The notes beneath the pieces are model-generated. The model was not told the origin of the DNA, did not search any database, and saw only the letters and a list, made by a program, of their open reading frames with translations. A stretch of DNA of 64,000 bases. It comes from Emcibacter sp. SYSU 3D8 (GTDB taxonomy: Bacteria > Pseudomonadota > Alphaproteobacteria > SMXS01). The DNA lies in contig NZ_JBBYXK010000001.1 of NCBI RefSeq assembly GCF_039655875.1, positions 62,001 through 126,000 on the forward strand, in the 5' to 3' direction. The number at the start of each line of letters is the position of its first letter. The stretch's first letter is position 1. A program made the translations under genes and the position numbers. Below, piece after piece: positions 1 to 64,000 of the stretch.

Positions 1-1467
1 GAACCCGTCGCCGCCGATCTCTCCGCGCTCGCGGCCCGCTTCCGCCGGGTGCTGCCGCCGGAGTGCGTCGTCACCGACACCGTGGCGCGCAAGCCGTTCG
101 AGACCGACGCGCAGACCATGCACCGGCAGATGCCGGGCATCGTCGTGCTGCCCGAGACGTCGGCGCAGGTGGCCGCGGTGCTGAAGCTGTGCAAGGAATT
201 CGGCGTGCCGGTGGTGCCGCGCGGCGCGGGAACCGGGCTTTCCGGCGGCGCGACGCCGGTGCCGGGCGGCGTGCTGCTGGCCATGACCAAGTTCAGCCGC
301 ATCCTCGATATCGATTATGCCAACCGGGTCGTCGTCGCCCAGCCGGGCGTGACCAATCTGGGGATCACCAAGGCTGTCGAGGACGACGGGTTCTATTATG
401 CGCCCGATCCCTCCAGCCAGATCGCCTGCACCATCGGCGGCAACGTGGCGCAGAACTCGGGCGGCGTGCACTGCCTGAAATACGGCCTGACGGTGAACAA
501 CATCCTCGGCGTCGAGCTGGTGACCATGGACGGCGAAGTCCTGCGCGTCGGCGGCAAGCACCTCGACCCTGAAGGCTACGACCTGCTGAGCATCATCACC
601 GGTTCGGAAGGGCTGCTCGGCGTGATCACCGAGGTCACCGTCCGCATCCTGCCCAAGCCCGAGACCGTGCGCGCCCTGCTGGTGTCGTTCGACAGCATCG
701 AGGCAGGCGGCGCCTGCGTCGCCGACGTCATCGCGTCGGGCATCATCCCGGCCGGCATGGAGATGATGGACCGCATCACCATCGACGCGGTCGAGGAATA
801 TTGTGCGCCCGGCTATCCGGCCGACGCCGCCGCCATCCTGATTTGCGAGCTGGACGGTCCGGCCGCCGAGGTTGACTACCTGATCGAGCAGGTGACCGCC
901 ATCGCCGCCCGGAACGGCGCCATCGGCGTGCGCGCCTCCCAGTCCGAGGAAGAGCGGCTACTGTTCTGGCTGGGCCGCAAGTCGGCGTTTCCCGCCGCCG
1001 CCAAGATGAAGCCGGACTATTACGTGCTCGACGGCACCATTCCGCGCAACAAACTGGCGCCGGTGCTGGCGCGGATCGGCGAGTTGTCGCGCGACTCGGG
1101 GCTGACCATCGCCAATGTGTTCCATGTGGGCGACGGCAACCTGCACCCGCTGATTCTCTACGATGCCAACGTGCCGGGCGAGATGGAGGCGGCCGAACAT
1201 CTGGGCCACGATATCCTGCGGCTGTGCGTCTCGGTGGGCGGCGTGCTGACCGGTGAACACGGCGTCGGTACGGAAAAGCGCGACCTGATGCCGGAAATGT
1301 TCAGCGATCTGGACATGCAGCAGCAGCAGCGGCTGAAGTGTGCGTTCGACCCTGGGCAGCACCTCAATCCGGGCAAGGTCTTTCCCACGTTGCACCGCTG
1401 CGCGGAATTGGGTGCAATGCACGTGCACAAGGGCGCCAGCGCATTCCCCGACCTGCCGCGTTTCTGA
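1..1467 (+). CDS. glcD: Glycolate oxidase FAD subunit GlcD (5' end cut off by the window)
   Basis: GlcD is the FAD-binding catalytic subunit of glycolate oxidase, which oxidises glycolate to glyoxylate with GlcE and GlcF. The open frame runs from the first base with no stop, so the true start lies upstream; the GTG at 49 is only an internal possibility. The FAD-binding PCMH domain shows PRGAGTGLSGG and the glycine-rich IGGNVAQNSGG. The C-terminal oxidase domain shows HVGDGNLHP and TGEHGVGTEKRDLM, typical of the GlcD/D-lactate dehydrogenase family. About 488 residues are visible, close to full length. It is followed by glcE and glcF in the same direction, which supports glycolate rather than lactate as substrate. 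Confidence 0.93.
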   Translation, partial: EPVAADLSALAARFRRVLPPECVVTDTVARKPFETDAQTMHRQMPGIVVLPETSAQVAAVLKLCKEFGVPVVPRGAGTGLSGGATPVPGGVLLAMTKFSRILDIDYANRVVVAQPGVTNLGITKAVEDDGFYYAPDPSSQIACTIGGNVAQNSGGVHCLKYGLTVNNILGVELVTMDGEVLRVGGKHLDPEGYDLLSIITGSEGLLGVITEVTVRILPKPETVRALLVSFDSIEAGGACVADVIASGIIPAGMEMMDRITIDAVEEYCAPGYPADAAAILICELDGPAAEVDYLIEQVTAIAARNGAIGVRASQSEEERLLFWLGRKSAFPAAAKMKPDYYVLDGTIPRNKLAPVLARIGELSRDSGLTIANVFHVGDGNLHPLILYDANVPGEMEAAEHLGHDILRLCVSVGGVLTGEHGVGTEKRDLMPEMFSDLDMQQQQRLKCAFDPGQHLNPGKVFPTLHRCAELGAMHVHKGASAFPDLPRF

Positions 1468-1609
1468 TACATATTGTTGCGAAAGTCCCATAAGGGCAAT
1501 AAATGTAACAGATATTGACGTCACGAACTGACGCGATATCGAGATCAAACCCGCACATTTGCTGATGCAAACACTTGTGCAGTGCGGCGAAAATTGGTCT
1601 TATCGGGAC

Positions 1610-2848
1610 ATGACGAGCGCATACAAACCGACCGACGAGAACGAACTGGCCGAGCTCATTTCGTGGGCGGCGGCGCAGGCATTGCCGCTGGAACTGGTTG
1701 GCAGCGGCTCCAAGCGCGGACTGGGATGCCCGGTCGCCCTGAAGGGTGATGGAGCGCCCGCCAGGGTCGATCTCTCGGCGATCGCCGGTGTGGTTTTTTA
1801 CGAGCCCGAGGAACTGGTGATCTCGGTCCGTCCGGGCACGCCTCTCGAGCACGTCAACCAGTTGCTGGCCGAACGGAACCAGATGCTGGCATTCGAGCCG
1901 CTGGACTGGGGCTGGCTGCTGGCGGGCGAGAGCAAGCCTGGCACGATCGGCGGCGCCATTTCGGTCGGCAGTTCGGGGCCGAGGCGGGTCAAGGCCGGCG
2001 CGGCGCGCGATTTCGTGCTGGGCGCCCATGCGATCAACGGTCGCGGCGAAAGCTTCAAGTCGGGCGGCCGGGTGGTGAAGAATGTCACTGGCTATGACCT
2101 GCACAAACTGATGACCGGCGCCTATGGCACACTGGGTGCGTTTACCGAGATCACCCTGAAAGTGCTGCCGGCACCGGAGAAAACCTACACGCTGCTGATC
2201 CATGGTCTGCAGGCGGAACGCGCGGTCGAGGCGCTGACCGTGGCCGCCAACAGTCCGTTCGAGGCATCGGGACTTGCCCATATACCGGCCGCCGAGGCGG
2301 CGCGGTCGCAGGTGTCGTATGTGAGCCGTGCCGACCGGGCGATCACGGCGGTGAGAATCGAAGGCCACGGCGTCTCGGTGGCGCACCGCATGGAGGAATT
2401 GAAGACGCTGCTGGCGCCGTTCGGTCCGCTGGAAGAACTTCACAGCGTGAATTCCGGGCGATTCTGGGTGGAAGTGCGCGATGCGTGGCTGCTGCCGCCC
2501 GATCATCAGGTGGTCTGGCGGGTTTCCGTTCCTCCCAGCAGCGGCGCGGCCGTTGTCGCCGCCTCGGGCGCCGAGTCCTGGCAGATGGACTGGGCCGGCG
2601 GCCTGGTCTGGCTGGGCTACGAATCGGCTGCGCCCGGGCAGGGCGCCCGCATCCGGGCCGGTATGAAGGAGGGCGGGCATGCCCTGCTGGTCCGCGCCCC
2701 GGAAGCCGTCCGCCGCGAGGAGGCCGTGTTCCAGCCGCAGGCGGAAGCCCTTGCCAAACTGTCAGCGCGTGTTAAGGCTGGGTTCGATCCCAGCGGCATC
2801 TTCAATCCCGGCCGGATGGGAGCTGTTTCACTGCCCGGCGCGGCCTGA
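1610..2848 (+). CDS. glcE: Glycolate oxidase FAD-binding subunit GlcE
   Basis: GlcE is the second, shorter FAD-binding subunit of glycolate oxidase. The protein of 412 residues opens with YKPTDENELAELI, the usual GlcE N-terminus. It contains the FAD-binding segment GYDLHKLMTGAYGTLGAF and ends with FDPSGIFNPGRM, shared with the GlcD family. The ATG at 1610 is preferred over an in-frame ATG at 1559, because the extra 17 residues match nothing in the family. It lies 142 bases after glcD, so it may have its own promoter, and its stop codon directly abuts the glcF start codon, indicating translational coupling. Confidence 0.9.
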   Translation: MTSAYKPTDENELAELISWAAAQALPLELVGSGSKRGLGCPVALKGDGAPARVDLSAIAGVVFYEPEELVISVRPGTPLEHVNQLLAERNQMLAFEPLDWGWLLAGESKPGTIGGAISVGSSGPRRVKAGAARDFVLGAHAINGRGESFKSGGRVVKNVTGYDLHKLMTGAYGTLGAFTEITLKVLPAPEKTYTLLIHGLQAERAVEALTVAANSPFEASGLAHIPAAEAARSQVSYVSRADRAITAVRIEGHGVSVAHRMEELKTLLAPFGPLEELHSVNSGRFWVEVRDAWLLPPDHQVVWRVSVPPSSGAAVVAASGAESWQMDWAGGLVWLGYESAAPGQGARIRAGMKEGGHALLVRAPEAVRREEAVFQPQAEALAKLSARVKAGFDPSGIFNPGRMGAVSLPGAA

Positions 2849-4129
2849 ATGCGGACACTCTTTTCGGATCAACAACTTGCGGACCCGCAACTGCGGGAGG
2901 CCGAGAAGGCGCTGCGGACCTGTGTCCATTGCGGGTTCTGCCTGCCGCAATGCCCGACCTATACCCTGCTGGGCGATGAACTCGACAGTCCGCGCGGCCG
3001 AATCTACCTGATCAAGGAGATGCTCGAAGGCGGCAAGCCCGCCGACGATAACACGGTGCTGCATGTGGACCGCTGCCTGTCGTGTCTGGCGTGCCAGTCG
3101 GGCTGCCCGTCCGGCGTCAATTACATGCATCTGATCGACACCGCCCGGGTGCATATCGAGAACACCTATGAACGGCCGCTGCCCGACCGGCTGACCCGCC
3201 GGATGCTGGGCTGGCTGCTGCCGCGCCCGGGCCCGTTCGGCTGGGCGCTGCGGTTGGCGAAGCTGGCGCGGCCCGTGGTGGACTTCCTGCCGGCGCGGCT
3301 GCAGGCCATGGTGCGGACCGCGCCCGATGGACCCATTGGCGAACCGCTCGATCGTGACCGGCGAATTGCGCCGCAAGGCGAGCGGCGCGCCCGCGTCGGC
3401 TTGCTGATGGGCTGCGTGCAGCAGGCCATCGGCCCGGACATCAACGACGCGACCATCCGGCTGCTGACCCGGCACGGCTGCGAGGTCGTCGTCCTGCACG
3501 AGGCCTATTGCTGCGGCGCCATCACCCATCATCTGGGCCAGGAGGCGCCGACCCATGCGCGGGTAAAGGCGAATGTCGAGGCCTGGGAAAAGGAACTGGA
3601 CGGGGAAGGGCTGGACGCCATCATCGCCAACGCGTCGGGCTGCGGCACCATGCTGAAGGATTACGGCTTCGTGCTGGCCAACGATCCGGCCTGGGCCGCG
3701 CGCGGCCAGCGCATCGCGTCGCTGACGCGCGATGTCTCGGAATTCCTTGCCGTGGAGGGCGTGACCGCTATCGACGCGCCGCCGGGATTGCGGGTGGCGT
3801 ACCAGTCGGCGTGCTCGTTGCAGCACGGCCAGAAGGTGATCCGCCAACCGGTCAGCCTGCTGCGCCAGGCGGGCTTCACGGTGGTGGAGCCGAAGGAAGC
3901 CAATCTGTGCTGCGGTTCGGCCGGCACCTACAGCCTGCTGCAGGACGAGATCGCCGGCCGGTTGCGCGACCGCAAGCTGGAGCGCCTGGCCGCCACCGCG
4001 CCGCAGGTCATCGCCAGCGGCAATATCGGCTGCATCACCCAATTGCGCAGCGGCGCGCCGGTGCCGGTCGTGCATACGGTCGAGTTGCTGGACTGGGCCA
4101 CCGGCGGACCGAAACCCAGGGGGCTGTAA
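2849..4129 (+). CDS. glcF: Glycolate oxidase iron-sulfur subunit GlcF
   Basis: GlcF is the electron-transfer subunit that passes electrons from GlcDE towards the membrane quinone pool. Two 4Fe-4S ferredoxin motifs are visible: cysteines 25, 28, 31 and 35, and cysteines 76, 79, 82 and 86. Two cysteine-rich CCG domains follow, with CCGAITHHLGQ and CCGSAGTYSLLQ, as in heterodisulfide-reductase-like proteins. The length of 426 residues is normal for GlcF. It starts on the base after the glcE stop. A 13-residue tail after the last CCG domain is ordinary. Confidence 0.93.
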   Translation: MRTLFSDQQLADPQLREAEKALRTCVHCGFCLPQCPTYTLLGDELDSPRGRIYLIKEMLEGGKPADDNTVLHVDRCLSCLACQSGCPSGVNYMHLIDTARVHIENTYERPLPDRLTRRMLGWLLPRPGPFGWALRLAKLARPVVDFLPARLQAMVRTAPDGPIGEPLDRDRRIAPQGERRARVGLLMGCVQQAIGPDINDATIRLLTRHGCEVVVLHEAYCCGAITHHLGQEAPTHARVKANVEAWEKELDGEGLDAIIANASGCGTMLKDYGFVLANDPAWAARGQRIASLTRDVSEFLAVEGVTAIDAPPGLRVAYQSACSLQHGQKVIRQPVSLLRQAGFTVVEPKEANLCCGSAGTYSLLQDEIAGRLRDRKLERLAATAPQVIASGNIGCITQLRSGAPVPVVHTVELLDWATGGPKPRGL

Positions 4130-4209
4130 TCAAGTGACACTGGCGCGGCCCGGCCGCCCTGCATACTCTGTCCGCAGCGCATCACCGGAGGAAACATGAG
4201 GCAGGCACC

Positions 4210-5235
4210 ATGACGGGCAGATATCAGGTGATCGGCTCGCTGTCGTCGCCGTTCTCGGTGAAAATGCGCGCGATCCTGCGCTATCGCCGCCTGCCGCACG
4301 ACTGGATACTCAACACCAGGGAGGTCCAGGAACGCACCAAGCACATCCGGCCGCCGATCATTCCCAAGGTGCACTTTCCCGAAGAGCCAGCGGACGTCTG
4401 GCATGTGGATTCGAGCCCCATGGCCTATCTGCTGGAAGAACGGCACAGGGATCGCTCCATTCTGCCGGACGATCCGGCTCATGCCTTTCTGGCGCATTTG
4501 CTGGAGGACTTCGGCGACGAATGGGGCACCAAGATGATGTTCCACTACCGCTGGGTGGGCGAGGAAAAGGGCGGCGACACGGATTATGTGGGCCATCTGA
4601 TGCTTTATCCGGGTACCGGTCCCGCCAGCGACGACGCGTTGCGGGAAGCGGCGCACAAGTTCCGCGACTGGCAGGTGCCGCTATGGCCCGTCGCCGGCAT
4701 CGAGCCGCAGAACGTGCCGCTGATCGAGAGCATGTTCGGCCGTATCGTCAGCGCCTGGGACATGGTGCTGCGCGACCAGAACTTCCTGTTCGGTTCGAGG
4801 CCGTCGCTGGGCGATTTCGGCTTCTATGGCCAGCTCTACCAGTGCTTCTGGAACCCGGCGTCATTCAAGGTGATGATCCAGCAGTCCCGGCGCATGGTGC
4901 CCTGGCTGACCATCATCGACGACGCCTCGGGCGTAGAAGGGGAGTGGATTGCGCCAGACGCGCCGCTGTGCGACGGGGTCCGTGAGTTGCTGTGGCTGGC
5001 GGGCGAAGTGTATCTGCCTTACCTGGATGCCACGCTGCGCGCTGTCGAGAACGGCGAGGACCGCTTGAGTATCACCGTGCTTGATGGAATGGTTCATTCC
5101 CAGAAGGCAATGAAGTACCATGCCCGCTGTCTTCAGGTGATGCGCGAAAAGCTGGCAGCCCTCTCCCAGGGAGATCGCCAAAAGGTGCGCCACCTGCTGG
5201 ATGGGACCGACGCCTGGCGATATCTGACCGCGTGA
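4210..5235 (+). CDS. Glutathione S-transferase-like protein, long form
   Basis: The N-terminus (about residues 3-85) reads as a thioredoxin-fold GST domain: GSLSSPFSVKMRAIL resembles the glutathione-binding start of GST proteins, and VDSSPMAYLLEE matches the conserved P-x-S site region. The rest is helical and includes a GST_C-like stretch with PSLGDFGFYGQLYQCF. At 341 residues it is over 100 longer than a classical GST, so it belongs to an enlarged subfamily of unknown substrate. GAGG-type Shine-Dalgarno bases at 4198-4201 favour the ATG at 4210. It lies 6 bases upstream of a GNAT gene and probably shares its transcript. Confidence 0.7.
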   Translation: MTGRYQVIGSLSSPFSVKMRAILRYRRLPHDWILNTREVQERTKHIRPPIIPKVHFPEEPADVWHVDSSPMAYLLEERHRDRSILPDDPAHAFLAHLLEDFGDEWGTKMMFHYRWVGEEKGGDTDYVGHLMLYPGTGPASDDALREAAHKFRDWQVPLWPVAGIEPQNVPLIESMFGRIVSAWDMVLRDQNFLFGSRPSLGDFGFYGQLYQCFWNPASFKVMIQQSRRMVPWLTIIDDASGVEGEWIAPDAPLCDGVRELLWLAGEVYLPYLDATLRAVENGEDRLSITVLDGMVHSQKAMKYHARCLQVMREKLAALSQGDRQKVRHLLDGTDAWRYLTA

Positions 5236-5241
5236 GGGGAT

Positions 5242-5757
5242 ATGAAGCCCACATTTGAGACGGAACGGCTGGTCCTGCGGCCACAGGCAGAGAGCGACAC
5301 GGTCGAACTGATGGCGATGGGCATGGATCCCGAGGTCATGCAGTACATCGGCTACGGCGCCATGACGTTGCAGGATTCCCATGAATTGGCGCTGGAAACG
5401 CTGGCCATGGATGGCCCGCTTGGCCGCTGGATCATTACCGACCGGGAGACCGGCCTGTTTCTTGGCTGGGTTGTCCTGATCTATCTCGATGGCAGCGAGG
5501 ACATCGAAGTGGGATATGGGCTGAAGGTGATCGCCTGGAACCGGGGCTTTGCCACCGAGGCAACCAGGCGACTGCTGGATTACGGCTTCGAGGAGCTTGG
5601 CCTCAAGGAGATCGTCGCGGTGAGCCGGCCCGAGAACATTGCCTCGCACAAGGTTCTCGAAAAGGCCGGCATGCGTCGGCGCGGGCTACGTGACGCATTC
5701 GGACTCCGCGGGCTGTACTATTTTGTCGCCCGTGCCGACGCGCTGGTGGACGGCTAG
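5242..5757 (+). CDS. GNAT family N-acetyltransferase (RimJ/RimL-like)
   Basis: The sequence of 171 residues opens with ETERLVLRP, the start of RimJ/RimL-type acetyltransferases. The acetyl-CoA binding loop is seen as NRGFATEATRRLLDYGF, and the C-terminal ASHKVLEKAGM is the usual last strand and helix. The acceptor is unknown: a protein N-terminus, ribosomal protein or small amine are all possible. It follows the GST-like gene by 6 bases. Its stop codon overlaps, in a CTAG, the stop codon of the convergent YeeE gene on the other strand, so the two transcription units meet with no spacer. Confidence 0.85.
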   Translation: MKPTFETERLVLRPQAESDTVELMAMGMDPEVMQYIGYGAMTLQDSHELALETLAMDGPLGRWIITDRETGLFLGWVVLIYLDGSEDIEVGYGLKVIAWNRGFATEATRRLLDYGFEELGLKEIVAVSRPENIASHKVLEKAGMRRRGLRDAFGLRGLYYFVARADALVDG

Positions 5758-6173
5758 GTTCTGAACCTCGTCCACAGCCCGAAAGCCAGGCTTCCGGCCA
5801 CCATGGCGGCAACGAAGACGTAGACCTTGGTCAGTCCGAATGCCAGGCCGGTCAATGCCGGGCCGGGACAGAATCCCGCCAGGCCCCAGCCCATACCGAA
5901 CATCAGCGCGCCGATGACCAGCCTGGAATCGATGTCGCGCCGTGTGGGAATCTCGAATTTCTCGGCCAGAAGCGGTCGCGCCGCGCGTGTCGTCAGGCGG
6001 AAGCCGACAGCGAAGACCACCACGCCCGCGCCCATCACCAGCACCAGGCTGGGATCCCATTGGCCGGTTATGTCGAGAAACGCCAGTACCTTGGCCGGGT
6101 TGGCAAGGCCGGAAACGGCAAGGCCTGCGCCGAACAGGAGTCCGCAGAGCAATGGTGCGATAATCCGTCCCAT
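5754..6173 (-). CDS. YeeE/YedE family half-transporter (DUF6691), distal copy
   Basis: This 139-residue membrane protein has about four hydrophobic segments and the family motif GLAGFCPGPALTGLAFG with its conserved cysteine. YeeE/YedE proteins are linked to uptake of thiosulfate or other sulfur species. The pair of short genes here corresponds to the two halves of a full-length YeeE. The ATG at 6173 is preferred to a TTG at 6185, because GGAGG lies 5 bases before it, inside the 3' end of the upstream gene. It is the last gene of the arsR-sulP-yeeE-yeeE operon, so transport of a sulfur species under persulfide control is the likely role. Confidence 0.82.
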   Translation of the reverse strand: MGRIIAPLLCGLLFGAGLAVSGLANPAKVLAFLDITGQWDPSLVLVMGAGVVVFAVGFRLTTRAARPLLAEKFEIPTRRDIDSRLVIGALMFGMGWGLAGFCPGPALTGLAFGLTKVYVFVAAMVAGSLAFGLWTRFRT

Positions 6174-6174
6174 A

Positions 6175-6603
6175 TCAGCCTCCAATCACATGACGGGTGA
6201 CGAATACGGTCGCCATGCCGGTCGCCACGAAGAGGACCGTTGCGACCATGCCGCGCGGCGACAGCCGTCCCACGCCGCAGACGCCATGCCCGCTGGTGCA
6301 TCCGGATCCCAGACGGGTGCCGACGCCGACCAGCAAGCCGGCCACGATCAATATCGGTGTGCTGGCTTCGATGACGATACTCGATACGTCACCCAGAAAG
6401 ACGAAACCCAGCCCTCCCAGCATCAGGCCGACGATAAAAGCGAGCCGCCACGTGGTGTCGCCGGGCGCCGGCGGCAGCAGGCCGCCCAGAATGCCGCTGA
6501 TGCCGGCGATGCGTCCCCATAGACCCATCAGCAGGACCGAGGCGAGACCGATCATCGCGCCGCCGATCAGTGCTGGAATGGGCGTGAAATTGACGATTTC
6601 CAT
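6175..6603 (-). CDS. YeeE/YedE family half-transporter, proximal copy
   Basis: This 142-residue protein has four or five hydrophobic helices and the signature GSGCTSGHGVCGVGRLSPRG, whose two cysteines are the substrate-handling residues of thiosulfate-type YeeE transporters. It is the N-terminal-half partner of the next gene, with one base between the reading frames. Paired short YeeE genes of this type next to ArsR-family regulators are known as the pmpAB pattern. Its start lies 10 bases after the sulP stop. The exact substrate (thiosulfate, sulfite or polysulfide) cannot be read from the sequence. Confidence 0.84.
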   Translation of the reverse strand: MEIVNFTPIPALIGGAMIGLASVLLMGLWGRIAGISGILGGLLPPAPGDTTWRLAFIVGLMLGGLGFVFLGDVSSIVIEASTPILIVAGLLVGVGTRLGSGCTSGHGVCGVGRLSPRGMVATVLFVATGMATVFVTRHVIGG

Positions 6604-6613
6604 AGTTCTCTCC

Positions 6614-8362
6614 TCAGATGGCCGAGCCGTACGGATCGGCGTAGAGCTTTGCCCTGAGATGCGTCACCGCATCGTGGGTCGACAGGAAGATCTGGCCGGG
6701 GGCCAGGTGCTCGATGAACGACGTTTGCGCCAGCCGGTCCATGACCGGTCCCTTCACTTCCGCTAGGTGCAGGACTATGCCGGCGGCATGCAGTGTCTCG
6801 CGCAACTCCTGCAATGTCTCGAGCGCGCTGGCGTCGATCAGGCTGACCGAACTGCAGATCAGCACGACGTCGCGGATTTCGGGATTGGCGGCGACCTCGG
6901 CGCGCAGGCTGTCCTCGAGATAGCCCGCATTGGGAAAATACAGGTTCTCATCGATTCTGAAGAGCAGCACCTCAGGGTCGGTGCGGACCGCATGGCGTTT
7001 TACATTGCGGTAATGTTCGGTATCGCCCACCTGGCCTACCACCGCGAAATGCGGCCGGCTGCTGCGCCACAGATAGAGCAGGAGCGAGAGCGCGATACCG
7101 GTGATGATGCCGGTCTCGATGCCGATCGCCAGAACGATGACGAAGGTGGCCGTCTGGGCGAGGAAGTCGGCCTTGTTGTAGCGCCAGGTCCGCCGAAAGC
7201 TGTCGATCTCGATCAACTGGACGACCGCGACCACGATGGTGGCGGCCAGGACGGCCTGGGGCAGGTAGTGGAACAGCGGCGTGAGAAACATCACCGAAAA
7301 CGCCAGAAGCAGGGCGGTGAGGATCGACGCCAGCGGTGTATTGGCGCCAGCGCTGAAGTTCACCATCGACCGGGCGAATCCACCGGCGACAGGGCTTGCC
7401 CCGGTAAAGGCGGCGGCAAGGTTGGCGGCGCCCAGGCCGATCAGTTCCTGGTCCGCGTCGACTTTCTGACGCCGTTTGCCGGCGAGCGCCTTCGCGACGG
7501 ACACGCTCTCCAGATAGCCGACGAATGCGATCAGGGCCGCCGACGGCAGCAGCGCCTGCCACAGGGTCAGGTCGGTGCTGGGCATGGTCAGCGACGGCAG
7601 CCCTTCCGGAATCGTGCCGACGATGGCGACGCCCGCCGTGCTGTCCAGGTGCCACATGCCGGTGACGACAATGCCTGCGATAACGGCCAGCAACGGGCTT
7701 GAGCGGGTAATGAACTGGATTGTCAGAGGCGACAGGTTCCAGCGGCCAAGGAGGCGCGCCAGCGGTTCGCGCATCAGCAGCAGAACCAGCAGCGTGCCGA
7801 CGCCGATGGACAGCGTCGCCAGCTTGGTCTGGCCAATGTGACCGAACAGACCGGTAATGGTCTCGACCGTGTCACCCGACGGCACAGAGACGCCCAGCAG
7901 ATGCTTGATCTGGCTGATGACGATCAGAATGGCGGCGGCGCTGGTGAACCCCGCAATCACCGGATGGCTGAGGAAGTTGACCATGAAACCCGCACGCGCG
8001 GCGCCCAGCACCACCAGCATCAGGCCGATGAGGAACGACAGCACGAGCGCATTGGCGATGTAGGACGGGCTGCCCGGCGGCGACAGGGCCGTGAGGGCAG
8101 TGGCGGTCATCAGTGACGCGATCGCGACAGGACCCACCGCAAGCGCCCGGCTGGAGCCGAAGATGCCATAAAGGATCGGCGGTGCGATGCTGGCATAGAG
8201 CCCGATCTGGGGCGGCAAGCCAGCCAGCATGGCGTAGGCCATGGCCTGTGGCACCAGCATGATGGCGGTGATCAGACCGGCGGTCACATCGCCAGGCAGG
8301 TCGCGCCGCGAATAGGCGCGTCCCCATACCAGAATTGGAAGATAGCGCGCCAGCACGCTCAT
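6614..8362 (-). CDS. SulP family anion permease with C-terminal STAS domain
   Basis: The protein has 582 residues and the SLC26/SulP layout: a membrane domain of 10-14 helices (about residues 20-430) and a cytoplasmic STAS domain (about 445-570). The sulfate-transporter signature region is near the N-terminus (PGDVTAGLITAIMLVPQAMA). STAS features include LICSSVSLIDASALETL, with the serine typical of anti-sigma-factor-antagonist folds. SulP proteins carry sulfate, bicarbonate or other anions. Its start codon overlaps the stop of the ArsR gene in TAATG, so its translation is coupled to the sensor. A role in moving sulfate or sulfite made from toxic sulfide or persulfide is inferred. Confidence 0.9.
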   Translation of the reverse strand: MSVLARYLPILVWGRAYSRRDLPGDVTAGLITAIMLVPQAMAYAMLAGLPPQIGLYASIAPPILYGIFGSSRALAVGPVAIASLMTATALTALSPPGSPSYIANALVLSFLIGLMLVVLGAARAGFMVNFLSHPVIAGFTSAAAILIVISQIKHLLGVSVPSGDTVETITGLFGHIGQTKLATLSIGVGTLLVLLLMREPLARLLGRWNLSPLTIQFITRSSPLLAVIAGIVVTGMWHLDSTAGVAIVGTIPEGLPSLTMPSTDLTLWQALLPSAALIAFVGYLESVSVAKALAGKRRQKVDADQELIGLGAANLAAAFTGASPVAGGFARSMVNFSAGANTPLASILTALLLAFSVMFLTPLFHYLPQAVLAATIVVAVVQLIEIDSFRRTWRYNKADFLAQTATFVIVLAIGIETGIITGIALSLLLYLWRSSRPHFAVVGQVGDTEHYRNVKRHAVRTDPEVLLFRIDENLYFPNAGYLEDSLRAEVAANPEIRDVVLICSSVSLIDASALETLQELRETLHAAGIVLHLAEVKGPVMDRLAQTSFIEHLAPGQIFLSTHDAVTHLRAKLYADPYGSAI

Positions 8363-8685
8363 TATCGGGCCGCCGTCCGGCAGAAAACTTCGTAAAGCGC
8401 ATTGATCACCGGCAGCACCTCGGTTCGTGCCAGGGAATAATAGACCGACGTGCCGTCACGGCGGGCCGCGACCAGGCCTTCGCCCTTCAGCCGGGCCAGA
8501 TGCTGCGACAATGTCGATTGGCGCATATCGAGCAACTCGGCCAGTTCACCGACTGATTTTTCGGTGACGGATAACTGGCATAGCACCAGGAGCCGCTGCG
8601 GATGCGAGATCGAGCGCAGGAAGGCGCTGGCGTGACCGGCGCTCTGCTTCATGTCGTCGATGGCGACGCTGACATCAATATTCAT
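8362..8685 (-). CDS. ArsR/SmtB family repressor, probable persulfide sensor (BigR/SqrR/PigS type)
   Basis: This 107-residue winged-helix protein shows [15 protein letters not shown] and the recognition helix [19 protein letters not shown]. It has only two cysteines, C36 and C102, 66 residues apart. That is the separation of the dithiol pair in the persulfide-sensing repressors SqrR (41/107) and BigR (42/108), whose cysteines form a sulfur-bridged link that releases DNA. No metal-binding CVC motif of ArsR is present. The start at 8685 lacks a Shine-Dalgarno, so it may be leaderless, or translation may begin at the Met at 8652. It heads the sulP-yeeE-yeeE operon and probably autoregulates it. 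Confidence 0.83.
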
Positions 8686-8705
8686 AAATACGAATGTATG
8701 AATAT
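8678..8705. promoter_or_regulatory. Perfect inverted repeat, candidate operator of the ArsR-type sensor
   Basis: Arms ATATTCATA (8678-8686) and TATGAATAT (8697-8705) are perfect 9-bp complements separated by 10 bases. The left arm covers the start codon of the arsR gene. AT-rich ATTC/GAAT dyads near the promoter are the sort of site bound by BigR-type repressors. A bound repressor here would block both initiation and early elongation of the cluster. Confidence 0.65.
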
Positions 8706-8838
8706 ATGGTATTCAAGTACAGGAAAATGTGTCGCCGGGCGCCGGAAACAGGCTTTCATCGGGCGTGTCGCTTGCAGCGCGGCGGGCGCATGCTTATGTT
8801 CGCCGCCACAGCGGCATCCTTATCCGGTAGTACAAAGA

Positions 8839-9711
8839 ATGTTCAGAGGTTCGATCACGGCGCTGATCACCCCGTTCAAGGACGGTGAGGTGGATCAGGC
8901 GGCGTTTCAGGCTTTCGTCGAATGGCAGATCGACGAAGGGACGAACGGGCTCGTGCCGGTTGGCACGACCGGCGAGTCTCCGACTCTCAGCCATGACGAG
9001 CACAGGCGGGTCGTGGAGCTGTGCATCGAGGCCGCTGCCGGCCGCGTGCCGGTGATGGCGGGCACGGGCTCCAACAGCACCGACGAGGCGATCGAGCTGA
9101 CGCATCATGCCAAGCAGGCCGGTGCCGATGCCGCTTTGGTGGTGACGCCCTATTACAACAAGCCGACCCAGGAAGGCCTTTACGCGCACTTCAAGGCGAT
9201 CGCCGAGGCGGTCGACATCCCGATCTTCATCTACAACATTCCCGGCCGGTCGGTGGTCAACATGACCGTCGAGACCATGGCGCGGCTCGCCCTGCTGCCC
9301 AACATCATCGGCGTCAAGGATGCCGCCGGCGACCTGACGCGGCCCAGCCTCCAGCGCTGGAAGATCGGGCCTGACTTCATCCAGCTTTGCGGTGACGACG
9401 GCGTCGCGCTCGGTTTCAACGCTCATGGCGGGGTGGGATGCATTTCGGTTGCCGCCAACGTGGCGCCGCGCCTGGTTTCGCAGTTCCAGCACGCCACGCT
9501 GCAGGGCAACTTCGGCCGCGCGCTGGAGCTGCAGGACCAGTTGATGCCGCTGCACAGCGCGCTGTTCGTCGAGACCAGCCCGTCGCCCGTGAAATACGCG
9601 GCCAGCCTGCTCGGCAAGTGCCGGGAGGATGTGCGTCTGCCGCTGGTACAGGTAACCCAGCCCACCCGTGAGATCGTGCGCGCGGCGATGGAACATGCCA
9701 GGCTGCTCTGA
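8839..9711 (+). CDS. dapA: 4-hydroxy-tetrahydrodipicolinate synthase DapA
   Basis: DapA condenses pyruvate with aspartate semialdehyde in lysine and diaminopimelate synthesis. The protein of 290 residues starts [13 protein letters not shown], the classic N-terminus, which fixes the ATG at 8839 rather than the longer open frame from 8602. The substrate motif [10 protein letters not shown], the tyrosine motif [15 protein letters not shown] and [12 protein letters not shown] are present, with the Schiff-base lysine in [10 protein letters not shown]. Its TGA overlaps the smpB ATG by one base, so the two are cotranslated. The 150-base gap before it also holds the promoter of the divergent sulfur cluster. 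Confidence 0.96.
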
Positions 9712-10187
9712 TGGCCAAGAAGAAGGAAGAACCGGTTCGCAAGATCGTCGCCGAGAACCGTAAGGCGCGCTTCAACTATTTCATCGAGGAAACGCTGGAG
9801 GCCGGCATCATGCTGCACGGCTCCGAGGTGAAGTCGCTGCGGCTGGGCCAGTCCAACATCGCCGAGTCCTATGCCGAGGCCAAGGACGGCGAGATGTTTC
9901 TGGTGAACGCCTATATCCCCGAATACAACCAGGCCAGCTACATGAACCACGAGACGCGGCGGCCGCGCAAGCTGCTGCTGCGTCGCCGCGAGATCGACAA
10001 GCTGTCCCAGGCGATCCGCCGCAACGGCATGACTGTCGTGCCGCTGAAGCTGTATTTCAACGATCGCGGCATGGCCAAGCTGGAACTGGGCCTGGCCAAG
10101 GGCAAGAACGTGGTCGACAAGCGCGAGACCGAAAAGGCACGCGACTGGCAAAAGCAGAAGGCCCGGCTGCTGCGGGCGAGGGGTTAG
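9711..10187 (+). CDS. smpB: SsrA-binding protein SmpB
   Basis: SmpB binds tmRNA and delivers it to stalled ribosomes for trans-translation. The protein of 158 residues carries the family signatures [18 protein letters not shown] and [20 protein letters not shown], and ends in the basic tail [13 protein letters not shown] that mimics codon-anticodon pairing. It overlaps dapA by one base, the common alphaproteobacterial dapA-smpB arrangement. A hairpin terminator begins at its stop codon. Confidence 0.97.
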
Positions 10188-10211
10188 GGCAAGCCGGTTG
10201 GTGGCTTGCCC
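10187..10211. terminator. Hairpin between smpB and the convergent lipoprotein gene
   Basis: GGGCAAGCC (10187-10195) pairs perfectly with GGCTTGCCC (10203-10211) around a 7-base loop. It lies exactly between two convergent genes and begins in the smpB stop codon. There is no U tract on the plus strand, so function as an intrinsic terminator is likely but not certain. Confidence 0.6.
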
Positions 10212-10216
10212 CCCGT

Positions 10217-10624
10217 CTAGCGGCAGCGAACGTTGCCGCGGTCCACTTCGTGTCCGATGGCGGCGCCAGCGCCTGCGCCGATGATGGCGCCAAGAGCTTC
10301 CGAACCACCCGGTGCGATGACCGCGCCAAGCGCCGCGCCGCTTACGCCGCCGACGATAAGGCCGGTGGTGCCGTCCGAGCGGCGGCAATAGTAGCGGCCG
10401 TCGCGCCCCCGGTAGAGCCGGTCGTCCCTGGTCAGGCGGCGTTCACGATAGCGGCGCGAGTCCTCGCGGTAATAGGCGCCGGCATCGTAATAGCCGTAAC
10501 GCGGGTCCGGGCGGTTGTAGTCGTAGGCTTCGTAGCTGACATAGGAATCGTGGTGGCCGTCGCCGGCGCAGCCGGCGAGAGCAATGGCGGCCCCAAGGGC
10601 CGCGGCGATTGGCACGATGCGCAT
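10217..10624 (-). CDS. Glycine-zipper 2TM domain lipoprotein
   Basis: The 135-residue protein starts with a lipoprotein signal peptide ending in the lipobox LAGC, with the lipidated cysteine at residue 19. The middle is rich in Tyr, Arg and Asp (about residues 25-80). The end (about 87-125) is a glycine zipper with VGGVSGAALGAVIAPGGS and AIIGAGAGAAIG, the 17-kDa-antigen/Rick_17kDa type of small outer-membrane lipoprotein. The molecular role of this family is not settled, but envelope stability is a common suggestion. It is a single-gene unit convergent with smpB. Confidence 0.8.
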   Translation of the reverse strand: MRIVPIAAALGAAIALAGCAGDGHHDSYVSYEAYDYNRPDPRYGYYDAGAYYREDSRRYRERRLTRDDRLYRGRDGRYYCRRSDGTTGLIVGGVSGAALGAVIAPGGSEALGAIIGAGAGAAIGHEVDRGNVRCR

Positions 10625-10757
10625 GGATGTCTCCCATTCTGGCCTGCAGCCGTCCTGGCCGCGGGTTCATGACGGGAACGATACGGAATTGTCGCCGGTT
10701 CCGGTGGATGGCCGTTTTCTGAATCCGGGCCGGCGAGCGGCCGGTCACCGTTGCTGA

Positions 10758-11267
10758 TTATGGCTGCTTCTGGAGCGGCCGGACCATCATGCTCGCCTCG
10801 GCGCCATAGCCGGCCAGCTGCCGGGTCAGCGCCGGGTCGTCGACGCGTTGAAAGCCGTGCCCACGCCAGAAGGCGGCCGCGTCATAGACCGCGATCAGCG
10901 AGAGGTTCGGGAGACCGGCGGCATGGGCATGAGCGACGAGCGTCCGGACAATCGCCGATCCGGCGCCTGTGCGCCGTGCCCGCCGCAGCAACGCCAGGTC
11001 GTGGATATAATAGGTCGACGCGTCGTCGGGGATGCGCTCGACCAGCACGTTCAGCGATGGCGGGCGCAGATAATACCAGGGATGACTGATGACATAGCCG
11101 GCCGGATCGCCATCCATCTCCAGGATGAAGCAGCCGTCCGGATAGAGCCGCTGTCGTTCGGCAAAGACGAATGCCTGTTCCGGCAGCGCCATATGGATTG
11201 CCGCCGCGATGGCATCGACAGCGGCAATATCGGCCGGGTTCATGGGCCGCCACCGGGCCGGGATCAT
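10758..11267 (-). CDS. GNAT family N-acetyltransferase
   Basis: This 169-residue protein has the GNAT order: a first strand RWRPMNPADIAAVDAI, the central strand YYIHDLALL, the acetyl-CoA loop RARRTGAGSAIVRTLVAHA, and a final AVYDAAAFWRGHGFQRV with the usual FYxxxGF-like end. The substrate is unknown. It stands alone on the minus strand, 133 bases upstream in transcription from the glycine-zipper lipoprotein gene, and could be transcribed with it. Confidence 0.85.
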   Translation of the reverse strand: MIPARWRPMNPADIAAVDAIAAAIHMALPEQAFVFAERQRLYPDGCFILEMDGDPAGYVISHPWYYLRPPSLNVLVERIPDDASTYYIHDLALLRRARRTGAGSAIVRTLVAHAHAAGLPNLSLIAVYDAAAFWRGHGFQRVDDPALTRQLAGYGAEASMMVRPLQKQP

Positions 11268-11366
11268 GTCTCGTTCCTGCTGTGCATGTCTCTCATACCG
11301 TAATTCAGGGTGTAACCGTCAGCGGGGAAATCACGATATAACAGGTCGAATATGAAGAGGTGGTTC

Positions 11367-12041
11367 ATGGCGGATGACGACGGCATCGAGATGTACGGCG
11401 AGATCAAGCAGAAGCTGATCCGCCGCAAACAGGAATGGGCGCGGGACGGCCGCCTGCTGACCGGCAACCAGGCCATGGCGGACCGCACCCAGCGTTTGCC
11501 GCCGGGCCAGCGGCTGACGCAGGACTGGCCGGTGCTGGACCTGGGCATTCAGCCCGACGTGCCGCTCGACAAATGGAAGCTGGTGATCGACGGTCTCGTG
11601 GAAAAGCCTCAGGAATGGAAATGGCAGGACTTCCTCAGCCAGCCGGTGTTCGAGGACGTGTCTGATATCCACTGCGTCACCACATGGTCGCGCTATGACA
11701 ATCATTGGGAAGGCGTCAGCACCGCGCATATTCTGGAGTTGATCCGGCCGAAGGCCGCCGCGCGACATGTGATCATGCATGCCTATGACGGCTATACCAC
11801 CAATGTGACGCTGGAGGCCTTCGCCGCACCCGATGCGCTGCTCGCCCACCGCTGGGAGGGCAAGCCGATCTCACGCCAGCATGGCGGCCCGGTGCGTCTG
11901 GTGATCCCGCAATATTATTTCTGGAAGTCGCCCAAATGGATCAGGCGCATCGAGATCTCGGCGCGGGACAAGCCGGGCTTCTGGGAGGAGCGTGGCTATA
12001 ACAACGAGGGCGATCCGTGGAAGGAAGAGCGGTATTCGTGA
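11367..12041 (+). CDS. Sulfite-oxidase-like molybdopterin oxidoreductase
   Basis: The protein of 224 residues belongs to the oxidoreductase molybdopterin-binding (sulfite oxidase/MsrP catalytic) superfamily. The probable Mo-ligand cysteine is in DVSDIHCVTTWSRYDN, and GGPVRLVIPQYYFWKSPKWI is the conserved pterin-contact end. No signal peptide or heme domain is seen, so it is a short, probably cytoplasmic member of unknown electron acceptor. GAAGAGG at 11354-11360 lies 6 bases before the ATG at 11367, so that start is preferred over the ATG at 11352 that overlaps the ribosome binding site. Its true substrate is not known. Confidence 0.85.
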   Translation: MADDDGIEMYGEIKQKLIRRKQEWARDGRLLTGNQAMADRTQRLPPGQRLTQDWPVLDLGIQPDVPLDKWKLVIDGLVEKPQEWKWQDFLSQPVFEDVSDIHCVTTWSRYDNHWEGVSTAHILELIRPKAAARHVIMHAYDGYTTNVTLEAFAAPDALLAHRWEGKPISRQHGGPVRLVIPQYYFWKSPKWIRRIEISARDKPGFWEERGYNNEGDPWKEERYS

Positions 12042-12045
12042 GGGC

Positions 12046-12693
12046 TCAGGCCTGGGCGAAGTCCCTGGCCGCCGTCATGACATCAACGAACATCGCCTCG
12101 GTCAGCCGGCCCGTATTGGTATTGTAGCGGCTGCAATGATAGCTGTCGAACAGCCGCAGGCCGCCGGGCAGCAGGTGCGGCGTGCCGTGGCCGAACGGAT
12201 AATCCTTCATCCTCCCGCCGAACGATCGCACCACGCTTTCATGGGCGATGCGGCCCAGGGCGACAAGTGCACGGGCCGTAGGCACCGCGTCGATCTGGCC
12301 GGTCAGGAACGGGCGGCAGGCTTTGATTTCGTCGGGCTGTGGCTTGTTGGCGGGGGGCAGGCAGCGCACCGCGTTGGTGATCAGGCAGTCTTCGAGCATC
12401 AGCCCGTCTTGCGGGTCGGCCCGGTATTCGCCCTTTGCAAGCCCCAGTGCGATCAGCGTCCCATAGAGCAGATCGCCGGCATAATCGCCGGTGAACGGAC
12501 GACCGGTGCGATTGGCCCCGTTGAGGCCGGGCGCCAGTCCGACAATGACCAGCCGTGCCGCCGGGTCGCCGAACGACGGGACCGGGGCATTGAACCAGTC
12601 GGGGTGCTGTTCACGAAGCGACAGGCGCAGGTCGACCAGCCTGGGACAAATCGGACAATCCCTGGATGGGCTGGCGGCTGCGCCTGTCGACAT
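12046..12693 (-). CDS. Uracil-DNA glycosylase, family 5 (UdgB type)
   Basis: This enzyme removes uracil and other deaminated bases from DNA. The protein of 215 residues has the first active-site motif GLAPGLNGANRTGRPFTGD and the second motif HCSRYNTNTGRLT, both of the UdgB (family 5) pattern. Cysteines in CPICPRL near the N-terminus, plus later ones in LEDC and AVRC, fit the 4Fe-4S cluster of this family. It is convergent with the sulfite-oxidase-like gene, with 4 bases between them. It starts 22 bases after the stop of the NYN-domain gene on the same strand, so the two may form an operon. Confidence 0.92.
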   Translation of the reverse strand: MSTGAAASPSRDCPICPRLVDLRLSLREQHPDWFNAPVPSFGDPAARLVIVGLAPGLNGANRTGRPFTGDYAGDLLYGTLIALGLAKGEYRADPQDGLMLEDCLITNAVRCLPPANKPQPDEIKACRPFLTGQIDAVPTARALVALGRIAHESVVRSFGGRMKDYPFGHGTPHLLPGGLRLFDSYHCSRYNTNTGRLTEAMFVDVMTAARDFAQA

Positions 12694-12715
12694 GTGATTG
12701 AAGCCGAGCTTACGC

Positions 12716-13336
12716 TCAGGCGTTCACGTCTTCTGCCTCCGCCGGAGCGGTCGGGGCGGCGGCATGCTCGCGGGCGGCGCGGTTGGCCTGCGACTGGGCG
12801 CGGGCTGCGGGATCGCGCGCGATCACCGGCGCCAGATCGGCCAGCTCGATGAAGCTGTCGGCCTGACGGCGCAGTTCGTCGGCAACCATGGCCGGCTGGG
12901 TCTGCAGGGTGCTGACGACCGAGACGCGCTTGCCGCGGCGCTGCACGGCCTCGATCAGGCGGCGGAAGTCACCGTCACCCGAGAACAGCACGATGTGATC
13001 AATGTGCTCGGACAGGCTCATGATGTCCACCGCAATCTCGATGTCCATGTTGCCCTTGATCTTACGGCGACCGGTGGAGTCGATGTATTCCTTGGCGGGT
13101 TTGGTGACGACGGTGAAGCCGTTGTAGTCGAGCCAGTCGACCAGCGGCCGCAGCGGCGAGAAGTCCTGGTCTTCGAGGATCGCGGTGTAATAGAGCGCCC
13201 GCACAAGGTGCCCCTTGCTTGAGAACTCGTTGAGCAACGCCCGGTAGTCGATGTCGAAGCCCAGGGTTCGCGCGGCGGCGAACAGGTTCGAGCCATCGAC
13301 GAACAGAGCAATACGTTCGTTCGGATAGAAGATCAT
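12716..13336 (-). CDS. NYN-domain (LabA/DUF88) protein, probable ribonuclease fold
   Basis: NYN proteins share a PIN-like nuclease fold and are linked to RNA metabolism. The 206-residue protein begins NERIALFVDGSNLF, holding the first acidic residue. IKGNMDIEIAVDIM and IVLFSGDGDFRRLIEAV supply the other acidic residues of the metal site. The C-terminal 40 residues are a low-complexity Ala/Pro-rich tail. The ATG at 13336 is chosen because CAGGAG sits 11 bases upstream and the 33 extra residues of the longer frame (from 13435) match nothing in the family. It is divergent from folK. Confidence 0.88.
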   Translation of the reverse strand: MIFYPNERIALFVDGSNLFAAARTLGFDIDYRALLNEFSSKGHLVRALYYTAILEDQDFSPLRPLVDWLDYNGFTVVTKPAKEYIDSTGRRKIKGNMDIEIAVDIMSLSEHIDHIVLFSGDGDFRRLIEAVQRRGKRVSVVSTLQTQPAMVADELRRQADSFIELADLAPVIARDPAARAQSQANRAAREHAAAPTAPAEAEDVNA

Positions 13337-13494
13337 GATAAATGCCACTCCTGGAAATAATGCGTCTTTTGGCTGATGCGTGGTACGCGTCGAAAACCTG
13401 GCTAGGGTTTCCCAAGCGAAAATATGCGTCTGCACCGGGCAAGGGAAGTGTAATTTTGACAGTAGGTGGTCGGTATCAAGCGATTGTGACAGGT

Positions 13495-13995
13495 ATGAGC
13501 AGTCCTATCTATGTCGCCCTCGGCGCCAATCTTCCCTCGCATCACGGCGCTCCGGCGGCCACGTTGGAGGCCGCTCTCGCTGCCATCGGGCGTGCGGGCG
13601 TGACGGTTGTGAAACGCTCTCCCTGGTACGAAACCGTACCGGAACCGCGGTCCGACCAGCCGAATTACGTCAACGGCGTCGCCCAGGTGCGCACCGATCT
13701 GGCGCCCGCCGACCTGCTCGCCCTGTTGCACCGGGTCGAAGCGGATTTTGGACGGGTCCGCGTCGACCGCAATGAGGCCCGGCTGATCGACCTGGACCTC
13801 ATCGATTACGGTGGATTGGTGATCGCCCCGGATGGCGAAGGCCTGACACTGCCCCATCCGCGCGCCCATTGCCGGCGATTCGTTCTTGTGCCGTTGCGGG
13901 ATGTCGCCCCTGATTGGCGGCATCCGGAGACCGGCAGGAGCATCGATGCGCTCATAGGTGACCTGCCCGATCCGTATGGCGTCACACGGTTGTAA
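13495..13995 (+). CDS. folK: 2-amino-4-hydroxy-6-hydroxymethyldihydropteridine pyrophosphokinase FolK
   Basis: FolK (HPPK) transfers pyrophosphate from ATP to 6-hydroxymethyl-7,8-dihydropterin in folate synthesis. The protein of 166 residues starts SSPIYVALGANLP and has the ATP/Mg region RNEARLIDLDLIDYGG and the closing LPHPRAHCRRFVLVPL. The ATG at 13495 fits the family length. The longer frame from 13342 adds 51 residues that overlap the divergent promoter region. It heads the block folK-rpoZ-rsh-pdxJ-acpS-lepB-rnc-era-recO. Confidence 0.94.
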   Translation: MSSPIYVALGANLPSHHGAPAATLEAALAAIGRAGVTVVKRSPWYETVPEPRSDQPNYVNGVAQVRTDLAPADLLALLHRVEADFGRVRVDRNEARLIDLDLIDYGGLVIAPDGEGLTLPHPRAHCRRFVLVPLRDVAPDWRHPETGRSIDALIGDLPDPYGVTRL

Positions 13996-14067
13996 ATGTT
14001 GCTTTTGACCCATTATGTCCCTATGTAACGGTCCTTCGTCCCGGCAGTTGTTACCAGGAGTGGCTTT

Positions 14068-14484
14068 ATGGCCCGCGTTACCGTTGAAGATTGCGTTGAG
14101 AAGGTTCCAAGCCGCTTCGAGCTCGTTCTGCTCGCGGCCCAGCGCGCCCGTGAAATTTCGTCCGGCGCCCCGCTGACCATCGAGCGCGACAATGACAAGG
14201 ACCCGGTCGTGGCACTGCGCGAGATTGCCGATGGCACCATCACGCCGGACGAACTGCGCGAGGCGCGTATCCGCACCATGCAACGCTATGTCGAGCGTGA
14301 CGAGCCTGAAGAAGACGAGTTGAGCCGGGAATTTGCCGGACGTCAGCTTTCGGCCGTGCATGAAGAACTGTCTGCCGACAACCTGAACAAGGTGTTCTCC
14401 GACATCGTCGTCGACGAGGTCGAGCAGGAGATGAACATCGACGGCGCTGACGAACTGAATGCGGACGGAGACGAAGACCTGTAA
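14068..14484 (+). CDS. rpoZ: RNA polymerase omega subunit RpoZ
   Basis: Omega helps assemble the beta-prime subunit into RNA polymerase and takes part in ppGpp binding. The N-terminal 60 residues carry the conserved [12 protein letters not shown] and [14 protein letters not shown]-type helix (here [17 protein letters not shown]). The 138-residue length and acidic C-terminal extension (about residues 75-138) are usual in Alphaproteobacteria. It lies 39 bases before the (p)ppGpp synthetase gene, the widespread rpoZ-spoT pairing. TTACCAGGAG gives a good ribosome site. Confidence 0.95.
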
Positions 14485-14523
14485 TATCCGGCGTACCGAC
14501 CGGACACTGCTGAAAGCAACGGC

Positions 14524-16656
14524 ATGATCCGGCAGTACGAGCTTGTCGAGCGCGTCCGCGCGTACGACCCCAATGTAGATGAAAAGCTGCTGGACCGTGC
14601 CTATGTGTTCTCGATGAGGGCACACGGCGCGCAAAAACGCGCGTCCGGCGATCCCTATTTCCTCCATCCGCTTGAAGTGGCCGGCATTCTGACCGACATG
14701 CGGCTCGATGACGCGACCATCGTCACCGGCCTGCTGCACGACACGCTTGAGGACACGGTCGCCACCTATGAAGAGGTGGAATCCCTGTTCGGGGTGGAGG
14801 TCGCGCAACTGGTGGACGGCGTCACCAAGCTGTCGAAGCTGGAGTTGTCCTCGGAGGACGCCAAGCAGGCCGAGAACTTCCGCAAATTCGTACTGGCGAT
14901 GTCGAAGGACATCCGGGTGCTGCTGGTCAAGCTGGCGGACCGGCTGCACAACATGCGGACGCTTCATTTCATCAAGAACGTGGACAAGCGGCGCCGCATC
15001 GCCCTGGAGACCGTCGAGATCTATGCGCCGCTTGCCGAGCGCATCGGCATGCAGGCCATGAAGACCGAGCTGGAGGACCTGGCGTTCCTCTACCTCAATC
15101 CGGATGCACGCGAATCCATCGTTGCCCGTCTCAACTTCCTTACCGAGAAGGCCGGCAACATCCAGGGACGCGTCACCCACGAGCTTGAGGCGCGGCTGAA
15201 GCAGGCCGGTCTCGAGGCCGAGGTGTTCGGCCGGCAGAAGCAGCCCTATTCCATCTGGCGCAAGATGCAGCGCGACAACGTCAGCTTCGAGCAGCTTTCC
15301 GACGTGATGGCGTTCCGCGTCATCGTCGAGGACGAAGACGCGTGCTACCGGGCCTTGGGCGCGGCGCACAGCGATTGGCGCGTGGTGCCAGGCCGGTTCA
15401 AGGACTACATCTCGAATCCCAAGCCGAACAATTACCGCTCGCTGCACACGACCGTTCTGGGGCCCGAGCGCCAGCGCATCGAAATCCAGATCCGTACGCG
15501 CGACATGCACGCCATCGCCACCTACGGCGTCGCGGCGCACTGGCGTTACAAGCAGGACGTCCAGAAACTCGATGGCAGCCAGTTCGGGTGGCTGCGGCAC
15601 ATGATCGAGATGCTCGAGAATGCCGAAAGCCCCGAGGAGTTTCTCGAGCACACCAAGATCGACCTCTACAGCGACCAGGTGTTCTGCTTCACGCCCAAGG
15701 GCGACCTCATCACCCTGCCGCATGGCGCCACGCCGATCGACTTCGCCTACATGGTGCATACCGACGTGGGCCATACCTGCGTCGGCGCCAAGGTCAACGG
15801 CACCATGGTGCCGCTGTCGACCGAACTCACCAATGGCGATCAGGTGGAAATCGTGCGCTCCAAGGCGCAGACACCGTCGCCATCGTGGGAAGGCATTGTT
15901 GCGTCGGGGCGCGCCCGCGCCGCGATCCGCCGGTTTCTGCGCTCGCAGGGCCGCGACGAGTATTTCGAGCTGGGGCAGAAGCTCGTCGAACGCGCCTTCA
16001 TCCGCGCGGGCTACAATCTGCAGGACCAGACGCTGGAGCCTGCCTCGCGGGCGCTGGGCCATAAGTCGGTCGATGACCTGCTGATCGAAGTGGGGCGCGG
16101 CAACGTCACCGTGCGACAGGTGCTCGAGGCCGAATTTCCCGGCGAGAAGAACAGGCGCGAGCGCCGCCGCATGGCTGGCGATCCGTTGCCGGGCGATGGC
16201 CCGCAGGCGATCCCGGTCAGCGGCGCCAATCCGGGCGTTGCCATGCAACTCGGCACCTGCTGCCATCCGGTGCCGGGCGACCGCATCGTCGGTGTGGTGA
16301 CGCCGGGCAAGGGCGTGGTCGTCCACACCATCGACTGTGAGTCGCTGGGCACCGCGACGGAGGATCCGGACGCCTGGTTGAATCTCGCATGGGAAGCCGA
16401 TGCGGCACGCCACGGCTATCACCTGTCGTCGATCGAGGTGAGGTCGCAGAACGAACCCGGCGCGCTGGGCAAGATTTCCACCCTGATCGGCAAGAATCAC
16501 GGCAACATCACCAACCTGAAGCTCACTGAGCGCACCATGAAGGCGTACACGATGCTGATCGATCTGGAGGTTCAGGACGTCAAGCACCTGACCGAGATCA
16601 TCGCGGCGCTGCGCACGCTGACTGTAGTGGACACCGTCGAGCGGGTGCGGAGCTAG
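14524..16656 (+). CDS. rsh: Bifunctional (p)ppGpp synthetase/hydrolase (Rsh)
   Basis: This single RelA/SpoT homologue makes and degrades the alarmone (p)ppGpp. The 710 residues show an HD hydrolase domain (GLLHDTLEDT, near residue 80), a synthetase domain with PNNYRSLHTTVLGP and IEIQIRTRDMH (about 240-340), a TGS domain with TLPHGATPIDFAYMVHTDVG (about 400), a zinc-finger-like conserved CCHPVPGD region (about 580) and a C-terminal ACT domain starting near 640. The intact HD histidine-aspartate pair implies active hydrolysis. The gene is immediately followed by pdxJ. Confidence 0.96.
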   Translation: MIRQYELVERVRAYDPNVDEKLLDRAYVFSMRAHGAQKRASGDPYFLHPLEVAGILTDMRLDDATIVTGLLHDTLEDTVATYEEVESLFGVEVAQLVDGVTKLSKLELSSEDAKQAENFRKFVLAMSKDIRVLLVKLADRLHNMRTLHFIKNVDKRRRIALETVEIYAPLAERIGMQAMKTELEDLAFLYLNPDARESIVARLNFLTEKAGNIQGRVTHELEARLKQAGLEAEVFGRQKQPYSIWRKMQRDNVSFEQLSDVMAFRVIVEDEDACYRALGAAHSDWRVVPGRFKDYISNPKPNNYRSLHTTVLGPERQRIEIQIRTRDMHAIATYGVAAHWRYKQDVQKLDGSQFGWLRHMIEMLENAESPEEFLEHTKIDLYSDQVFCFTPKGDLITLPHGATPIDFAYMVHTDVGHTCVGAKVNGTMVPLSTELTNGDQVEIVRSKAQTPSPSWEGIVASGRARAAIRRFLRSQGRDEYFELGQKLVERAFIRAGYNLQDQTLEPASRALGHKSVDDLLIEVGRGNVTVRQVLEAEFPGEKNRRERRRMAGDPLPGDGPQAIPVSGANPGVAMQLGTCCHPVPGDRIVGVVTPGKGVVVHTIDCESLGTATEDPDAWLNLAWEADAARHGYHLSSIEVRSQNEPGALGKISTLIGKNHGNITNLKLTERTMKAYTMLIDLEVQDVKHLTEIIAALRTLTVVDTVERVRS

Positions 16657-16658
16657 AC

Positions 16659-17396
16659 GTGGTCGAACATATCAGGCTGGGCGTGAACGTGGATCATGTG
16701 GCAACCCTGCGCAACGCGCGCGGCGGCATCCACCCGGATCCGGTCGAGGCGGCACGCCTTGCGGCCAGGGCGGGCGCCGACGGCGTAACCGCGCATCTTC
16801 GTGAGGATCGCCGGCACATACGCGATGCCGACATGCGGCTGCTCAAGGATGTGGGCCTGCCCCTCAACTTCGAGATGGCGCCGACCGACGAAATGTTCGG
16901 CATCGCGTCGGAAATCCTCCCGCAGGCCTGCTGCCTGGTGCCGGAGAAGCGTCAGGAACTGACGACCGAAGGTGGCCTGGCGGTTCATGCCGGGATGAAC
17001 CATCTCAAGGCCTATGTGGCGAGGCTGCAGGATCAGGGCATCCGCGTGTCCTTGTTCATCGATCCGGAATCCCGCGAGGTCGAGGCGGCCCGCATGGTCG
17101 GCGCCGACATCGTGGAACTGCATGCGGGACCGTATACCAAGGCGACCGGCGCCGAACGTCAGCGTGAGCTTGCGCGCATCCAGCAGGCCGCGGCGCTGGC
17201 GCTGCGCCTCGGGCTGGAGTGTCACGCGGGCCACGGCCTCAATTTCGAAACCGTCGAGGCGGTGTCGGCGATTCCCAACGTGGTCGAGCTCAACATCGGC
17301 CATTTCATTATTGGCGAGGCGATCTTTCAGGGGCTGGAGCCGGTGATCCGGCAGATGCGGTCGCTGATGGACGCCGGACGGCGGAGCATCCGATGA
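16659..17396 (+). CDS. pdxJ: Pyridoxine 5'-phosphate synthase PdxJ
   Basis: PdxJ closes the pyridoxine ring from 1-deoxyxylulose 5-phosphate and 3-amino-2-oxopropyl phosphate, the last step of the DXP-dependent vitamin B6 route. The protein of 245 residues begins [18 protein letters not shown], a strong signature, and has [11 protein letters not shown] and GHGLNFETV. The GTG at 16659, two bases after the rsh stop, is the only start that keeps the conserved N-terminus. Its TGA overlaps the acpS start in ATGA. Confidence 0.96.
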
Positions 17397-17815
17397 TCGT
17401 TCTCGGCCTGGGCAACGACCTTATCGATATCCGGCGGGTGGAAAAGTCGCTGCAGCGCTTTGGCCAGCGCTTCGTCGAGCGCGTGTTCACCGAGGTCGAA
17501 CAGAAGAAATCCGATGGCCGCATGAACCGGGCCGCCAGCTACGCGAAGCGCTTCGCTGCCAAGGAGGCTTGTTCCAAGGCGCTGGGCACGGGCATCAGAC
17601 GCGGCGTTCACTGGCGCACCATGGGCGTGGTAAACCTGCCGTCGGGCCGGCCCACCATGGAGTTGACCGGCGGCGCCAGGACGCGGCTGGAGCAGATGAC
17701 GCCGCCCGGCATGGTGGCGCAGGTGCATCTGACGATCACCGATGATTTTCCGCTGGCCCAGGCCATCGTCCTGATCACCGCAGTGCCGGCCGAATACGCC
17801 GCGCTGTTGAAATAA
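17393..17815 (+). CDS. acpS: Holo-[acyl-carrier-protein] synthase AcpS
   Basis: AcpS transfers the 4'-phosphopantetheine arm from CoA to acyl carrier protein. The 140-residue protein carries [16 protein letters not shown], with the Mg-binding aspartate, and the second motif [18 protein letters not shown] with its glutamate. The ATG at 17393 overlaps the pdxJ stop, the normal pdxJ-acpS linkage. A long open frame from 17219 in the same phase is only the shadow of pdxJ. The signal peptidase gene follows after 30 bases. Confidence 0.95.
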
Positions 17816-17845
17816 TCCGTACCTACCATCCACGAGAAGGCCAGC

Positions 17846-18679
17846 ATGTCAGAGCCATTGAGCGAGACCCCGACCGGCGAGGGGGCAAAGCCAGCCAAGC
17901 CCAAGGCGAAGTCGGCGTTCTCCGAATTCGTGTCGACCATCGTCGTCGCGGTGCTGATCGCCCTGGCGTTCCGGACGGTTGCGTACGAGCCGTTCAATAT
18001 TCCCTCCGGCTCGATGTATCCGACCCTGTGGATTGGCGACTATCTGCTGGTGTCGAAGTTCTCCTACGGCTACAGCCAGCATTCGCTGCCGATGAGCATC
18101 ATTCCGTTCAATGGCCGTATCCTGGAGCAGCAGGTCACGCGCGGTGACGTGGCCGTCTTCAAACGCCCGGCCGACAACAAGACCGATTTCATCAAGCGCA
18201 TCGTGGGATTGCCCGGTGACAAGATCGAGATGATCGGCGGGGCGCTGTACCTGAACGACCAGCCGGTGAAGCGCGAGCAGATAGCCGATTTCTCCATGGG
18301 CGAGGCGGGGATCGAAGGCGGCAACCTGATCTACAAGCAGATGCGCGAGACGCTGCCCAACGGCGTCAGCTACAACACCCTCGATTGCGCTTATTTCCCC
18401 GGCACAAAGGACTGCATCGAGTCCGCCGCCGACAATTTGGGCCCGTTCCTGGTGCCGGAAGGGCACTATTTCGCCATGGGCGACAACCGCGACAATTCGG
18501 CCGACAGCCGGTTCTCGACACAGGCGGGCGTTGGCTATCTGCCGGCCGAAAATCTGGTGGGCCGGGCGGATATCCTGTTCTTCTCCACCTGCGGCCAGTA
18601 TTGCGACGCGCCGCTGTGGAAGCCCTGGAACTGGTTCGGTGCGATCCGCTACGGCCGCATCTTCAATCTGATCGGGTGA
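17846..18679 (+). CDS. lepB: Signal peptidase I LepB
   Basis: LepB cleaves signal peptides of exported proteins at the outer face of the inner membrane. After a lysine-rich N-terminus of about 30 residues there is one membrane helix (about 33-52, STIVVAVLIALAFRTV). The catalytic serine is in PSGSMYPTL, the lysine in KRIVGLPGDKIEM, and GDNRDNSADSR is the box E signature. The 277-residue length is normal for Alphaproteobacteria. Its stop overlaps the rnc start, so LepB, RNase III and Era are expressed together. Confidence 0.96.
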   Translation: MSEPLSETPTGEGAKPAKPKAKSAFSEFVSTIVVAVLIALAFRTVAYEPFNIPSGSMYPTLWIGDYLLVSKFSYGYSQHSLPMSIIPFNGRILEQQVTRGDVAVFKRPADNKTDFIKRIVGLPGDKIEMIGGALYLNDQPVKREQIADFSMGEAGIEGGNLIYKQMRETLPNGVSYNTLDCAYFPGTKDCIESAADNLGPFLVPEGHYFAMGDNRDNSADSRFSTQAGVGYLPAENLVGRADILFFSTCGQYCDAPLWKPWNWFGAIRYGRIFNLIG

Positions 18680-19353
18680 TGGCGCGCGATCTGGAAGAAG
18701 TCTACACGCTGCTCGGCTACCGCTTCGCCGACCCGGCCTTGCTGGAGCAGGCGCTGACTCACCCGTCATGCAGTGGCGTGCCGAATTACCAGCGCCTCGA
18801 ATTCATCGGCGACCGGGTTCTGGGCGCCATCATCGCCCAGCGGCTCTACCGCGATTATCCCGCCTTCAACGAGGGCGACCTGGCGATCCGGTTCAACGAA
18901 CTGGTGCGCAAGGAAACGCTTTCCCGCATCCTGGTCAGGCTGGGTCTCGACCGGTTCGTGAGGCTGTCGACGGGCGAAGAGGACAATGGCGGCCGTGAGA
19001 AGCCGGCGATCCTGGCAGATTGCTGCGAGGCGGTGATCGGCGCCATGTTCATGGATTCCGGCTTCGCGTCGGCTCATGCCTTTGTCGAAAAACATTGGCA
19101 AGACCTCGTCGCAGGCGTAGCGCTGAAGGACAAGGACGCCAAGACCCTGCTGCAGGAATGGGCGCAGGGCCGCGGCATGGCAGCGCCATCCTACCGCGAG
19201 ATCGCACGCGAGGGGCCGGCGCACGAACCTGAATTCACCGTCGGCGTCAGTGTCGGCAGGAAGCATCAAGCCACGGGCAAGGGCCCTTCAAAGCGCGCGG
19301 CGGAACAACTGGCGGCCCGGAGCCTGCTGGACAAACTGAACGGAACCGAATGA
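18679..19353 (+). CDS. rnc: Ribonuclease III
   Basis: RNase III cuts double-stranded RNA and processes rRNA precursors. The 224-residue protein has the catalytic signature RLEFIGDRVLGAIIA, followed by the second acidic cluster DCCEAVIGAMFMDSG. The C-terminal double-stranded RNA binding domain (about 150-222) ends with GKGPSKRAAEQLAARSLL. The start ATG overlaps the lepB stop in TGATG, and its end overlaps the era start by four bases. Confidence 0.96.
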   Translation: MARDLEEVYTLLGYRFADPALLEQALTHPSCSGVPNYQRLEFIGDRVLGAIIAQRLYRDYPAFNEGDLAIRFNELVRKETLSRILVRLGLDRFVRLSTGEEDNGGREKPAILADCCEAVIGAMFMDSGFASAHAFVEKHWQDLVAGVALKDKDAKTLLQEWAQGRGMAAPSYREIAREGPAHEPEFTVGVSVGRKHQATGKGPSKRAAEQLAARSLLDKLNGTE

Positions 19354-20249
19354 CTGAAAGTAAGACAAGATGCGGCTTCGTGGCGCTGCTTGGTGCGCCG
19401 AATGCCGGCAAGTCCACGCTGCTCAACGCGCTGGTTGGCCAGAAGGTCTCCATCGTCACCCAGAAGGTGCAGACCACGCGGACCCGCATCCGCGGTATCG
19501 CCATCGAGGGCGACGCCCAGCTCATCTATGTGGACACGCCCGGCATCTTCGCGCCCCGGCGGCGGCTTGACCGGGCCATGGTGGCGGCGGCCTGGGGCGC
19601 GGCTGATGCCGACGTGGTCTGCCTGCTGGTCGACGCCAGGAAGCGGATCGATCCGGAAGTCCGCCTCGTTCTCGACGGCCTGAAGGAAATCGGCCGCAAG
19701 GCGGTGCTGCTGCTGACCAAGATCGATCTGGTGCCGCGCGATTCCCTGTTGTCGCTGGCCGACGAGCTCAACCAGACCGGGCTGTTCACCCGCATCTTCA
19801 TGATCTCGGCGCCGACCGGCGACGGCATCGACGACCTGAAGCGGTTTTTTGCCGAGAGCGCGCCGGTCGGCCACTGGCTCTATCCCGAAGACCAGCTTTC
19901 CGACATTCCATTGCGCCTGATGGGTGCCGAAATCACTCGCGAGAAACTGTTCCTGCGGGTGCACCAGGAGCTGCCCTATGCGGCAACGGTCGAAACCGAA
20001 AGCTGGGAAGAGCGCAAGGATGGCTCGGTGACGGTGCACCAGGTGATCTTCGTCGAGCGGGACAGCCAGAAGCCGATCGTCATCGGCAAGGGCGGCCAGA
20101 CCATCAAGGAGATCGGCGAGGCGGCCCGGCGCGAGATGGAACAGATCATGGACCGGAAGGTGCACCTGTTCCTGAACGTCAAGGTCCGCAAGGGCTGGGG
20201 CGACGAGCGCGAGCGCTACCGCGAGATGGGCCTCGATTACAGCGACTGA
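19350..20249 (+). CDS. era: GTPase Era
   Basis: Era binds 16S rRNA and assists 30S assembly. The 299-residue protein has the P-loop GAPNAGKSTLLNALVG, the switch region QTTRTRIRG, the G3 motif VDTPGIF and the G4 motif as TKID (LLLTKIDLVPR) instead of the usual NKID. The C-terminal KH domain has the GKGG loop in VIGKGGQTIKEIG. It overlaps rnc by four bases and precedes recO by six, the standard rnc-era-recO order. Confidence 0.96.
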   Translation: MTESKTRCGFVALLGAPNAGKSTLLNALVGQKVSIVTQKVQTTRTRIRGIAIEGDAQLIYVDTPGIFAPRRRLDRAMVAAAWGAADADVVCLLVDARKRIDPEVRLVLDGLKEIGRKAVLLLTKIDLVPRDSLLSLADELNQTGLFTRIFMISAPTGDGIDDLKRFFAESAPVGHWLYPEDQLSDIPLRLMGAEITREKLFLRVHQELPYAATVETESWEERKDGSVTVHQVIFVERDSQKPIVIGKGGQTIKEIGEAARREMEQIMDRKVHLFLNVKVRKGWGDERERYREMGLDYSD

Positions 20250-20255
20250 GGCACG

Positions 20256-20969
20256 ATGGAGTGGACGGATGAAGCCCTGGTTCTCGGCGCCGCCAAGCAC
20301 GGCGAATCCTCCGTCATCGTCGAGCTGCTGACCCGCGCGCACGGCCGACACAAGGGGTTGGTGCGCGGCGGATCGGGCGGCCGCATGCGGGGTGTCATGC
20401 AGGCGGGAAACCGGGTCGCCGTCACCTGGCGAGGCCGGTTGGCCGAACACCTTGGCACCGCGACGCTGGAGCTGATCGACGCCAATGCGGCGTCCGTCCT
20501 GTCCGATCCGCCGCGGCTGCTGGCGCTGGCCTCGCTGTGCGCCGTGGCCTCGACCGCGCTGCCCGAGCGCGAGGGCCATCCCGAAATATTCCTTGCGGCC
20601 CTGCCGGTGATCGGGCTGCTGCGTGACGGCGCCGACATCGCGCACGTCGCGGCCGCCTTGGTCTCCTGGGAACTGGGCGTGCTCGGCGCGCTTGGCTACG
20701 GCCTCGATCTGACCTCGTGCGCCGTCACCGGCCAGACCGATGAGCTGGTCTTTGTCTCGCCGCGTACCGGCCGGGCGGTGAGCCGGGCAGGGGCCGGGGA
20801 ATACGCCGATCGCCTGCTGCCGCTACCGGCACTGACCGACCCCACGCTCGAGGACATGGTGGCCGCATTCGACCTGACCGGCTATTTCCTGGAGCGGAAC
20901 GTTTACGTGCCCAGCAAGATGCGGCTGCCGCCCGCGCGGGACAGGTTTGTCGCGCTGCTGCGGCGTTAA
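20256..20969 (+). CDS. recO: DNA repair protein RecO
   Basis: RecO works with RecR to load RecA on gapped DNA. The 237-residue protein opens with [38 protein letters not shown], split here as an OB-fold N-terminal domain of about 80 residues. A helical region follows that lacks the four-cysteine zinc finger found in some RecO proteins. A long helix-rich C-terminus ends in [18 protein letters not shown]. It is the last gene of the rnc-era-recO run, 62 bases before parC. Confidence 0.92.
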
Positions 20970-21031
20970 TCTGCCGGGGAAAACCCACATCATCTGGTGG
21001 CGAAAAACGCCCGTCCTGCTATATTCGGCGT

Positions 21032-23269
21032 ATGAACGAACTGACCCCTCCAGCGGCCGGCGGCGACAATATCCGCGACGTGCCCTTTGGCGATGCGCTG
21101 AGCGAGCGCTATCTGTCCTATGCCCTTTCAACCATCATGGCGCGCTCGCTGCCCGACGTGCGCGACGGCCTGAAACCGGTGCACCGGCGGCTGCTGTTCG
21201 CGATGCAGCAGCTTCGGCTCGATCCGAATTCCGGCTACAAGAAGTGCGCCCGCGTCGTCGGCGACGTCATGGGCAAGTTCCACCCGCATGGCGACCAGTC
21301 GATTTATGACGCGCTGGTGCGCCTGGCGCAGAACTTTGCCGTCCGCTATCCGCTGATCGACGGCCAGGGCAATTTCGGCAATATCGATGGCGATAATGCC
21401 GCCGCCATGCGCTACACCGAATCGCGGCTCACCCATGTCGGCGAGGCGCTGCTCGAGGGTCTCGACCAGGACGCGATCGATTTCCGCCCGACCTATGACG
21501 GCCTCGACGAGGAGCCGATGGTCCTGCCCGCCGGTTTCCCGAACCTGCTGGCGAACGGTTCGCAGGGCATCGCCGTCGGCATGGCGACCAGCATTCCGCC
21601 GCATAATGTGGACGAACTCAGCCTGGCCATGCAGCATCTGTTGGCCCATCCCACCGCGACCACCGCGGAATTGCTGGTCCATGTGAAAGGGCCGGACTTT
21701 CCGACCGGCGGCATCTGTGTCGAGCCGGCCGACAGCATTGCCCGCGCCTACGAAACCGGTCGCGGCGGATTCCGGCTGCGCGCCAAGTGGGAGATCGAGG
21801 ACCAGGGCCGAGGCACCTACCAGATCGTGGTCACGGAAATCCCCTACCAGATCCAGAAGTCCAAGCTGATCGAGAAGATCGCCGACCTGATCAACAACCG
21901 CAAGCTGACCGCCCTGCTGGCCGACGTGCGCGACGAATCGACGGAAGAGGTGCGCATCGTGCTGGAGCCGCGCGCGCGCTCCGTGGATGCGGCGGTGCTG
22001 ATGGAAAGCCTGTTCAAGCTGACCGAGCTCGAGACCCGGGTTCCGCTGAACCTCAATGTGCTCGACAAGGACCAGGTGCCCGGGGTCATGTCGCTCAAGG
22101 AGGCGCTGCAGGCCTATCTCGATCACCGGATCGAGGTTCGGGTCCGCCGTTCCCGCTTCCGGCTGGGTAATATCGAGCGGCGCATGGAAATCCTGCGCGG
22201 CTACATGATCGTGTTTCTCAACCTCGACGAACTGATTGCCATCATTCGCCGCGAGGACGAGCCGAAACCCGTGATCATGGCGCATTTCGAGCTCAACGAC
22301 GTCCAGGCCGACGCCATCCTCAACATGCGCCTGCGCTCGCTGCGCCGGCTCGAGGAAGAGGGCATGCTCAAGGAATTTGCCGGCCTTGAATCCGAGCAGG
22401 CCGAGCTTGTCGCGCTGATCGACAGCCCGTCCAAGCAACGCTTCGCGATCCGGCTGGAGCTGGACGCGCTGCGCAAGCGCTTCGGCAAGGACACGCCACT
22501 GGGCGCGCGCCGCACCCTGTTCGGCGAGGCGGCGTCCGTCGATATCGCGACACCCGAGGCGCTGATCGAAAAGGAGCCGGTAACGGTGATCCTGTCGCGC
22601 ATGGGCTGGATCCGCGCCCTGAAAGGACACGTCGACAAGGCGTCCGAAATCAAGTTCAAGGACGGCGACGGACCGGCCTTCCAGGTGCACGTCCAGACCA
22701 CCGACAAGCTGCTGCTGTTCGCCAGCAATGGCCGCTTCTACACGCTGGGCTGCGACAAGTTGCCGGGCGGGCGCGGCATGGGCGAGCCGGTCAGACTGAT
22801 GATCGACCTGCCGGCCACCGACGATGTGATCGTGGCGATGCCCTACACGGCGGGCGCCAAGCTGCTGGTGGCCAGTTCGGACGGGCGCGGCTTCATCGTC
22901 GATGCCGATAGCGCGCTGGCCCAGACCAAGAACGGCAAGCAGGTGCTGAACGTCGACGGCAAGGTGAAGGCGAAGATTTGCGTGGCTGCCACGGGCGATA
23001 CGGTCGCGGTGGTGGGCGAGAACCGGAAATTGCTGTTGTTCCCGCGCGACCAGTTGCCGGAAATGGCGCGCGGCCGCGGCCTGACCCTGCAGAAGTACAA
23101 GGATGGCGGCCTCGCCGACGCCAAGGTATTCAACCACGCGGATGGACTCACCTGGGCCTCGGGCGAGCGGACACGGACGGAAACCAACCTGCTCGACTGG
23201 ACCGGCAATCGGGCCCAGGCCGGCCGCATGGTGCCGCGCGGCTTCGCGTCGAGCGGGAAGTTCAGTTAG
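21032..23269 (+). CDS. parC: DNA topoisomerase IV subunit A ParC
   Basis: ParC is the breakage-rejoining subunit of topoisomerase IV, which separates linked daughter chromosomes. The 745-residue protein has the catalytic tyrosine at about residue 128 in [10 protein letters not shown] and a quinolone-pocket region [20 protein letters not shown]. There the position equivalent to E. coli Ser80 is Gln89 and that of Glu84 is Asp93. A beta-pinwheel C-terminal domain (about 490-740) contains [14 protein letters not shown]. It is monocistronic and its stop overlaps the stop of the convergent gene. Confidence 0.94.
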
Positions 23270-23667
23270 GGAGCGACCGGAGTACGTGGCACCGGCTTAA
23301 GCTCGGTGGCGCCTTCCAGGCACACGCTGCGCAGCTGGTTGGGGCGCGCCGGCTCGAGCGGACACACTTCCCACTTGCCGTTGATCTCGATCGGGTTGGT
23401 GGCGAGCATGTCGCGCAGCTTCTCGGGCAGCACCAGGTTCTCGGGATCGTCGCCCGTGCCACGCACGCCGTAAAGCTGTTTGGTGCCGACCGGCCAGAGG
23501 CGGATCGCCGGGCTGCCGGTGTAGACGGACAGGCGGCCATAGAAGGTCATGCACTTGTCGACGACCTTCGGGCTGGCCTTGCAGGTGGGCGCGGTGTCGG
23601 CCAGAGCGGGGGCCGTGAGGACGGATGACGCCAGCAGCGCGATCGCGAGCAGTCTCGACATGGGCAA
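23266..23667 (-). CDS. Small secreted hypothetical protein
   Basis: The 133-residue protein has a clear Sec signal peptide ([21 protein letters not shown] followed by DTAP; the first Met at 23667 or the one two codons later could be used). The mature part has four cysteines, in TCKAS, KCMTFY, EVCPLE and SVCLEG, which could form two disulfides in the periplasm. I recognise no catalytic motif. It lies on the minus strand between parC and bpt, 14 bases downstream of the bpt stop, so it may be transcribed with bpt. Confidence 0.6.
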
Positions 23668-23681
23668 AGTCTCCAGGCAGT

Positions 23682-24422
23682 TCAGATCTTCATTTTCCGC
23701 CAGGAGTCGTCCGCATACATCTCCAGCGGTTGGAATTTCGCCTTGTAGGCCATCTTGTCCGATCCGGCGATCCAGTAGCCCAGATAGACATAGGGCAACC
23801 CCAGCTTCCGCGCCCAGTCGATGTGCGAAAGGATCATCGCGGTGCCAAGGCTGCGGTCGGCCATGTCGGGGTCGTAGAAGCTGTAGATCATCGACACGCC
23901 GTCATCGAGCACGTCGCTGAGGCAGGTGGCCACGAGCGGATCGCGGGGATCGAGCGGATCGATCATCCGGCGGCGGTACTCGACCAGATAGGTGCTGACA
24001 GGGGTCTCCTCGACCATGGTCGCATAGTCGATGGCGGTCATGCCGGCCATGCCGCCGTTGGAATGGCGCGAGTTCAGGTAGCCGGTCAGCAACTCGAACT
24101 GCTCCAGCGTGGCGTGGGCCGGCACGGGTGTCTGGACAAGGTCGCCGTTGCGGCGGGCGATGCGGCGCATGGTGCGGTTCGGCTCGAAATCCCGCACCGG
24201 GATGCGTACGGAAATGCAGGCATGACAGCCGTCGCAGGCCGGCTTGTAGGCGACTTTCTGCGACCGGCGGAACCCTACCTTCGACAGGCTGTCGTTCAGT
24301 TCCTGGGCGTGCGGTTCCTTCAGTTCGGTGAAGATCTTCTGTTCCAGCCGCCCCGGCAGGTACGGGCACGCGGAGGGCACCGTGAGATAAAATCGGGGAA
24401 AGCGGATGAACTGATCGGTCAC
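23682..24422 (-). CDS. bpt: Aspartate/glutamate leucyltransferase Bpt (arginyltransferase family)
   Basis: Bpt attaches leucine from Leu-tRNA to proteins with N-terminal Asp or Glu and so marks them for ClpAP through the N-degron route. The 246-residue protein shows the N-terminal domain motif YKPACDGCHACISVRIPVRDF, with its cysteine pair, and the C-terminal domain motif YSFYDPDMADRSLGTAMIL and YLGYWIAGSDKMAYK. It has its own start with a 100-base gap from hemB upstream. Confidence 0.93.
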   Translation of the reverse strand: MTDQFIRFPRFYLTVPSACPYLPGRLEQKIFTELKEPHAQELNDSLSKVGFRRSQKVAYKPACDGCHACISVRIPVRDFEPNRTMRRIARRNGDLVQTPVPAHATLEQFELLTGYLNSRHSNGGMAGMTAIDYATMVEETPVSTYLVEYRRRMIDPLDPRDPLVATCLSDVLDDGVSMIYSFYDPDMADRSLGTAMILSHIDWARKLGLPYVYLGYWIAGSDKMAYKAKFQPLEMYADDSWRKMKI

Positions 24423-24524
24423 GTGGTCGCTTCGTTACAGGAAGAAGTCTCCAAGCATGGCATGAACCCATGGAAGGTCAATGGAAGTTGTGCGCACCAG
24501 CCATTGGAGGGAGGCGCGCGGCCG

Positions 24525-25541
<1,017 letters not shown>

Positions 25542-26438
25542 TCAGGTGCGACCCATGAGCAGGGCCTGGTTCTGTTTCAGCAACTGGGTGAGAAAGTCGC
25601 ACACGGCCTCCACGCGTGCAACATGGCGCAGGTCTTCGTGCACCACCAGCCAGAATTCACGCTTTACTTCCACCTCGTTGCGCAGCACGCGGACGAAGTT
25701 GGGGTCTGGCTCGGCGGCGAAGCAATGCAGGAAAGCAAGCCCAAGACCCGAAAGCGCTGCATTCGAATGAGCGACCACGCTCGTCGATTCAAACACGATC
25801 CGCGGATCCTTGATGAAGTCGTCGAGGAAGCGGAGCTGGGGCAGGGTGACCAGATCGTCGATGTACCAGATCAGGTCATGGTCGTTGAGATCCCGCTTGG
25901 TGCGGATCGGCCGCCTGTTGCGCAGATAGGATGGCGTTGCGTAAAGCCCCAGCGCGTAATCGGCCAGCTTCCATGCGATCAGCCGTCCGGACTGGGGACG
26001 CGACAGGGTGATGGCCAGATCGGCCTCGCGGCGCGACAGATCCAGCAGCGGCGTGCTGGCCACCAGCTCGATGGTGATTCCGGGATGCCGCTCGCGGAAT
26101 TTGCCCATCTGCTTGGCGAGGAATTCGATGGCCAGGCCTTCGGTGGCGGCCATGCGCACCGTGCCGGTCAGCGTTGCATCCTCGCCCGATACGTCCTCGT
26201 ACAATTTGATCGATTGAGCCTCGATCCGCTCGGCGTAAGCGAGCAGGGCGGTGCCGGCCTTGGTCGGTATGTAGCCGCGGGGCGTGCGGTCGAACAGTCT
26301 GGTATTCAATGCGTTTTCCAGCGCGGCGACGCGCCGCGCCACGGTCGTATGATCGACCTGCAGCGCACGCGCCGCAGCTGCCAGCCGTCCGCGCCTTGAC
26401 AGTTCGAGCACGAAGCGCAGATCATCCCAATTGAACAT
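25542..26438 (-). CDS. LysR family transcriptional regulator
   Basis: The 298-residue protein has an N-terminal winged helix (MFNWDDLRFVLELSRRGRLA, then RALQVDHTTVARRVAALENAL) and a LysR-type effector domain from about residue 90. The ATG at 26438 is chosen because the recognised family N-terminus starts there. The longer open frame to 26690 runs across the divergent promoter. The HTH variant with DHTTVARR resembles regulators that act on one neighbouring gene. It is divergent from the CoA-acylating aldehyde dehydrogenase, which is the most likely target. Confidence 0.9.
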   Translation of the reverse strand: MFNWDDLRFVLELSRRGRLAAAARALQVDHTTVARRVAALENALNTRLFDRTPRGYIPTKAGTALLAYAERIEAQSIKLYEDVSGEDATLTGTVRMAATEGLAIEFLAKQMGKFRERHPGITIELVASTPLLDLSRREADLAITLSRPQSGRLIAWKLADYALGLYATPSYLRNRRPIRTKRDLNDHDLIWYIDDLVTLPQLRFLDDFIKDPRIVFESTSVVAHSNAALSGLGLAFLHCFAAEPDPNFVRVLRNEVEVKREFWLVVHEDLRHVARVEAVCDFLTQLLKQNQALLMGRT

Positions 26439-26604
26439 GCGCGGACCCGCTTTCTGTGGATTTTTGCAGGGGTTCGGCGAGTAATTTCGCATAGCCCCGC
26501 AAATATGTCTTGTGTAGAGTCTGCGCCGTAATTTCGGGTGACGTGCACCCATGACCCAGCGGCCGGTTTTGGAGAGCGCCGTTCGCTTAAACGGGAGAAG
26601 ACAA

Positions 26605-28041
26605 TTGGCTACACAGATGTCGCAGTTGGTTTCCGATACGGAGCTTTCGCCCGCCCAGGAAATCGCCGCCCTCGTCGAGCGCTCGCGCAAGGCGCAGGCT
26701 CAGATCGAAAACTATACCCAGGAGCAGGTCGATGCGCTGATCCGCGCCATGGTGTGGGCCGTGGCAAAGCCCGGCGTTGCCGAGAAGATCGCCCAGTTCA
26801 CCGTGGACGAGACCCAGCTCGGTAATTACGACGGCAAGTTCCTCAAGATTTCGCGCAAGACCCGCGCCACCCTCATGGACATCATCGACGACAAGTCGGT
26901 GGGCATCCTGGAAGAGGACAAGGAACGCAACATCATCAAGATCGCGAAGCCGGTCGGCGTCATCGGCGCCCTGGCGCCGTCGACCAATCCGGAAGCGACC
27001 CCGGTGATCAAGGCGATCCACGCCGTGAAGGGCCGCAACTCGATCATCGTGGCGCCGCATCCGCGCGCCAAGCTGACCAACAAGATGATCTGCGACCTGA
27101 TGCGCGAGGCCATCGTCGCCATGGGCGCGCCGGCCGATCTGGTCATCGGCATCGACACGCCGTCGCTCGACAAGACCAACGAGCTGATGAAGCAGTGCGA
27201 TCGTATTCTGGCCACCGGCGGCGGCGCCATGGTCACCGCGGCTTATTCGTCGGGCACGCCGGCGCTGGGCGTGGGCGTGGGCAACGCGGTCATCACCGTC
27301 GACGAGACCGCCGACCTGGACGATGCCGCCGAGAAGATCCGCATTTCCAAGACCCTCGATCTGGCGGCCTCGTGCTCGTCCGACAACTCGGTCGTGCTGG
27401 TCGACAAGATCTACGACCAGATGCTCGCCAAGCTGGAAGGCAAGGGCGGCTACGTCGTCAATGCCGCCGAGAAGGACAAGCTGCAGCACACCATCTGGCA
27501 TGACGGCCACCTGAACACCGCCATCGTCGCGCAGCCGGCAACCAAGATCGCCGAGATGGCCGGCATCGACCTGCCGGAAGGCAAGACCTTCTTCATCGTG
27601 CCGGAAACCGGCTACGGCCCGGATCATCCCTTCTCGGGCGAGAAGCTGTCGGTGGTCATGGCGCTGTACCGCGTGAAGGATATCGACGAGGCGATCCTGA
27701 AGACCAACCAGATCCAGTCCTACCAGGGCCAGGGCCATTCCTGCGGCATCTACTCGAACAGCGACGAGAACATCCTGAAGCTGGCCAACGCGACCAAGAC
27801 CTCGCGTGTCATGGTCAACCAGCCGCAGGCCGCGTCCAATTCGGGCAATCTGTGGAACGGCATGCGCCAGACCTTCTCGCTGGGCTGCGGCTCGTGGGGC
27901 GGCAACGGCACGAACAACAACATTTCGTGGCGTGACCTGATCAACGAGACCTGGGTCTCCAAGCCGCTGGCCGTCACCAAGACGATCCCTTCGGACGAGG
28001 AGTTGTTCGGCAAGGACATCATCGAGAAGTTCGACAACTAA
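26605..28041 (+). CDS. CoA-acylating aldehyde dehydrogenase (sulfoacetaldehyde/acetaldehyde dehydrogenase type)
   Basis: The 478-residue protein belongs to the acylating aldehyde dehydrogenases, which oxidise an aldehyde to an acyl-CoA with NAD(P). It shows PVGVIGALAPSTNPEATP, then GGGAMVTAAYSSGTPALGVG, and a probable catalytic Cys257 in LAASCSSDNSVVL. The resemblance is to SauS-like sulfoacetaldehyde dehydrogenases and to the aldehyde domain of AdhE, so acetaldehyde is an equally possible substrate. The TTG at 26605 has GGGAG at 26593-26597, 7 bases before it, and is preferred to an ATG at 26551. It is controlled by the divergent LysR gene, on context. Confidence 0.78.
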   Translation: MATQMSQLVSDTELSPAQEIAALVERSRKAQAQIENYTQEQVDALIRAMVWAVAKPGVAEKIAQFTVDETQLGNYDGKFLKISRKTRATLMDIIDDKSVGILEEDKERNIIKIAKPVGVIGALAPSTNPEATPVIKAIHAVKGRNSIIVAPHPRAKLTNKMICDLMREAIVAMGAPADLVIGIDTPSLDKTNELMKQCDRILATGGGAMVTAAYSSGTPALGVGVGNAVITVDETADLDDAAEKIRISKTLDLAASCSSDNSVVLVDKIYDQMLAKLEGKGGYVVNAAEKDKLQHTIWHDGHLNTAIVAQPATKIAEMAGIDLPEGKTFFIVPETGYGPDHPFSGEKLSVVMALYRVKDIDEAILKTNQIQSYQGQGHSCGIYSNSDENILKLANATKTSRVMVNQPQAASNSGNLWNGMRQTFSLGCGSWGGNGTNNNISWRDLINETWVSKPLAVTKTIPSDEELFGKDIIEKFDN

Positions 28042-28189
28042 GTCAGCCGATCTCGCGCCGTTCCGGCCTCAGGGCTGACGGCGCGATCGACGCAAAGGCC
28101 GCGCCCCGGCGCTTCGTCCGTCATGGATGGAAGCCCGGGGCGCAGGCGTGTCCGGCGCATGTGCACGGGCCCAACACGCGCGCATGGAA

Positions 28190-28218
28190 AAAGGGCCGGA
28201 ACTGAGTTCCGGCCCTTT
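28190..28218. terminator. Bidirectional terminator between the dehydrogenase and the giant repeat gene
   Basis: AAAGGGCCGGAA (28190-28201) and TTCCGGCCCTTT (28207-28218) form a perfect 12-bp stem with a 5-base loop. On the minus strand the stem runs into TTTTTCC, a good U tract for the giant gene. On the plus strand it ends in TTTGCTGTTT for the dehydrogenase. It sits between the two convergent genes. Confidence 0.9.
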
Positions 28219-28238
28219 GCTGTTTCCGGACGGTGCCG

Positions 28239-31200
28239 TCAGTCTGCGGTGAGACGGTTGACGCCATTGTTGCCGATGGCGGTCGCGCCGACCTCGTTGC
28301 CCCTGACCGAGAACGTGCTGTTGCTGCTGGGGCCGCTCACGGTCCCGCCGCCCAGCCCGATGCCAACCGTCACGCCCGAGACGTTGGCGCTCACGGTGGT
28401 TTCGCTGTTCGTCTGCAGGTTGAAGATCGACGCGCTCGGGTGTTCGAAGGTGCCCGTATTCAGCGCCAAACTGCTCACGGCGCTGTTGCCTGTCGATTGG
28501 GCGAGGACCTGGTTGCCATTGACGGTCACGGCGCTGTCGTTGACGCCGAGGGCGCCCGCCAGTCCGTCGACGCCGACCAGTGTGTCGCTCACGGACGAGG
28601 TGACTGTGGTGGATGCCACAGACTGCCAGTTCAGGACCGCGTAGTCCGAACCGGTGACGCCGATGCCCATCGCCGGATCGATGGCGCCGCCAGCGCCGCT
28701 GCTCTCTTGCAGGCTGGCGCCGGCGCCGGATTGCACGGCATTCAGGGCATTGTTGCCGGTCGAAACCGACGTCACCGCGTTGTTCGATGTCGAGATGCTG
28801 CTGCCGCTTGCGCCTGCGCTGAAGTAGGAACGGAGCTGGGCCGCCGCCACCGACGACCTGATCTCCGATCCGGCGACTATGGCCTGGCGGCTGCCGGCCT
28901 GGCCGGTGGCGTCGCTGGACGAGCCGGCGTCGAGGACGAGGACGTTGCGTGCAACGAATCCGGCGGCCTTTGCCTGAATGGCATTGTTCTCCACCGTCAC
29001 GGTATCGTTGTTGACCGGGGTCAGCGCATCGATACCGATATCGGTGACAAGATAGGTGCCCTGGTTATCCGCTCTGATATCCGTCTCACCCGACTGGACA
29101 TTCAACACCGAGAAGTCGGCATTCAAGGTCAGGGTGGTAGTGGTGAAAGCCGGGGCCGCCGCAGGTGTCCCGCCTACGATGGCGGCGTCTGCCAGGACAT
29201 TGAGCCGGTTGGAAACGCTGCCGCCTGTCGCCTGAGCGACGATCGCGTTGCCCTCGAGAGACACGGAGGCCGAGCGCGCGTCCGACATGTCAAAGACAGT
29301 GGCGGCAATCGTGTTGCCACCGATCGTGAGTGCGGTCGCGGCACTCCCCGATGTGACGATCTGTTGCGACACCACGCTGGCGCTGGGCGTGTCGCCTGCC
29401 GCGCCCACATTCGCCTTGGCGTCCAACGTCGCCGTATTGAAGGCTGTGTGAATGGTCGCGTCAGTCAGGACCAGGTTGTTGTCCACGGTTGCCGAGCCGC
29501 TGTCGAAACTATCGAGGACCACGGAAGTGCTGGTCGAGAACACTGTGGCGGTCAGCACGTCGTCCTGGTCGGACACAATCGCCTCGGCGCCCTGGACATT
29601 GACCACGCTGAGGTCGGCAGCAACGATTATATCCGACGAGCCGGCCGGGTCGATGACTACGCTGGGTGTGGTCAGTCCGGTGCCGCTGTACAGGTTGGTG
29701 CCCGTTGCCGTCGCGGAATTGGTGGCGCGGTTGGCCGAGACGATTGCCGCGATGGCATTGCCATCGGCTGCGAAGTGGCTGTCGGTGACGGACTGCGCGA
29801 GTTGCTCGCCTGCAGATGCCGAGATGTAGGCGAAGTACACATCCGAGGTCAGATTGGCGCCGTCATCCGTGGTTTGCTGCAGGCTGGCGACAAAGCCGGA
29901 CACGTGGTTCGTGCCGAAATCCAGCGTGGCGCCGTTGAACGCATCGTTGCCGCGAGCCTCGCCGACGATGGCGTTGAGGCTTGCCGATACTGATGTGTCG
30001 TCGATGATGGGCACGAATTTCGCGTCCGCGATCACTATCGGCAACTGCAAGCCCGAGGTCACGTCGACGCCATTGGCCTGATAGGACGCAATGCCAAAGG
30101 CGAGGTCGTTGGCCGCCAATTCCGTATTCGCGGCGACATCCAGAATTTCGACTGATGGTGTCGCGGACACGGCTTCCACGTAGGACGTGCCGGATACATC
30201 AAGGAGATTGGTGGCATTGTTGACGCGACCCAGGGCGCGAATGCTGTTGCTGTCGGCCGACACGTCGCTCCCCGAAACCTGCGTATCGACACCTGCGACG
30301 CTCGCCTGAATCCTATCGAAATCGAGACTTGCGACCAGTCCGATTCCGACCCCGGCGTTGGCGCGTTGGTGGTTGGCGATGACGCCCAGCGGCCCGTTGG
30401 CCGCGCTCGCGGAACCTGCCTCGGACAGGTCGAATGTGGCAACGCTGAGGGTGAGGCTATTGGCCGCGTCATTGCCAAGCACCAGTACGGAAATGGTGTT
30501 CCTGTCGGCTTCGACGACGCTGCCGGCTAGCGAGCCGCCCTCGTTGTCGACGGTGCTGGAGACCGACACATTGTTCGCGGCGCCTATGACGCCGGCCGCG
30601 TTCAGGTCGCCGAATTCCTGGCTGTTCAGCAAACCGGTTTCCGCGCGCATCAGCGTGTTCCCGGCAGTGAAGCCGGCGAGGGACACGGAGCCCATCTCGA
30701 CGAGGTTGACATCGCCGCCGGTCACGACGTCGACGACGTTCTGGCTGTTGGCCTGGACCATCAGATGGTTGGTTGCGGTGTTGATCCGCCCCGAACTCTG
30801 CAGCAGGTTGTCATTCGCCTGCGCGTCAATGTTGGCAATGGTCGTCGCGCCAGCCGATGCCAGAAGCTCAATCGAGGCGGCGGTCAGGGTGGCGTCCAGT
30901 CCGCCCGAGAACGAGCCTGCGCCGCCATCCTCGTCCGAGAATGTCTGGGTGTTCGCCAGGGTCGATGTGGCATCGAGCGTGATTGCGTCGACTCCCAGGC
31001 TGTTGCCGGCCTGGTTGCCGGCGCTCGCTGCCGTGATGCTGTTGAAGCTGGCGCTGATATCGGTGTTGGTCAGCGTGGACAGGGGATCCGTGCTGCCGAC
31101 CTGAACACTGATCTTACCCTGGACATAAGCCGAAAACGACACAGGGTCGGCGTCGAAGCCGATGTTCTCGACGCTCTGGTCGTTGACCAGGACGAAGCCG

Positions 31201-33566
31201 CCCTGGACGACGGTGTCGGGCAGGCCATCAGGTGTGGCGTTGGGGATCACGGCATCGGCCAGCGACCGATAAACAGTCGCGACCGGCGTGCTCAACTGGT
31301 CGGTAGGGCTTGGGACGCCGTCGCTGACGGCGACCGCCGTGATGCTGATCATGTTGGACTTGGCGTCGACCAGGTTGCCAATGACACTGGCGGCCACGCG
31401 GTTGCCGTCGGCGCTGATGTCCGCATTGTCTATCGTCCGCGCCGTCGCGTTGACGGAAACAAGTCCACCGCCCAGCGGATCGTCGCTGTCGAGGACGGAT
31501 GACGTCATGTTGAGATGGTCCGAGGCTATGGTGTCGGACCCTTCCGCAACCTGCAGGTTGATGACGCCGACCGTTCCGCTGAAACTCGACGCCTTGCCGT
31601 CGTCCGAGACAGTGAAGCTGTTCAGGGTCACCCGGTTGGCGACCGATTGGGCGCTGATGCTGTTGTCCGATGCGCTGATCGTGGAATCCTCGATGGTCGA
31701 CCCGGCCGCGCCCTGGACATTGGCTGCCTCGACCGCGATGGCTCCGATGGTATTCGAGGTGTATTCGGATTCACGTGCGAACTGGCCGCTGACGATGCCG
31801 TAATCGGCTGCAACCCGGGATTCCATGGTCGCATGCGTGCTTTGTACGAAGTTGAACTGCGGGTTCACGGCGGCACCGGTCATGGTGCTGCCGTCCAGAG
31901 TGATGCGATTGGCCGCGATGTTGCCCGAGGCATCGGCAAACAGGCTGTTTTCATCCGCGCTGACATGGCTGCCGACAATGTCGCCCGTGATCGTGCCCAG
32001 GGTCGCGGCGCTGACCACAATATCGCCGTTCGTCGTGGCCGACGAACTGCTGCCGTCAGTCTGCAATTGTGCGTTGCCCAGCGACACCAGGCTGTCGAGT
32101 GTCGTGGCGCCAGCGACGGCGATGGTGTTGACCACATTGTTCCCGGTGGCGCTTGCGCCGATGCTGTTGCCGGTGGCCTCGACCTTTGACGTCAGCAGGC
32201 TTTCCACCAGCACATTCATGTCGCCGTCGTCGGTGTCGCCCGCCAGGTCGCCAACCTCTGCGTTGATCTCAAGCTGGCCGTACTGGTGATTGCCGATGAA
32301 CAAGTCGCCGATCACATTGGTATTGCCGTCCGAACCGCTGCCGGCGATGAGCACTGTCGATGAGCGGGTCAGGCTGATGGCGCCGGTCGGGAACGTGCCG
32401 TTCTGGCTGATTCCGTCGCCCAGCCGCACAAGATTGCTGGCGGTATTGCCGGTGCCGGCAGCGGCAATCCGGTTGCCCGAGAAATCTATGGTGCTGCCGC
32501 TCATATTGCCGATCGGTGTCCCGGCGCTCAGGCCGGCTTCGATATCCGACTCGCTGACCTGGGCCAGGTAGGTACGGCCCGCGATCGTGTTGCGCTGTGC
32601 ACTGGCGACACCGGCCGAACCGTTGAACATCAGGGCGCTCGCATGACCAGGGTCGAGCGCGTCGTCGAGGTTCACCTGATTGACGGCGCTGTTGCCGGTA
32701 ATGGTCGCCTCGATGGTGTTGCCGGTGACGTTCAGCCCGGTGTTCTCGATCGTGCTCGTGGTGTCGATCACGACCGCCAGCGAACCGATGCGCGTGTCGT
32801 CGATCGTACTCGACGAGTTCGCCAGGCTGTTTTCCTGTACCGAAGCGACCAGCGCCGTCGCACTGGCGCCGATGGCATTGCCGTTTGCGGCATTGCCCAG
32901 GGTCGGGCCGCCGGAGATTGCGGTGAAGCCGCCTTCGGTACTGCTGAGCAGCGGGTTGATGTCACCGCTGACGGTGTTGATGGCTTCGTTGCCGATCGCC
33001 TGGGCAAGAATAGTGTTGCCGGTAAGGCCCTGGGTGCTGCCGGCGAACAAATCCGACGAGGAGATGCGAATTTCCGAAGTTGTGATCGAGGACTTGAGCG
33101 ATGCGCCGTTGTCGCTGCTTTGCAACGAGGCGAGAGTCGCCGCCGAGGTGGCCCCGGAACCGGTCGCCGTCCACATCTCGATGCTGTTCCATGTCTGCGG
33201 ATTCAGATGCAGGGGATCCAGGTAAGTGGGCGAAACGTCGTCGTACGTCACCGCCGTGTTCAGCACTGACAGCGTCGAAATCGAATTGTCGTCGACCAGA
33301 ATGGCCACGACGCCGTCATAGTCTTGGGTCCCGGTCGTGGGAATGCCGACCAGGGTGCCGGAAACGGTAGCAACCGGATCAACATTGTTGTTGTTCTGGT
33401 TGTTGTTGATCGGCACGGATGTCGAACCGGCGGCGATCGTGACCGTCTCGGCGCTCCAGTCGACGATGGCATTGTAGAGCGAATCCGCCTGCGCCGTGCC
33501 GGCGACGTTCAAGGCCGTGGCAAGCGCAATGATGCTGACCGAAGCCAGTTTTTGGCCCATGTGCAT
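28239..33566 (-). CDS. Giant secreted repeat protein of unknown function, probable surface protein
   Basis: The protein has 1,775 residues from the ATG at 33566, which has GAGGGGG 6 bases upstream (an in-frame TTG lies at 33581). A Sec signal peptide runs MGQKLASVSIIALATALNVA up to about residue 28 (GTAQA, then DSLYN). The mature chain has no cysteine, only about nine lysines, and many Asn, Ser, Thr, Asp and Gly. It is made of about 19 degenerate modules near 87 residues long, each with a Q element and an N element, probably a beta-solenoid. No autotransporter barrel, sortase signal, SLH domain or calcium nonapeptide was seen, so how it is anchored or exported across the outer membrane is unknown. 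It stands alone between a terminator and a long spacer. Confidence 0.85.
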   Translation of the reverse strand: MHMGQKLASVSIIALATALNVAGTAQADSLYNAIVDWSAETVTIAAGSTSVPINNNQNNNNVDPVATVSGTLVGIPTTGTQDYDGVVAILVDDNSISTLSVLNTAVTYDDVSPTYLDPLHLNPQTWNSIEMWTATGSGATSAATLASLQSSDNGASLKSSITTSEIRISSSDLFAGSTQGLTGNTILAQAIGNEAINTVSGDINPLLSSTEGGFTAISGGPTLGNAANGNAIGASATALVASVQENSLANSSSTIDDTRIGSLAVVIDTTSTIENTGLNVTGNTIEATITGNSAVNQVNLDDALDPGHASALMFNGSAGVASAQRNTIAGRTYLAQVSESDIEAGLSAGTPIGNMSGSTIDFSGNRIAAAGTGNTASNLVRLGDGISQNGTFPTGAISLTRSSTVLIAGSGSDGNTNVIGDLFIGNHQYGQLEINAEVGDLAGDTDDGDMNVLVESLLTSKVEATGNSIGASATGNNVVNTIAVAGATTLDSLVSLGNAQLQTDGSSSSATTNGDIVVSAATLGTITGDIVGSHVSADENSLFADASGNIAANRITLDGSTMTGAAVNPQFNFVQSTHATMESRVAADYGIVSGQFARESEYTSNTIGAIAVEAANVQGAAGSTIEDSTISASDNSISAQSVANRVTLNSFTVSDDGKASSFSGTVGVINLQVAEGSDTIASDHLNMTSSVLDSDDPLGGGLVSVNATARTIDNADISADGNRVAASVIGNLVDAKSNMISITAVAVSDGVPSPTDQLSTPVATVYRSLADAVIPNATPDGLPDTVVQGGFVLVNDQSVENIGFDADPVSFSAYVQGKISVQVGSTDPLSTLTNTDISASFNSITAASAGNQAGNSLGVDAITLDATSTLANTQTFSDEDGGAGSFSGGLDATLTAASIELLASAGATTIANIDAQANDNLLQSSGRINTATNHLMVQANSQNVVDVVTGGDVNLVEMGSVSLAGFTAGNTLMRAETGLLNSQEFGDLNAAGVIGAANNVSVSSTVDNEGGSLAGSVVEADRNTISVLVLGNDAANSLTLSVATFDLSEAGSASAANGPLGVIANHQRANAGVGIGLVASLDFDRIQASVAGVDTQVSGSDVSADSNSIRALGRVNNATNLLDVSGTSYVEAVSATPSVEILDVAANTELAANDLAFGIASYQANGVDVTSGLQLPIVIADAKFVPIIDDTSVSASLNAIVGEARGNDAFNGATLDFGTNHVSGFVASLQQTTDDGANLTSDVYFAYISASAGEQLAQSVTDSHFAADGNAIAAIVSANRATNSATATGTNLYSGTGLTTPSVVIDPAGSSDIIVAADLSVVNVQGAEAIVSDQDDVLTATVFSTSTSVVLDSFDSGSATVDNNLVLTDATIHTAFNTATLDAKANVGAAGDTPSASVVSQQIVTSGSAATALTIGGNTIAATVFDMSDARSASVSLEGNAIVAQATGGSVSNRLNVLADAAIVGGTPAAAPAFTTTTLTLNADFSVLNVQSGETDIRADNQGTYLVTDIGIDALTPVNNDTVTVENNAIQAKAAGFVARNVLVLDAGSSSDATGQAGSRQAIVAGSEIRSSVAAAQLRSYFSAGASGSSISTSNNAVTSVSTGNNALNAVQSGAGASLQESSGAGGAIDPAMGIGVTGSDYAVLNWQSVASTTVTSSVSDTLVGVDGLAGALGVNDSAVTVNGNQVLAQSTGNSAVSSLALNTGTFEHPSASIFNLQTNSETTVSANVSGVTVGIGLGGGTVSGPSSNSTFSVRGNEVGATAIGNNGVNRLTAD
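28242..33122 (-). repeat. Alternating two-element protein repeats in the giant gene
   Basis: N elements follow the pattern N-x-I-x-A-x-x-x-G-N-x-x-x-N-x-L, at N184, 283, 365, 467, 540, 635, 722, 842, 920, 1023, 1107, 1198, 1270, 1440, 1528, 1596, 1685 and 1757. Between them come Q elements of the pattern V/I-x-N/S-x-Q, at about Q149, 244, 324, 428, 502, 575, 672, 797, 874, 983, 1067, 1163, 1230, 1325, 1401, 1491, 1577, 1648 and 1718. A decayed N element lies near 1377. The strict alternation shows a duplicated module. DNA-level repeats are too diverged to see by eye. Confidence 0.85.
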
Positions 33567-33632
33567 AGGTAGCCCCCTCAAAAAAATACATGCTCAGATC
33601 CCGGTGCGTTGGCCCGACCGGGGAAGCTGCGC

Positions 33633-33655
33633 TGATCGTGCCCCTCACACGATCA
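33633..33655. promoter_or_regulatory. Inverted repeat upstream of the giant repeat gene
   Basis: TGATCGTG (33633-33640) and CACGATCA (33648-33655) are perfect 8-bp complements separated by 7 bases, 67 bases before the giant gene's start codon. On the minus strand an AATAAT, -10-like, lies just upstream of it. It could be an operator or a leader hairpin; no regulator is identified. Confidence 0.4.
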
Positions 33656-34082
33656 CGTGCAGATTATTGGCGGACGCTAGTCGAGCCAGTGGCCTGATAC
33701 AACACGAGAAATTGGTGCTCATGCGCATTTATAGCGAAACGTTGCGAAGGCGTTTTTCCGGGCGCCGGAAAGGCTGAATCGAGCGATGAACGAGCGGGCC
33801 ATACACGGCGAAACGGCCGGGCTTGCCCAGAACAGGGGACCCGAACCGGACGAGCGGATTTACCGGGTACGCAACACGGGAATGGCGGGCAGGATGCCGG
33901 CTGAGTTGGTCCCACTTTCGTGCAATTGCCCTAGGTTCCGAGCCGTTGATCCGGTCAGTTTTGTCGATCGGACGCTTTTCGGCCTTTTGTCCCGGCGAGC
34001 GCATGGGGTATGAATTGCGCGCAAAAACCCGGCGCCGTTGGACACCTGCCTCAACCCCACGCGCTGACTTGCGGAGGACACG
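33656..34082. other. Long intergenic spacer before the valine-catabolism genes
   Basis: This stretch separates the divergent giant gene from the acyl-CoA dehydrogenase. A possible frame of 75 codons on the plus strand (33786-34013) has no recognisable product or convincing ribosome site. I see no RNA gene or repeat here. It must contain the promoter of the valine genes; GCGGAGG at about 34070-34076 is the ribosome site of the next gene. Confidence 0.5.
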
Positions 34083-35225
34083 ATGGATTTTGAACTCAAT
34101 GAGGATCAGCGCCTGTTTCAGGACACGGCGCGCGCGTTCGCCAAGGATGTGCTGGAGCCGAACGCTGCCCATTGGGACGAAGAATCCCATTTCCCGGTAG
34201 CGGAACTGCGCCAGGCCGCCGAACTCGGCTTCGCCGGCATCTATGTGCGCGACGATGTGGGCGGCGTGGGCCTGGGCCGTCTCGAATCCACCATCATCTT
34301 CGAGGAATTGTCGGCGGCGTGCCCGTCGACGGCGGCGTTCATCTCGATTCATAACATGGCGTCCTGGATGATCGACAATTGGGGCACGGAGGAACAGCGC
34401 CAGAAGTGGCTGCCGCGCCTGACCACCATGGAATTGATCGCGTCCTATGCGCTGACCGAACCGGGCGCCGGTTCGGATGCGTCGAGCCTGCGTACCAAGG
34501 CGGTACGCGACGGCGACTATTATGTGCTGAATGGCTCCAAGGCGTTCATCTCGGGCGGCGGACGGTCGGATATCTATGTCTGCATGGTCCGCACCGGCGA
34601 AGACGGTCCCAAGGGGATTTCGTGCATCGTCGTCGAGAACGGGACGCCGGGTCTGTCGTTCGGTGCGCAGGAAAAGAAGCTGGGCTGGAAGTCGCAGCCG
34701 ACCTCGACGGTGAACTTCGACAATTGCCGCGTCCCCGTCGCCAATCGGATCGGCGCCGAAGGCGAGGGCTTCAAGATTGCCATGATGGGTCTGGATGGCG
34801 GCCGCCTCAACATCGGCGCCTGTTCGCTGGGCGGTGCGCGCGCCTGCCTCGAAAAGGCCATCGCCTATACCAAGGAGCGCAAACAGTTCGGCCAGGCGAT
34901 CGCCGACTTCCAGGCGACCCAGTTCAAGCTGGCCGATATGGCGACCGACCTGGAAGCGGCCCGGCTGATGATCCGCTCGGCCGCGGTTGCGGTGAACGAA
35001 AAGCTGCCGGGCGCCACCACCAAGGCTGCCATGGCCAAACGCTTCGCCACCGACGTCTGCTTCGACATCGTCAACGATGCACTGCAGCTTCATGGCGGTT
35101 ACGGCTATATCAAGGAGTACCCGATCGAGCGCTTCCTGCGCGACCTGCGGGTGCACCAGATCCTCGAAGGTACCAACGAGATCATGCGGGTCATCATCTC
35201 CCGCCAGATCATCAAGGACGGCTGA
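34083..35225 (+). CDS. Isobutyryl-CoA dehydrogenase (acyl-CoA dehydrogenase family)
   Basis: This FAD enzyme of 380 residues oxidises isobutyryl-CoA to methacrylyl-CoA in valine breakdown. The family signatures are [16 protein letters not shown] and the C-terminal [20 protein letters not shown]. The segment [16 protein letters not shown] is close to the ACAD8 isobutyryl-CoA enzyme rather than to isovaleryl- or short-chain dehydrogenases. The next two genes, for the hydrolase and 3-hydroxyisobutyrate dehydrogenase, confirm the pathway. The assignment of chain specificity is from family likeness and context. Confidence 0.86.
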
Positions 35226-35253
35226 AACTTATTCTGACATCGAAGGGGAAGAC

Positions 35254-36333
35254 ATGACCGACGAACCTGAGGTCCTGTTCGAAAAGCGCGGCGGCATCGG
35301 TCTCATCACCCTCAACCGCCCGAAGGCGCTCAATGCGCTGAACCAGCCTATGGTGCTGGAGATCCACCCGAAGATGATCGAGTGGGCGGATGATCCCCAG
35401 GTAAAGGCGGTGCTGATCGTCGGGGCGGGCGACCGCGCATTCTGTGCCGGCGGCGACATCCTGTGGCTGCGCAACAACGGCCTCGAGAACCGCCCCAAGG
35501 CGCTCAGCTTCTATTGGGACGAGTATCGGCTGAACCGCTACATCAAGAACTATCCCAAGCCCTACATCGCCTTCATCGACGGCATTACCATGGGCGGCGG
35601 TTGCGGCCTGTCGGTGCACGGCGATTTCCGCGTCGCCACCGAGCGCACCATGTACGCCATGCCCGAAACCGGCATCGGCCTGTTCCCGGACGTGGGCGGC
35701 AGCTACTTCATGCCGCGCTGTCCCGGCGAGACCGGCATGTATTCGGCGCTCACCGGCGACCGGTTGAAGCCTGCCGATGCGCTGCATCTGGGTATCGCGA
35801 CCACCTATACGCCGTCGGCGAAACTGCCTGACCTGCTGCAGGCACTGGAGACCGCCGACCTGTCGGACAAGGCCAGCATCGCCGCGATCCTGAACAGTTT
35901 TCACGAGGATCCGGGCACCTCGGACGTGAAGCTGCTGGAAGGCCAGATTGATGTGGTGTTCCGCGAGGATTCCGTCGACGCGATCATGGACGGCCTGAAG
36001 CTCAATGGGTCCAACTGGGCGCTCAAGACCCTCGACACCCTGTCGAAGAAATCGCCAACCAGCCTCAAGCTCACATTCCAGCAAATGCGCCGGGGCGCCC
36101 AGTCGAATTTCGATGACTGCATGCGGATGGAATACCGTATGGTCACCCGCACCATGGACGGGCACGACTTCTATGAAGGCGTGCGCGCCGTGATCGTCGA
36201 CAAGGACAATGCGCCGAAATGGGTGCCGGACACCCTGGCCCATGTTTCGGACTCCGAAATCGACGCCTATTTCGCGCCGCTCGGCAAAGGCGACCTCCAC
36301 TTCGAAGGCGCGCCGGGCGAGCGGGTCGACTAA
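35254..36333 (+). CDS. 3-hydroxyisobutyryl-CoA hydrolase (crotonase superfamily)
   Basis: The protein of 359 residues releases 3-hydroxyisobutyrate from its CoA ester in valine catabolism. The crotonase fold is seen from FEKRGGIGLITLNRPKALNA. The HIBCH-type oxyanion and acid residues lie in AFCAGGDILW, GGGCGLSVHGDFRVATE and MPETGIGLFPDVGGSYFM. Its length, about 90 residues longer than a normal enoyl-CoA hydratase, also fits HIBCH. The ATG at 35254 follows a GAAGGGGAAG ribosome site; the longer frame from 35077 overlaps the previous gene and is rejected. Confidence 0.88.
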   Translation: MTDEPEVLFEKRGGIGLITLNRPKALNALNQPMVLEIHPKMIEWADDPQVKAVLIVGAGDRAFCAGGDILWLRNNGLENRPKALSFYWDEYRLNRYIKNYPKPYIAFIDGITMGGGCGLSVHGDFRVATERTMYAMPETGIGLFPDVGGSYFMPRCPGETGMYSALTGDRLKPADALHLGIATTYTPSAKLPDLLQALETADLSDKASIAAILNSFHEDPGTSDVKLLEGQIDVVFREDSVDAIMDGLKLNGSNWALKTLDTLSKKSPTSLKLTFQQMRRGAQSNFDDCMRMEYRMVTRTMDGHDFYEGVRAVIVDKDNAPKWVPDTLAHVSDSEIDAYFAPLGKGDLHFEGAPGERVD

Positions 36334-36418
36334 TTATTCATGAGGCGGGCCGCTGCCGCAGAGCAGCGTTCGCACGCTGATCAAGACGAGGGAGACGTCC
36401 CTCAAACGGGAGAGAAAA

Positions 36419-37309
36419 ATGGCGAAGATCGGATTCATCGGCCTCGGCAACATGGGTGGCCACATGGCCAATAACCTGCTGAAGGCCGGCCACAGCCTGA
36501 AGGCGTTCGACCTGTCGAAGGAAGCGCTTGACCGTGCGGTGGCCCACGGCGCCGTCGCCGTGGCCTCGGCCCAGGAAGCCGCCACCGACGTGGACGTGGT
36601 GGTCAGCATGCTGCCTGCCGGCAAGCACGTCCGCGCCGTCTACGCCGATGCCGGCGGGGTCATCGACGCCGCGTCGCCCGGTACGCTGATCATCGACAGC
36701 TCGACCATCGACGTGCAGTCGGCGCGCGACGTGATCGCCGTCGCCCACAAGAAGGGTCTCGAGATGGTCGACGCGCCGGTCTCCGGCGGCGTCGGCGGCG
36801 CCCAGGCAGGCACGCTGACCTTCATGGTCGGCGGTTCGCAGGAAGGCTTCAACCGCGCCAAGCCGATCCTCGACCTCATGGGCAAGAACATCTTCTATGC
36901 CGGCGGGCCGGGTAACGGCCAGGCCGCGAAGATCTGCAACAACATGCTGCTGGGCATCGGCATGATCGGCACGTCGGAAGCCTTCAACCTGGCCGAGAAG
37001 CTGGGCCTGGACGCCAAGACCTTCTTCGATATTTCCTCGACCGCGTCGGGTCAGTGCTGGTCCATGACATCGTATTGCCCCGCGCCCGGCCCGGTGCCGA
37101 CGTCGCCGGCCAATAATGAATACAAGCCGGGCTTCGCCGTCGACATGATGCTGAAGGATCTGCGCCTCGCCAAGGAGGCCGCCGACAGCGTTGGCGCCGA
37201 GACACCTTTGGGACATCAGTCCGAGGAGCTGTACTCCAAGCTGTCAGCCGACGGCCACGGCAACCTGGACTTCTCCGGCATCATCAAGATGCTGGCCGGC
37301 CGCCTGTAA
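36419..37309 (+). CDS. mmsB: 3-hydroxyisobutyrate dehydrogenase MmsB
   Basis: MmsB oxidises 3-hydroxyisobutyrate to methylmalonate semialdehyde with NAD. The 296-residue protein begins with the Rossmann motif GFIGLGNMGGHMANNLLKAG. The substrate-binding DAPVSGGVGGAQAGTL and the catalytic lysine motif GNGQAAKICNNMLLG are intact. It is preceded by a GGGAG ribosome site. A long hairpin begins 8 bases after its stop. No methylmalonate semialdehyde dehydrogenase (mmsA) is present in this window. Confidence 0.93.
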   Translation: MAKIGFIGLGNMGGHMANNLLKAGHSLKAFDLSKEALDRAVAHGAVAVASAQEAATDVDVVVSMLPAGKHVRAVYADAGGVIDAASPGTLIIDSSTIDVQSARDVIAVAHKKGLEMVDAPVSGGVGGAQAGTLTFMVGGSQEGFNRAKPILDLMGKNIFYAGGPGNGQAAKICNNMLLGIGMIGTSEAFNLAEKLGLDAKTFFDISSTASGQCWSMTSYCPAPGPVPTSPANNEYKPGFAVDMMLKDLRLAKEAADSVGAETPLGHQSEELYSKLSADGHGNLDFSGIIKMLAGRL

Positions 37310-37317
37310 AACCGTTG

Positions 37318-37347
37318 CCGCCATCCCGGCGACAGCCGGGATGGCGG
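37318..37347. promoter_or_regulatory. Perfect 13-bp hairpin between mmsB and mtnB
   Basis: CCGCCATCCCGGC (37318-37330) pairs fully with GCCGGGATGGCGG (37335-37347) around the tetraloop GACA. It covers the first in-frame ATG of mtnB (37341) and has no U tract. It may end the mmsB transcript, protect the mRNA, or limit translation of mtnB. Confidence 0.65.
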
Positions 37348-37349
37348 TG

Positions 37350-37982
37350 ATGTTGGATGGCATGACGCTCTCCTACGAACAGGCCACCGACAAGCTGCTG
37401 GACGCGGGCGCCCGGTTCCATTCGCGCGGCTGGGTGGCGGCGACGGGCGGCAACCTGTCGCACCGGCTCGATGACGGCAGCGTCGCCATCACCATTTCGG
37501 GGCGTCACAAGGGCGAACTCGTCGGCGCCGACATCATGCGGGTCGACATGGACGGCGCGTCCCTCGACGGCAAGACACCCTCCGCCGAGACCCCGCTGCA
37601 CACCGGCCTGTACAAGGTGCGGCCCGATGTGAATGCCATTCTGCACAGCCACCCTCGATCGAGCATTGTCTATGGTCTGGTGAATGGCGGCGCGGCCTCG
37701 GTCACCCTGACCGGCTACGAATTTCTCAAGGTGTTTCCGGGTATCCATACGCACGAGGCGGCAGTCACGCTGGCCATTTTTCCCAACAGCCAGGACATGA
37801 CGGCGCTGCAGCGTGACGTCGGTCGCTGGTATGCGGCCAATCCGGCCTCGCCTGCCGTCTATCTCGTGCGCGGCCACGGCCTGACCGTCGGCGCAGCGAC
37901 GATTGACGCGGCGCGCTACACCACGGAAGCTGTCGAGGAATTGCTGGCCTACGAACTGGAGCGGTCACGATGGGCACGCTGA
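37350..37982 (+). CDS. mtnB: Methylthioribulose-1-phosphate dehydratase MtnB
   Basis: MtnB dehydrates 5-methylthioribulose 1-phosphate in the methionine salvage pathway. The protein of 210 residues is a class II aldolase family member with RGWVAATGGNLSHRL, the zinc-binding ILHSHPRSSIVYG and the later RGHGLTVGAAT. Three in-frame ATGs occur at 37341, 37350 and 37362. The first lies inside a stable hairpin, so one of the later two is favoured. The gene overlaps mtnD by 13 bases, and mtnC follows. Confidence 0.92.
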   Translation: MLDGMTLSYEQATDKLLDAGARFHSRGWVAATGGNLSHRLDDGSVAITISGRHKGELVGADIMRVDMDGASLDGKTPSAETPLHTGLYKVRPDVNAILHSHPRSSIVYGLVNGGAASVTLTGYEFLKVFPGIHTHEAAVTLAIFPNSQDMTALQRDVGRWYAANPASPAVYLVRGHGLTVGAATIDAARYTTEAVEELLAYELERSRWAR

Positions 37983-38518
37983 CGATCTATCACGACGCCG
38001 ACCCGGCGACGCCGCTGTTTCATTCCGGCGACAACGCCGCGATCGCCGCGGCACTGAGCGAGGTGGGCATCCGCTTCGAACTATGGTCCGGCTTGCGGAT
38101 GATCTCGCCGGGCGCCGACGACGCGGCCGTGCTTGCGGTCTACCAGCCCGACATCGACCGCCTGGTCGCCGAGGAGGGTTACAGATCCTGGGACGTGGTC
38201 CGGGTGCTGCCGGACAACGAGAACCGCACGGCCATGCGAGGCAAGTTCCTCGACGAGCACACCCACGCCGAGGACGAGGTGCGTTTCTTCGCCGAAGGCT
38301 CGGGCATGTTCTACCTCCACATCGGCAGCAAGGTTTACATGGTGCTGTGCGAGGCGGGCGACTTCATCAGCGTGCCGGCGGGCACGACCCACTGGTTCGA
38401 CATGGGGCCGCGGCCCCACTTCACCGCGCTGCGGCTTTTCATGTCGCCGGACGGCTGGGTGGCCAGCTTTACCGGGTCCCGCTACAGCGCCGAATTTCCC
38501 AGATACGAAACCGCCTGA
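37970..38518 (+). CDS. mtnD: Acireductone dioxygenase MtnD
   Basis: MtnD cleaves acireductone with oxygen to formate and 2-keto-4-methylthiobutyrate (the iron form). The protein of 182 residues is a cupin with the metal ligands in DEHTHAEDEVRFFAEG and, later, a histidine in GTTHWFDMG. The length and motifs match the bacterial ARD family. It is translated with mtnB (overlap) and mtnC (stop/start overlap in TGATG). Confidence 0.95.
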   Translation: MGTLTIYHDADPATPLFHSGDNAAIAAALSEVGIRFELWSGLRMISPGADDAAVLAVYQPDIDRLVAEEGYRSWDVVRVLPDNENRTAMRGKFLDEHTHAEDEVRFFAEGSGMFYLHIGSKVYMVLCEAGDFISVPAGTTHWFDMGPRPHFTALRLFMSPDGWVASFTGSRYSAEFPRYETA

Positions 38519-39216
38519 TGCCGATCCGTGCCGTGCTCACCGATATCGAGGGCACGACCACCTCGGTGTCGTTCGTTTACGACGTGCTGTTTCCCTACGC
38601 ACGCGACCATATCCCGGCCTTCGTGCGGGCGAACGCGGCCGCGCTCGGCGATCTGCTCGCCGATGTCAGGCGGGAGGAGGGCGATCCGTCGCTCGACATC
38701 GACGGGTGCATTGCCGCGCTGCTGCGCTGGATGGACGAGGACCGCAAGGTCACGCCGCTCAAGACGCTGCAGGGCATGGTGTGGAAGCAGGGCTACGAGG
38801 ATGGCGGCTCCACGGGCCATCTCTATCCGGACGTCGCTCCCACACTGCGCCGCTGGAAAGCGCAGGGACTGTCGCTCCATGTCTATTCCTCGGGATCGGT
38901 CGCCGCGCAGAAACTGCTGTTCGGTTATTCGGATGCCGGCGACCTGACGCCGCTGTTTTCAGGCTGGTTCGATACAAGGATCGGCGCCAAGAAGGATGCG
39001 GCGTCCTATGCGCGCATTGCCGGGGCCGTGGACGTGTCGCCGCAGGAAATGCTGTTCCTGTCCGACAACCCGGAGGAACTGGCTGCGGCTCGCGCCGCCG
39101 GACTGGAGGTTGCGGGACTGGAGCGGCCGGGAAACACCTACGATCTGACCGGATGGCCCAGCTTCGTTTCCTTCGAATTGATCGATCCGCTGGCTGTGGG
39201 ATTCACCGATCCTTAG
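38518..39216 (+). CDS. mtnC: Acireductone synthase (enolase-phosphatase) MtnC
   Basis: MtnC enolises and dephosphorylates 2,3-diketo-5-methylthiopentyl 1-phosphate to acireductone. The 232-residue protein is a HAD phosphatase with the variant first motif LTDIEGTTTSVSFVYDVLF, typical of this family. VYSSGSVAAQKLLF and the final FLSDNPEELAAARAAG complete the HAD motifs. The ATG at 38518 overlaps the mtnD stop. The upstream salvage genes mtnA and mtnK or mtnP are not in the window. Confidence 0.95.
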   Translation: MPIRAVLTDIEGTTTSVSFVYDVLFPYARDHIPAFVRANAAALGDLLADVRREEGDPSLDIDGCIAALLRWMDEDRKVTPLKTLQGMVWKQGYEDGGSTGHLYPDVAPTLRRWKAQGLSLHVYSSGSVAAQKLLFGYSDAGDLTPLFSGWFDTRIGAKKDAASYARIAGAVDVSPQEMLFLSDNPEELAAARAAGLEVAGLERPGNTYDLTGWPSFVSFELIDPLAVGFTDP

Positions 39217-39269
39217 ACGGCGGGCCTTCCGGTTCTATATCTTGCCGTAAACGTGATCCGAGGCTCTTT

Positions 39270-39794
39270 GTGCGTTCGCTGATAATCATCTGTTTTGTGG
39301 TGCTGATCGTCGCGCCCGCCGCCCGCGCGGATGAGCCGCGCTGTTTCGGGCCGGAGAAGGCTTGGTGCGCGTGGACGCTGCAGCAGGACCGGATCGATGA
39401 CGGCTGGCGTGTGGTCTATACCGGCCGTACCGGCAAGACCGATGCCATCGTCGAAACCATCATCGATTCACCCGGAAACCGGCCCCGTCTCGGGATCCGC
39501 GTCTCGCCGGCACGCGAGGATGACAGCGCCCAGGTTATCATTTCCCTGCGCAGCGACGACGGCCGCCCGGATCAGTGGCGGCAATTCATCGGCCGCAACC
39601 GGCAATTCGACGAGGGCGCCTTGCGCCTTGCGCTTGGCCGCCGTGCCCTGGAAGCAGTGCTGCAGGCGCCGGAATCAGCGACATTGTATGTCTTCGTCGA
39701 GTTCCAGACCCGCGGACAGGCGCGCAAGGACAGCCACAAGATGTCGCTGACCGGTCTTCCGGAGGCCCTGCGTTACGCGCGCCTTGGGCGATAG
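39270..39794 (+). CDS. Secreted hypothetical protein
   Basis: The 174-residue protein begins with a hydrophobic signal peptide (RSLIIICFVVLIVAPAARA, then DEPRC). The mature part has a cysteine pair near the N-terminus (RCFGPEKAWCAW) and a C-terminal helix-strand region. It recalls the short invasion-associated-locus-B-like periplasmic proteins in size and layout, but I cannot assign it. The GTG at 39270 has GAGG 6 bases upstream. It follows mtnC by 53 bases and precedes hemA by 108. Confidence 0.6.
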   Translation: MRSLIIICFVVLIVAPAARADEPRCFGPEKAWCAWTLQQDRIDDGWRVVYTGRTGKTDAIVETIIDSPGNRPRLGIRVSPAREDDSAQVIISLRSDDGRPDQWRQFIGRNRQFDEGALRLALGRRALEAVLQAPESATLYVFVEFQTRGQARKDSHKMSLTGLPEALRYARLGR

Positions 39795-39902
39795 GGGTTT
39801 CCCCTCCACCTGATTGGTCCTAGATTGATTAGCATCAGGGACTTGGCGGAAACGGCTGCGTACGCTAAGCATCCGTTACGACAGGAAGGCTCAGGAGCCG
39901 AC

Positions 39903-41114
39903 ATGGACTATGAGGCCAGATTTCGGCAAGCCATCGATTCACTCAGAACCGAAGGCCGCTACCGTGTTTTCATGGATATCGCGCGCGAGCGCGGTAATTT
40001 TCCCCGCGCCCGGCATTTCGGCGCCGGCGGCGAACGCGACATCACGGTCTGGTGCTCGAACGACTATCTTGGCATGGGCCAGCATCCGGATGTGATCGCG
40101 ACCATGGAGAAGGCGCTGCACGAGTGCGGCGCCGGCGCCGGCGGCACCCGCAACATCAGCGGCACCAACCACTACCATGTGCTCCTTGAGAATGAACTGG
40201 CCGACCTCCACGGCAAGGAAGCGGCGCTGCTGTTCACATCAGGCTACATCTCGAACGAAGCGACGCTCAGCACCATCGGCCGTATCCTGCCGGGCTGTAT
40301 CCTGTTTTCGGACGAGTTGAATCATGCGTCGATGATCGAGGGCGTGCGGAATTCGGGCCAGCCCAAGCGGGTATTCCGTCACAACGATGTGGCCCATCTG
40401 GAAAGCCTGCTGCAGCAGGCCGATCCGGACGCGCCCAAGGTCATCGCATTCGAGTCCGTCTATTCCATGGACGGTGACATATCGCCCATCCACGCCATTT
40501 GCGACCTGGCCGACAAGTACAATGCCATCACCTATCTGGACGAGGTCCATGCTGTCGGCCTTTACGGCCAGCGCGGCGCCGGGGTTGCCGAGCGCGAAGG
40601 CGCCATGCACCGGATTACCGTTATCGAGGGCACGCTCGCCAAGGCGTTCGGCGTCATGGGCGGCTACATCGCCGGTTCCTCCGATATAATCGACGTGGTG
40701 CGCTCCTATGCGCCTGGGTTCATCTTCACCACCTCGCTCGCGCCGGTTCTGGCGGCGGGCGCATGGGCCAGCATTCGCTATCTGAAGCAGGCCAACGACC
40801 TGCGCATCCGTCATCAGGAGCGGGCGGCCCGGCTGAAGCAGCTGTTCCGCGATGCCGGTCTGCCGGTGATGGAGTCCGCCAGCCATATCGTGCCGCTGTG
40901 GGTCGGTGAGGCGGCCCTGTGCAAGCAGGTGTCCGACGAACTCATGACCGAATTCGGCATTTACGTGCAGCCGATCAACTACCCGACCGTACCGCGCGGC
41001 ACCGAACGCCTGCGTTTCACCCCCAGCCCGTTCCACACCGACGAGATGATGGAAGAACTGGTGGCCGCGCTGAACGTGGTATGGGATCGCCGCAAGATCA
41101 GCCGCGCCGCCTGA
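39903..41114 (+). CDS. hemA: 5-aminolevulinate synthase HemA
   Basis: HemA condenses glycine and succinyl-CoA to 5-aminolevulinate, the heme entry step typical of Alphaproteobacteria and mitochondria. The 403-residue protein starts [20 protein letters not shown]. It carries [38 protein letters not shown] and the pyridoxal phosphate lysine in [20 protein letters not shown] lies 7 bases before the ATG at 39903. An ATG at 39825 would add 26 residues with no family match. It is monocistronic. Confidence 0.96.
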
Positions 41115-41416
41115 GTTCGTTCCCGGGCGGCCGCTTCCGGCAGGCGGGCGGCAAATCAGCGGGATCGCTTCAGGTCGCAGACGATCCGCAAGCGGGGATG
41201 CAGTCTCCTCACTCAATCGCTTGCGATGACTACCCGGTTACCGGGTATTGCCGCTGTCGGCGTCATTGATCCGGGTCCCGGCAAATCCGCATTGTTGGTT
41301 TACGCTCACACGACCTAGCGCGTGCTTGGCGTCGGCTTTCGATATATGGTAGGAACTCGCGTTTCCGGGACGGTCTCATTCTGGCTGCTTGCCGGATGTG
41401 CAGAATGGCGGCGAAC

Positions 41417-41869
41417 ATGGCGGACATATTGTCGAAACGGCTGGTTGCGCTTGGCGCGGACCATGCCGGTTACCAGTTGAAGGACGCGCTGAAAGCGGAA
41501 CTGGCCGAAGGCGGTTACGAGGTGCTCGACCTGGGAACGTCGGGATCCGGTTCCGTCGACTATCCGGATTTCGGCAAGGCGGTCGCGGAGGCCGTGGCGT
41601 CTGGCCGCGCCGATCTGGGGGTGATTGTCTGCGGTACGGGTATCGGCATTTCCATCGCCGCGAACCGCAACCCGGGCGTGCGCGCGGCACTCTGCCATTC
41701 GGGGCTCGAGGCAAGATTGGCGCGCGAACACAACGACGCCAACGTGCTGGCGCTGGGCGCCCGCATCATCGGCATCGAGGCTGCCCGGGATGCGCTGCAC
41801 GCCTTCCTGAATACGGATTTCGCTGGCGGCCGCCATGCAGGCCGGGTCGCCAAGCTATCGACACACTGA
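41417..41869 (+). CDS. rpiB: Ribose-5-phosphate isomerase B RpiB
   Basis: RpiB interconverts ribose 5-phosphate and ribulose 5-phosphate. The RpiB/LacA signature appears as [18 protein letters not shown]. The active-site cysteine is in [16 protein letters not shown], and [19 protein letters not shown] is the conserved end. Three in-frame ATGs (41396, 41405, 41417) are possible; 41417 gives the usual length of 150 residues. It lies 11 bases before glyA and is probably cotranscribed with it. Confidence 0.92.
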
Positions 41870-41880
41870 GGATATTCGCC

Positions 41881-43185
41881 ATGTCGACTAACACCCTTTC
41901 CAAGACCGCCGCGCCGTCGGGATTCTTTACCGCGGGCCTTGCCGAGTCCGATCCTGAACTGCTGAAGTCCATCGTCGGCGAGTTGAAGCGGGAACAGGAT
42001 CAGATCGAGCTGATCGCCAGCGAGAATATCGTCTCCAAGGCCGTGCTCGAGGCCCAGGGCTCCGTGCTCACCAACAAATATGCCGAGGGTTACCCGGGCA
42101 AGCGCTATTACGGCGGCTGCGAATATGTGGACGTGGCCGAACAACTGGCCATCGACCGCGCCAAGCGGCTGTTCAACTGCAACTTCGCCAATGTGCAGCC
42201 CCATTCGGGCGCCCAGGCGAATGGAGCGGTGATGATGGCGCTGCTGAAGCCGGGCGACACCATCATGGGGATGTCGCTGGCTGCCGGTGGCCACCTGACC
42301 CACGGCGCGCCGCCCGCACAGTCGGGCAAGTGGTTCAATGCCGTGCAATATGGCGTGCGGCAGCAGGATCACTTGATCGATTTCGACGAGATCGAGTCCC
42401 TGGCTAAGGAAAACCAGCCAAAGCTGATCATCGCCGGTGGTTCAGCCTATCCCCGCATCATCGACTTTGCCCGCTTCCGCGAGATCGCCGACAGCGTCGG
42501 CGCCTATTTCATGGTCGACATGGCCCATTTCGCCGGTCTGGTTGCCGGCGGCGTGCATCCCAGCCCGCTGCCTCACGCCCATATCGTCACGACCACCACG
42601 CACAAGACGCTGCGCGGTCCGCGCGGCGGCATGATCCTGTCCATGGACGAGGGGCTGGGCAAGAAGATCAATTCGGCTGTGTTCCCCGGTCTGCAGGGCG
42701 GTCCGCTGATGCATGTGATTGCCGCCAAGGCGGTGGCGTTCGGTGAGGATTTGCGCCCGGAGTTCAAGCTCTATGCCCAGCAGGTCGTCACCAACGCCAG
42801 GGCGCTTGCCGAAAAACTGCTGTCGCGCGGCTTCGACATCGTCTCGGGCGGCACCGATACCCACCTGATGCTGGTCGACCTGCGCCCCAAGGGCGTGAAG
42901 GGCAACGCGGCCGAGCAGGCGCTTGAGCGCGCCAATATCACCTGCAACAAGAACGGCATACCGTTCGACCCGGAAAAGCCGACCATCACCTCGGGCATCC
43001 GGCTGGGCACGCCCGCGGGCACGACCCGTGGCTTCGGTGTCGGCGAATTCCAGAAAATCGGCGACCTGATCAGCGATGTGCTCGAGGGCCTGGCCGCCAA
43101 TCCGGACGATAACAGCGCGGCCGAGGCAGCCGCGCGGATTCAGGTGGCCGAATTGTGCAAGGCCTATCCAATTTACAGTTCCTGA
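41881..43185 (+). CDS. glyA: Serine hydroxymethyltransferase GlyA
   Basis: GlyA interconverts serine and glycine while charging tetrahydrofolate with a one-carbon unit. The 434-residue protein has [40 protein letters not shown] and the pyridoxal phosphate lysine in [14 protein letters not shown]. The ATG at 41881 gives the expected N-terminus. The order rpiB-glyA-nrdR-ribD is common in Alphaproteobacteria. Confidence 0.97.
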
Positions 43186-43210
43186 ACGGCCTGTTCAGGG
43201 AGGGGGACCC

Positions 43211-43672
43211 ATGCGCTGCCCGTTCTGCGGAAATGACGAGACACAGGTAAAGGATTCCCGCCCCAGCGAGGACGGATCGGCCATCCGCAGGCGGCGTCAT
43301 TGCCCGGCCTGCGGCGCGCGATTTACCACTTTCGAGCGGGTCCAGTTGCGTGAACTGACCGTGGTCAAGAAAACCGGCCGGCGGGTGCCGTTCGATCGCG
43401 ACAAACTGGCGCGTTCCATCAACATTGCGCTGCGCAAGCGTCCTGTCGAACCAGACCGGGTGGAGCGGCTGATCAACGGCATCGTCCGCCGTCTGGAAAG
43501 CATGGGCGAAAGCGATGTTTCATCCGACCTGGTGGGCGAGTTGGTGATGGAGGGCCTCGCAGGCCTTGACCCCGTGGCCTATGTCCGCTTCGCCTCGGTC
43601 TACAAGAACTTCCGGGAAGCCAAGGATTTCGGCGAGTTCATCGGTTCCCTGGATGGTGAAGCCGACGACTGA
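43211..43672 (+). CDS. nrdR: Transcriptional repressor NrdR
   Basis: NrdR represses ribonucleotide reductase genes and senses ATP/dATP. The 153-residue protein has the zinc ribbon [20 protein letters not shown] and [16 protein letters not shown], then an ATP-cone domain with [25 protein letters not shown] gives a strong ribosome site before the ATG at 43211. Its 3' end overlaps the ribD start by 20 bases. Confidence 0.96.
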
Positions 43673-44768
43673 CATCGATCACTGGCATATGGGTGCCGCG
43701 CTTGGCCTCGCATCGCGGGGACTGGGGCGCGTCGCGCCCAATCCCGCCGTCGGCTGTGTCATCGTCAATGGCGACCGCGTGGTAGGCCGGGGCTTTACCC
43801 AGCCGGGGGGACGGCCGCATGCGGAAACCGAGGCGCTGCGCCACGCCGGCGATCTGGCGCGCGGCGCGACCGCCTATGTCAGTCTTGAACCCTGCTCCCA
43901 TCATGGCGCGACGCCGCCCTGTGCCGACGCCCTGATCGCCGCCGGTGTGGCGCGCGTCGTCGTGGCGATGACCGATCCTGATCCACGCGTATCCGGCGCG
44001 GGCGTGGCCCGTCTGCGCGGCGCCGGCATCGAGGTCACGGAGGGTGTCCGCGAGGCCGAAGCGCGGTCCGTCAACGAGGGTTTCTGCCTGCGCGTTGCCG
44101 GTGGGCGTCCGCTGGTGACGCTGAAACTGGCCACATCGCTCGACGGCATGATCGGCGCCCTTGGCGGCGACAGCCGGTGGATTACCGGCGAGGAGGCGCG
44201 CCGCGCCGGCCATCTCCTGCGCGCCAGGCACGACGCGTTGCTGACCGGGGTTGGCACGGTCCTGGCTGACGACCCGATGATGGATTGCCGCATCGATGGC
44301 CTGGATCATCTGAGTCCCATCCGGATTGTCGCCGACACATCCCTGCGTACGCCGCCTGATAGCCAACTGGTCATGACGGCGCGTCAGGTCCCGCTGTGGA
44401 TCGTCACCAGCGAGCATGCCGCCTCGACATTGGGGCCGCGCTTCCGGGACATGGGTGTCGAGGTGGTGGCCGCGCCGGTCGCCGACGGCAGACTCGACAT
44501 GCGCGCCGTGCTCGGTGCGCTGGCGAGGCGAGGCATCACGCGGGTTCTGGCGGAGTCGGGCAGGGCGCTGGCGGGCAGTCTGTTGCGCGCCGACCTTGTA
44601 GACCGCGTCGCCTGGTTTCGCGCGGCGGCAATGATCGGCGGCGACGGCATCACGGCGGTCCGGTCCCTGGGCGTGGTCAAGGTTGCGGCCATGCCGCGCT
44701 TCAAGCCTGACGGCCATGTGAGGTTGGGCCAAGATGTGCTGGAAACCTACCGCCGCAGCACCTATTAA
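43653..44768 (+). CDS. ribD: Bifunctional riboflavin deaminase/reductase RibD
   Basis: RibD carries out the deamination and side-chain reduction steps of riboflavin synthesis. The deaminase domain (about 1-145) has [11 protein letters not shown], the zinc motif [11 protein letters not shown] and [16 protein letters not shown]. The reductase domain (about 150-370) starts [16 protein letters not shown]. The start is uncertain: ATG 43653 or GTG 43656, both inside nrdR; 43653 is used here and gives 371 residues. No FMN riboswitch was seen before the operon. Confidence 0.94.
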
Positions 44769-44775
44769 TGGCGCC

Positions 44776-45363
44776 ATGTTCACCGGCATCATCACTGACA
44801 TCGGACGGGTTCGAAGCATCAAGCCGCGCGGCGATACGCGGTTCGAGATCGAAACCGCCTACAATACCGCCACTATCGAGATTGGCGCGTCCATCGCCTG
44901 TTCAGGCGCATGCCTCACGGTGGTCGACAAGGGCGAGGGATGGTTTGCCGTCGACGTCTCGGCCGAAACCATCGCCAAGACCAATCTCGGGTCATGGCGG
45001 GAAGGTATGCCGATCAACCTGGAGCGCTCGCTCCGGCTGGGCGACGAACTGGGCGGGCACATCGTTCTGGGACATGTGGACGGCGTCGGCGTCGTGGCCA
45101 GTGTGGAGCCGGAGGGAGATTCCCTGCGCTACCGCTTCGATGTACCGCCCGATCTGGCGCCGTTCGTGGCGCGAAAGGGATCGATCACCGTCAACGGTGT
45201 ATCCTTGACCGTTAATGAGGTCGAAGGCAGCTGCTTCGGCGTCAACATCATTCCGCATACACAGCAGATGACCACGTTCGGGAAAATGACAGCCGGCGAC
45301 CGCATTAATCTGGAAGTCGACGTGCTCGCGCGCTATGTCGCACGGCTGAACGAACGGGAGTAG
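44776..45363 (+). CDS. ribE: Riboflavin synthase alpha chain RibE
   Basis: Riboflavin synthase dismutates two lumazine molecules to riboflavin. The 195-residue protein has the two repeated lumazine-binding halves: the first starts MFTGIITDIGRVRSI with SIACSGACLTVV, the second includes ITVNGVSLTVNEV. The ATG at 44776 is the conserved start. It lies 7 bases after ribD and 3 before the ribB-type gene. Confidence 0.95.
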   Translation: MFTGIITDIGRVRSIKPRGDTRFEIETAYNTATIEIGASIACSGACLTVVDKGEGWFAVDVSAETIAKTNLGSWREGMPINLERSLRLGDELGGHIVLGHVDGVGVVASVEPEGDSLRYRFDVPPDLAPFVARKGSITVNGVSLTVNEVEGSCFGVNIIPHTQQMTTFGKMTAGDRINLEVDVLARYVARLNERE

Positions 45364-45366
45364 AAC

Positions 45367-46494
45367 ATGGACCGCCACCCAGGCCTGTCGAGCATCGAAG
45401 AGGTGATCGATGATGCGCGCAACGGACGGATGTTCATTCTCGTCGATGACGAGGACCGGGAAAACGAAGGCGATCTGGTAATCCCGGCGCAGATGGCGAC
45501 GCCGGATGCCGTGAACTTCATGGCGACGCATGGCCGGGGCCTGATCTGCCTGTCGCTGACTCGCGAGAGAATCGAATCGCTCGGCTTGCCGATGATGGCG
45601 ACCGAAAACCTGTCGCGGCACCAGACGGCCTTCACGGTGTCCATCGAGGCGCGCCAGGGCGTGACAACCGGTATCTCGGCACGGGACCGGGCACGGACCA
45701 TTTCTGTCGCCATCGATCCGACCAAGGGCTCAGCCGATATTGCCGTTCCCGGCCACGTCTTTCCGCTCATGGCGCGTGATGGCGGCGTGCTGGTGCGTGC
45801 GGGACATACGGAAGCGGCTGTCGACGTTGCCCGGCTCGCCGGGCTGATCCCGGCCGGCGTGATCTGCGAAGTGATGAATGACGACGGCAGCATGGCGCGG
45901 CTGCCGGATCTCATCACCTTTGCCCAGCGGCACAATCTCAAGGTCGGTACCATCGCCGACCTGATCGCCTATCGCCGCAAGCACGACAGCCTGGTGGAGT
46001 GCATCTCCGAGACCAGCGTCGACAGCGTTTATGGCGGCGAATGGCAGATGAAGGTCTATGCCAACACCGCCGAGTACGCCGAGCATGTGGTGCTGATCAA
46101 GGGCGATATCCGCGGCGACGAGCCGGTGATGGTGCGCATGCATCTGCTGGACACGTTCGCCGACATCGTCGGCGACGTCACCGCCCGCCCGGGCCAACTC
46201 CACAACGCCATGAAGAAGATTGGCGAGATCGGCCGCGGCGTGGTGGTGATCCTGACCCGCATCCAGCCCAACGTGCTGTCGCGGGCCGTGGCCGCGCGTT
46301 CCGTGCAATCCGGCGGCACTCCGTCGCCGCGGCTGCTGGATTATGGCATCGGCGCCCAGATCCTGCTCGATGTGGGCGTGAAGGACATGGTCCTGCTGTC
46401 GAACACCCATCACACCATCGTGGGCATCGAGGGCTATGGCCTGACGGTGGTCGATCAGGTGCCGCTCGAGGTCGAGACCGCCGATGTCCATTAG
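45367..46494 (+). CDS. ribBX: 3,4-dihydroxy-2-butanone-4-phosphate synthase with a decayed GTP cyclohydrolase II domain (RibBX type)
   Basis: The N-terminal domain (about 1-200) makes 3,4-dihydroxy-2-butanone 4-phosphate and keeps DDEDRENEGDLVIPA and NFMATHGRGLICL. The C-terminal domain (about 205-370) aligns with GTP cyclohydrolase II only loosely. The zinc-binding Cys triad of active RibA enzymes is absent: the region reads RMHLLDTFADIVGDV, with no cysteine. This matches the widespread proteobacterial RibBX variant, whose second domain is inactive as a cyclohydrolase. An active cyclohydrolase II must therefore lie outside the window. It overlaps ribH by 11 bases. Confidence 0.88.
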   Translation: MDRHPGLSSIEEVIDDARNGRMFILVDDEDRENEGDLVIPAQMATPDAVNFMATHGRGLICLSLTRERIESLGLPMMATENLSRHQTAFTVSIEARQGVTTGISARDRARTISVAIDPTKGSADIAVPGHVFPLMARDGGVLVRAGHTEAAVDVARLAGLIPAGVICEVMNDDGSMARLPDLITFAQRHNLKVGTIADLIAYRRKHDSLVECISETSVDSVYGGEWQMKVYANTAEYAEHVVLIKGDIRGDEPVMVRMHLLDTFADIVGDVTARPGQLHNAMKKIGEIGRGVVVILTRIQPNVLSRAVAARSVQSGGTPSPRLLDYGIGAQILLDVGVKDMVLLSNTHHTIVGIEGYGLTVVDQVPLEVETADVH

Positions 46495-46927
46495 ACCTCA
46501 CCTGCTGGTTGTCCGCGCGCCGTTCTACCAGGACATCATCGCCGAACTGACCCGGGGCGCCACCTTGGCCCTCGATGCGGCAGGGGCCACCTATGACGTC
46601 ATTGATGTGCCGGGCGCGTTCGAAATCCCGGGCGCCATCGCGATGGCCGAGGCCTCGCTGGTGAAGTCCTACGACGGCTATGTGGCGCTTGGCTGCGTCA
46701 TTCGCGGCGAAACGACCCATTACGATTATGTCTGCGGCGAAAGCGCACGCGGTTTGCAGGAACTGACGTTCCGCGACCGGCTCGCCATCGGCTTTGGCGT
46801 GCTGACATGCGAGAACGACGAGCAGGCCTGGGCGCGCGCCTCGGTGGACCGCAAGAACAAGGGTGCCGAAGTGGCGCATGCGGCGTTGCGGATGATCGAA
46901 CTCAGGCGGGAGTTCGGCCCGGCATGA
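46484..46927 (+). CDS. ribH: 6,7-dimethyl-8-ribityllumazine synthase RibH
   Basis: RibH condenses the dihydroxybutanone phosphate with the ribityl-pyrimidine. The 147-residue protein shows VDVPGAFEIPGAIAMAE, ALGCVIRGETTHYDYVCGE with the catalytic histidine, and IGFGVLTCENDEQA. The start overlaps the ribBX stop and its end overlaps nusB in ATGATG. It is the standard single-copy lumazine synthase of the riboflavin operon. Confidence 0.95.
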   Translation: MSIRPHLLVVRAPFYQDIIAELTRGATLALDAAGATYDVIDVPGAFEIPGAIAMAEASLVKSYDGYVALGCVIRGETTHYDYVCGESARGLQELTFRDRLAIGFGVLTCENDEQAWARASVDRKNKGAEVAHAALRMIELRREFGPA

Positions 46928-47406
46928 TGGTTGAAGGCACCGCACCGAAAGACAAGGGAGGCTCGCGCAGCGCGTCGAGGCTTGCTGCCGTACAGGCGCT
47001 GTACCAGCTAGCATCGACCGACGAGGCAATCCCGGCGTTGGTCATTTCCGAGTTCCGCGCGTGGCGGCTCGGCAAGGAGATGGATGGCGAAATGTACGAC
47101 GAGGCCGATGAGCCGCTGTTCGTCGACATCGTCAACGGCGCCTGGGAGCGCCGTGCCGTCATCGATGGCCATATCGGAGCAGCGCTGACCGGCAGCCGCA
47201 CCATGGACCGGCTCGAGCGTCTGGTGCTGGCCGTGCTTCGCGCCGGCGTCTATGAAATGATCGCAAGGCCGGACGTGCCCACCGCGGTGGTGATCAACGA
47301 ATATATGGATGTGGCCCACGCCTTCTTCACCGGCAAGGAGCCGGGGTTCGTCAACGGCGTTCTGGACAACGTCTCCAGGCAGGTCCGTTCCGGCCCGGTC
47401 ACCTGA
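46924..47406 (+). CDS. nusB: Transcription antitermination factor NusB
   Basis: NusB with NusE binds boxA and supports antitermination of rRNA operons. The 160-residue protein has SRLAAVQALYQLAS, the acidic middle part, and the RNA-binding C-terminal VVINEYMDVAHAFFTGKEPGFVNGVLDNV in two stretches. Either ATG of ATGATG at 46924 or 46927 could start it. The ribH-nusB-thiL order is classic. Confidence 0.95.
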   Translation: MMVEGTAPKDKGGSRSASRLAAVQALYQLASTDEAIPALVISEFRAWRLGKEMDGEMYDEADEPLFVDIVNGAWERRAVIDGHIGAALTGSRTMDRLERLVLAVLRAGVYEMIARPDVPTAVVINEYMDVAHAFFTGKEPGFVNGVLDNVSRQVRSGPVT

Positions 47407-47415
47407 GTATCCGCC

Positions 47416-48387
47416 ATGCCGGCTGAAACGCGGCTGGGTGAATTCGAACTCATCGCGGCATTGTTTGCCCCGCTTGCCGCACCGGGGGCCTTCGGCCTGA
47501 CCGACGACGCCGCCGTGCTCTCGCCGCCCGGCGGCGGCGATGTGGTGATGACCAAGGACATGATGGTTGCCGGTGTGCACTTCCTCGAGGAAGATCCGCC
47601 GGACCTGATCGCGCGCAAGTTGCTGCGAGTCAATCTTTCCGACCTTGCCGCCATGGGCGCCCGGCCGTTCGGATACGCGCTGGGCCTGAGCCTGCCGCCG
47701 GGTATCGACGATGCATGGCTGCGGGAATTCGCCGCCGGACTGGCCGCGGACCAGCGCGAGTTCGATGTGTTGCTTCTCGGCGGGGATACCACCTCGACGC
47801 CCGGGCCGCTCACCCTGTCGCTGACAGCGTTCGGGGCCGCGGCGACGGGCAGGGTGCTGCGCCGCACCGGCGCCTCCTTGGGCGACGCGGTATTTGTCTC
47901 CGGGACCATCGGCGACGCGGCCCTCGGCCTTCTGGCGCTGCGCGGCGAGGTGGACGACCCGGGCAATTATCTGGCAGGGCGATACAGGCTGCCCCAGCCG
48001 CGGATCGCCCTGGGCGCCGCGCTCACGGACACCGCGTCGGCCGGGTTGGATGTCTCCGACGGGCTGGTCGCCGACCTGGGCCATCTGTGCCGGGCCTCGG
48101 GTGTCGGCGCGGAGATCGACGTCGAACGCATTCCCCTTTCGGACGCGGCCCGCGCGATCATCGATGCCGATCCCGAAAAAATCGACCTCATCCTCGGTGG
48201 CGGCGACGATTACGAGCTGGTGTTTACCGTGCCGCCGAAGCGGATCGGGCATATCGAGCGTGAGGCATCCTCGCTGGGCGTGCCCGTGACCCGCATCGGC
48301 CGGATCGTCGCGGGCGAGGGTGTGCACGTGCTCGACACTTCGGGGCGCGAAATCATGCCGCGATTATCAGGATACCGGCACCGCTGA
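47416..48387 (+). CDS. thiL: Thiamine-monophosphate kinase ThiL
   Basis: ThiL phosphorylates thiamine monophosphate to the diphosphate cofactor. The 323-residue protein begins with the family motif ELIAALFAPL and TDDAAVLSPPGGGDVVMTKDMM. It has the Mg/ATP signature LGGDTTSTPGPLTLSLTAFG, and DVSDGLVADLGHLC in the second half. It is the last gene of the riboflavin operon. A run of seven T residues (48472-48478) lies downstream without a convincing stem. Confidence 0.95.
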   Translation: MPAETRLGEFELIAALFAPLAAPGAFGLTDDAAVLSPPGGGDVVMTKDMMVAGVHFLEEDPPDLIARKLLRVNLSDLAAMGARPFGYALGLSLPPGIDDAWLREFAAGLAADQREFDVLLLGGDTTSTPGPLTLSLTAFGAAATGRVLRRTGASLGDAVFVSGTIGDAALGLLALRGEVDDPGNYLAGRYRLPQPRIALGAALTDTASAGLDVSDGLVADLGHLCRASGVGAEIDVERIPLSDAARAIIDADPEKIDLILGGGDDYELVFTVPPKRIGHIEREASSLGVPVTRIGRIVAGEGVHVLDTSGREIMPRLSGYRHR

Positions 48388-48563
48388 CAGATATTTCAAA
48401 TTGTTTCCAGCGATTCGACGCATTTGCGCGGCAAACCGCAGATTCAGCCGCCGGTGAAACAATCGCGGGTGTTTTTTTGCGAGTCATTCTCGATAATCAT
48501 CCAGAATCAGGCCGGAAAGTGTCAAAATCGTGGGAAACTCCCGTTGTCCGGCCGTCAGATTCG

Positions 48564-48592
48564 TTGTGCAATCGCAAAAATCGGCTTAGTAT
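48564..48592 (+). promoter_or_regulatory. Candidate promoter of the LuxR-pair operon
   Basis: TTGTGC (48564-48569) and TAGTAT (48587-48592) are spaced by 17 bases, a fair sigma-70 match, 36 bases before the first regulator gene. No lux-box-like dyad was found here, which would fit constitutive receptor expression. Confidence 0.4.
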
Positions 48593-48627
48593 CCCGCTGA
48601 CATGGGACTGGGTTTTAAAGATCAGTA

Positions 48628-49272
48628 ATGACCGAGTACGAGCAAGTGGGCGAACTGGAAGGAATCAAGCGTAAGTTTGGCGCGTTCGTGAGAACGCGGG
48701 GCTTTGCGCATTTTGGTTTCCACCTCTACACCGTCTGGAACGATGGTGAGTGTCCGGATATCACGCTTACCAGCCTCTCGATCGTCGATCAGCCGGGCTA
48801 CCTTGCCCGCATGGCGACGGTTCTGGCGCCATTGTCCATTGGCGAGTCAATGGGACGCGGCGCGTTCTGGTGGTCTGATCCCGCCGGCAGCCAGTCGCCT
48901 GTTCTGGTTCTTCCCTATCGCGGCGGTGACGACGAGAAGGCACTGCTGACGCTGATGCCCCATGCCCTGGGCGAGGTCGCCACCGGAGATCTGCTCGATC
49001 GGGGACGCGAATTCTACGATATCGCCTCGCAGGCGTTGAAGGCCCACGGGTTCATCCCGCCTGTGCCGCAATTGTCCGAAGAAGAAAAGTGCTGCCTCAG
49101 GCTGCAGGCCGAAGGCGCTGTGACGCCGGCGCGGCTGAAGGCATACGGCATGCTGCCGGATGATTTCCGGCGCCACATGCGTACCGCGACCAAGAGCATG
49201 CGCGCGCAGAACGAAGTTCACGCGGTGGTTATCGCGCTTCGCCTGCACTTGATTTCTCCTGAGATCGGATAG
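48628..49272 (+). CDS. Decayed LuxR-family paralogue
   Basis: The 214-residue protein aligns over its length with quorum-sensing LuxR proteins but is worn at the key sites. The C-terminal 60 residues (LSEEEKCCLRLQAEGAVTPA onwards, to VIALRLHLI) parallel the GerE helix-turn-helix of the next gene, but the recognition-helix residues are replaced (PDDFRRHMRTATKSM). The N-terminal half lacks the W-Y-D-P-W-G acyl-homoserine-lactone pocket pattern. It lies 4 bases before an intact luxR and is surely cotranscribed. It could be a heterodimer partner or antagonist, as with TraR-like TrlR proteins, but this is inference. Confidence 0.7.
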   Translation: MTEYEQVGELEGIKRKFGAFVRTRGFAHFGFHLYTVWNDGECPDITLTSLSIVDQPGYLARMATVLAPLSIGESMGRGAFWWSDPAGSQSPVLVLPYRGGDDEKALLTLMPHALGEVATGDLLDRGREFYDIASQALKAHGFIPPVPQLSEEEKCCLRLQAEGAVTPARLKAYGMLPDDFRRHMRTATKSMRAQNEVHAVVIALRLHLISPEIG

Positions 49273-49276
49273 GCCC

Positions 49277-49999
49277 ATGGAGATCCTGGAGTACATCGAA
49301 CGTTCAAACGCAGCCCAGTCACGGGACGAAGCCCTGGTGCTTTTCCGGCAGGCAGTCGGCCAGTATGGCTTCGACCGGGTGATGTATCACAGCACCCGCG
49401 CCGTCGGCGAAGGCGAGGACGACGGGTCGTCGGTTGTCCTGACCAATTACCCGAATGACTGGCTCGGCCAGTACGCGACCAATCGCTGGGACAAGTACGA
49501 TCCGGTCGTCCGCTATGGCATCGTGGCGCCGCGCCCCTTCTGCTGGGATGCACTGCCCACGCACATGCATCTGACCAAGCAACAGCGCGTCCTGATGGGA
49601 GGCGCCGTGGATGCCGGCCTGAATGATGGCGTTGGCATTCCCCTGCACGGTCCTCGCGGCGAAAGTTCGGGCGTTGGCCTGGCCAGCACGTCGGGCCGGA
49701 CCGATGCGCCGCATCACCTGGGCGTTCTGAATGCCCTCGTTCACCAGTTTCACCTGAATTACTGGTCGTTCGAAGAGCCGGGCAGCCGCGACCAGATCGC
49801 GGTATCGCTGACGGCGCGCGAGCGTGAAGTTCTTCATTGGTGCGCCCAGGGCAAGAGCAACTGGACCATCGGCGAGATCATCGGCATTTCCGAGCATGGC
49901 GTTGAATTCCATGTCCGTAACATGCTGAAGAAACTGGACGTCGACAGCCGTATCACCGCGGTGGTCAAGGCGCTGCATCTGGGCCTGATCCTGCCGTAA
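49277..49999 (+). CDS. luxR: LuxR-family quorum-sensing receptor
   Basis: The 240-residue protein has an N-terminal autoinducer-binding domain with all six invariant residues in place: W62, Y66, D75, P76, W90 and G118, with the spacing of TraR W57, Y61, D70, P71, W85 and G113. The C-terminal GerE domain begins LTAREREVLHWCAQGKSNWT and has the recognition helix ISEHGVEFHVRNMLKKL. It should bind an acyl-homoserine lactone and DNA. It lies 462 bases upstream of a LuxI synthase in the same direction and ends in a strong terminator, so receptor and synthase are separately transcribed. Confidence 0.93.
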   Translation: MEILEYIERSNAAQSRDEALVLFRQAVGQYGFDRVMYHSTRAVGEGEDDGSSVVLTNYPNDWLGQYATNRWDKYDPVVRYGIVAPRPFCWDALPTHMHLTKQQRVLMGGAVDAGLNDGVGIPLHGPRGESSGVGLASTSGRTDAPHHLGVLNALVHQFHLNYWSFEEPGSRDQIAVSLTAREREVLHWCAQGKSNWTIGEIIGISEHGVEFHVRNMLKKLDVDSRITAVVKALHLGLILP

Positions 50000-50028
50000 C
50001 AGCGCGACAAGTCATTTGGTTGAATAAA

Positions 50029-50058
50029 GGCCGCGACGGTATCCGTCGCGGCCTTTTT
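50029..50058 (+). terminator. Rho-independent terminator of the luxR operon
   Basis: GGCCGCGACGG (50029-50039) and CCGTCGCGGCC (50043-50053) form a perfect 11-bp stem with the three-base loop TAT, followed by TTTTT (50054-50058). The last T is the first base of the tandem repeat that follows. Confidence 0.95.
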
Positions 50059-50161
50059 CGTCGTGCCGGGTCGTCGTGCCGGGTCGTCGTGCCGGGTCGT
50101 CGTGCCGGGTCGTCGTGCCGGGTCGTCGTGCCGGGTCGTCGTGCCGGGTCGTCGTGCCGGG
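50058..50161 (+). repeat. Eight perfect tandem copies of a 13-bp repeat
   Basis: The unit TCGTCGTGCCGGG is repeated eight times without a change (50058-50161). Decayed copies follow: TCGAGGGACCGGG (50162-50174), TCGAGGGGCCAGG (50175-50187) and a G-rich end to about 50200. It lies between the luxR terminator and the luxI promoter. It is a minisatellite likely to vary in copy number. An open frame across it is an artefact of the 39-base period. Confidence 0.97.
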
Positions 50162-50380
50162 TCGAGGGACCGGGTCGAGGGGCCAGGGCAGGGGCAGGGG
50201 CTCGTCCGATCCCGCCTTAATCGATCACATTGCCGCTGCAGCTCCGCCGCTGTTTTTTCTAATTCAAGTTTTATGCATGTAAGGGTTCTGGGCCTCCAAA
50301 TGGCTTCTGGAGGGCCAAATACGCTGCGCCCGAGACAATTCTCCGTTTAATATCAAGGCGTAAGAAGTTTTCTGCAAAAC

Positions 50381-50398
50381 CCTACGGAGTACCGTAGG
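50381..50398. promoter_or_regulatory. Palindromic lux-box-like operator upstream of luxI
   Basis: CCTACGG (50381-50387) and CCGTAGG (50392-50398) are perfect complements around AGTA, giving an 18-bp dyad like LuxR-family binding sites. Its centre is about 72 bases before the luxI ATG. LuxR-type activators commonly bind near -42, which would place the start point near 50432. Confidence 0.72.
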
Positions 50399-50461
50399 TG
50401 TGGAGCGCGCGCCGGCGGGGTACCGTCATCAGGCTTCAACCCGCAACCTGATGATAGAGCC

Positions 50462-51106
50462 ATGATCGATTGTATTACCTGCGAAACAGCCCACCTCTTC
50501 GGCGACGCCATCGCGTCGCAGCATCGTCTTCGCTATAAGGTCTTCATTCAGCAGCAGGGCTACGATGTCCCGAGCTATCGGGGCATGGAGTTCGACCAGT
50601 TCGACACGCCGGCTGCCACTTACCTGACTTATCGGGATAAGCAGGGCGTCGTTCGCGCTGTGACGCGCGTCAGCCCGACCAGCATGCCGTACATGCTCGA
50701 GGAAGTTTTCTCCGACATGGTCACCTTCGCGCCGCTCGTGAAGTCGGACCGGATCTGGGAGGGTACTCGCCTCGCCGTCGATCCAGACCTGCCTGACGCC
50801 GAACGGGCGCGCGTGGTCGGTGAGATGATGTGCGGCTACCTGGAATTCGGTATCCGCGAAGGCATCGATGAATTCTACATTCTGATGCCCGTCGCGCTGC
50901 AGACCATTCTCATGGAGCGCACCGGCTGGCCGGTGACGGTTCTGGGCGAGACCCGGATGATTGGCGGCGAAGCCGTCCGCGCCGTGGCCCCCAAGGTGTC
51001 GCCGGAAATTCTTGCCCGCGTCCGCGGCAAGCTCGGCATTACGTATTCAGTCCTTCAGACCGCCGACGACCTCGCGGCCGTCGAAACTCAGGAAAAGGTA
51101 GCTTAA
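50462..51106 (+). CDS. luxI: Acyl-homoserine-lactone synthase LuxI
   Basis: LuxI makes an N-acyl-homoserine lactone from S-adenosylmethionine and an acyl carrier. The 214-residue protein keeps R24, F28, E43, D45 and D48 (RLRYKVFIQQQGY and MEFDQFDTPA) and the WEGTRLAVD catalytic segment. The usually invariant Trp34 is Tyr34. The acyl chain cannot be predicted. The gene follows a lux-box-like site, which suggests positive feedback by the LuxR, and is followed after one base by a 61-residue protein gene. Confidence 0.94.
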   Translation: MIDCITCETAHLFGDAIASQHRLRYKVFIQQQGYDVPSYRGMEFDQFDTPAATYLTYRDKQGVVRAVTRVSPTSMPYMLEEVFSDMVTFAPLVKSDRIWEGTRLAVDPDLPDAERARVVGEMMCGYLEFGIREGIDEFYILMPVALQTILMERTGWPVTVLGETRMIGGEAVRAVAPKVSPEILARVRGKLGITYSVLQTADDLAAVETQEKVA

Positions 51107-51107
51107 C

Positions 51108-51293
51108 ATGACCCCCGAAACGCGTATCAGTGGTTTGGTTGCCGAGACCTCTCAGGAGAATGCCCAGTCGCTTCTTCCGGGTCTGCAGTACCTGGCGCGC
51201 GAAGCCCGTTGGGCCGAGCTGAACGAGGTCGCACAGATCCTCGACGACGCCATCAATGACATATCGAAGTGGATTCGCGGCAGCGCGAATTAA
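51108..51293 (+). CDS. Small protein coupled to luxI, unknown function
   Basis: The 61-residue protein (MTPETRISGLVAETS at its start) is mainly helical and acidic, with the helix EARWAELNEVAQILDDAIND, a Trp-containing end and no cysteine or signal peptide. AGGAAAAGG at the end of luxI is its ribosome site, and its ATG begins one base after the luxI stop. The position suggests a partner or modulator of LuxI or LuxR, but I recognise no family. Codon use looks normal for the region, so it appears to be a real gene. Confidence 0.7.
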   Translation: MTPETRISGLVAETSQENAQSLLPGLQYLAREARWAELNEVAQILDDAINDISKWIRGSAN

Positions 51294-51368
51294 AGAGCAC
51301 GCCGCCACCGCCTCCTGGAGAGGCGGAAGCGCAGGAAGTTTTGCCGGGTAAACTTGGGCCGGCATAAG

Positions 51369-51423
51369 CGCCGGGTTCTCGAAGCGGGTATTTTCCCCGA
51401 TCGAGACCCGGCGTTTGCTTTTT
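51369..51423 (+). terminator. Terminator of the luxI operon
   Basis: CGCCGGGTTCTCGA (51369-51382) pairs with TCGAGACCCGGCG (51401-51413) with one bulged base, followed by TTTGCTTTTT (51414-51423). A shorter 7-bp hairpin lies just after the small gene (51308-51326). The rest of 51294-51672 shows no gene; it must hold the hppA promoter. Confidence 0.75.
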
Positions 51424-51672
51424 CGGGTCTTTCTCACAAAGCCACATTCACCCCTGTTCGGCCGGGTTTCCCTGACGGCCGGACGGGCGGGACTGCGGCG
51501 CCAATTGGCCGGGACCGGACCGTTTCGACGCGGGCCCGGCGCTTGCGTTTGAAGGGTGGATACGTCACAGTTTCGACCGAACCTAGAACCCGTAAATCGG
51601 GCGAACCACCGGGTCCGCGGACAATGTTTCCGCTGTAATGAGGCCCCAACGAATAGATGAGGGAAGTCTCTG

Positions 51673-53766
51673 ATGTCACTTGAACTTTGGCTGGTCATAG
51701 GCTGCGGTCTGTTGGCCGTTGTCTATGGCCTAGTAACCGGCCGCGCCATTCTTGCAGCAAGCGCCGGCAATGCACGGATGCAGGAAATCGCAGCCGCCGT
51801 CCAGGAGGGGGCAAAGGCCTATCTGAACCGACAATACACCACGATCGGTGTCGTCGGCGTTATCATCGCGATCGGTCTGTTCTTCGCCCTTGGCAAATTC
51901 GCCGCGCTGGGCTTCGTGATCGGCGCGGTACTGTCCGGCGCCGCCGGCTATGTCGGCATGATCGTCTCGGTCCGCGCCAATGTGCGTACCGCCGAGGCAT
52001 CGCGTATCGGCCTTGGCGCCGGGCTTAGCCTGGCGTTCCGCGCCGGCGCCGTTACCGGCATGCTCGTCGCCGGTCTGGCGCTGCTGGGCGTTGCCGGCTA
52101 TTACGCGTTCCTTCTCAGCTTCGACTTCCCCGAAGGCGATCGCAGCCTGATCGACGGGCTCGTTTCCCTGGGTTTCGGCGCGTCGCTGATTTCCATCTTC
52201 GCCCGTCTCGGCGGCGGTATTTTCACCAAGGGCGCCGACGTTGGCGCCGATCTGGTGGGTAAGGTCGAAGCCGGCATTCCCGAGGATGACCCGCGCAATC
52301 CTGCAACGATCGCCGACAATGTGGGCGACAATGTGGGTGACTGCGCCGGCATGGCAGCCGATTTGTTCGAGACCTATGCGGTGACCATTGTTGCCACCAT
52401 GGTGCTGGCGAGCATCTATTTCGTCGGCGAAGTGCAGACCAGCCTGATGCTGTATCCGCTGGCCATCGGCGGCGTCTGCATCGTCACCTCCATCATCGGC
52501 ACGTTCTTTGTCCGTCTGGGCAGCTCCAACAACATCATGGGGGCACTGTACAAGGGCTTCATCGCCACGGCGGTGCTGTCGCTGATCGCACTCTACCCGC
52601 TGACCGAGTACATTCTTGGCGGCATGGATGCGGCTTTCGAGGTCAACGGCAACGCGTTCACCGCCATGTCGCTGTTCTATTGCGGTGTCACTGGCCTGGT
52701 GATCACCGGCCTGCTGATCTGGATTACCGAATATTACACCGGCACCAACTTCCGCCCGGTGAAGAGCATTGCTCAGGCATCGACGACGGGCCACGGCACC
52801 AATGTGATCCAGGGTCTTGCCGTCTCCATGGAAGCGACCGCGCCGATGGCGCTGGTTATCTGCGCCGGCATCATCATCACCTACAGCTTTGCCGGCCTGT
52901 TCGGCATCGCCATCGCCGTCAGCACCATGCTGGCACTTGCCGGCATGGTCGTTGCCCTCGACGCCTATGGCCCGGTGACCGATAACGCCGGCGGCATTGC
53001 CGAGATGGCCGACATGGAGCCGGAAGTACGCAAGGTCACCGACGCGCTGGACGCCGTCGGCAACACCACCAAGGCGGTCACCAAGGGCTATGCGATCGGT
53101 TCGGCCGGTCTTGGCGCGCTGGTGCTGTTTGCCGCTTATACCGAGGATCTGGCTCACTTCTTCAACGACGTGACCGTGAACTTCAGCCTGTCCAACCCCT
53201 ATGTGGTGGTCGGTCTGCTGCTCGGCGGCCTGTTGCCCTATCTGTTCGGCGCCATGGGCATGATGGCGGTCGGCCGCGCGGCCGGCGCCATCGTCGAGGA
53301 AGTCCGGACCCAGTTCCGTGAAAACCCCGGCATCATGGCGGGCACGTCCAAGCCCAATTATGCCCGTTCGGTCGATCTTCTGACCAAGGCGGCGATCCGG
53401 GAGATGATCATCCCGTCGCTGCTGCCGGTGTTGTCGCCGATCGCGGTGTATTTCCTCTTCAATGCCATTGCCGGACAGGCGGATGCCTTCGCGGCGCTGG
53501 GCGCCATGCTGCTTGGTGTCATCGTCACCGGCGTGTTCGTCGCCATTTCCATGACCGCCGGCGGCGGCGCGTGGGACAATGCGAAGAAGTACATCGAGGA
53601 CGGTCATCATGGCGGCAAGGGCTCGGAAGCCCACAAAGCCGCGGTGACGGGCGATACGGTCGGCGATCCCTACAAGGATACCGCCGGCCCGGCCGTCAAC
53701 CCGATGATCAAGATCACCAACATCGTGGCTCTGCTGCTGCTCGCCATCCTGGCGCGCAACGCATAG
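51673..53766 (+). CDS. hppA: Membrane-bound proton-translocating pyrophosphatase HppA (K+-independent type)
   Basis: HppA pumps protons with the energy of pyrophosphate hydrolysis. The 697-residue protein has about 16 membrane segments and the pyrophosphate site [20 protein letters not shown] followed by [16 protein letters not shown]. The key position reads [10 protein letters not shown]: a Lys here marks the K+-independent subclass, where K+-dependent pumps have Ala. The C-terminal [20 protein letters not shown] is also intact. It has a GAGGGAAG ribosome site and is monocistronic. Confidence 0.96.
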
Positions 53767-53783
53767 GGCAGGCGCATTACAGG

Positions 53784-53817
53784 AAAGGGCCCGGTGGGAA
53801 ACCGCCGGGCCCTTTTT
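53784..53817 (+). terminator. Rho-independent terminator of hppA
   Basis: AAAGGGCCCGG (53784-53794) pairs with CCGGGCCCTTT (53805-53815) and is followed by further T residues to 53817. It lies 18 bases after the hppA stop. The next 190 bases to the bamE end show no gene. Confidence 0.92.
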
Positions 53818-54006
53818 CCTTGCCTGCGTGCCGGAATACATTCCGGGACGATTTACTGGTGGTGCAAGGACTGGCGCAGCGGCAGGATTTCAAGGCCCCA
53901 TCATGCGGGGCCATGCTGACCGAACGCCAAGCGACCCGTGCCAAGGGCAGGGATATCCCACGCTCAAGGCACGCTCCGGGAGCGAACGCGCCCAGCTGCG
54001 GAACGC

Positions 54007-54471
54007 CTAGTTACCAGGCGATGCCGGGCCGGGACCGCTGAAGCGACCGATATTGCTGAAGATTTGCTCGAAGAAGCCCAGCTCCTTGCCGCGGGTCGGC
54101 GTCTTGTCGCCGACCGGGCTCACCTCGCGGGCTGCTTCCATGCCGGCGCGGGAGATTTCCTTGACGTTGCCAGACTGGTCGAACGAGACCTGCAGAACCT
54201 GGTTGTCCACCACGTCGGGGCGGAAGAATGCCCAGCTCTCCTGCGTTCTGGTCACATAATACCAGTTCTCGTCATCGAAGGTTCCAGGCACGGTAGGCGT
54301 ACCCAGCGCCGCCAGTACGGAGGCGCGGTTGTCGACGCCCGGACGGATCTCGGTGATCACGTCCTCGTCCATCAGATAACCGCGCGTATCAACGGTCTTG
54401 GCGCAGCCTGACAGCATGGCCGTACAGGCCACCGTCAGACCCAGTGCAACGAGAAGCGTCTGTCTGTTCAC
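54007..54471 (-). CDS. bamE: Outer-membrane assembly lipoprotein BamE
   Basis: BamE is a small lipoprotein of the BAM complex that inserts beta-barrel proteins. The protein of 154 residues starts NRQTLLVALGLTVACTAMLSGC, shown here in two parts: the lipobox is LSGC with the lipidated Cys23. The SmpA/OmlA core includes RGYLMDEDVITEIRPGVDNR and VLAALGTPTVPGTFDDENWYY. The GTG at 54471 is preferred, since the longer frame (from 54552) gives a charged extension before the signal peptide; a TTG one codon earlier is also possible. It is divergent from the next gene. Confidence 0.9.
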   Translation of the reverse strand: MNRQTLLVALGLTVACTAMLSGCAKTVDTRGYLMDEDVITEIRPGVDNRASVLAALGTPTVPGTFDDENWYYVTRTQESWAFFRPDVVDNQVLQVSFDQSGNVKEISRAGMEAAREVSPVGDKTPTRGKELGFFEQIFSNIGRFSGPGPASPGN

Positions 54472-54610
54472 CAACTCACTCTTTAATCGAGATGCCGGCG
54501 CCGGTTGACGGCGCCCGGCCAAGGGCCTATTCGCTGGGCTAGAAAATGGCATCGCACCCCGGCACTGTCAACGTCCGCGCCGGTTGGGCGATCGCCTCGT
54601 GGATTAGGCT

Positions 54611-55171
54611 ATGCTGCAGTTCCTGAAGAATATCCGCCGGGCATTCATGCCCTCGCCCGATCAGCTCCGGGCGAACGCGCTCTACAATACCGCCGTGAAT
54701 CAATCGCGGCGCACTGGCTTCTACACCACATGCGGCGTTCCGGACACGATCGATGGCCGTTTCGACATGATCGTTGTCCATGCCTTTCTGATCATGCGGC
54801 GGCTGCGCGACGGCGGTCCAGATGGCGAGGCGCTGTCTCAGGTGCTGTTCGATGAAATGTTCGCGGACATGGACCGCTCGCTGCGCGAGATGGGTGTCGG
54901 CGACATGGGCATTGGCCGCAGGGTCCGCGCCATGGGCAAGGCGTTCATGGGCCGGGTCAAGGCCTATGAGGAGGCCCTGGAAGAGGGTGGTGCTGCGCTC
55001 GAGGAGGCGCTGACACGAAATGTCTACCGCGATGCGGCGCCCGCGCCCGCCGCGCTGGACCATCTGGCGGCCTATATGCGCCGGGAAAACACTGCATTGA
55101 GGTCGTTCCCGATTGCCGCCCTGATGGCGGGCGAGGTGAATTTCGGGCCGGCCCCGGGAGACTCGCCATGA
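54611..55171 (+). CDS. Ubiquinol-cytochrome c chaperone family protein
   Basis: The 186-residue protein belongs to the CBP3/UQCC family, which assists assembly of cytochrome bc1 complexes. It shows ALYNTAVNQSRRTGFYTTCGVPDTIDG and FDMIVVHAFLIMRRLRDGG in separate segments, followed by LSQVLFDEMFADMDRSLREMGVGDMGIG-type text, a hallmark of the family. It overlaps the DUF177 gene by four bases, and the order bamE-chaperone-DUF177-rpmF-plsX is conserved in Alphaproteobacteria. Confidence 0.9.
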   Translation: MLQFLKNIRRAFMPSPDQLRANALYNTAVNQSRRTGFYTTCGVPDTIDGRFDMIVVHAFLIMRRLRDGGPDGEALSQVLFDEMFADMDRSLREMGVGDMGIGRRVRAMGKAFMGRVKAYEEALEEGGAALEEALTRNVYRDAAPAPAALDHLAAYMRRENTALRSFPIAALMAGEVNFGPAPGDSP

Positions 55172-55707
55172 CCGAGAGCAATCGTCCTGAATTGCACCGT
55201 CCATTCGACATAGTCAGCCTTCCCGATGGCGGACGTCATATCGAAATCAGCCCGAGCGATGCGGAGCGTGACGCGATCGCCCGCCGTCTCGACTTGCTCG
55301 CGGTTGCGGATTTCGCTGTGCGCGGCCGTCTCGATCCGCTGCGCCGCGGGCGCTCGGCGATATTCAACGGGCGGATGACCGCGGCACTTACCCAGAGATG
55401 CATTATCACGGGTGACCCGGTCGACGCGGCGATCGACGAGGAAATCCATGTGCGGTTGCTGACCGAGGACGAATCCGACAAGCGGACCGAGGTCGAAATC
55501 GACGCCGACGAGGACGATCTGGAGATTGCCGAGGAGGGAATCGTCGACCTGGGTGAAATCTGCGTGCAATATCTGGCTATTGCGCTTGATCCCTATCCCC
55601 GTGCGCCGGGGGCCCAGGCGCCCGCTTTGCCCGAAGAAGTCGATTCCGCAGACGTCGTGAAGCCGAATCCTTTCGCCGTGTTGAAGAAACTGAAAGACAA
55701 AACTTGA
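55168..55707 (+). CDS. DUF177 (YceD-like) protein, linked to 23S rRNA
   Basis: The 179-residue protein has the DUF177 pattern: a middle part with RCIITGDPVDAAIDEEIHVR and the acidic EIDADEDDLEIAEEGIVDLG, and the late DLGEICVQYLAIALDPYPR. YceD-family proteins are found in bacteria next to rpmF and have been linked to large ribosomal RNA processing or stability. It ends 80 bases before rpmF and begins in the stop of the chaperone gene. Confidence 0.88.
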   Translation: MTESNRPELHRPFDIVSLPDGGRHIEISPSDAERDAIARRLDLLAVADFAVRGRLDPLRRGRSAIFNGRMTAALTQRCIITGDPVDAAIDEEIHVRLLTEDESDKRTEVEIDADEDDLEIAEEGIVDLGEICVQYLAIALDPYPRAPGAQAPALPEEVDSADVVKPNPFAVLKKLKDKT

Positions 55708-55787
55708 AGCGCGTAGAATTCTGAGTATGTTCTGGCGCCTAAACGTTGCCCCGGTGGTCGGGGCGCTAAGTAGCAAGAGTTCGACAG

Positions 55788-55973
55788 ATGGCGGTACCGA
55801 AAAGAAAAACCACGCCCTCGAAACGGAATATGCGCCGTTCGCATCATGCGCTCGTGCGCACTCAGTCCGTTGAGTGCCCGAATTGCGGCGAGGTCAAGCT
55901 GCCGCATCATGTCTGCGGGGCATGCGGCCAGTATGACGGCCGCGAGGTTACCGAGGCGACCGAGACCTTCTAA
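55788..55973 (+). CDS. rpmF: 50S ribosomal protein L32
   Basis: The 61-residue protein begins [20 protein letters not shown] and ends with the zinc-ribbon region [20 protein letters not shown], so it is the cysteine-containing form of L32. It lies between DUF177 and plsX, the usual rpmF-plsX-fabH order that couples ribosome and lipid synthesis. GACAG bases before the ATG give a weak ribosome site. Confidence 0.97.
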
Positions 55974-55997
55974 GCAACGGGTGCGGGGGATGTCACA

Positions 55998-57050
55998 TTG
56001 GCTGGCGCCCTGACGATCGCCCTTGACGCCATGGGCGGAGACCAAGCCCCGGGCGTCATTCTGGACGGCACTGAACTGGCGCGGGAACGGCATCCGGACC
56101 TGCGCTATGTTCTGTTCGGCGATGGCCCGCAGCTTGAGGCGGGCCTTGCCCAAAGGGCCCGTCTGAAGGATTGCTGCTCCATCGTCCATTCCGAATCCGT
56201 TGTGGATGGCGCCATGAAGCCCAGTCAGGCCCTGCGCAAGGGCCGGACGTCGAGCATGGGGCTTGCCATTCAGGCGGTCAGCGACGGAACCGCCAACGTA
56301 GCGCTGTCGGCCGGCAACACCGGCGCGCTGATGGCGCTCTCGAAGTTTATCCTGCGGACAATGCCCGGCATCGACCGGCCGGCATTGGTTACCTTGCTTC
56401 CCACGCGGCGCGGCGAAAGCGCCATGCTCGATCTCGGCGCCAATGTCGAGTGCTCGTCCGAGAATTTGGTGCAGTTCGCCGTCATGGGCGCCGCCTATGC
56501 GCGCGTTGTGCTGGGGCTCAGCCGTCCCAAGGTGGCGCTGCTCAACATCGGCACCGAAGATCTCAAGGGCAACGAGGAGGTCAAGCAGGCCGCCGAGGAA
56601 TTGCGCGCGGCCGACCTGATGTTCGAGTTCGTCGGCTTCGCCGAGGGCAACGATCTGGGGCAGGGCAGCGCCGATGTCTATGTTACGGATGGATTTACCG
56701 GTAATGTGGCACTGAAGACTATCGAAGGGACGTCCATGCTGATCGCCGATCTGTTCCGGCGGGCGTTCCGGAATTCGCCCATGTCTATGCTGGGCTATCT
56801 CATGGCCCGCGGCGCTCTCCGCACGCTGCGCGCCCATCTCGATCCCAATACGCATAACGGGGGCATGTTAGTGGGGCTGAACGGACTGGTGGTCAAAAGT
56901 CATGGCGGCGCCAATGCCGCCGGCATTGCGAGCGCGATTGCCGTGGCCAGGGATCTGGCGCAGGGCGACCTGAACGGCAAGATCGCCGGGGATATGGCTC
57001 ACTATGGCAGCCAGCGTCCCGCGGCGCCCGCACAGGTGGTGGCACCGTGA
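55998..57050 (+). CDS. plsX: Phosphate acyltransferase PlsX
   Basis: PlsX makes acyl-phosphate from acyl-ACP for the PlsY-dependent start of phospholipid synthesis. The 350-residue protein begins [18 protein letters not shown] and has [19 protein letters not shown] and [14 protein letters not shown]. The start is a TTG at 55998, with GGGGGA 8 bases before it; no in-frame ATG is near. Its stop overlaps the fabH GTG start. Confidence 0.95.
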
Positions 57051-58015
57051 GCGGCACCAGAAGCGTGATCGCCGGTGTCGGGTCCTACCTTCCCGAGCGC
57101 ATCGTCACCAATGCTCAGATGTCCGAATTCGTCGACACCAGCGATGACTGGATTGTCGAGCGCACCGGTATACGTCAGCGGCATATCGCCGCCGATGGCG
57201 AATATACGTCGGACCTTGCCATGGCGGCGGGCAGGCGTGCCATCGCGGACGCGGGTCTCGGCGTCGACGACATCGATCTGGTGATCGTCGCCACCGCCAC
57301 ACCCGACGAAACCTTCCCTGCGACCGCCGTCAAAGTGCAGGCCGGCCTGGGCATAACTCGCGGCGCGGCCTTCGACATCCAGGCGGTGTGCTCCGGCTTC
57401 GTTTACGGCTTGTCCATTGCCGACAATCTGATCCGCGGCGGCATGGCCAAGAACCTGCTGCTGATCGGCGCCGAGACCTTCTCGCGCATTCTCGACTGGG
57501 AAGACCGCACGACCTGCGTGCTGTTCGGCGACGGCGCCGGGGCGGTGGTGGTGAGCGGCGAGACGGGCGCGGGCGACCGCGGCATCATCGCCAGCAAGCT
57601 GCGCAGTGACGGCACCAAGCACGATCTTCTCTATGTCGATGGCGGCCCGTCCACGACCCAGACGACGGGCAAGGTGAGAATGCGTGGAAAAGATGTATTC
57701 AAACATGCTGTCAATAACTTGGCAGACATTGTTGAAGAGGTTTTCGAGGGAACTGATTTATCTCCTTCGGATATCGACTGGATCGTGCCTCATCAGGCCA
57801 ATCGCCGCATTCTGGATGCCACGGCCAGGAAGCTGGGCGTCTCGACGGACAAGGTGGTGATGACGGTACAGGACCAGGGCAATACCTCGGCCGCATCTGT
57901 TCCTCTGGCGCTCGATACTGCGGTCCGCGACGGCCGGATCAAACGCGGCGATCTGCTGTTGCTCGAGGCCATGGGGGGCGGATTCACCTGGGGGGCCAGT
58001 CTGGTTCGCTGGTAG
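57047..58015 (+). CDS. fabH: 3-oxoacyl-[ACP] synthase III FabH
   Basis: FabH starts fatty acid synthesis by condensing acetyl-CoA with malonyl-ACP. The 322-residue protein starts with [18 protein letters not shown]. It has the catalytic cysteine in [14 protein letters not shown], the histidine in [13 protein letters not shown] and the asparagine in [16 protein letters not shown]. The GTG start overlaps the plsX stop in GTGA. The next gene is ihfA after 126 bases. Confidence 0.96.
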
Positions 58016-58079
58016 CCTGCTGCTTGCGGTTCGGTGACAATTAATCCGGCTTGTTAGTTGCCGGGAATTTCCTTTTATA

Positions 58080-58108
58080 TTGACTGGCTTAACGGCAATG
58101 CCTAACCT
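58080..58108 (+). promoter_or_regulatory. Candidate promoter of ihfA
   Basis: TTGACT (58080-58085) and TAACCT (58103-58108) are 17 bases apart. The predicted start point would fall inside the hairpin just downstream, so either this promoter or the hairpin may be misread. Confidence 0.35.
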
Positions 58109-58133
58109 ATTTCCCATCACTTCGGGGAATAGG
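58106..58133. promoter_or_regulatory. Hairpin over the ihfA ribosome binding site
   Basis: CCTATTTCCC (58106-58115) and GGGGAATAGG (58124-58133) form a 10-bp stem with one G-U pair and an 8-base loop. The 3' arm holds the AGG of the AGGTG that would serve as the ihfA Shine-Dalgarno sequence. It could limit translation on transcripts reading through from fabH, or be an IHF-type operator. Confidence 0.5.
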
Positions 58134-58141
58134 TGCAGGCA

Positions 58142-58447
58142 ATGAGCGGAAATACCGTAACGAGAGCGGATCTGAGCGAGGCCGTTTATCAGGAAGTAGG
58201 CCTGTCTCGCAATGAGTCGGCAGAGTTGGTCGAGAGGGTGCTGGACATCATCTCCGACAAGCTGGTCGAGGGCGAGAGCGTGAAGATTTCTTCGTTCGGC
58301 AGCTTCGTTGTACGCAAGAAGGGCGGCCGCACCGGACGCAACCCCAAGACCGGCGAAGAGGTGCCGATCGGACCACGCCGCGTGCTGGTGTTTCGGCCCA
58401 GCCAGGTCCTCAAGTCCATTGTCGCCAGCGCGACCCGTCCGTCGTAA
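58142..58447 (+). CDS. ihfA: Integration host factor subunit alpha
   Basis: IHF alpha forms a DNA-bending heterodimer. The 101-residue protein has [20 protein letters not shown], then [21 protein letters not shown] and [20 protein letters not shown] with the beta-arm proline context. The ATG at 58142 is preferred to the GTG three codons upstream. It lies between fabH and a MerR gene, a conserved alphaproteobacterial order. Confidence 0.95.
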
Positions 58448-58458
58448 GCCGCTATTGA

Positions 58459-58923
58459 ATGGCATCGGACCAGGAAAATAGCGACGGGCGCAGCGCGCCG
58501 CGCAAGTCGCCGGACGCGTTCCGCACCATCAGCGAGGTGTCGGACGAGCTCACCGTCCCGCAGCACGTGTTGCGCTTCTGGGAAAGCAAGTTCACCCAGA
58601 TCCGTCCGTTGAAGCGCGGCGGCCGGCGCCGCTACTACCGTCCCGAAGATGTGCTGCTGCTGCGCGGCATTCGCCGGCTCCTGTACGAGGACGGCTATAC
58701 GATCAAGGGCGTGCAGAAGGTGCTGAAGGAGCGCGGTGTGCGCTCGGTGGCCAATGGCGGCCGGGAAGAGGGTGCCGTTCCGGCTGCATCGCCTGCGCCA
58801 GCGCCGTCGCTCGCCGCACCGCTCGATGCGGCCGAGATCGTTCGGGATGAAAATCAGGATGGCATCAATCTGCAGCGTCTGCTCGCCGAACTGGATGAAA
58901 TCCGGGGAATGCTGACTCGCTGA
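58459..58923 (+). CDS. MerR family transcriptional regulator
   Basis: The 154-residue protein has an N-terminal MerR winged helix ([20 protein letters not shown], then [21 protein letters not shown]) and a short C-terminal region with an Ala/Pro-rich linker and a coiled helix ([19 protein letters not shown]). There is no metal- or drug-binding cysteine pattern. It follows ihfA by 11 bases, the usual ihfA-merR pair, and its target is unknown. Confidence 0.9.
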
Positions 58924-59018
58924 CTTTCATGCAACATTAGGGCTGGTATCCCGTCGCGGGCTGGCATTATAGTGCGCCCGCTTCGAACCGAGGGTATCGT
59001 CCTCGACGAGGCGTCTAA

Positions 59019-59095
59019 CGGAGTGTAGCGCAGCCTGGTAGCGCATCACACTGGGGGTGTGAGGGTCGTCGGTTCAAATCCGGCCACTCCGACCA
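59019..59095 (+). tRNA. tRNA-Pro (GGG)
   Basis: The 77-base gene folds as a cloverleaf: acceptor CGGAGTG pairs with CACTCCG (59085-59091), the D arm contains AGCGCAGCCTGGTAGCGC, the anticodon stem is TCACA/TGTGA with loop CTGGGGG, and the T arm is GTCGG-TTCAAAT-CCGGC. The anticodon GGG reads proline CCC and CCU. The CCA end is encoded (59093-59095). Confidence 0.97.
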
Positions 59096-59100
59096 GTTCA

Positions 59101-59125
59101 CGGGGCCGGCCTTGCGCCGGCCCCG
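59101..59125 (+). terminator. Hairpin after tRNA-Pro
   Basis: CGGGGCCGGC (59101-59110) pairs perfectly with GCCGGCCCCG (59116-59125) around CTTGC. There is no U tract, so it may be a tRNA 3' processing or termination structure. It lies just upstream of ctaA. Confidence 0.55.
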
Positions 59126-59146
59126 GTTCACTTCGAGGCCCCCGAA

Positions 59147-60160
59147 ATGACCGCAGCCAGCAGCCCGACCCTCCAGGACCGCACCCGCATCATCCGCTGG
59201 CTCATCGCCGTCGCCGCCCTGATCGTCATCATGGTGCTGCTGGGCGGTGTGACGCGGCTCACCGAATCCGGGTTGTCGATCGTCGAATGGCGTCCGGTTA
59301 CCGGCACCTTGCCGCCGCTGTCGGACAGCGCCTGGCAGGCCGAATTCGACAAGTACAAGACCTCGCCCGAGTTCCAGAAGAAGAACAGCGACTTCACCGT
59401 TGCCGACTTCAAGACAATTTTCTGGTTCGAGTATCTGCACCGTCTGCTCGGCCGCCTGATCGGTCTGGCGTTCGCCGTACCGTTCTTCTGGATGCTGTGG
59501 CGTGGCCAGATTCCAGGGCCACTGAAGCCACGGCTCTGGCTGTTGCTGGGGCTCGGTGGGCTGCAAGGCTTCATGGGCTGGTACATGGTGGCGAGCGGGC
59601 TGGTCGACCGGCCCGATGTCAGCCAGTACCGGCTCGCCGCCCATCTGGGCATTGCCTTCGGAATCTACGGGTACATGGTCTGGCTGATATTCGGCCTGCT
59701 CAGGCCGGCGCCTGGGCGTCTGGCGCCGTTCTGCGGTGTGCTCACCGGACTGATTTTTCTGCAGATCCTGGCGGGCGCGTTCGTGGCGGGCATCGATGCC
59801 GGCTTCATCTACAACACCTGGCCGGCCATGGATAACGGCCGGTTCATCCCGGCCGGCATATGGACCGATCCGCCGTTGTGGCCCGGCATGTTCGAGGATC
59901 ACCGCATCGTCCAGTTCAACCACCGCATGCTGGCATACCTGATCACGCTGCTGGTGGGTGTTTGGTGGTGGTTCAATCGGGAGAAGGGAGCACCGGCACA
60001 TCTGCTGGCTCTGGCGACGCTGTTTCAGGTCGTCGCCGGCATCGTCACCGTACTCGTTCTGCCCTATGTGCCGGCGTGGCTCGCCGTGTTTCACCAGGCC
60101 GGCGGGCTCGCTTTGCTGACGGCGTCCTTGTACGCCCTGCACCGGGTGAGGAAACCATGA
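59147..60160 (+). CDS. ctaA: Heme A synthase CtaA
   Basis: CtaA (Cox15) oxidises heme O to heme A for cytochrome oxidase. The 337-residue protein has eight hydrophobic helices and the motifs VLLGGVTRLTESGLSIVEWRP, shown in part as LGGVTRLTESGLSIVEW, and FEYLHRLLGRLIGLAF with a heme histidine. DHRIVQFNHRMLAYL and FHQAGGLALLTASLYALH give the others. Its end overlaps the cutA start in ATGA. It lies directly after tRNA-Pro. Confidence 0.95.
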   Translation: MTAASSPTLQDRTRIIRWLIAVAALIVIMVLLGGVTRLTESGLSIVEWRPVTGTLPPLSDSAWQAEFDKYKTSPEFQKKNSDFTVADFKTIFWFEYLHRLLGRLIGLAFAVPFFWMLWRGQIPGPLKPRLWLLLGLGGLQGFMGWYMVASGLVDRPDVSQYRLAAHLGIAFGIYGYMVWLIFGLLRPAPGRLAPFCGVLTGLIFLQILAGAFVAGIDAGFIYNTWPAMDNGRFIPAGIWTDPPLWPGMFEDHRIVQFNHRMLAYLITLLVGVWWWFNREKGAPAHLLALATLFQVVAGIVTVLVLPYVPAWLAVFHQAGGLALLTASLYALHRVRKP

Positions 60161-60489
60161 GTGGATATGTCACGGTCTACATGACGGCGTCATCGGCCGC
60201 CGAGGCCGACCGTATCGCGTCAGCGCTGGTCGAGGACCGGCTCGTCGCCTGCGTCAACATCCTGGGCGAGGTCCAATCGGTGTACCGCTGGGAGGGCGCT
60301 GTCCGGCACGATACCGAGGTGGCGCTGGTCGCCAAGACCCGGGCCTCACTGTTTGATGCGCTTACGGCAAGGGTACGGGCGTTGCACGCCTACGAGGTGC
60401 CATGCATCGTTTCCTGGCCCATCGATGCGGGAAATCCGGCCTATTTGTCGTGGATCGAGGCGGAAACGGCCGGCACGCCCGGAAAATAG
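60157..60489 (+). CDS. cutA: Divalent-cation tolerance protein CutA
   Basis: CutA is a trimeric ferredoxin-fold protein linked to copper tolerance, exact role unsettled. The 110-residue protein has VEDRLVACVNILGEVQSVYR, the core KTRASLFDALTARVRALHAYE and VPCIVSWPIDAGNPAYLSWI. The ATG at 60157 overlaps the ctaA stop, so heme A synthase and CutA are coexpressed, perhaps because both concern copper oxidase function. Confidence 0.94.
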   Translation: MSGYVTVYMTASSAAEADRIASALVEDRLVACVNILGEVQSVYRWEGAVRHDTEVALVAKTRASLFDALTARVRALHAYEVPCIVSWPIDAGNPAYLSWIEAETAGTPGK

Positions 60490-60564
60490 CGCCCGAATGT
60501 GTGGTAGTTAAATACCATATTTTTAAGGTGTTGTTTTAACAGGTGAAAATTGAATGCTATCCTG

Positions 60565-60592
60565 TTGACTTGTGTTTGTAAATCGCCATACT
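60565..60592 (+). promoter_or_regulatory. Candidate promoter of rplM-rpsI
   Basis: TTGACT (60565-60570) is followed after 16 bases by CATACT (60587-60592), in a locally AT-rich stretch after cutA. The L13 start codon is 52 bases further on. Confidence 0.6.
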
Positions 60593-60644
60593 TCGCCGCC
60601 GACGATCCAGGGGCGCGTGAAGCCCCTTATTCAAGGACCGACCG

Positions 60645-61109
60645 ATGAAAACCTATTCCGCCAAACCCTCCGAGGTCGAGGCAAAGTGGCTGGTAATCGA
60701 CGCCGAAGGCGTCGTGCTGGGCCGTCTCGCTTCCGAGGTCGCGAAGATCATTCGCGGCAAGCACAAGCCGACCTATACCCCGCATATCGATTGCGGCGAT
60801 CACGTCGTGATCATCAATGCCGAGAAGGTTCACCTGACGGGCCGCAAGCGCGAGAACAAGGTGTATTACTGGCATACCGGCCATCCGGGCGGCATCAAGA
60901 GCCGTACCGCCGCCAAGATTCTGGACGGCGCCCATCCGGAACGCGTCATCGAGAAGGCCGTCGAGCGCATGGTGCCGCGTGGTCCGCTCGGCCGCGACCA
61001 GATGCGCAAGCTGCGCGTCTATGCCGGCGCCGAGCACCCGCACGAAGCGCAGCAGCCGGCGGTGTTCGATTTCGCCAGCCGCAATCCTAAGAACAAGAGG
61101 AACGCGTAA
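60645..61109 (+). CDS. rplM: 50S ribosomal protein L13
   Basis: The 154-residue protein begins [20 protein letters not shown] and has the core [40 protein letters not shown] and [13 protein letters not shown]. All residues are those of bacterial L13, including the conserved end [12 protein letters not shown]. Its TAA overlaps the rpsI ATG by one base. The two ribosomal genes form one operon closed by a terminator. Confidence 0.98.
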
Positions 61110-61585
61110 TGTCCGATACCATCACCGATCTGAAGGATCTGGGCGCCGCCACCTCGCAGGAGACCGCGGCTCCGAAGTACGAGCAGGAAATCGACGCCCA
61201 GGGCCGTTCCTATGCGACCGGCAAGCGCAAGAACGCCATTGCCCGCGTCTGGCTGAAGCCGGGTTCAGGCAAGGTTACCGTCAATGGCCGTGACCAGGAC
61301 ACCTACTTCGCCCGTCCGGTGCTGCGCATGATCCTGCGCCAGCCCTTCGAGGTCGCCGACCGCAACAATCAGTACGACGTGGTTGCCACGGTCGTCGGCG
61401 GCGGCTTGTCGGGTCAGGCCGGCGCGGTGCGGCACGGTATTTCCAAGGCGCTGACGCTCTATGAACCCACGCTGCGCAAGCCGCTGAAGGACGGCGGCTT
61501 CCTCACCCGTGACTCGCGCGTCGTCGAACGCAAGAAGTACGGCAAGGCCAAGGCCCGCCGTAGCTTCCAGTTCTCCAAGCGCTAG
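61109..61585 (+). CDS. rpsI: 30S ribosomal protein S9
   Basis: The 158-residue protein has a 30-residue N-terminal extension, then the S9 core [20 protein letters not shown] and [21 protein letters not shown]. The end [22 protein letters not shown] is the tRNA-contacting tail, in two parts. The N-terminal extension is common in Alphaproteobacteria. It starts in the rplM stop and is followed by a terminator. Confidence 0.98.
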
Positions 61586-61607
61586 GCGCAAGGCCAATCT
61601 GGAATTG

Positions 61608-61640
61608 GGGCCTTCCGCGCTGGCGGGAGGCCCTTTTTCT
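61608..61640 (+). terminator. Rho-independent terminator after rpsI
   Basis: GGGCCTTCCGC (61608-61618) pairs with GCGGGAGGCCC (61623-61633), with one G-U pair and the loop GCTG, followed by TTTTTCTTT. It closes the rplM-rpsI operon. Confidence 0.93.
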
Positions 61641-61715
61641 TTGTGTTACAGTGATGCGCTTGATTGGGCCGATCGAGGCTCCTAGGGTTCGCGCATTCCA
61701 GGCAGGGACGGACCG

Positions 61716-62840
61716 ATGACGACACAGACCATCAGAGCAGCAATTCTCGGCGCCAGTGGTTATACCGGCGCCGAACTGGTGCGGCTTCTCAGCCAGCACC
61801 CCAACGTGGAAATCGTCGTGTTGACCGCCGACCGCCGCGCCGGTGAAAAGCTGGAGACGGTGTTCCCCCAATTCGGTTCCCTGGACTTGCCTGACCTGAT
61901 GAGTATCGAGCAGGTGGAATGGGCCGGCGTCGAGGTGGACGTTGTGTTCTGCTGCCTGCCGCACGGCACCACCCAGGACGTGATCCGGGGCCTCATGCAC
62001 AAGACCGGCCACACGCTGATCGACGAACTGGTGATCGAGACCCGCCAGGATTACGTCGCCGAGATATCGAAGCCGGTGAAGGTTATCGACCTGTCGGCCG
62101 ATTTCAGGCTGGAGAACGTCGATACCTATGCCGAATGGTATGGCCACGAGCATCTTGCGCCGTCGTTGCAGAAGGTGGCCGTCTATGGCCTGACCGAACT
62201 GGCGCGGGAGCAGATCAGGGCGGCGGACCTCGTCGCGTGCCCGGGTTGCTACCCGACCAGTTCGATCCTGCCGCTGGCGCCGCTGCTGGCCGCACGCCAG
62301 ATCGAGCCCGGCGACATCGTCATTGACGCCAAGTCCGGCGCGACCGGCGCCGGCAGGTCGCCCAAGGAAGGGACGTTGTTCACCGAAGTCTCGACCGGGA
62401 TCCACGCCTATGGCGTCGCCAATCATCGTCATGGCCCGGAGATCGAGCAGGAATTGTCCAAGGCGGCAGGCGAGGATCTGGTCGTGGCCTTCACGCCGCA
62501 CCTCGTTCCCATGAACCGCGGCATCCTCGCGACCATCTATGTGAAGATGATGGACGGCGTCACCGCCGAGGACCTGCACGACACGTTGTCGGCGGGCTAC
62601 GAAAGCGAGCCCTTCATACGCGTGCTCCCCTTCGGCCAGGTGCCGGCGTCACGCCATGTGCTGGGCTCCAACCATGCCCTGATCGGCGTGGTTGCGGACC
62701 GCCGTTCCGGCCGGGCGATCATCGTCTCGACCATCGACAATCTGGTAAAGGGCGCCTCGGGACAGGCGGTGCAGAACATGAACGTGATGTTCGGCCTGGC
62801 CGAGTCGACCGGACTTGGCCAGCAGCCCATGTTCCCCTGA
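61716..62840 (+). CDS. argC: N-acetyl-gamma-glutamyl-phosphate reductase ArgC
   Basis: ArgC reduces N-acetyl-glutamyl phosphate in arginine synthesis. The 374-residue protein starts RAAILGASGYTGAELVRLLS. It has the active-site cysteine in VACPGCYPTSSILPLAPLL and the AKSGATGAGRSPKEGTLF and HRHGPEIEQELSKAAG motifs. The start ATG at 61716 fits the family. Its stop overlaps the gamma carbonic anhydrase start in TGATGG. Confidence 0.95.
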   Translation: MTTQTIRAAILGASGYTGAELVRLLSQHPNVEIVVLTADRRAGEKLETVFPQFGSLDLPDLMSIEQVEWAGVEVDVVFCCLPHGTTQDVIRGLMHKTGHTLIDELVIETRQDYVAEISKPVKVIDLSADFRLENVDTYAEWYGHEHLAPSLQKVAVYGLTELAREQIRAADLVACPGCYPTSSILPLAPLLAARQIEPGDIVIDAKSGATGAGRSPKEGTLFTEVSTGIHAYGVANHRHGPEIEQELSKAAGEDLVVAFTPHLVPMNRGILATIYVKMMDGVTAEDLHDTLSAGYESEPFIRVLPFGQVPASRHVLGSNHALIGVVADRRSGRAIIVSTIDNLVKGASGQAVQNMNVMFGLAESTGLGQQPMFP

Positions 62841-63358
62841 TGGCCGGCCAGATCATTCCCTATCTGGGCATCGTGCCCCGGATCGATCCGACGGTCTTCG
62901 TCGCCGACGGCGCACGTATTGTAGGCGACGTCGAGATCGGCGCCGACTGCACGATATGGTTCAATTGCGTCATGCGCGGCGACGTCCACCGCATTCGCAT
63001 GGGGCATTCATCGAACCTGCAGGACAGCTCGGTTGTGCATGTGACCGAAGGACGGTACGGCACGACGATCGGCAATTTCGTGCTGATCGGCCACATGTGC
63101 CTGCTGCATGGCTGCACGATCGAGGATGGCGTCCTGGTCGGCATGGGCAGCACGATCATGGACAATGTGGTGGTCGAGGAGGGCGCCATGATCGGCGCCG
63201 GCTCCCTGGTCACGCCCAACAAGCGCGTGCCGAAAGGCCAGCTGTGGGCGGGCCGTCCCGCTACCTATATGCGGGACCTTAAACCCGAGGAAATCGCTCA
63301 CCACCGCAAGTTGACGCTGGGCTATGTCCAGCGCGGCAAAGAATATATGGGCCGCTGA
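62840..63358 (+). CDS. Gamma carbonic anhydrase family protein
   Basis: The 172-residue protein is a left-handed beta-helix of hexapeptide repeats. The zinc-binding histidines appear in VMRGDVHRIRMGHSSNLQD, then NFVLIGHMCLLHGCTIEDG. This is the pattern of the YrdA/CaiE-like gamma class, whose activity as carbonic anhydrase varies. It overlaps argC by one base and lies 5 bases before murI, so it is cotranscribed with both. Confidence 0.9.
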   Translation: MAGQIIPYLGIVPRIDPTVFVADGARIVGDVEIGADCTIWFNCVMRGDVHRIRMGHSSNLQDSSVVHVTEGRYGTTIGNFVLIGHMCLLHGCTIEDGVLVGMGSTIMDNVVVEEGAMIGAGSLVTPNKRVPKGQLWAGRPATYMRDLKPEEIAHHRKLTLGYVQRGKEYMGR

Positions 63359-63363
63359 TCCGC

Positions 63364-64000
63364 ATGATCGGTGTTTTCGATTCCGGCTCCGGCGGCCTCA
63401 CGGTGCTTAAAGCGCTGGTCGAGGCGCTGCCGGACGAATCGTTCCTTTATCTCGGCGATCATGCTCGCGCACCCTATGGCGAACGGGACAATGCGGACAT
63501 CGTCGCGTACACCACCGAGGCGGTGGATTTTCTCATGCGCTCGGGCTGCCGGCTTGTGGTCATCGCCTGCAATACGGCGGCGTCAGTGGCGCTGCGCACC
63601 ATCCAGCAGAACTGGCTGCCGGCGCATTATCCCCGGAACCGCGTGCTCGGCGTTCTCGTGCCCATGGTCGAGGCCCTGGCCGGCGTGCCATGGCATCGGG
63701 AGGAACCGCACGAGGACGACGTGCTGCGGTATGCCCGCGTCGTATTGTTCGGCACGACCAAGACCATCGAAAGCCGTGCGTACCTGGAAGAAGTGAACAA
63801 GCGCGCGCCCGGCTGCGCCATTGTCCAGCAGGCGTGCCCCAATCTGGCCGGGATGATCGAGGAAGGCGCGCCTGAGCGCGTTTTGCTGGACGTTATCGAG
63901 ACGTGGGTCGCCGCGGCGCTGGATGGCCACAGGGGATTCGCGCCCGATGCGGCGGTGCTCGGCTGCACGCACTATCCGCTGGTTCGCCACCTGTTCGCCC
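63364..64000 (+). CDS. murI: Glutamate racemase MurI (3' end cut off by the window)
   Basis: MurI makes D-glutamate for peptidoglycan. The visible 212 residues begin IGVFDSGSGGLTVLKALVEA. They show the first catalytic cysteine in VIACNTAASVALRTI and the second in AAVLGCTHYPLVRHL, so both active-site cysteines are present. The reading frame is open to the window end. It starts 5 bases after the gamma carbonic anhydrase stop. Confidence 0.96.
   Translation, partial: MIGVFDSGSGGLTVLKALVEALPDESFLYLGDHARAPYGERDNADIVAYTTEAVDFLMRSGCRLVVIACNTAASVALRTIQQNWLPAHYPRNRVLGVLVPMVEALAGVPWHREEPHEDDVLRYARVVLFGTTKTIESRAYLEEVNKRAPGCAIVQQACPNLAGMIEEGAPERVLLDVIETWVAAALDGHRGFAPDAAVLGCTHYPLVRHLFA

Follow-up and report, generated by a model that had tools for sequence, protein, structure and literature searches.

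HfaB/CsgG-type export is known for small subunits. HfaA and HfaD both depend on HfaB for reaching the cell surface, and the holdfast component that anchors the polysaccharide was described in 2019 as a question still open (PMC6707917). Curlin, for its part, is described as a solenoid with inward-facing Asn, hydrophobic and Gln ladders, built from repeats of 23 ± 5 residues that form two sheets (PMC10192328).

Here we analysed a gene for a giant protein in the window, by which we mean the whole 64,000-nucleotide stretch of DNA under analysis. Like curlin (CsgA), the giant protein is predicted to be an N/Q-ladder solenoid and its family has a CsgG-family exporter gene, which lies near sister copies and not near the window copy, although the curlin repeat has ~23 residues and the giant module ~87. 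Like HfaD, it alternates a conserved Q with a later conserved N, is enriched in an A-x-A-x-G-N-type element, has an HfaB-type lipoprotein as putative partner and comes from Alphaproteobacteria, although HfaD has ~8 modules with a ~47-residue period (419 aa in locus L068) and the giant protein 20 modules with a period of ~87. We put at roughly 0.5 the probability that it is a wide-coil, curli- and HfaD-like surface solenoid that is exported by an HfaB-type pore and acts as an adhesive or anchoring rod.

Gene and module organisation

An earlier note on this DNA had proposed a giant 1,775-residue open reading frame at 28239-33566, and this was upheld on the minus strand, with its ATG at 33566. 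The features of the locus are listed below; modules are those of the 25-row alignment, with residue ranges and the conserved Q and first N in brackets.

28239..33566, minus strand: gene, including the stop codon, for the giant, putatively secreted 20-module protein (ATG 33566; 1,775 aa)
33573..33579, minus strand: Shine-Dalgarno-like GAGGGGG, read from the sequence, 6 nt upstream of ATG 33566
33486..33566, minus strand: signal-peptide-like N-terminus, residues 1-27, likewise read from the sequence; relatives start similarly
33159..33434, minus strand: module 1, degenerate (45-136; Q57, N94)
32874..33158, minus strand: module 2 (137-231; Q149, N184)
32634..32873, minus strand: module 3 (232-311; Q244, N283)
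32322..32633, minus strand: module 4 (312-415; Q324, N365)
32106..32321, minus strand: module 5 (416-487; Q428, N467)
31821..32105, minus strand: module 6 (488-582; Q500, N540)
31590..31820, minus strand: module 7 (583-659; Q595, N635)
31215..31589, minus strand: module 8, longest (660-784; Q672, N722)
30984..31214, minus strand: module 9 (785-861; Q797, N842)
30657..30983, minus strand: module 10 (862-970; Q874, N920)
30405..30656, minus strand: module 11 (971-1054; Q983, N1023)
30117..30404, minus strand: module 12 (1055-1150; Q1067, N1107)
29916..30116, minus strand: module 13 (1151-1217; Q1163, N1198)
29631..29915, minus strand: module 14 (1218-1312; Q1230, N1270)
29400..29630, minus strand: module 15 (1313-1389; Q1325, N1364)
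29133..29399, minus strand: module 16 (1390-1478; Q1402, N1440)
28923..29132, minus strand: module 17 (1479-1548; Q1491, N1528)
28662..28922, minus strand: module 18 (1549-1635; Q1561, N1596)
28452..28661, minus strand: module 19 (1636-1705; Q1648, N1685)
28242..28451, minus strand: module 20, chain end (1706-1775; Q1718, N1757)
59019-59092: tRNA gene, the sole Rfam match at gathering score in the window

A mechanical listing of open reading frames carries the minus-strand frame further 5', to a TTG at 33581, and also gives long frames on the opposite strand across the gene; the conserved frame is that of the minus strand. The promoter and terminator scan did no better than shuffles. The proposal that the protein is secreted is supported by its signal-peptide-like start, for which we take the likely cut to be after AQA. 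The protein has a mass of 175.9 kDa and a pI of 4.05, with 41 K+R and 166 D+E, and 22 of the 25 family members as extracted, among them the window protein, lack cysteine.

In the window protein, we counted 9 matches to the strict N pattern compared with 0.013 expected (1000 shuffles, maximum 1) and 15 to the strict Q pattern compared with 1.98 expected from shuffling (maximum 8). Its Q-Q spacing averages 87.4 residues (67-125) and its N-N spacing 87.5, with 35-50 residues from Q to N, which agrees with the mean period near 87 given earlier, and the strict alternation of Q and N elements claimed with it holds in the 25-row alignment of near-full-length proteins (five from genome G000, five from G003, 11 from G006 and two each from G002 and G007). 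About 19 modules had been counted from the letters; the repetition stands, while the count becomes 20, since a degenerate first module (Q57/N94) aligns. A module profile, derived from the same 25 proteins on which it was run, assigned 20 or 21 domains to 24 of them and 18 to the other, a protein truncated where its contig ends.

Compared with one another, modules 2-20 of the window protein average 30% identity across 32 core positions. In 438 of 478 comparisons (8 of 20 for G007b, the most divergent relative), the closest match to a given module of the window protein was the module with the same number in the relative; the 20-module order is therefore ancient and fixed, and did not arise by recent repeat expansion. 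Since the module count is fixed at 20, a rod of defined length and an open-ended fibre are equally likely, and the constant 20 modules across two genera make a natural set for relating coil length and ladder residues to solenoid stability.

Conserved positions and predicted fold

The position profile covered modules 2-20 of the 25 proteins, numbered from the first N or from Q. Both Q and the first N are 99% conserved (n=473 each), and the majority residue averages 96% in the ladder columns of the 25-row alignment (Q, N and N+9) compared with 49% in the remaining columns. Relative to the first N, V/I/L/M/F is found at -5 (86%), +2 (89%) and +15 (84%), A at +4 (69%), +6 (59%) and +11 (62%), G at +8 (60%) and further N at +9 (79%) and +13 (73%); relative to Q, V/I/L/M/F is found at -4 (92%) and N or S at -2 (93%). 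Charged residues make up a fraction of 0.00 at N-5, N, N+2, N+4, N+6, N+11, N+15, Q-4, Q-2 and Q, and of 0.01-0.04 at N+8, N+9 and N+13, with charge-free positions alternating with polar ones. Most members have H, G and F instead of the second N in modules 15, 16 and 17, respectively.

Two AlphaFold2 (AF2) runs, with seven sequence rows each, gave a mean pLDDT of 74 and a pTM of 0.78 for residues 860-1775 and values of 71 and 0.79 for residues 1-930, where much of residues 1-141 fell below a pLDDT of 50. Both models are all-beta except for the signal-peptide helix and a handful of other short ones, and they assign the same secondary structure to 63 of the 71 overlap residues. Strands recur over Q-6 to Q (modules 3-20) and over N+1 to N+7 (modules 2-20), and the chain turns at N. 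For perfect repeats, AF2 is described as over-predicting beta-solenoids, and its solenoid artefacts as having stacked charges (PMC11795689), from which the charge-free, predicted inward positions of the giant family differ. Taken together, the models and the position profile agree with the beta-solenoid with Asn and Gln ladders suggested in the earlier note, and an all-beta solenoid is well supported as the predicted fold.

Foldseek searches of the PDB with both halves returned nothing at E<=0.001 (best E-value 0.0067), with TM-scores of 0.03-0.12 among the matches listed. VIA-align re-examines Foldseek's own rows, which are beta-helices in general and leave room for families missing from them. 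Its best match for residues 860-1775 was a beta-helix lyase (Z 13.9, 255 residues, rmsd 4.2) and for residues 1-930 the EtpA secretion domain (Z 14.1, 270 residues, rmsd 4.4), on a scale where repeats can reach a Z of up to about 13 through a common arrangement alone. The aligned residues stretch over nearly the whole model, as expected if there is one rung per module; from these alignments and the ladders, each ~87-residue module most likely forms one coil in the predicted structure. If so, Asn/Gln-ladder solenoids are possible with coils nearly four times the 23 residues described for curlin (PMC10192328).

The top structural matches include RbmB and PL6 lyases, raising the question of whether the giant protein acts on polysaccharides as an enzyme of the beta-helix lyase type. 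However, many unrelated beta-helices score a similar Z alongside them, conservation is highest at residues found in every module and not at one site, and searching the 25 members against Pfam at E 0.01 gave no lyase and a single stray SecDF head match in one member (E 0.0022), making a lyase very improbable. An ordinary autotransporter, two-partner-secretion or RTX adhesin would likewise be large, secreted, repetitive and predicted to form a beta-helix, and the EtpA secretion domain, which belongs to a two-partner system and is the top row for residues 1-930, is tied with other beta-helices. RTX proteins carry nonapeptides of the pattern GGxGxDxux. This nonapeptide occurs 0 times in all 25 members, which sets aside RTX/type I and bears out the earlier statement that the protein is unlike RTX, and the window protein matched nothing in Pfam up to E 10 while its family matched only the stray SecDF model there, so that we give adhesins of these classes very little credence.

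The view that the repeat belongs to no nameable family was borne out across databases. The window protein had no match in NCBIfam up to E 10 and no usable match in PHROGs; the 25 members had a single stray NCBIfam match, to an AmpC model, in one member (E 0.0017); and PDB sequences, searched by single sequence and by profile, gave no convincing match. Plasmids, phages and viral contigs yielded nothing usable, and among open-access papers no title or abstract opening was found that names the family. The Knotted Solenoid family (2026), about half from Caulobacteraceae and with pentapeptide-repeat proteins given as its closest unknotted relatives (PMC13123833), was set aside from its description alone.

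Comparison with HfaD and curlin

Our HfaD set comprised 29 of 30 loci (L062 and L068-L096, with L079 left out by the ORF filter). Columns conserved at >=90% (L068 numbering) included Q46, N74, Q91, N122, Q139, N172, Q189, N219, N267, Q284, N313, Q330, N359, Q379 and N408; between N219 and N267, the expected Q stays below 90%, and some further N, G and A and two C columns are conserved too. This Q/N parallel suggests a common design behind HfaD. Homology of the giant protein to HfaD (NF037936) was not supported by profile comparison, with an hhalign probability of 0.6% (E 0.1) and scores against the HfaD HMM no better than those of reversed or shuffled controls, and no HfaD match was found in G000, G003 or G004. 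HfaD also differs in mostly giving one match per genome, whereas the giant family is multi-copy.

Curlin signatures were rejected: QX10Q averages 1.36 per protein compared with 1.89 in shuffled sequences, N-x-psi-x-psi-x-Q is at chance level, and there is no Curlin Pfam match. By analogy, then, the giant protein would work like HfaD and curli and, by the tests made, is a member of neither.

HfaB/CsgG-like lipoprotein genes also lie near genes for secreted proteins of about 350-380 aa in G024 (L140, L141, L142) and G003 (L059:7984-9977). These have few modules, and by eye they resemble the giant protein in their Q elements and ATAVANN / ATAVGNN repeats. Six such proteins were read in G024; the scanned ones belong to no convincing Pfam or NCBIfam family.

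Genomic context and candidate export route

The window copy has an aldehyde-dehydrogenase-family gene on one side, an acyl-CoA dehydrogenase gene on the other and no HfaB/CsgG neighbour, in contrast with sister copies in G000 (contig C2), G003 (C2) and G007 (C12), to which an hfaB-like gene is linked. In these three genomes, which represent two genera, four genes run uninterrupted on the same strand: X, a gene for an HfaB/CsgG lipoprotein with an OmpA domain, Y and the giant gene. This order is found in 3 of 8 genomes. In G000 and G003, the products of the first three are ~230, ~450 and ~400 aa, with successive intergenic gaps of 35, 43 and 203 nt (G000) and 45, 37 and 214 nt (G003); Y of G007 is a weak match (44.3 bits). 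In G001, G002 and G006, X, the HfaB gene and Y are followed by a phosphofructokinase-like gene (as read), and the contig also carries a giant gene at a distance of 10-12 kb. G004 has, of the three, only Y (with an internal stop), on the same contig as the giant gene, while G005 has X and part of the HfaB/OmpA gene together on one contig.

X and Y are each found in 7 of 60 genomes, and strong matches to the HfaB/OmpA protein (>300 bits) in 7 of 31, although weaker matches to either half are widespread. At least one of the three occurs in all 8 genomes having long family members; in G008 and G009, X and Y were not found and HfaB/OmpA matches were limited to the OmpA half. Thus, the X, HfaB/OmpA and Y genes track the giant family.

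The G000 lipoprotein scores 229.7 bits (E 3.3e-68) against the NCBIfam HfaB model, below the equivalog cut-off of 300 bits, and 57.7 and 74.3 bits against Pfam CsgG and OmpA, both above cut-off; judged by these scores, it is homologous to HfaB, though under the equivalog cut-off. The HfaB model (264 positions) covers its residues 27-290, and the OmpA domain lies beyond. CsgG-family genes are common (14 of 21 genomes, G008 included). A second CsgG-type gene of G000, on contig C4, where no giant copy was found, scores weakly against CsgG in NCBIfam.

X and Y matched none of the family models searched, apart from one meaningless match at E 0.91. The motif [AS]x[AS]xGN occurs 5.76 times per giant protein compared with 0.99 when shuffled, 3.14 compared with 0.26 in HfaD and 2.67 compared with 0.22 in X; Y served as the control, and its slight rise (0.6 compared with 0.04) counts against our preferred reading. 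Gene Y at L046:908-2125 and L050:9026-10420 encodes ~400 aa with a signal-peptide-like start, and in G006 it bears a duplicated EWA(D/E)HVSPSFRRW-like segment.

X, having an A-x-A-x-G-N-type motif, could be the sole substrate of the HfaB/CsgG protein, leaving the giant protein as a structural rod that is either periplasmic or located at the outer membrane's inner face. A signal for crossing the outer membrane is indeed undemonstrated in the giant protein. We nevertheless judge this arrangement distinctly improbable: in three genomes the operon runs from the exporter through Y to the giant gene at its end, and the large, variable number of paralogues would better fit a surface protein.

tamAB is a general envelope gene pair. 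Family members adjoin Omp85/POTRA-type and TamB-type genes in G000 and G002 and, judged by eye, a TamA/TamB-like pair in G003 and G006 (loci L018, L024, L027 and L032 across the four genomes); Pfam gave 189 bits for Omp85 (G000 gene) and 191 bits for TamB (G002 gene). A surface solenoid might thus cross or assemble at the outer membrane by another route, such as TamA/TamB (Omp85-type) machinery. We regard this as unlikely, since a single inherited neighbourhood of a general gene pair could explain the adjacency, the tree needs three changes to account for the tam-adjacent copies, which is not below the number for shuffled labels, and the protein ends at module 20 with no barrel domain found by Pfam.

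In our preferred reading, of an HfaB-exported surface solenoid, the giant protein would be Sec-exported and would cross the outer membrane unfolded through the HfaB/CsgG-type lipoprotein pore, which would be held to peptidoglycan by its OmpA domain and whose gene lies with a sister copy at a different site in this genome. Because the window copy's own neighbours are metabolic, its HfaB-dependent export is inferred by analogy with the sister copies. It would fold as predicted into one long, unusually wide beta-solenoid, in which the Q, turn N, G-N and later N of each module would stack as ladders along the axis, and on the surface it may have an adhesive or matrix-anchoring role as a rod, like the holdfast anchor HfaD and curli. 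If this is true, the HfaB/CsgG pathway carries far larger cargo than its known small subunits. More tentatively, and with some doubt, we suggest a new family together with its exporter: fixed-length wide-coil solenoids of 20 rungs, each rung a single coil of ~87 residues, with at least three Asn/Gln ladders, an HfaB-OmpA fusion pore and up to 11 long copies per genome, perhaps joined end to end in a surface coat or fibre specific to the lineage.

Distribution and copy history

The window protein is one of five copies in its own genome, and relatives in the 25-member alignment are 26-62% identical to it. In a whole-genome search with the single protein, 9 genomes among 60 relatives carried the giant family, and each belongs to the window's taxonomic family; a profile search, with at most two scored candidates per genome among the matches listed, gave 5 genomes from 385 sampled in the class, again all from that taxonomic family, and 0 of 380 others among the matches listed. 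Within this taxonomic family, 9 of 10 genomes have it and G009 has none. The prediction that relatives would be confined to related Alphaproteobacteria therefore held among the genomes searched, and the giant family is real and lineage-restricted, with a solenoid repeat that is strongly supported. A search of genome contigs with a second alignment (A2) gave four loci, and a single-protein scan of genome contigs gave no match.

G001, G004, G005 and G008 have partial copies only, several ending at contig ends; that of G008 is one C-terminal piece (~144 profile positions; L057, G008:C136:205-618) near a contig start.

In a tree of 24 members, the window copy groups with G006a and G003a, in a clade that also includes three tamAB-adjacent copies, while the operon-linked copies do not form one clade and G007a is a deep branch. 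Giant copies of G006 are adjacent to each other on L025, L028, L030 and L031, and on L025, L030 and L031 the neighbouring copies group as sisters in the tree, which suggests that the side-by-side copies arose by local duplication.
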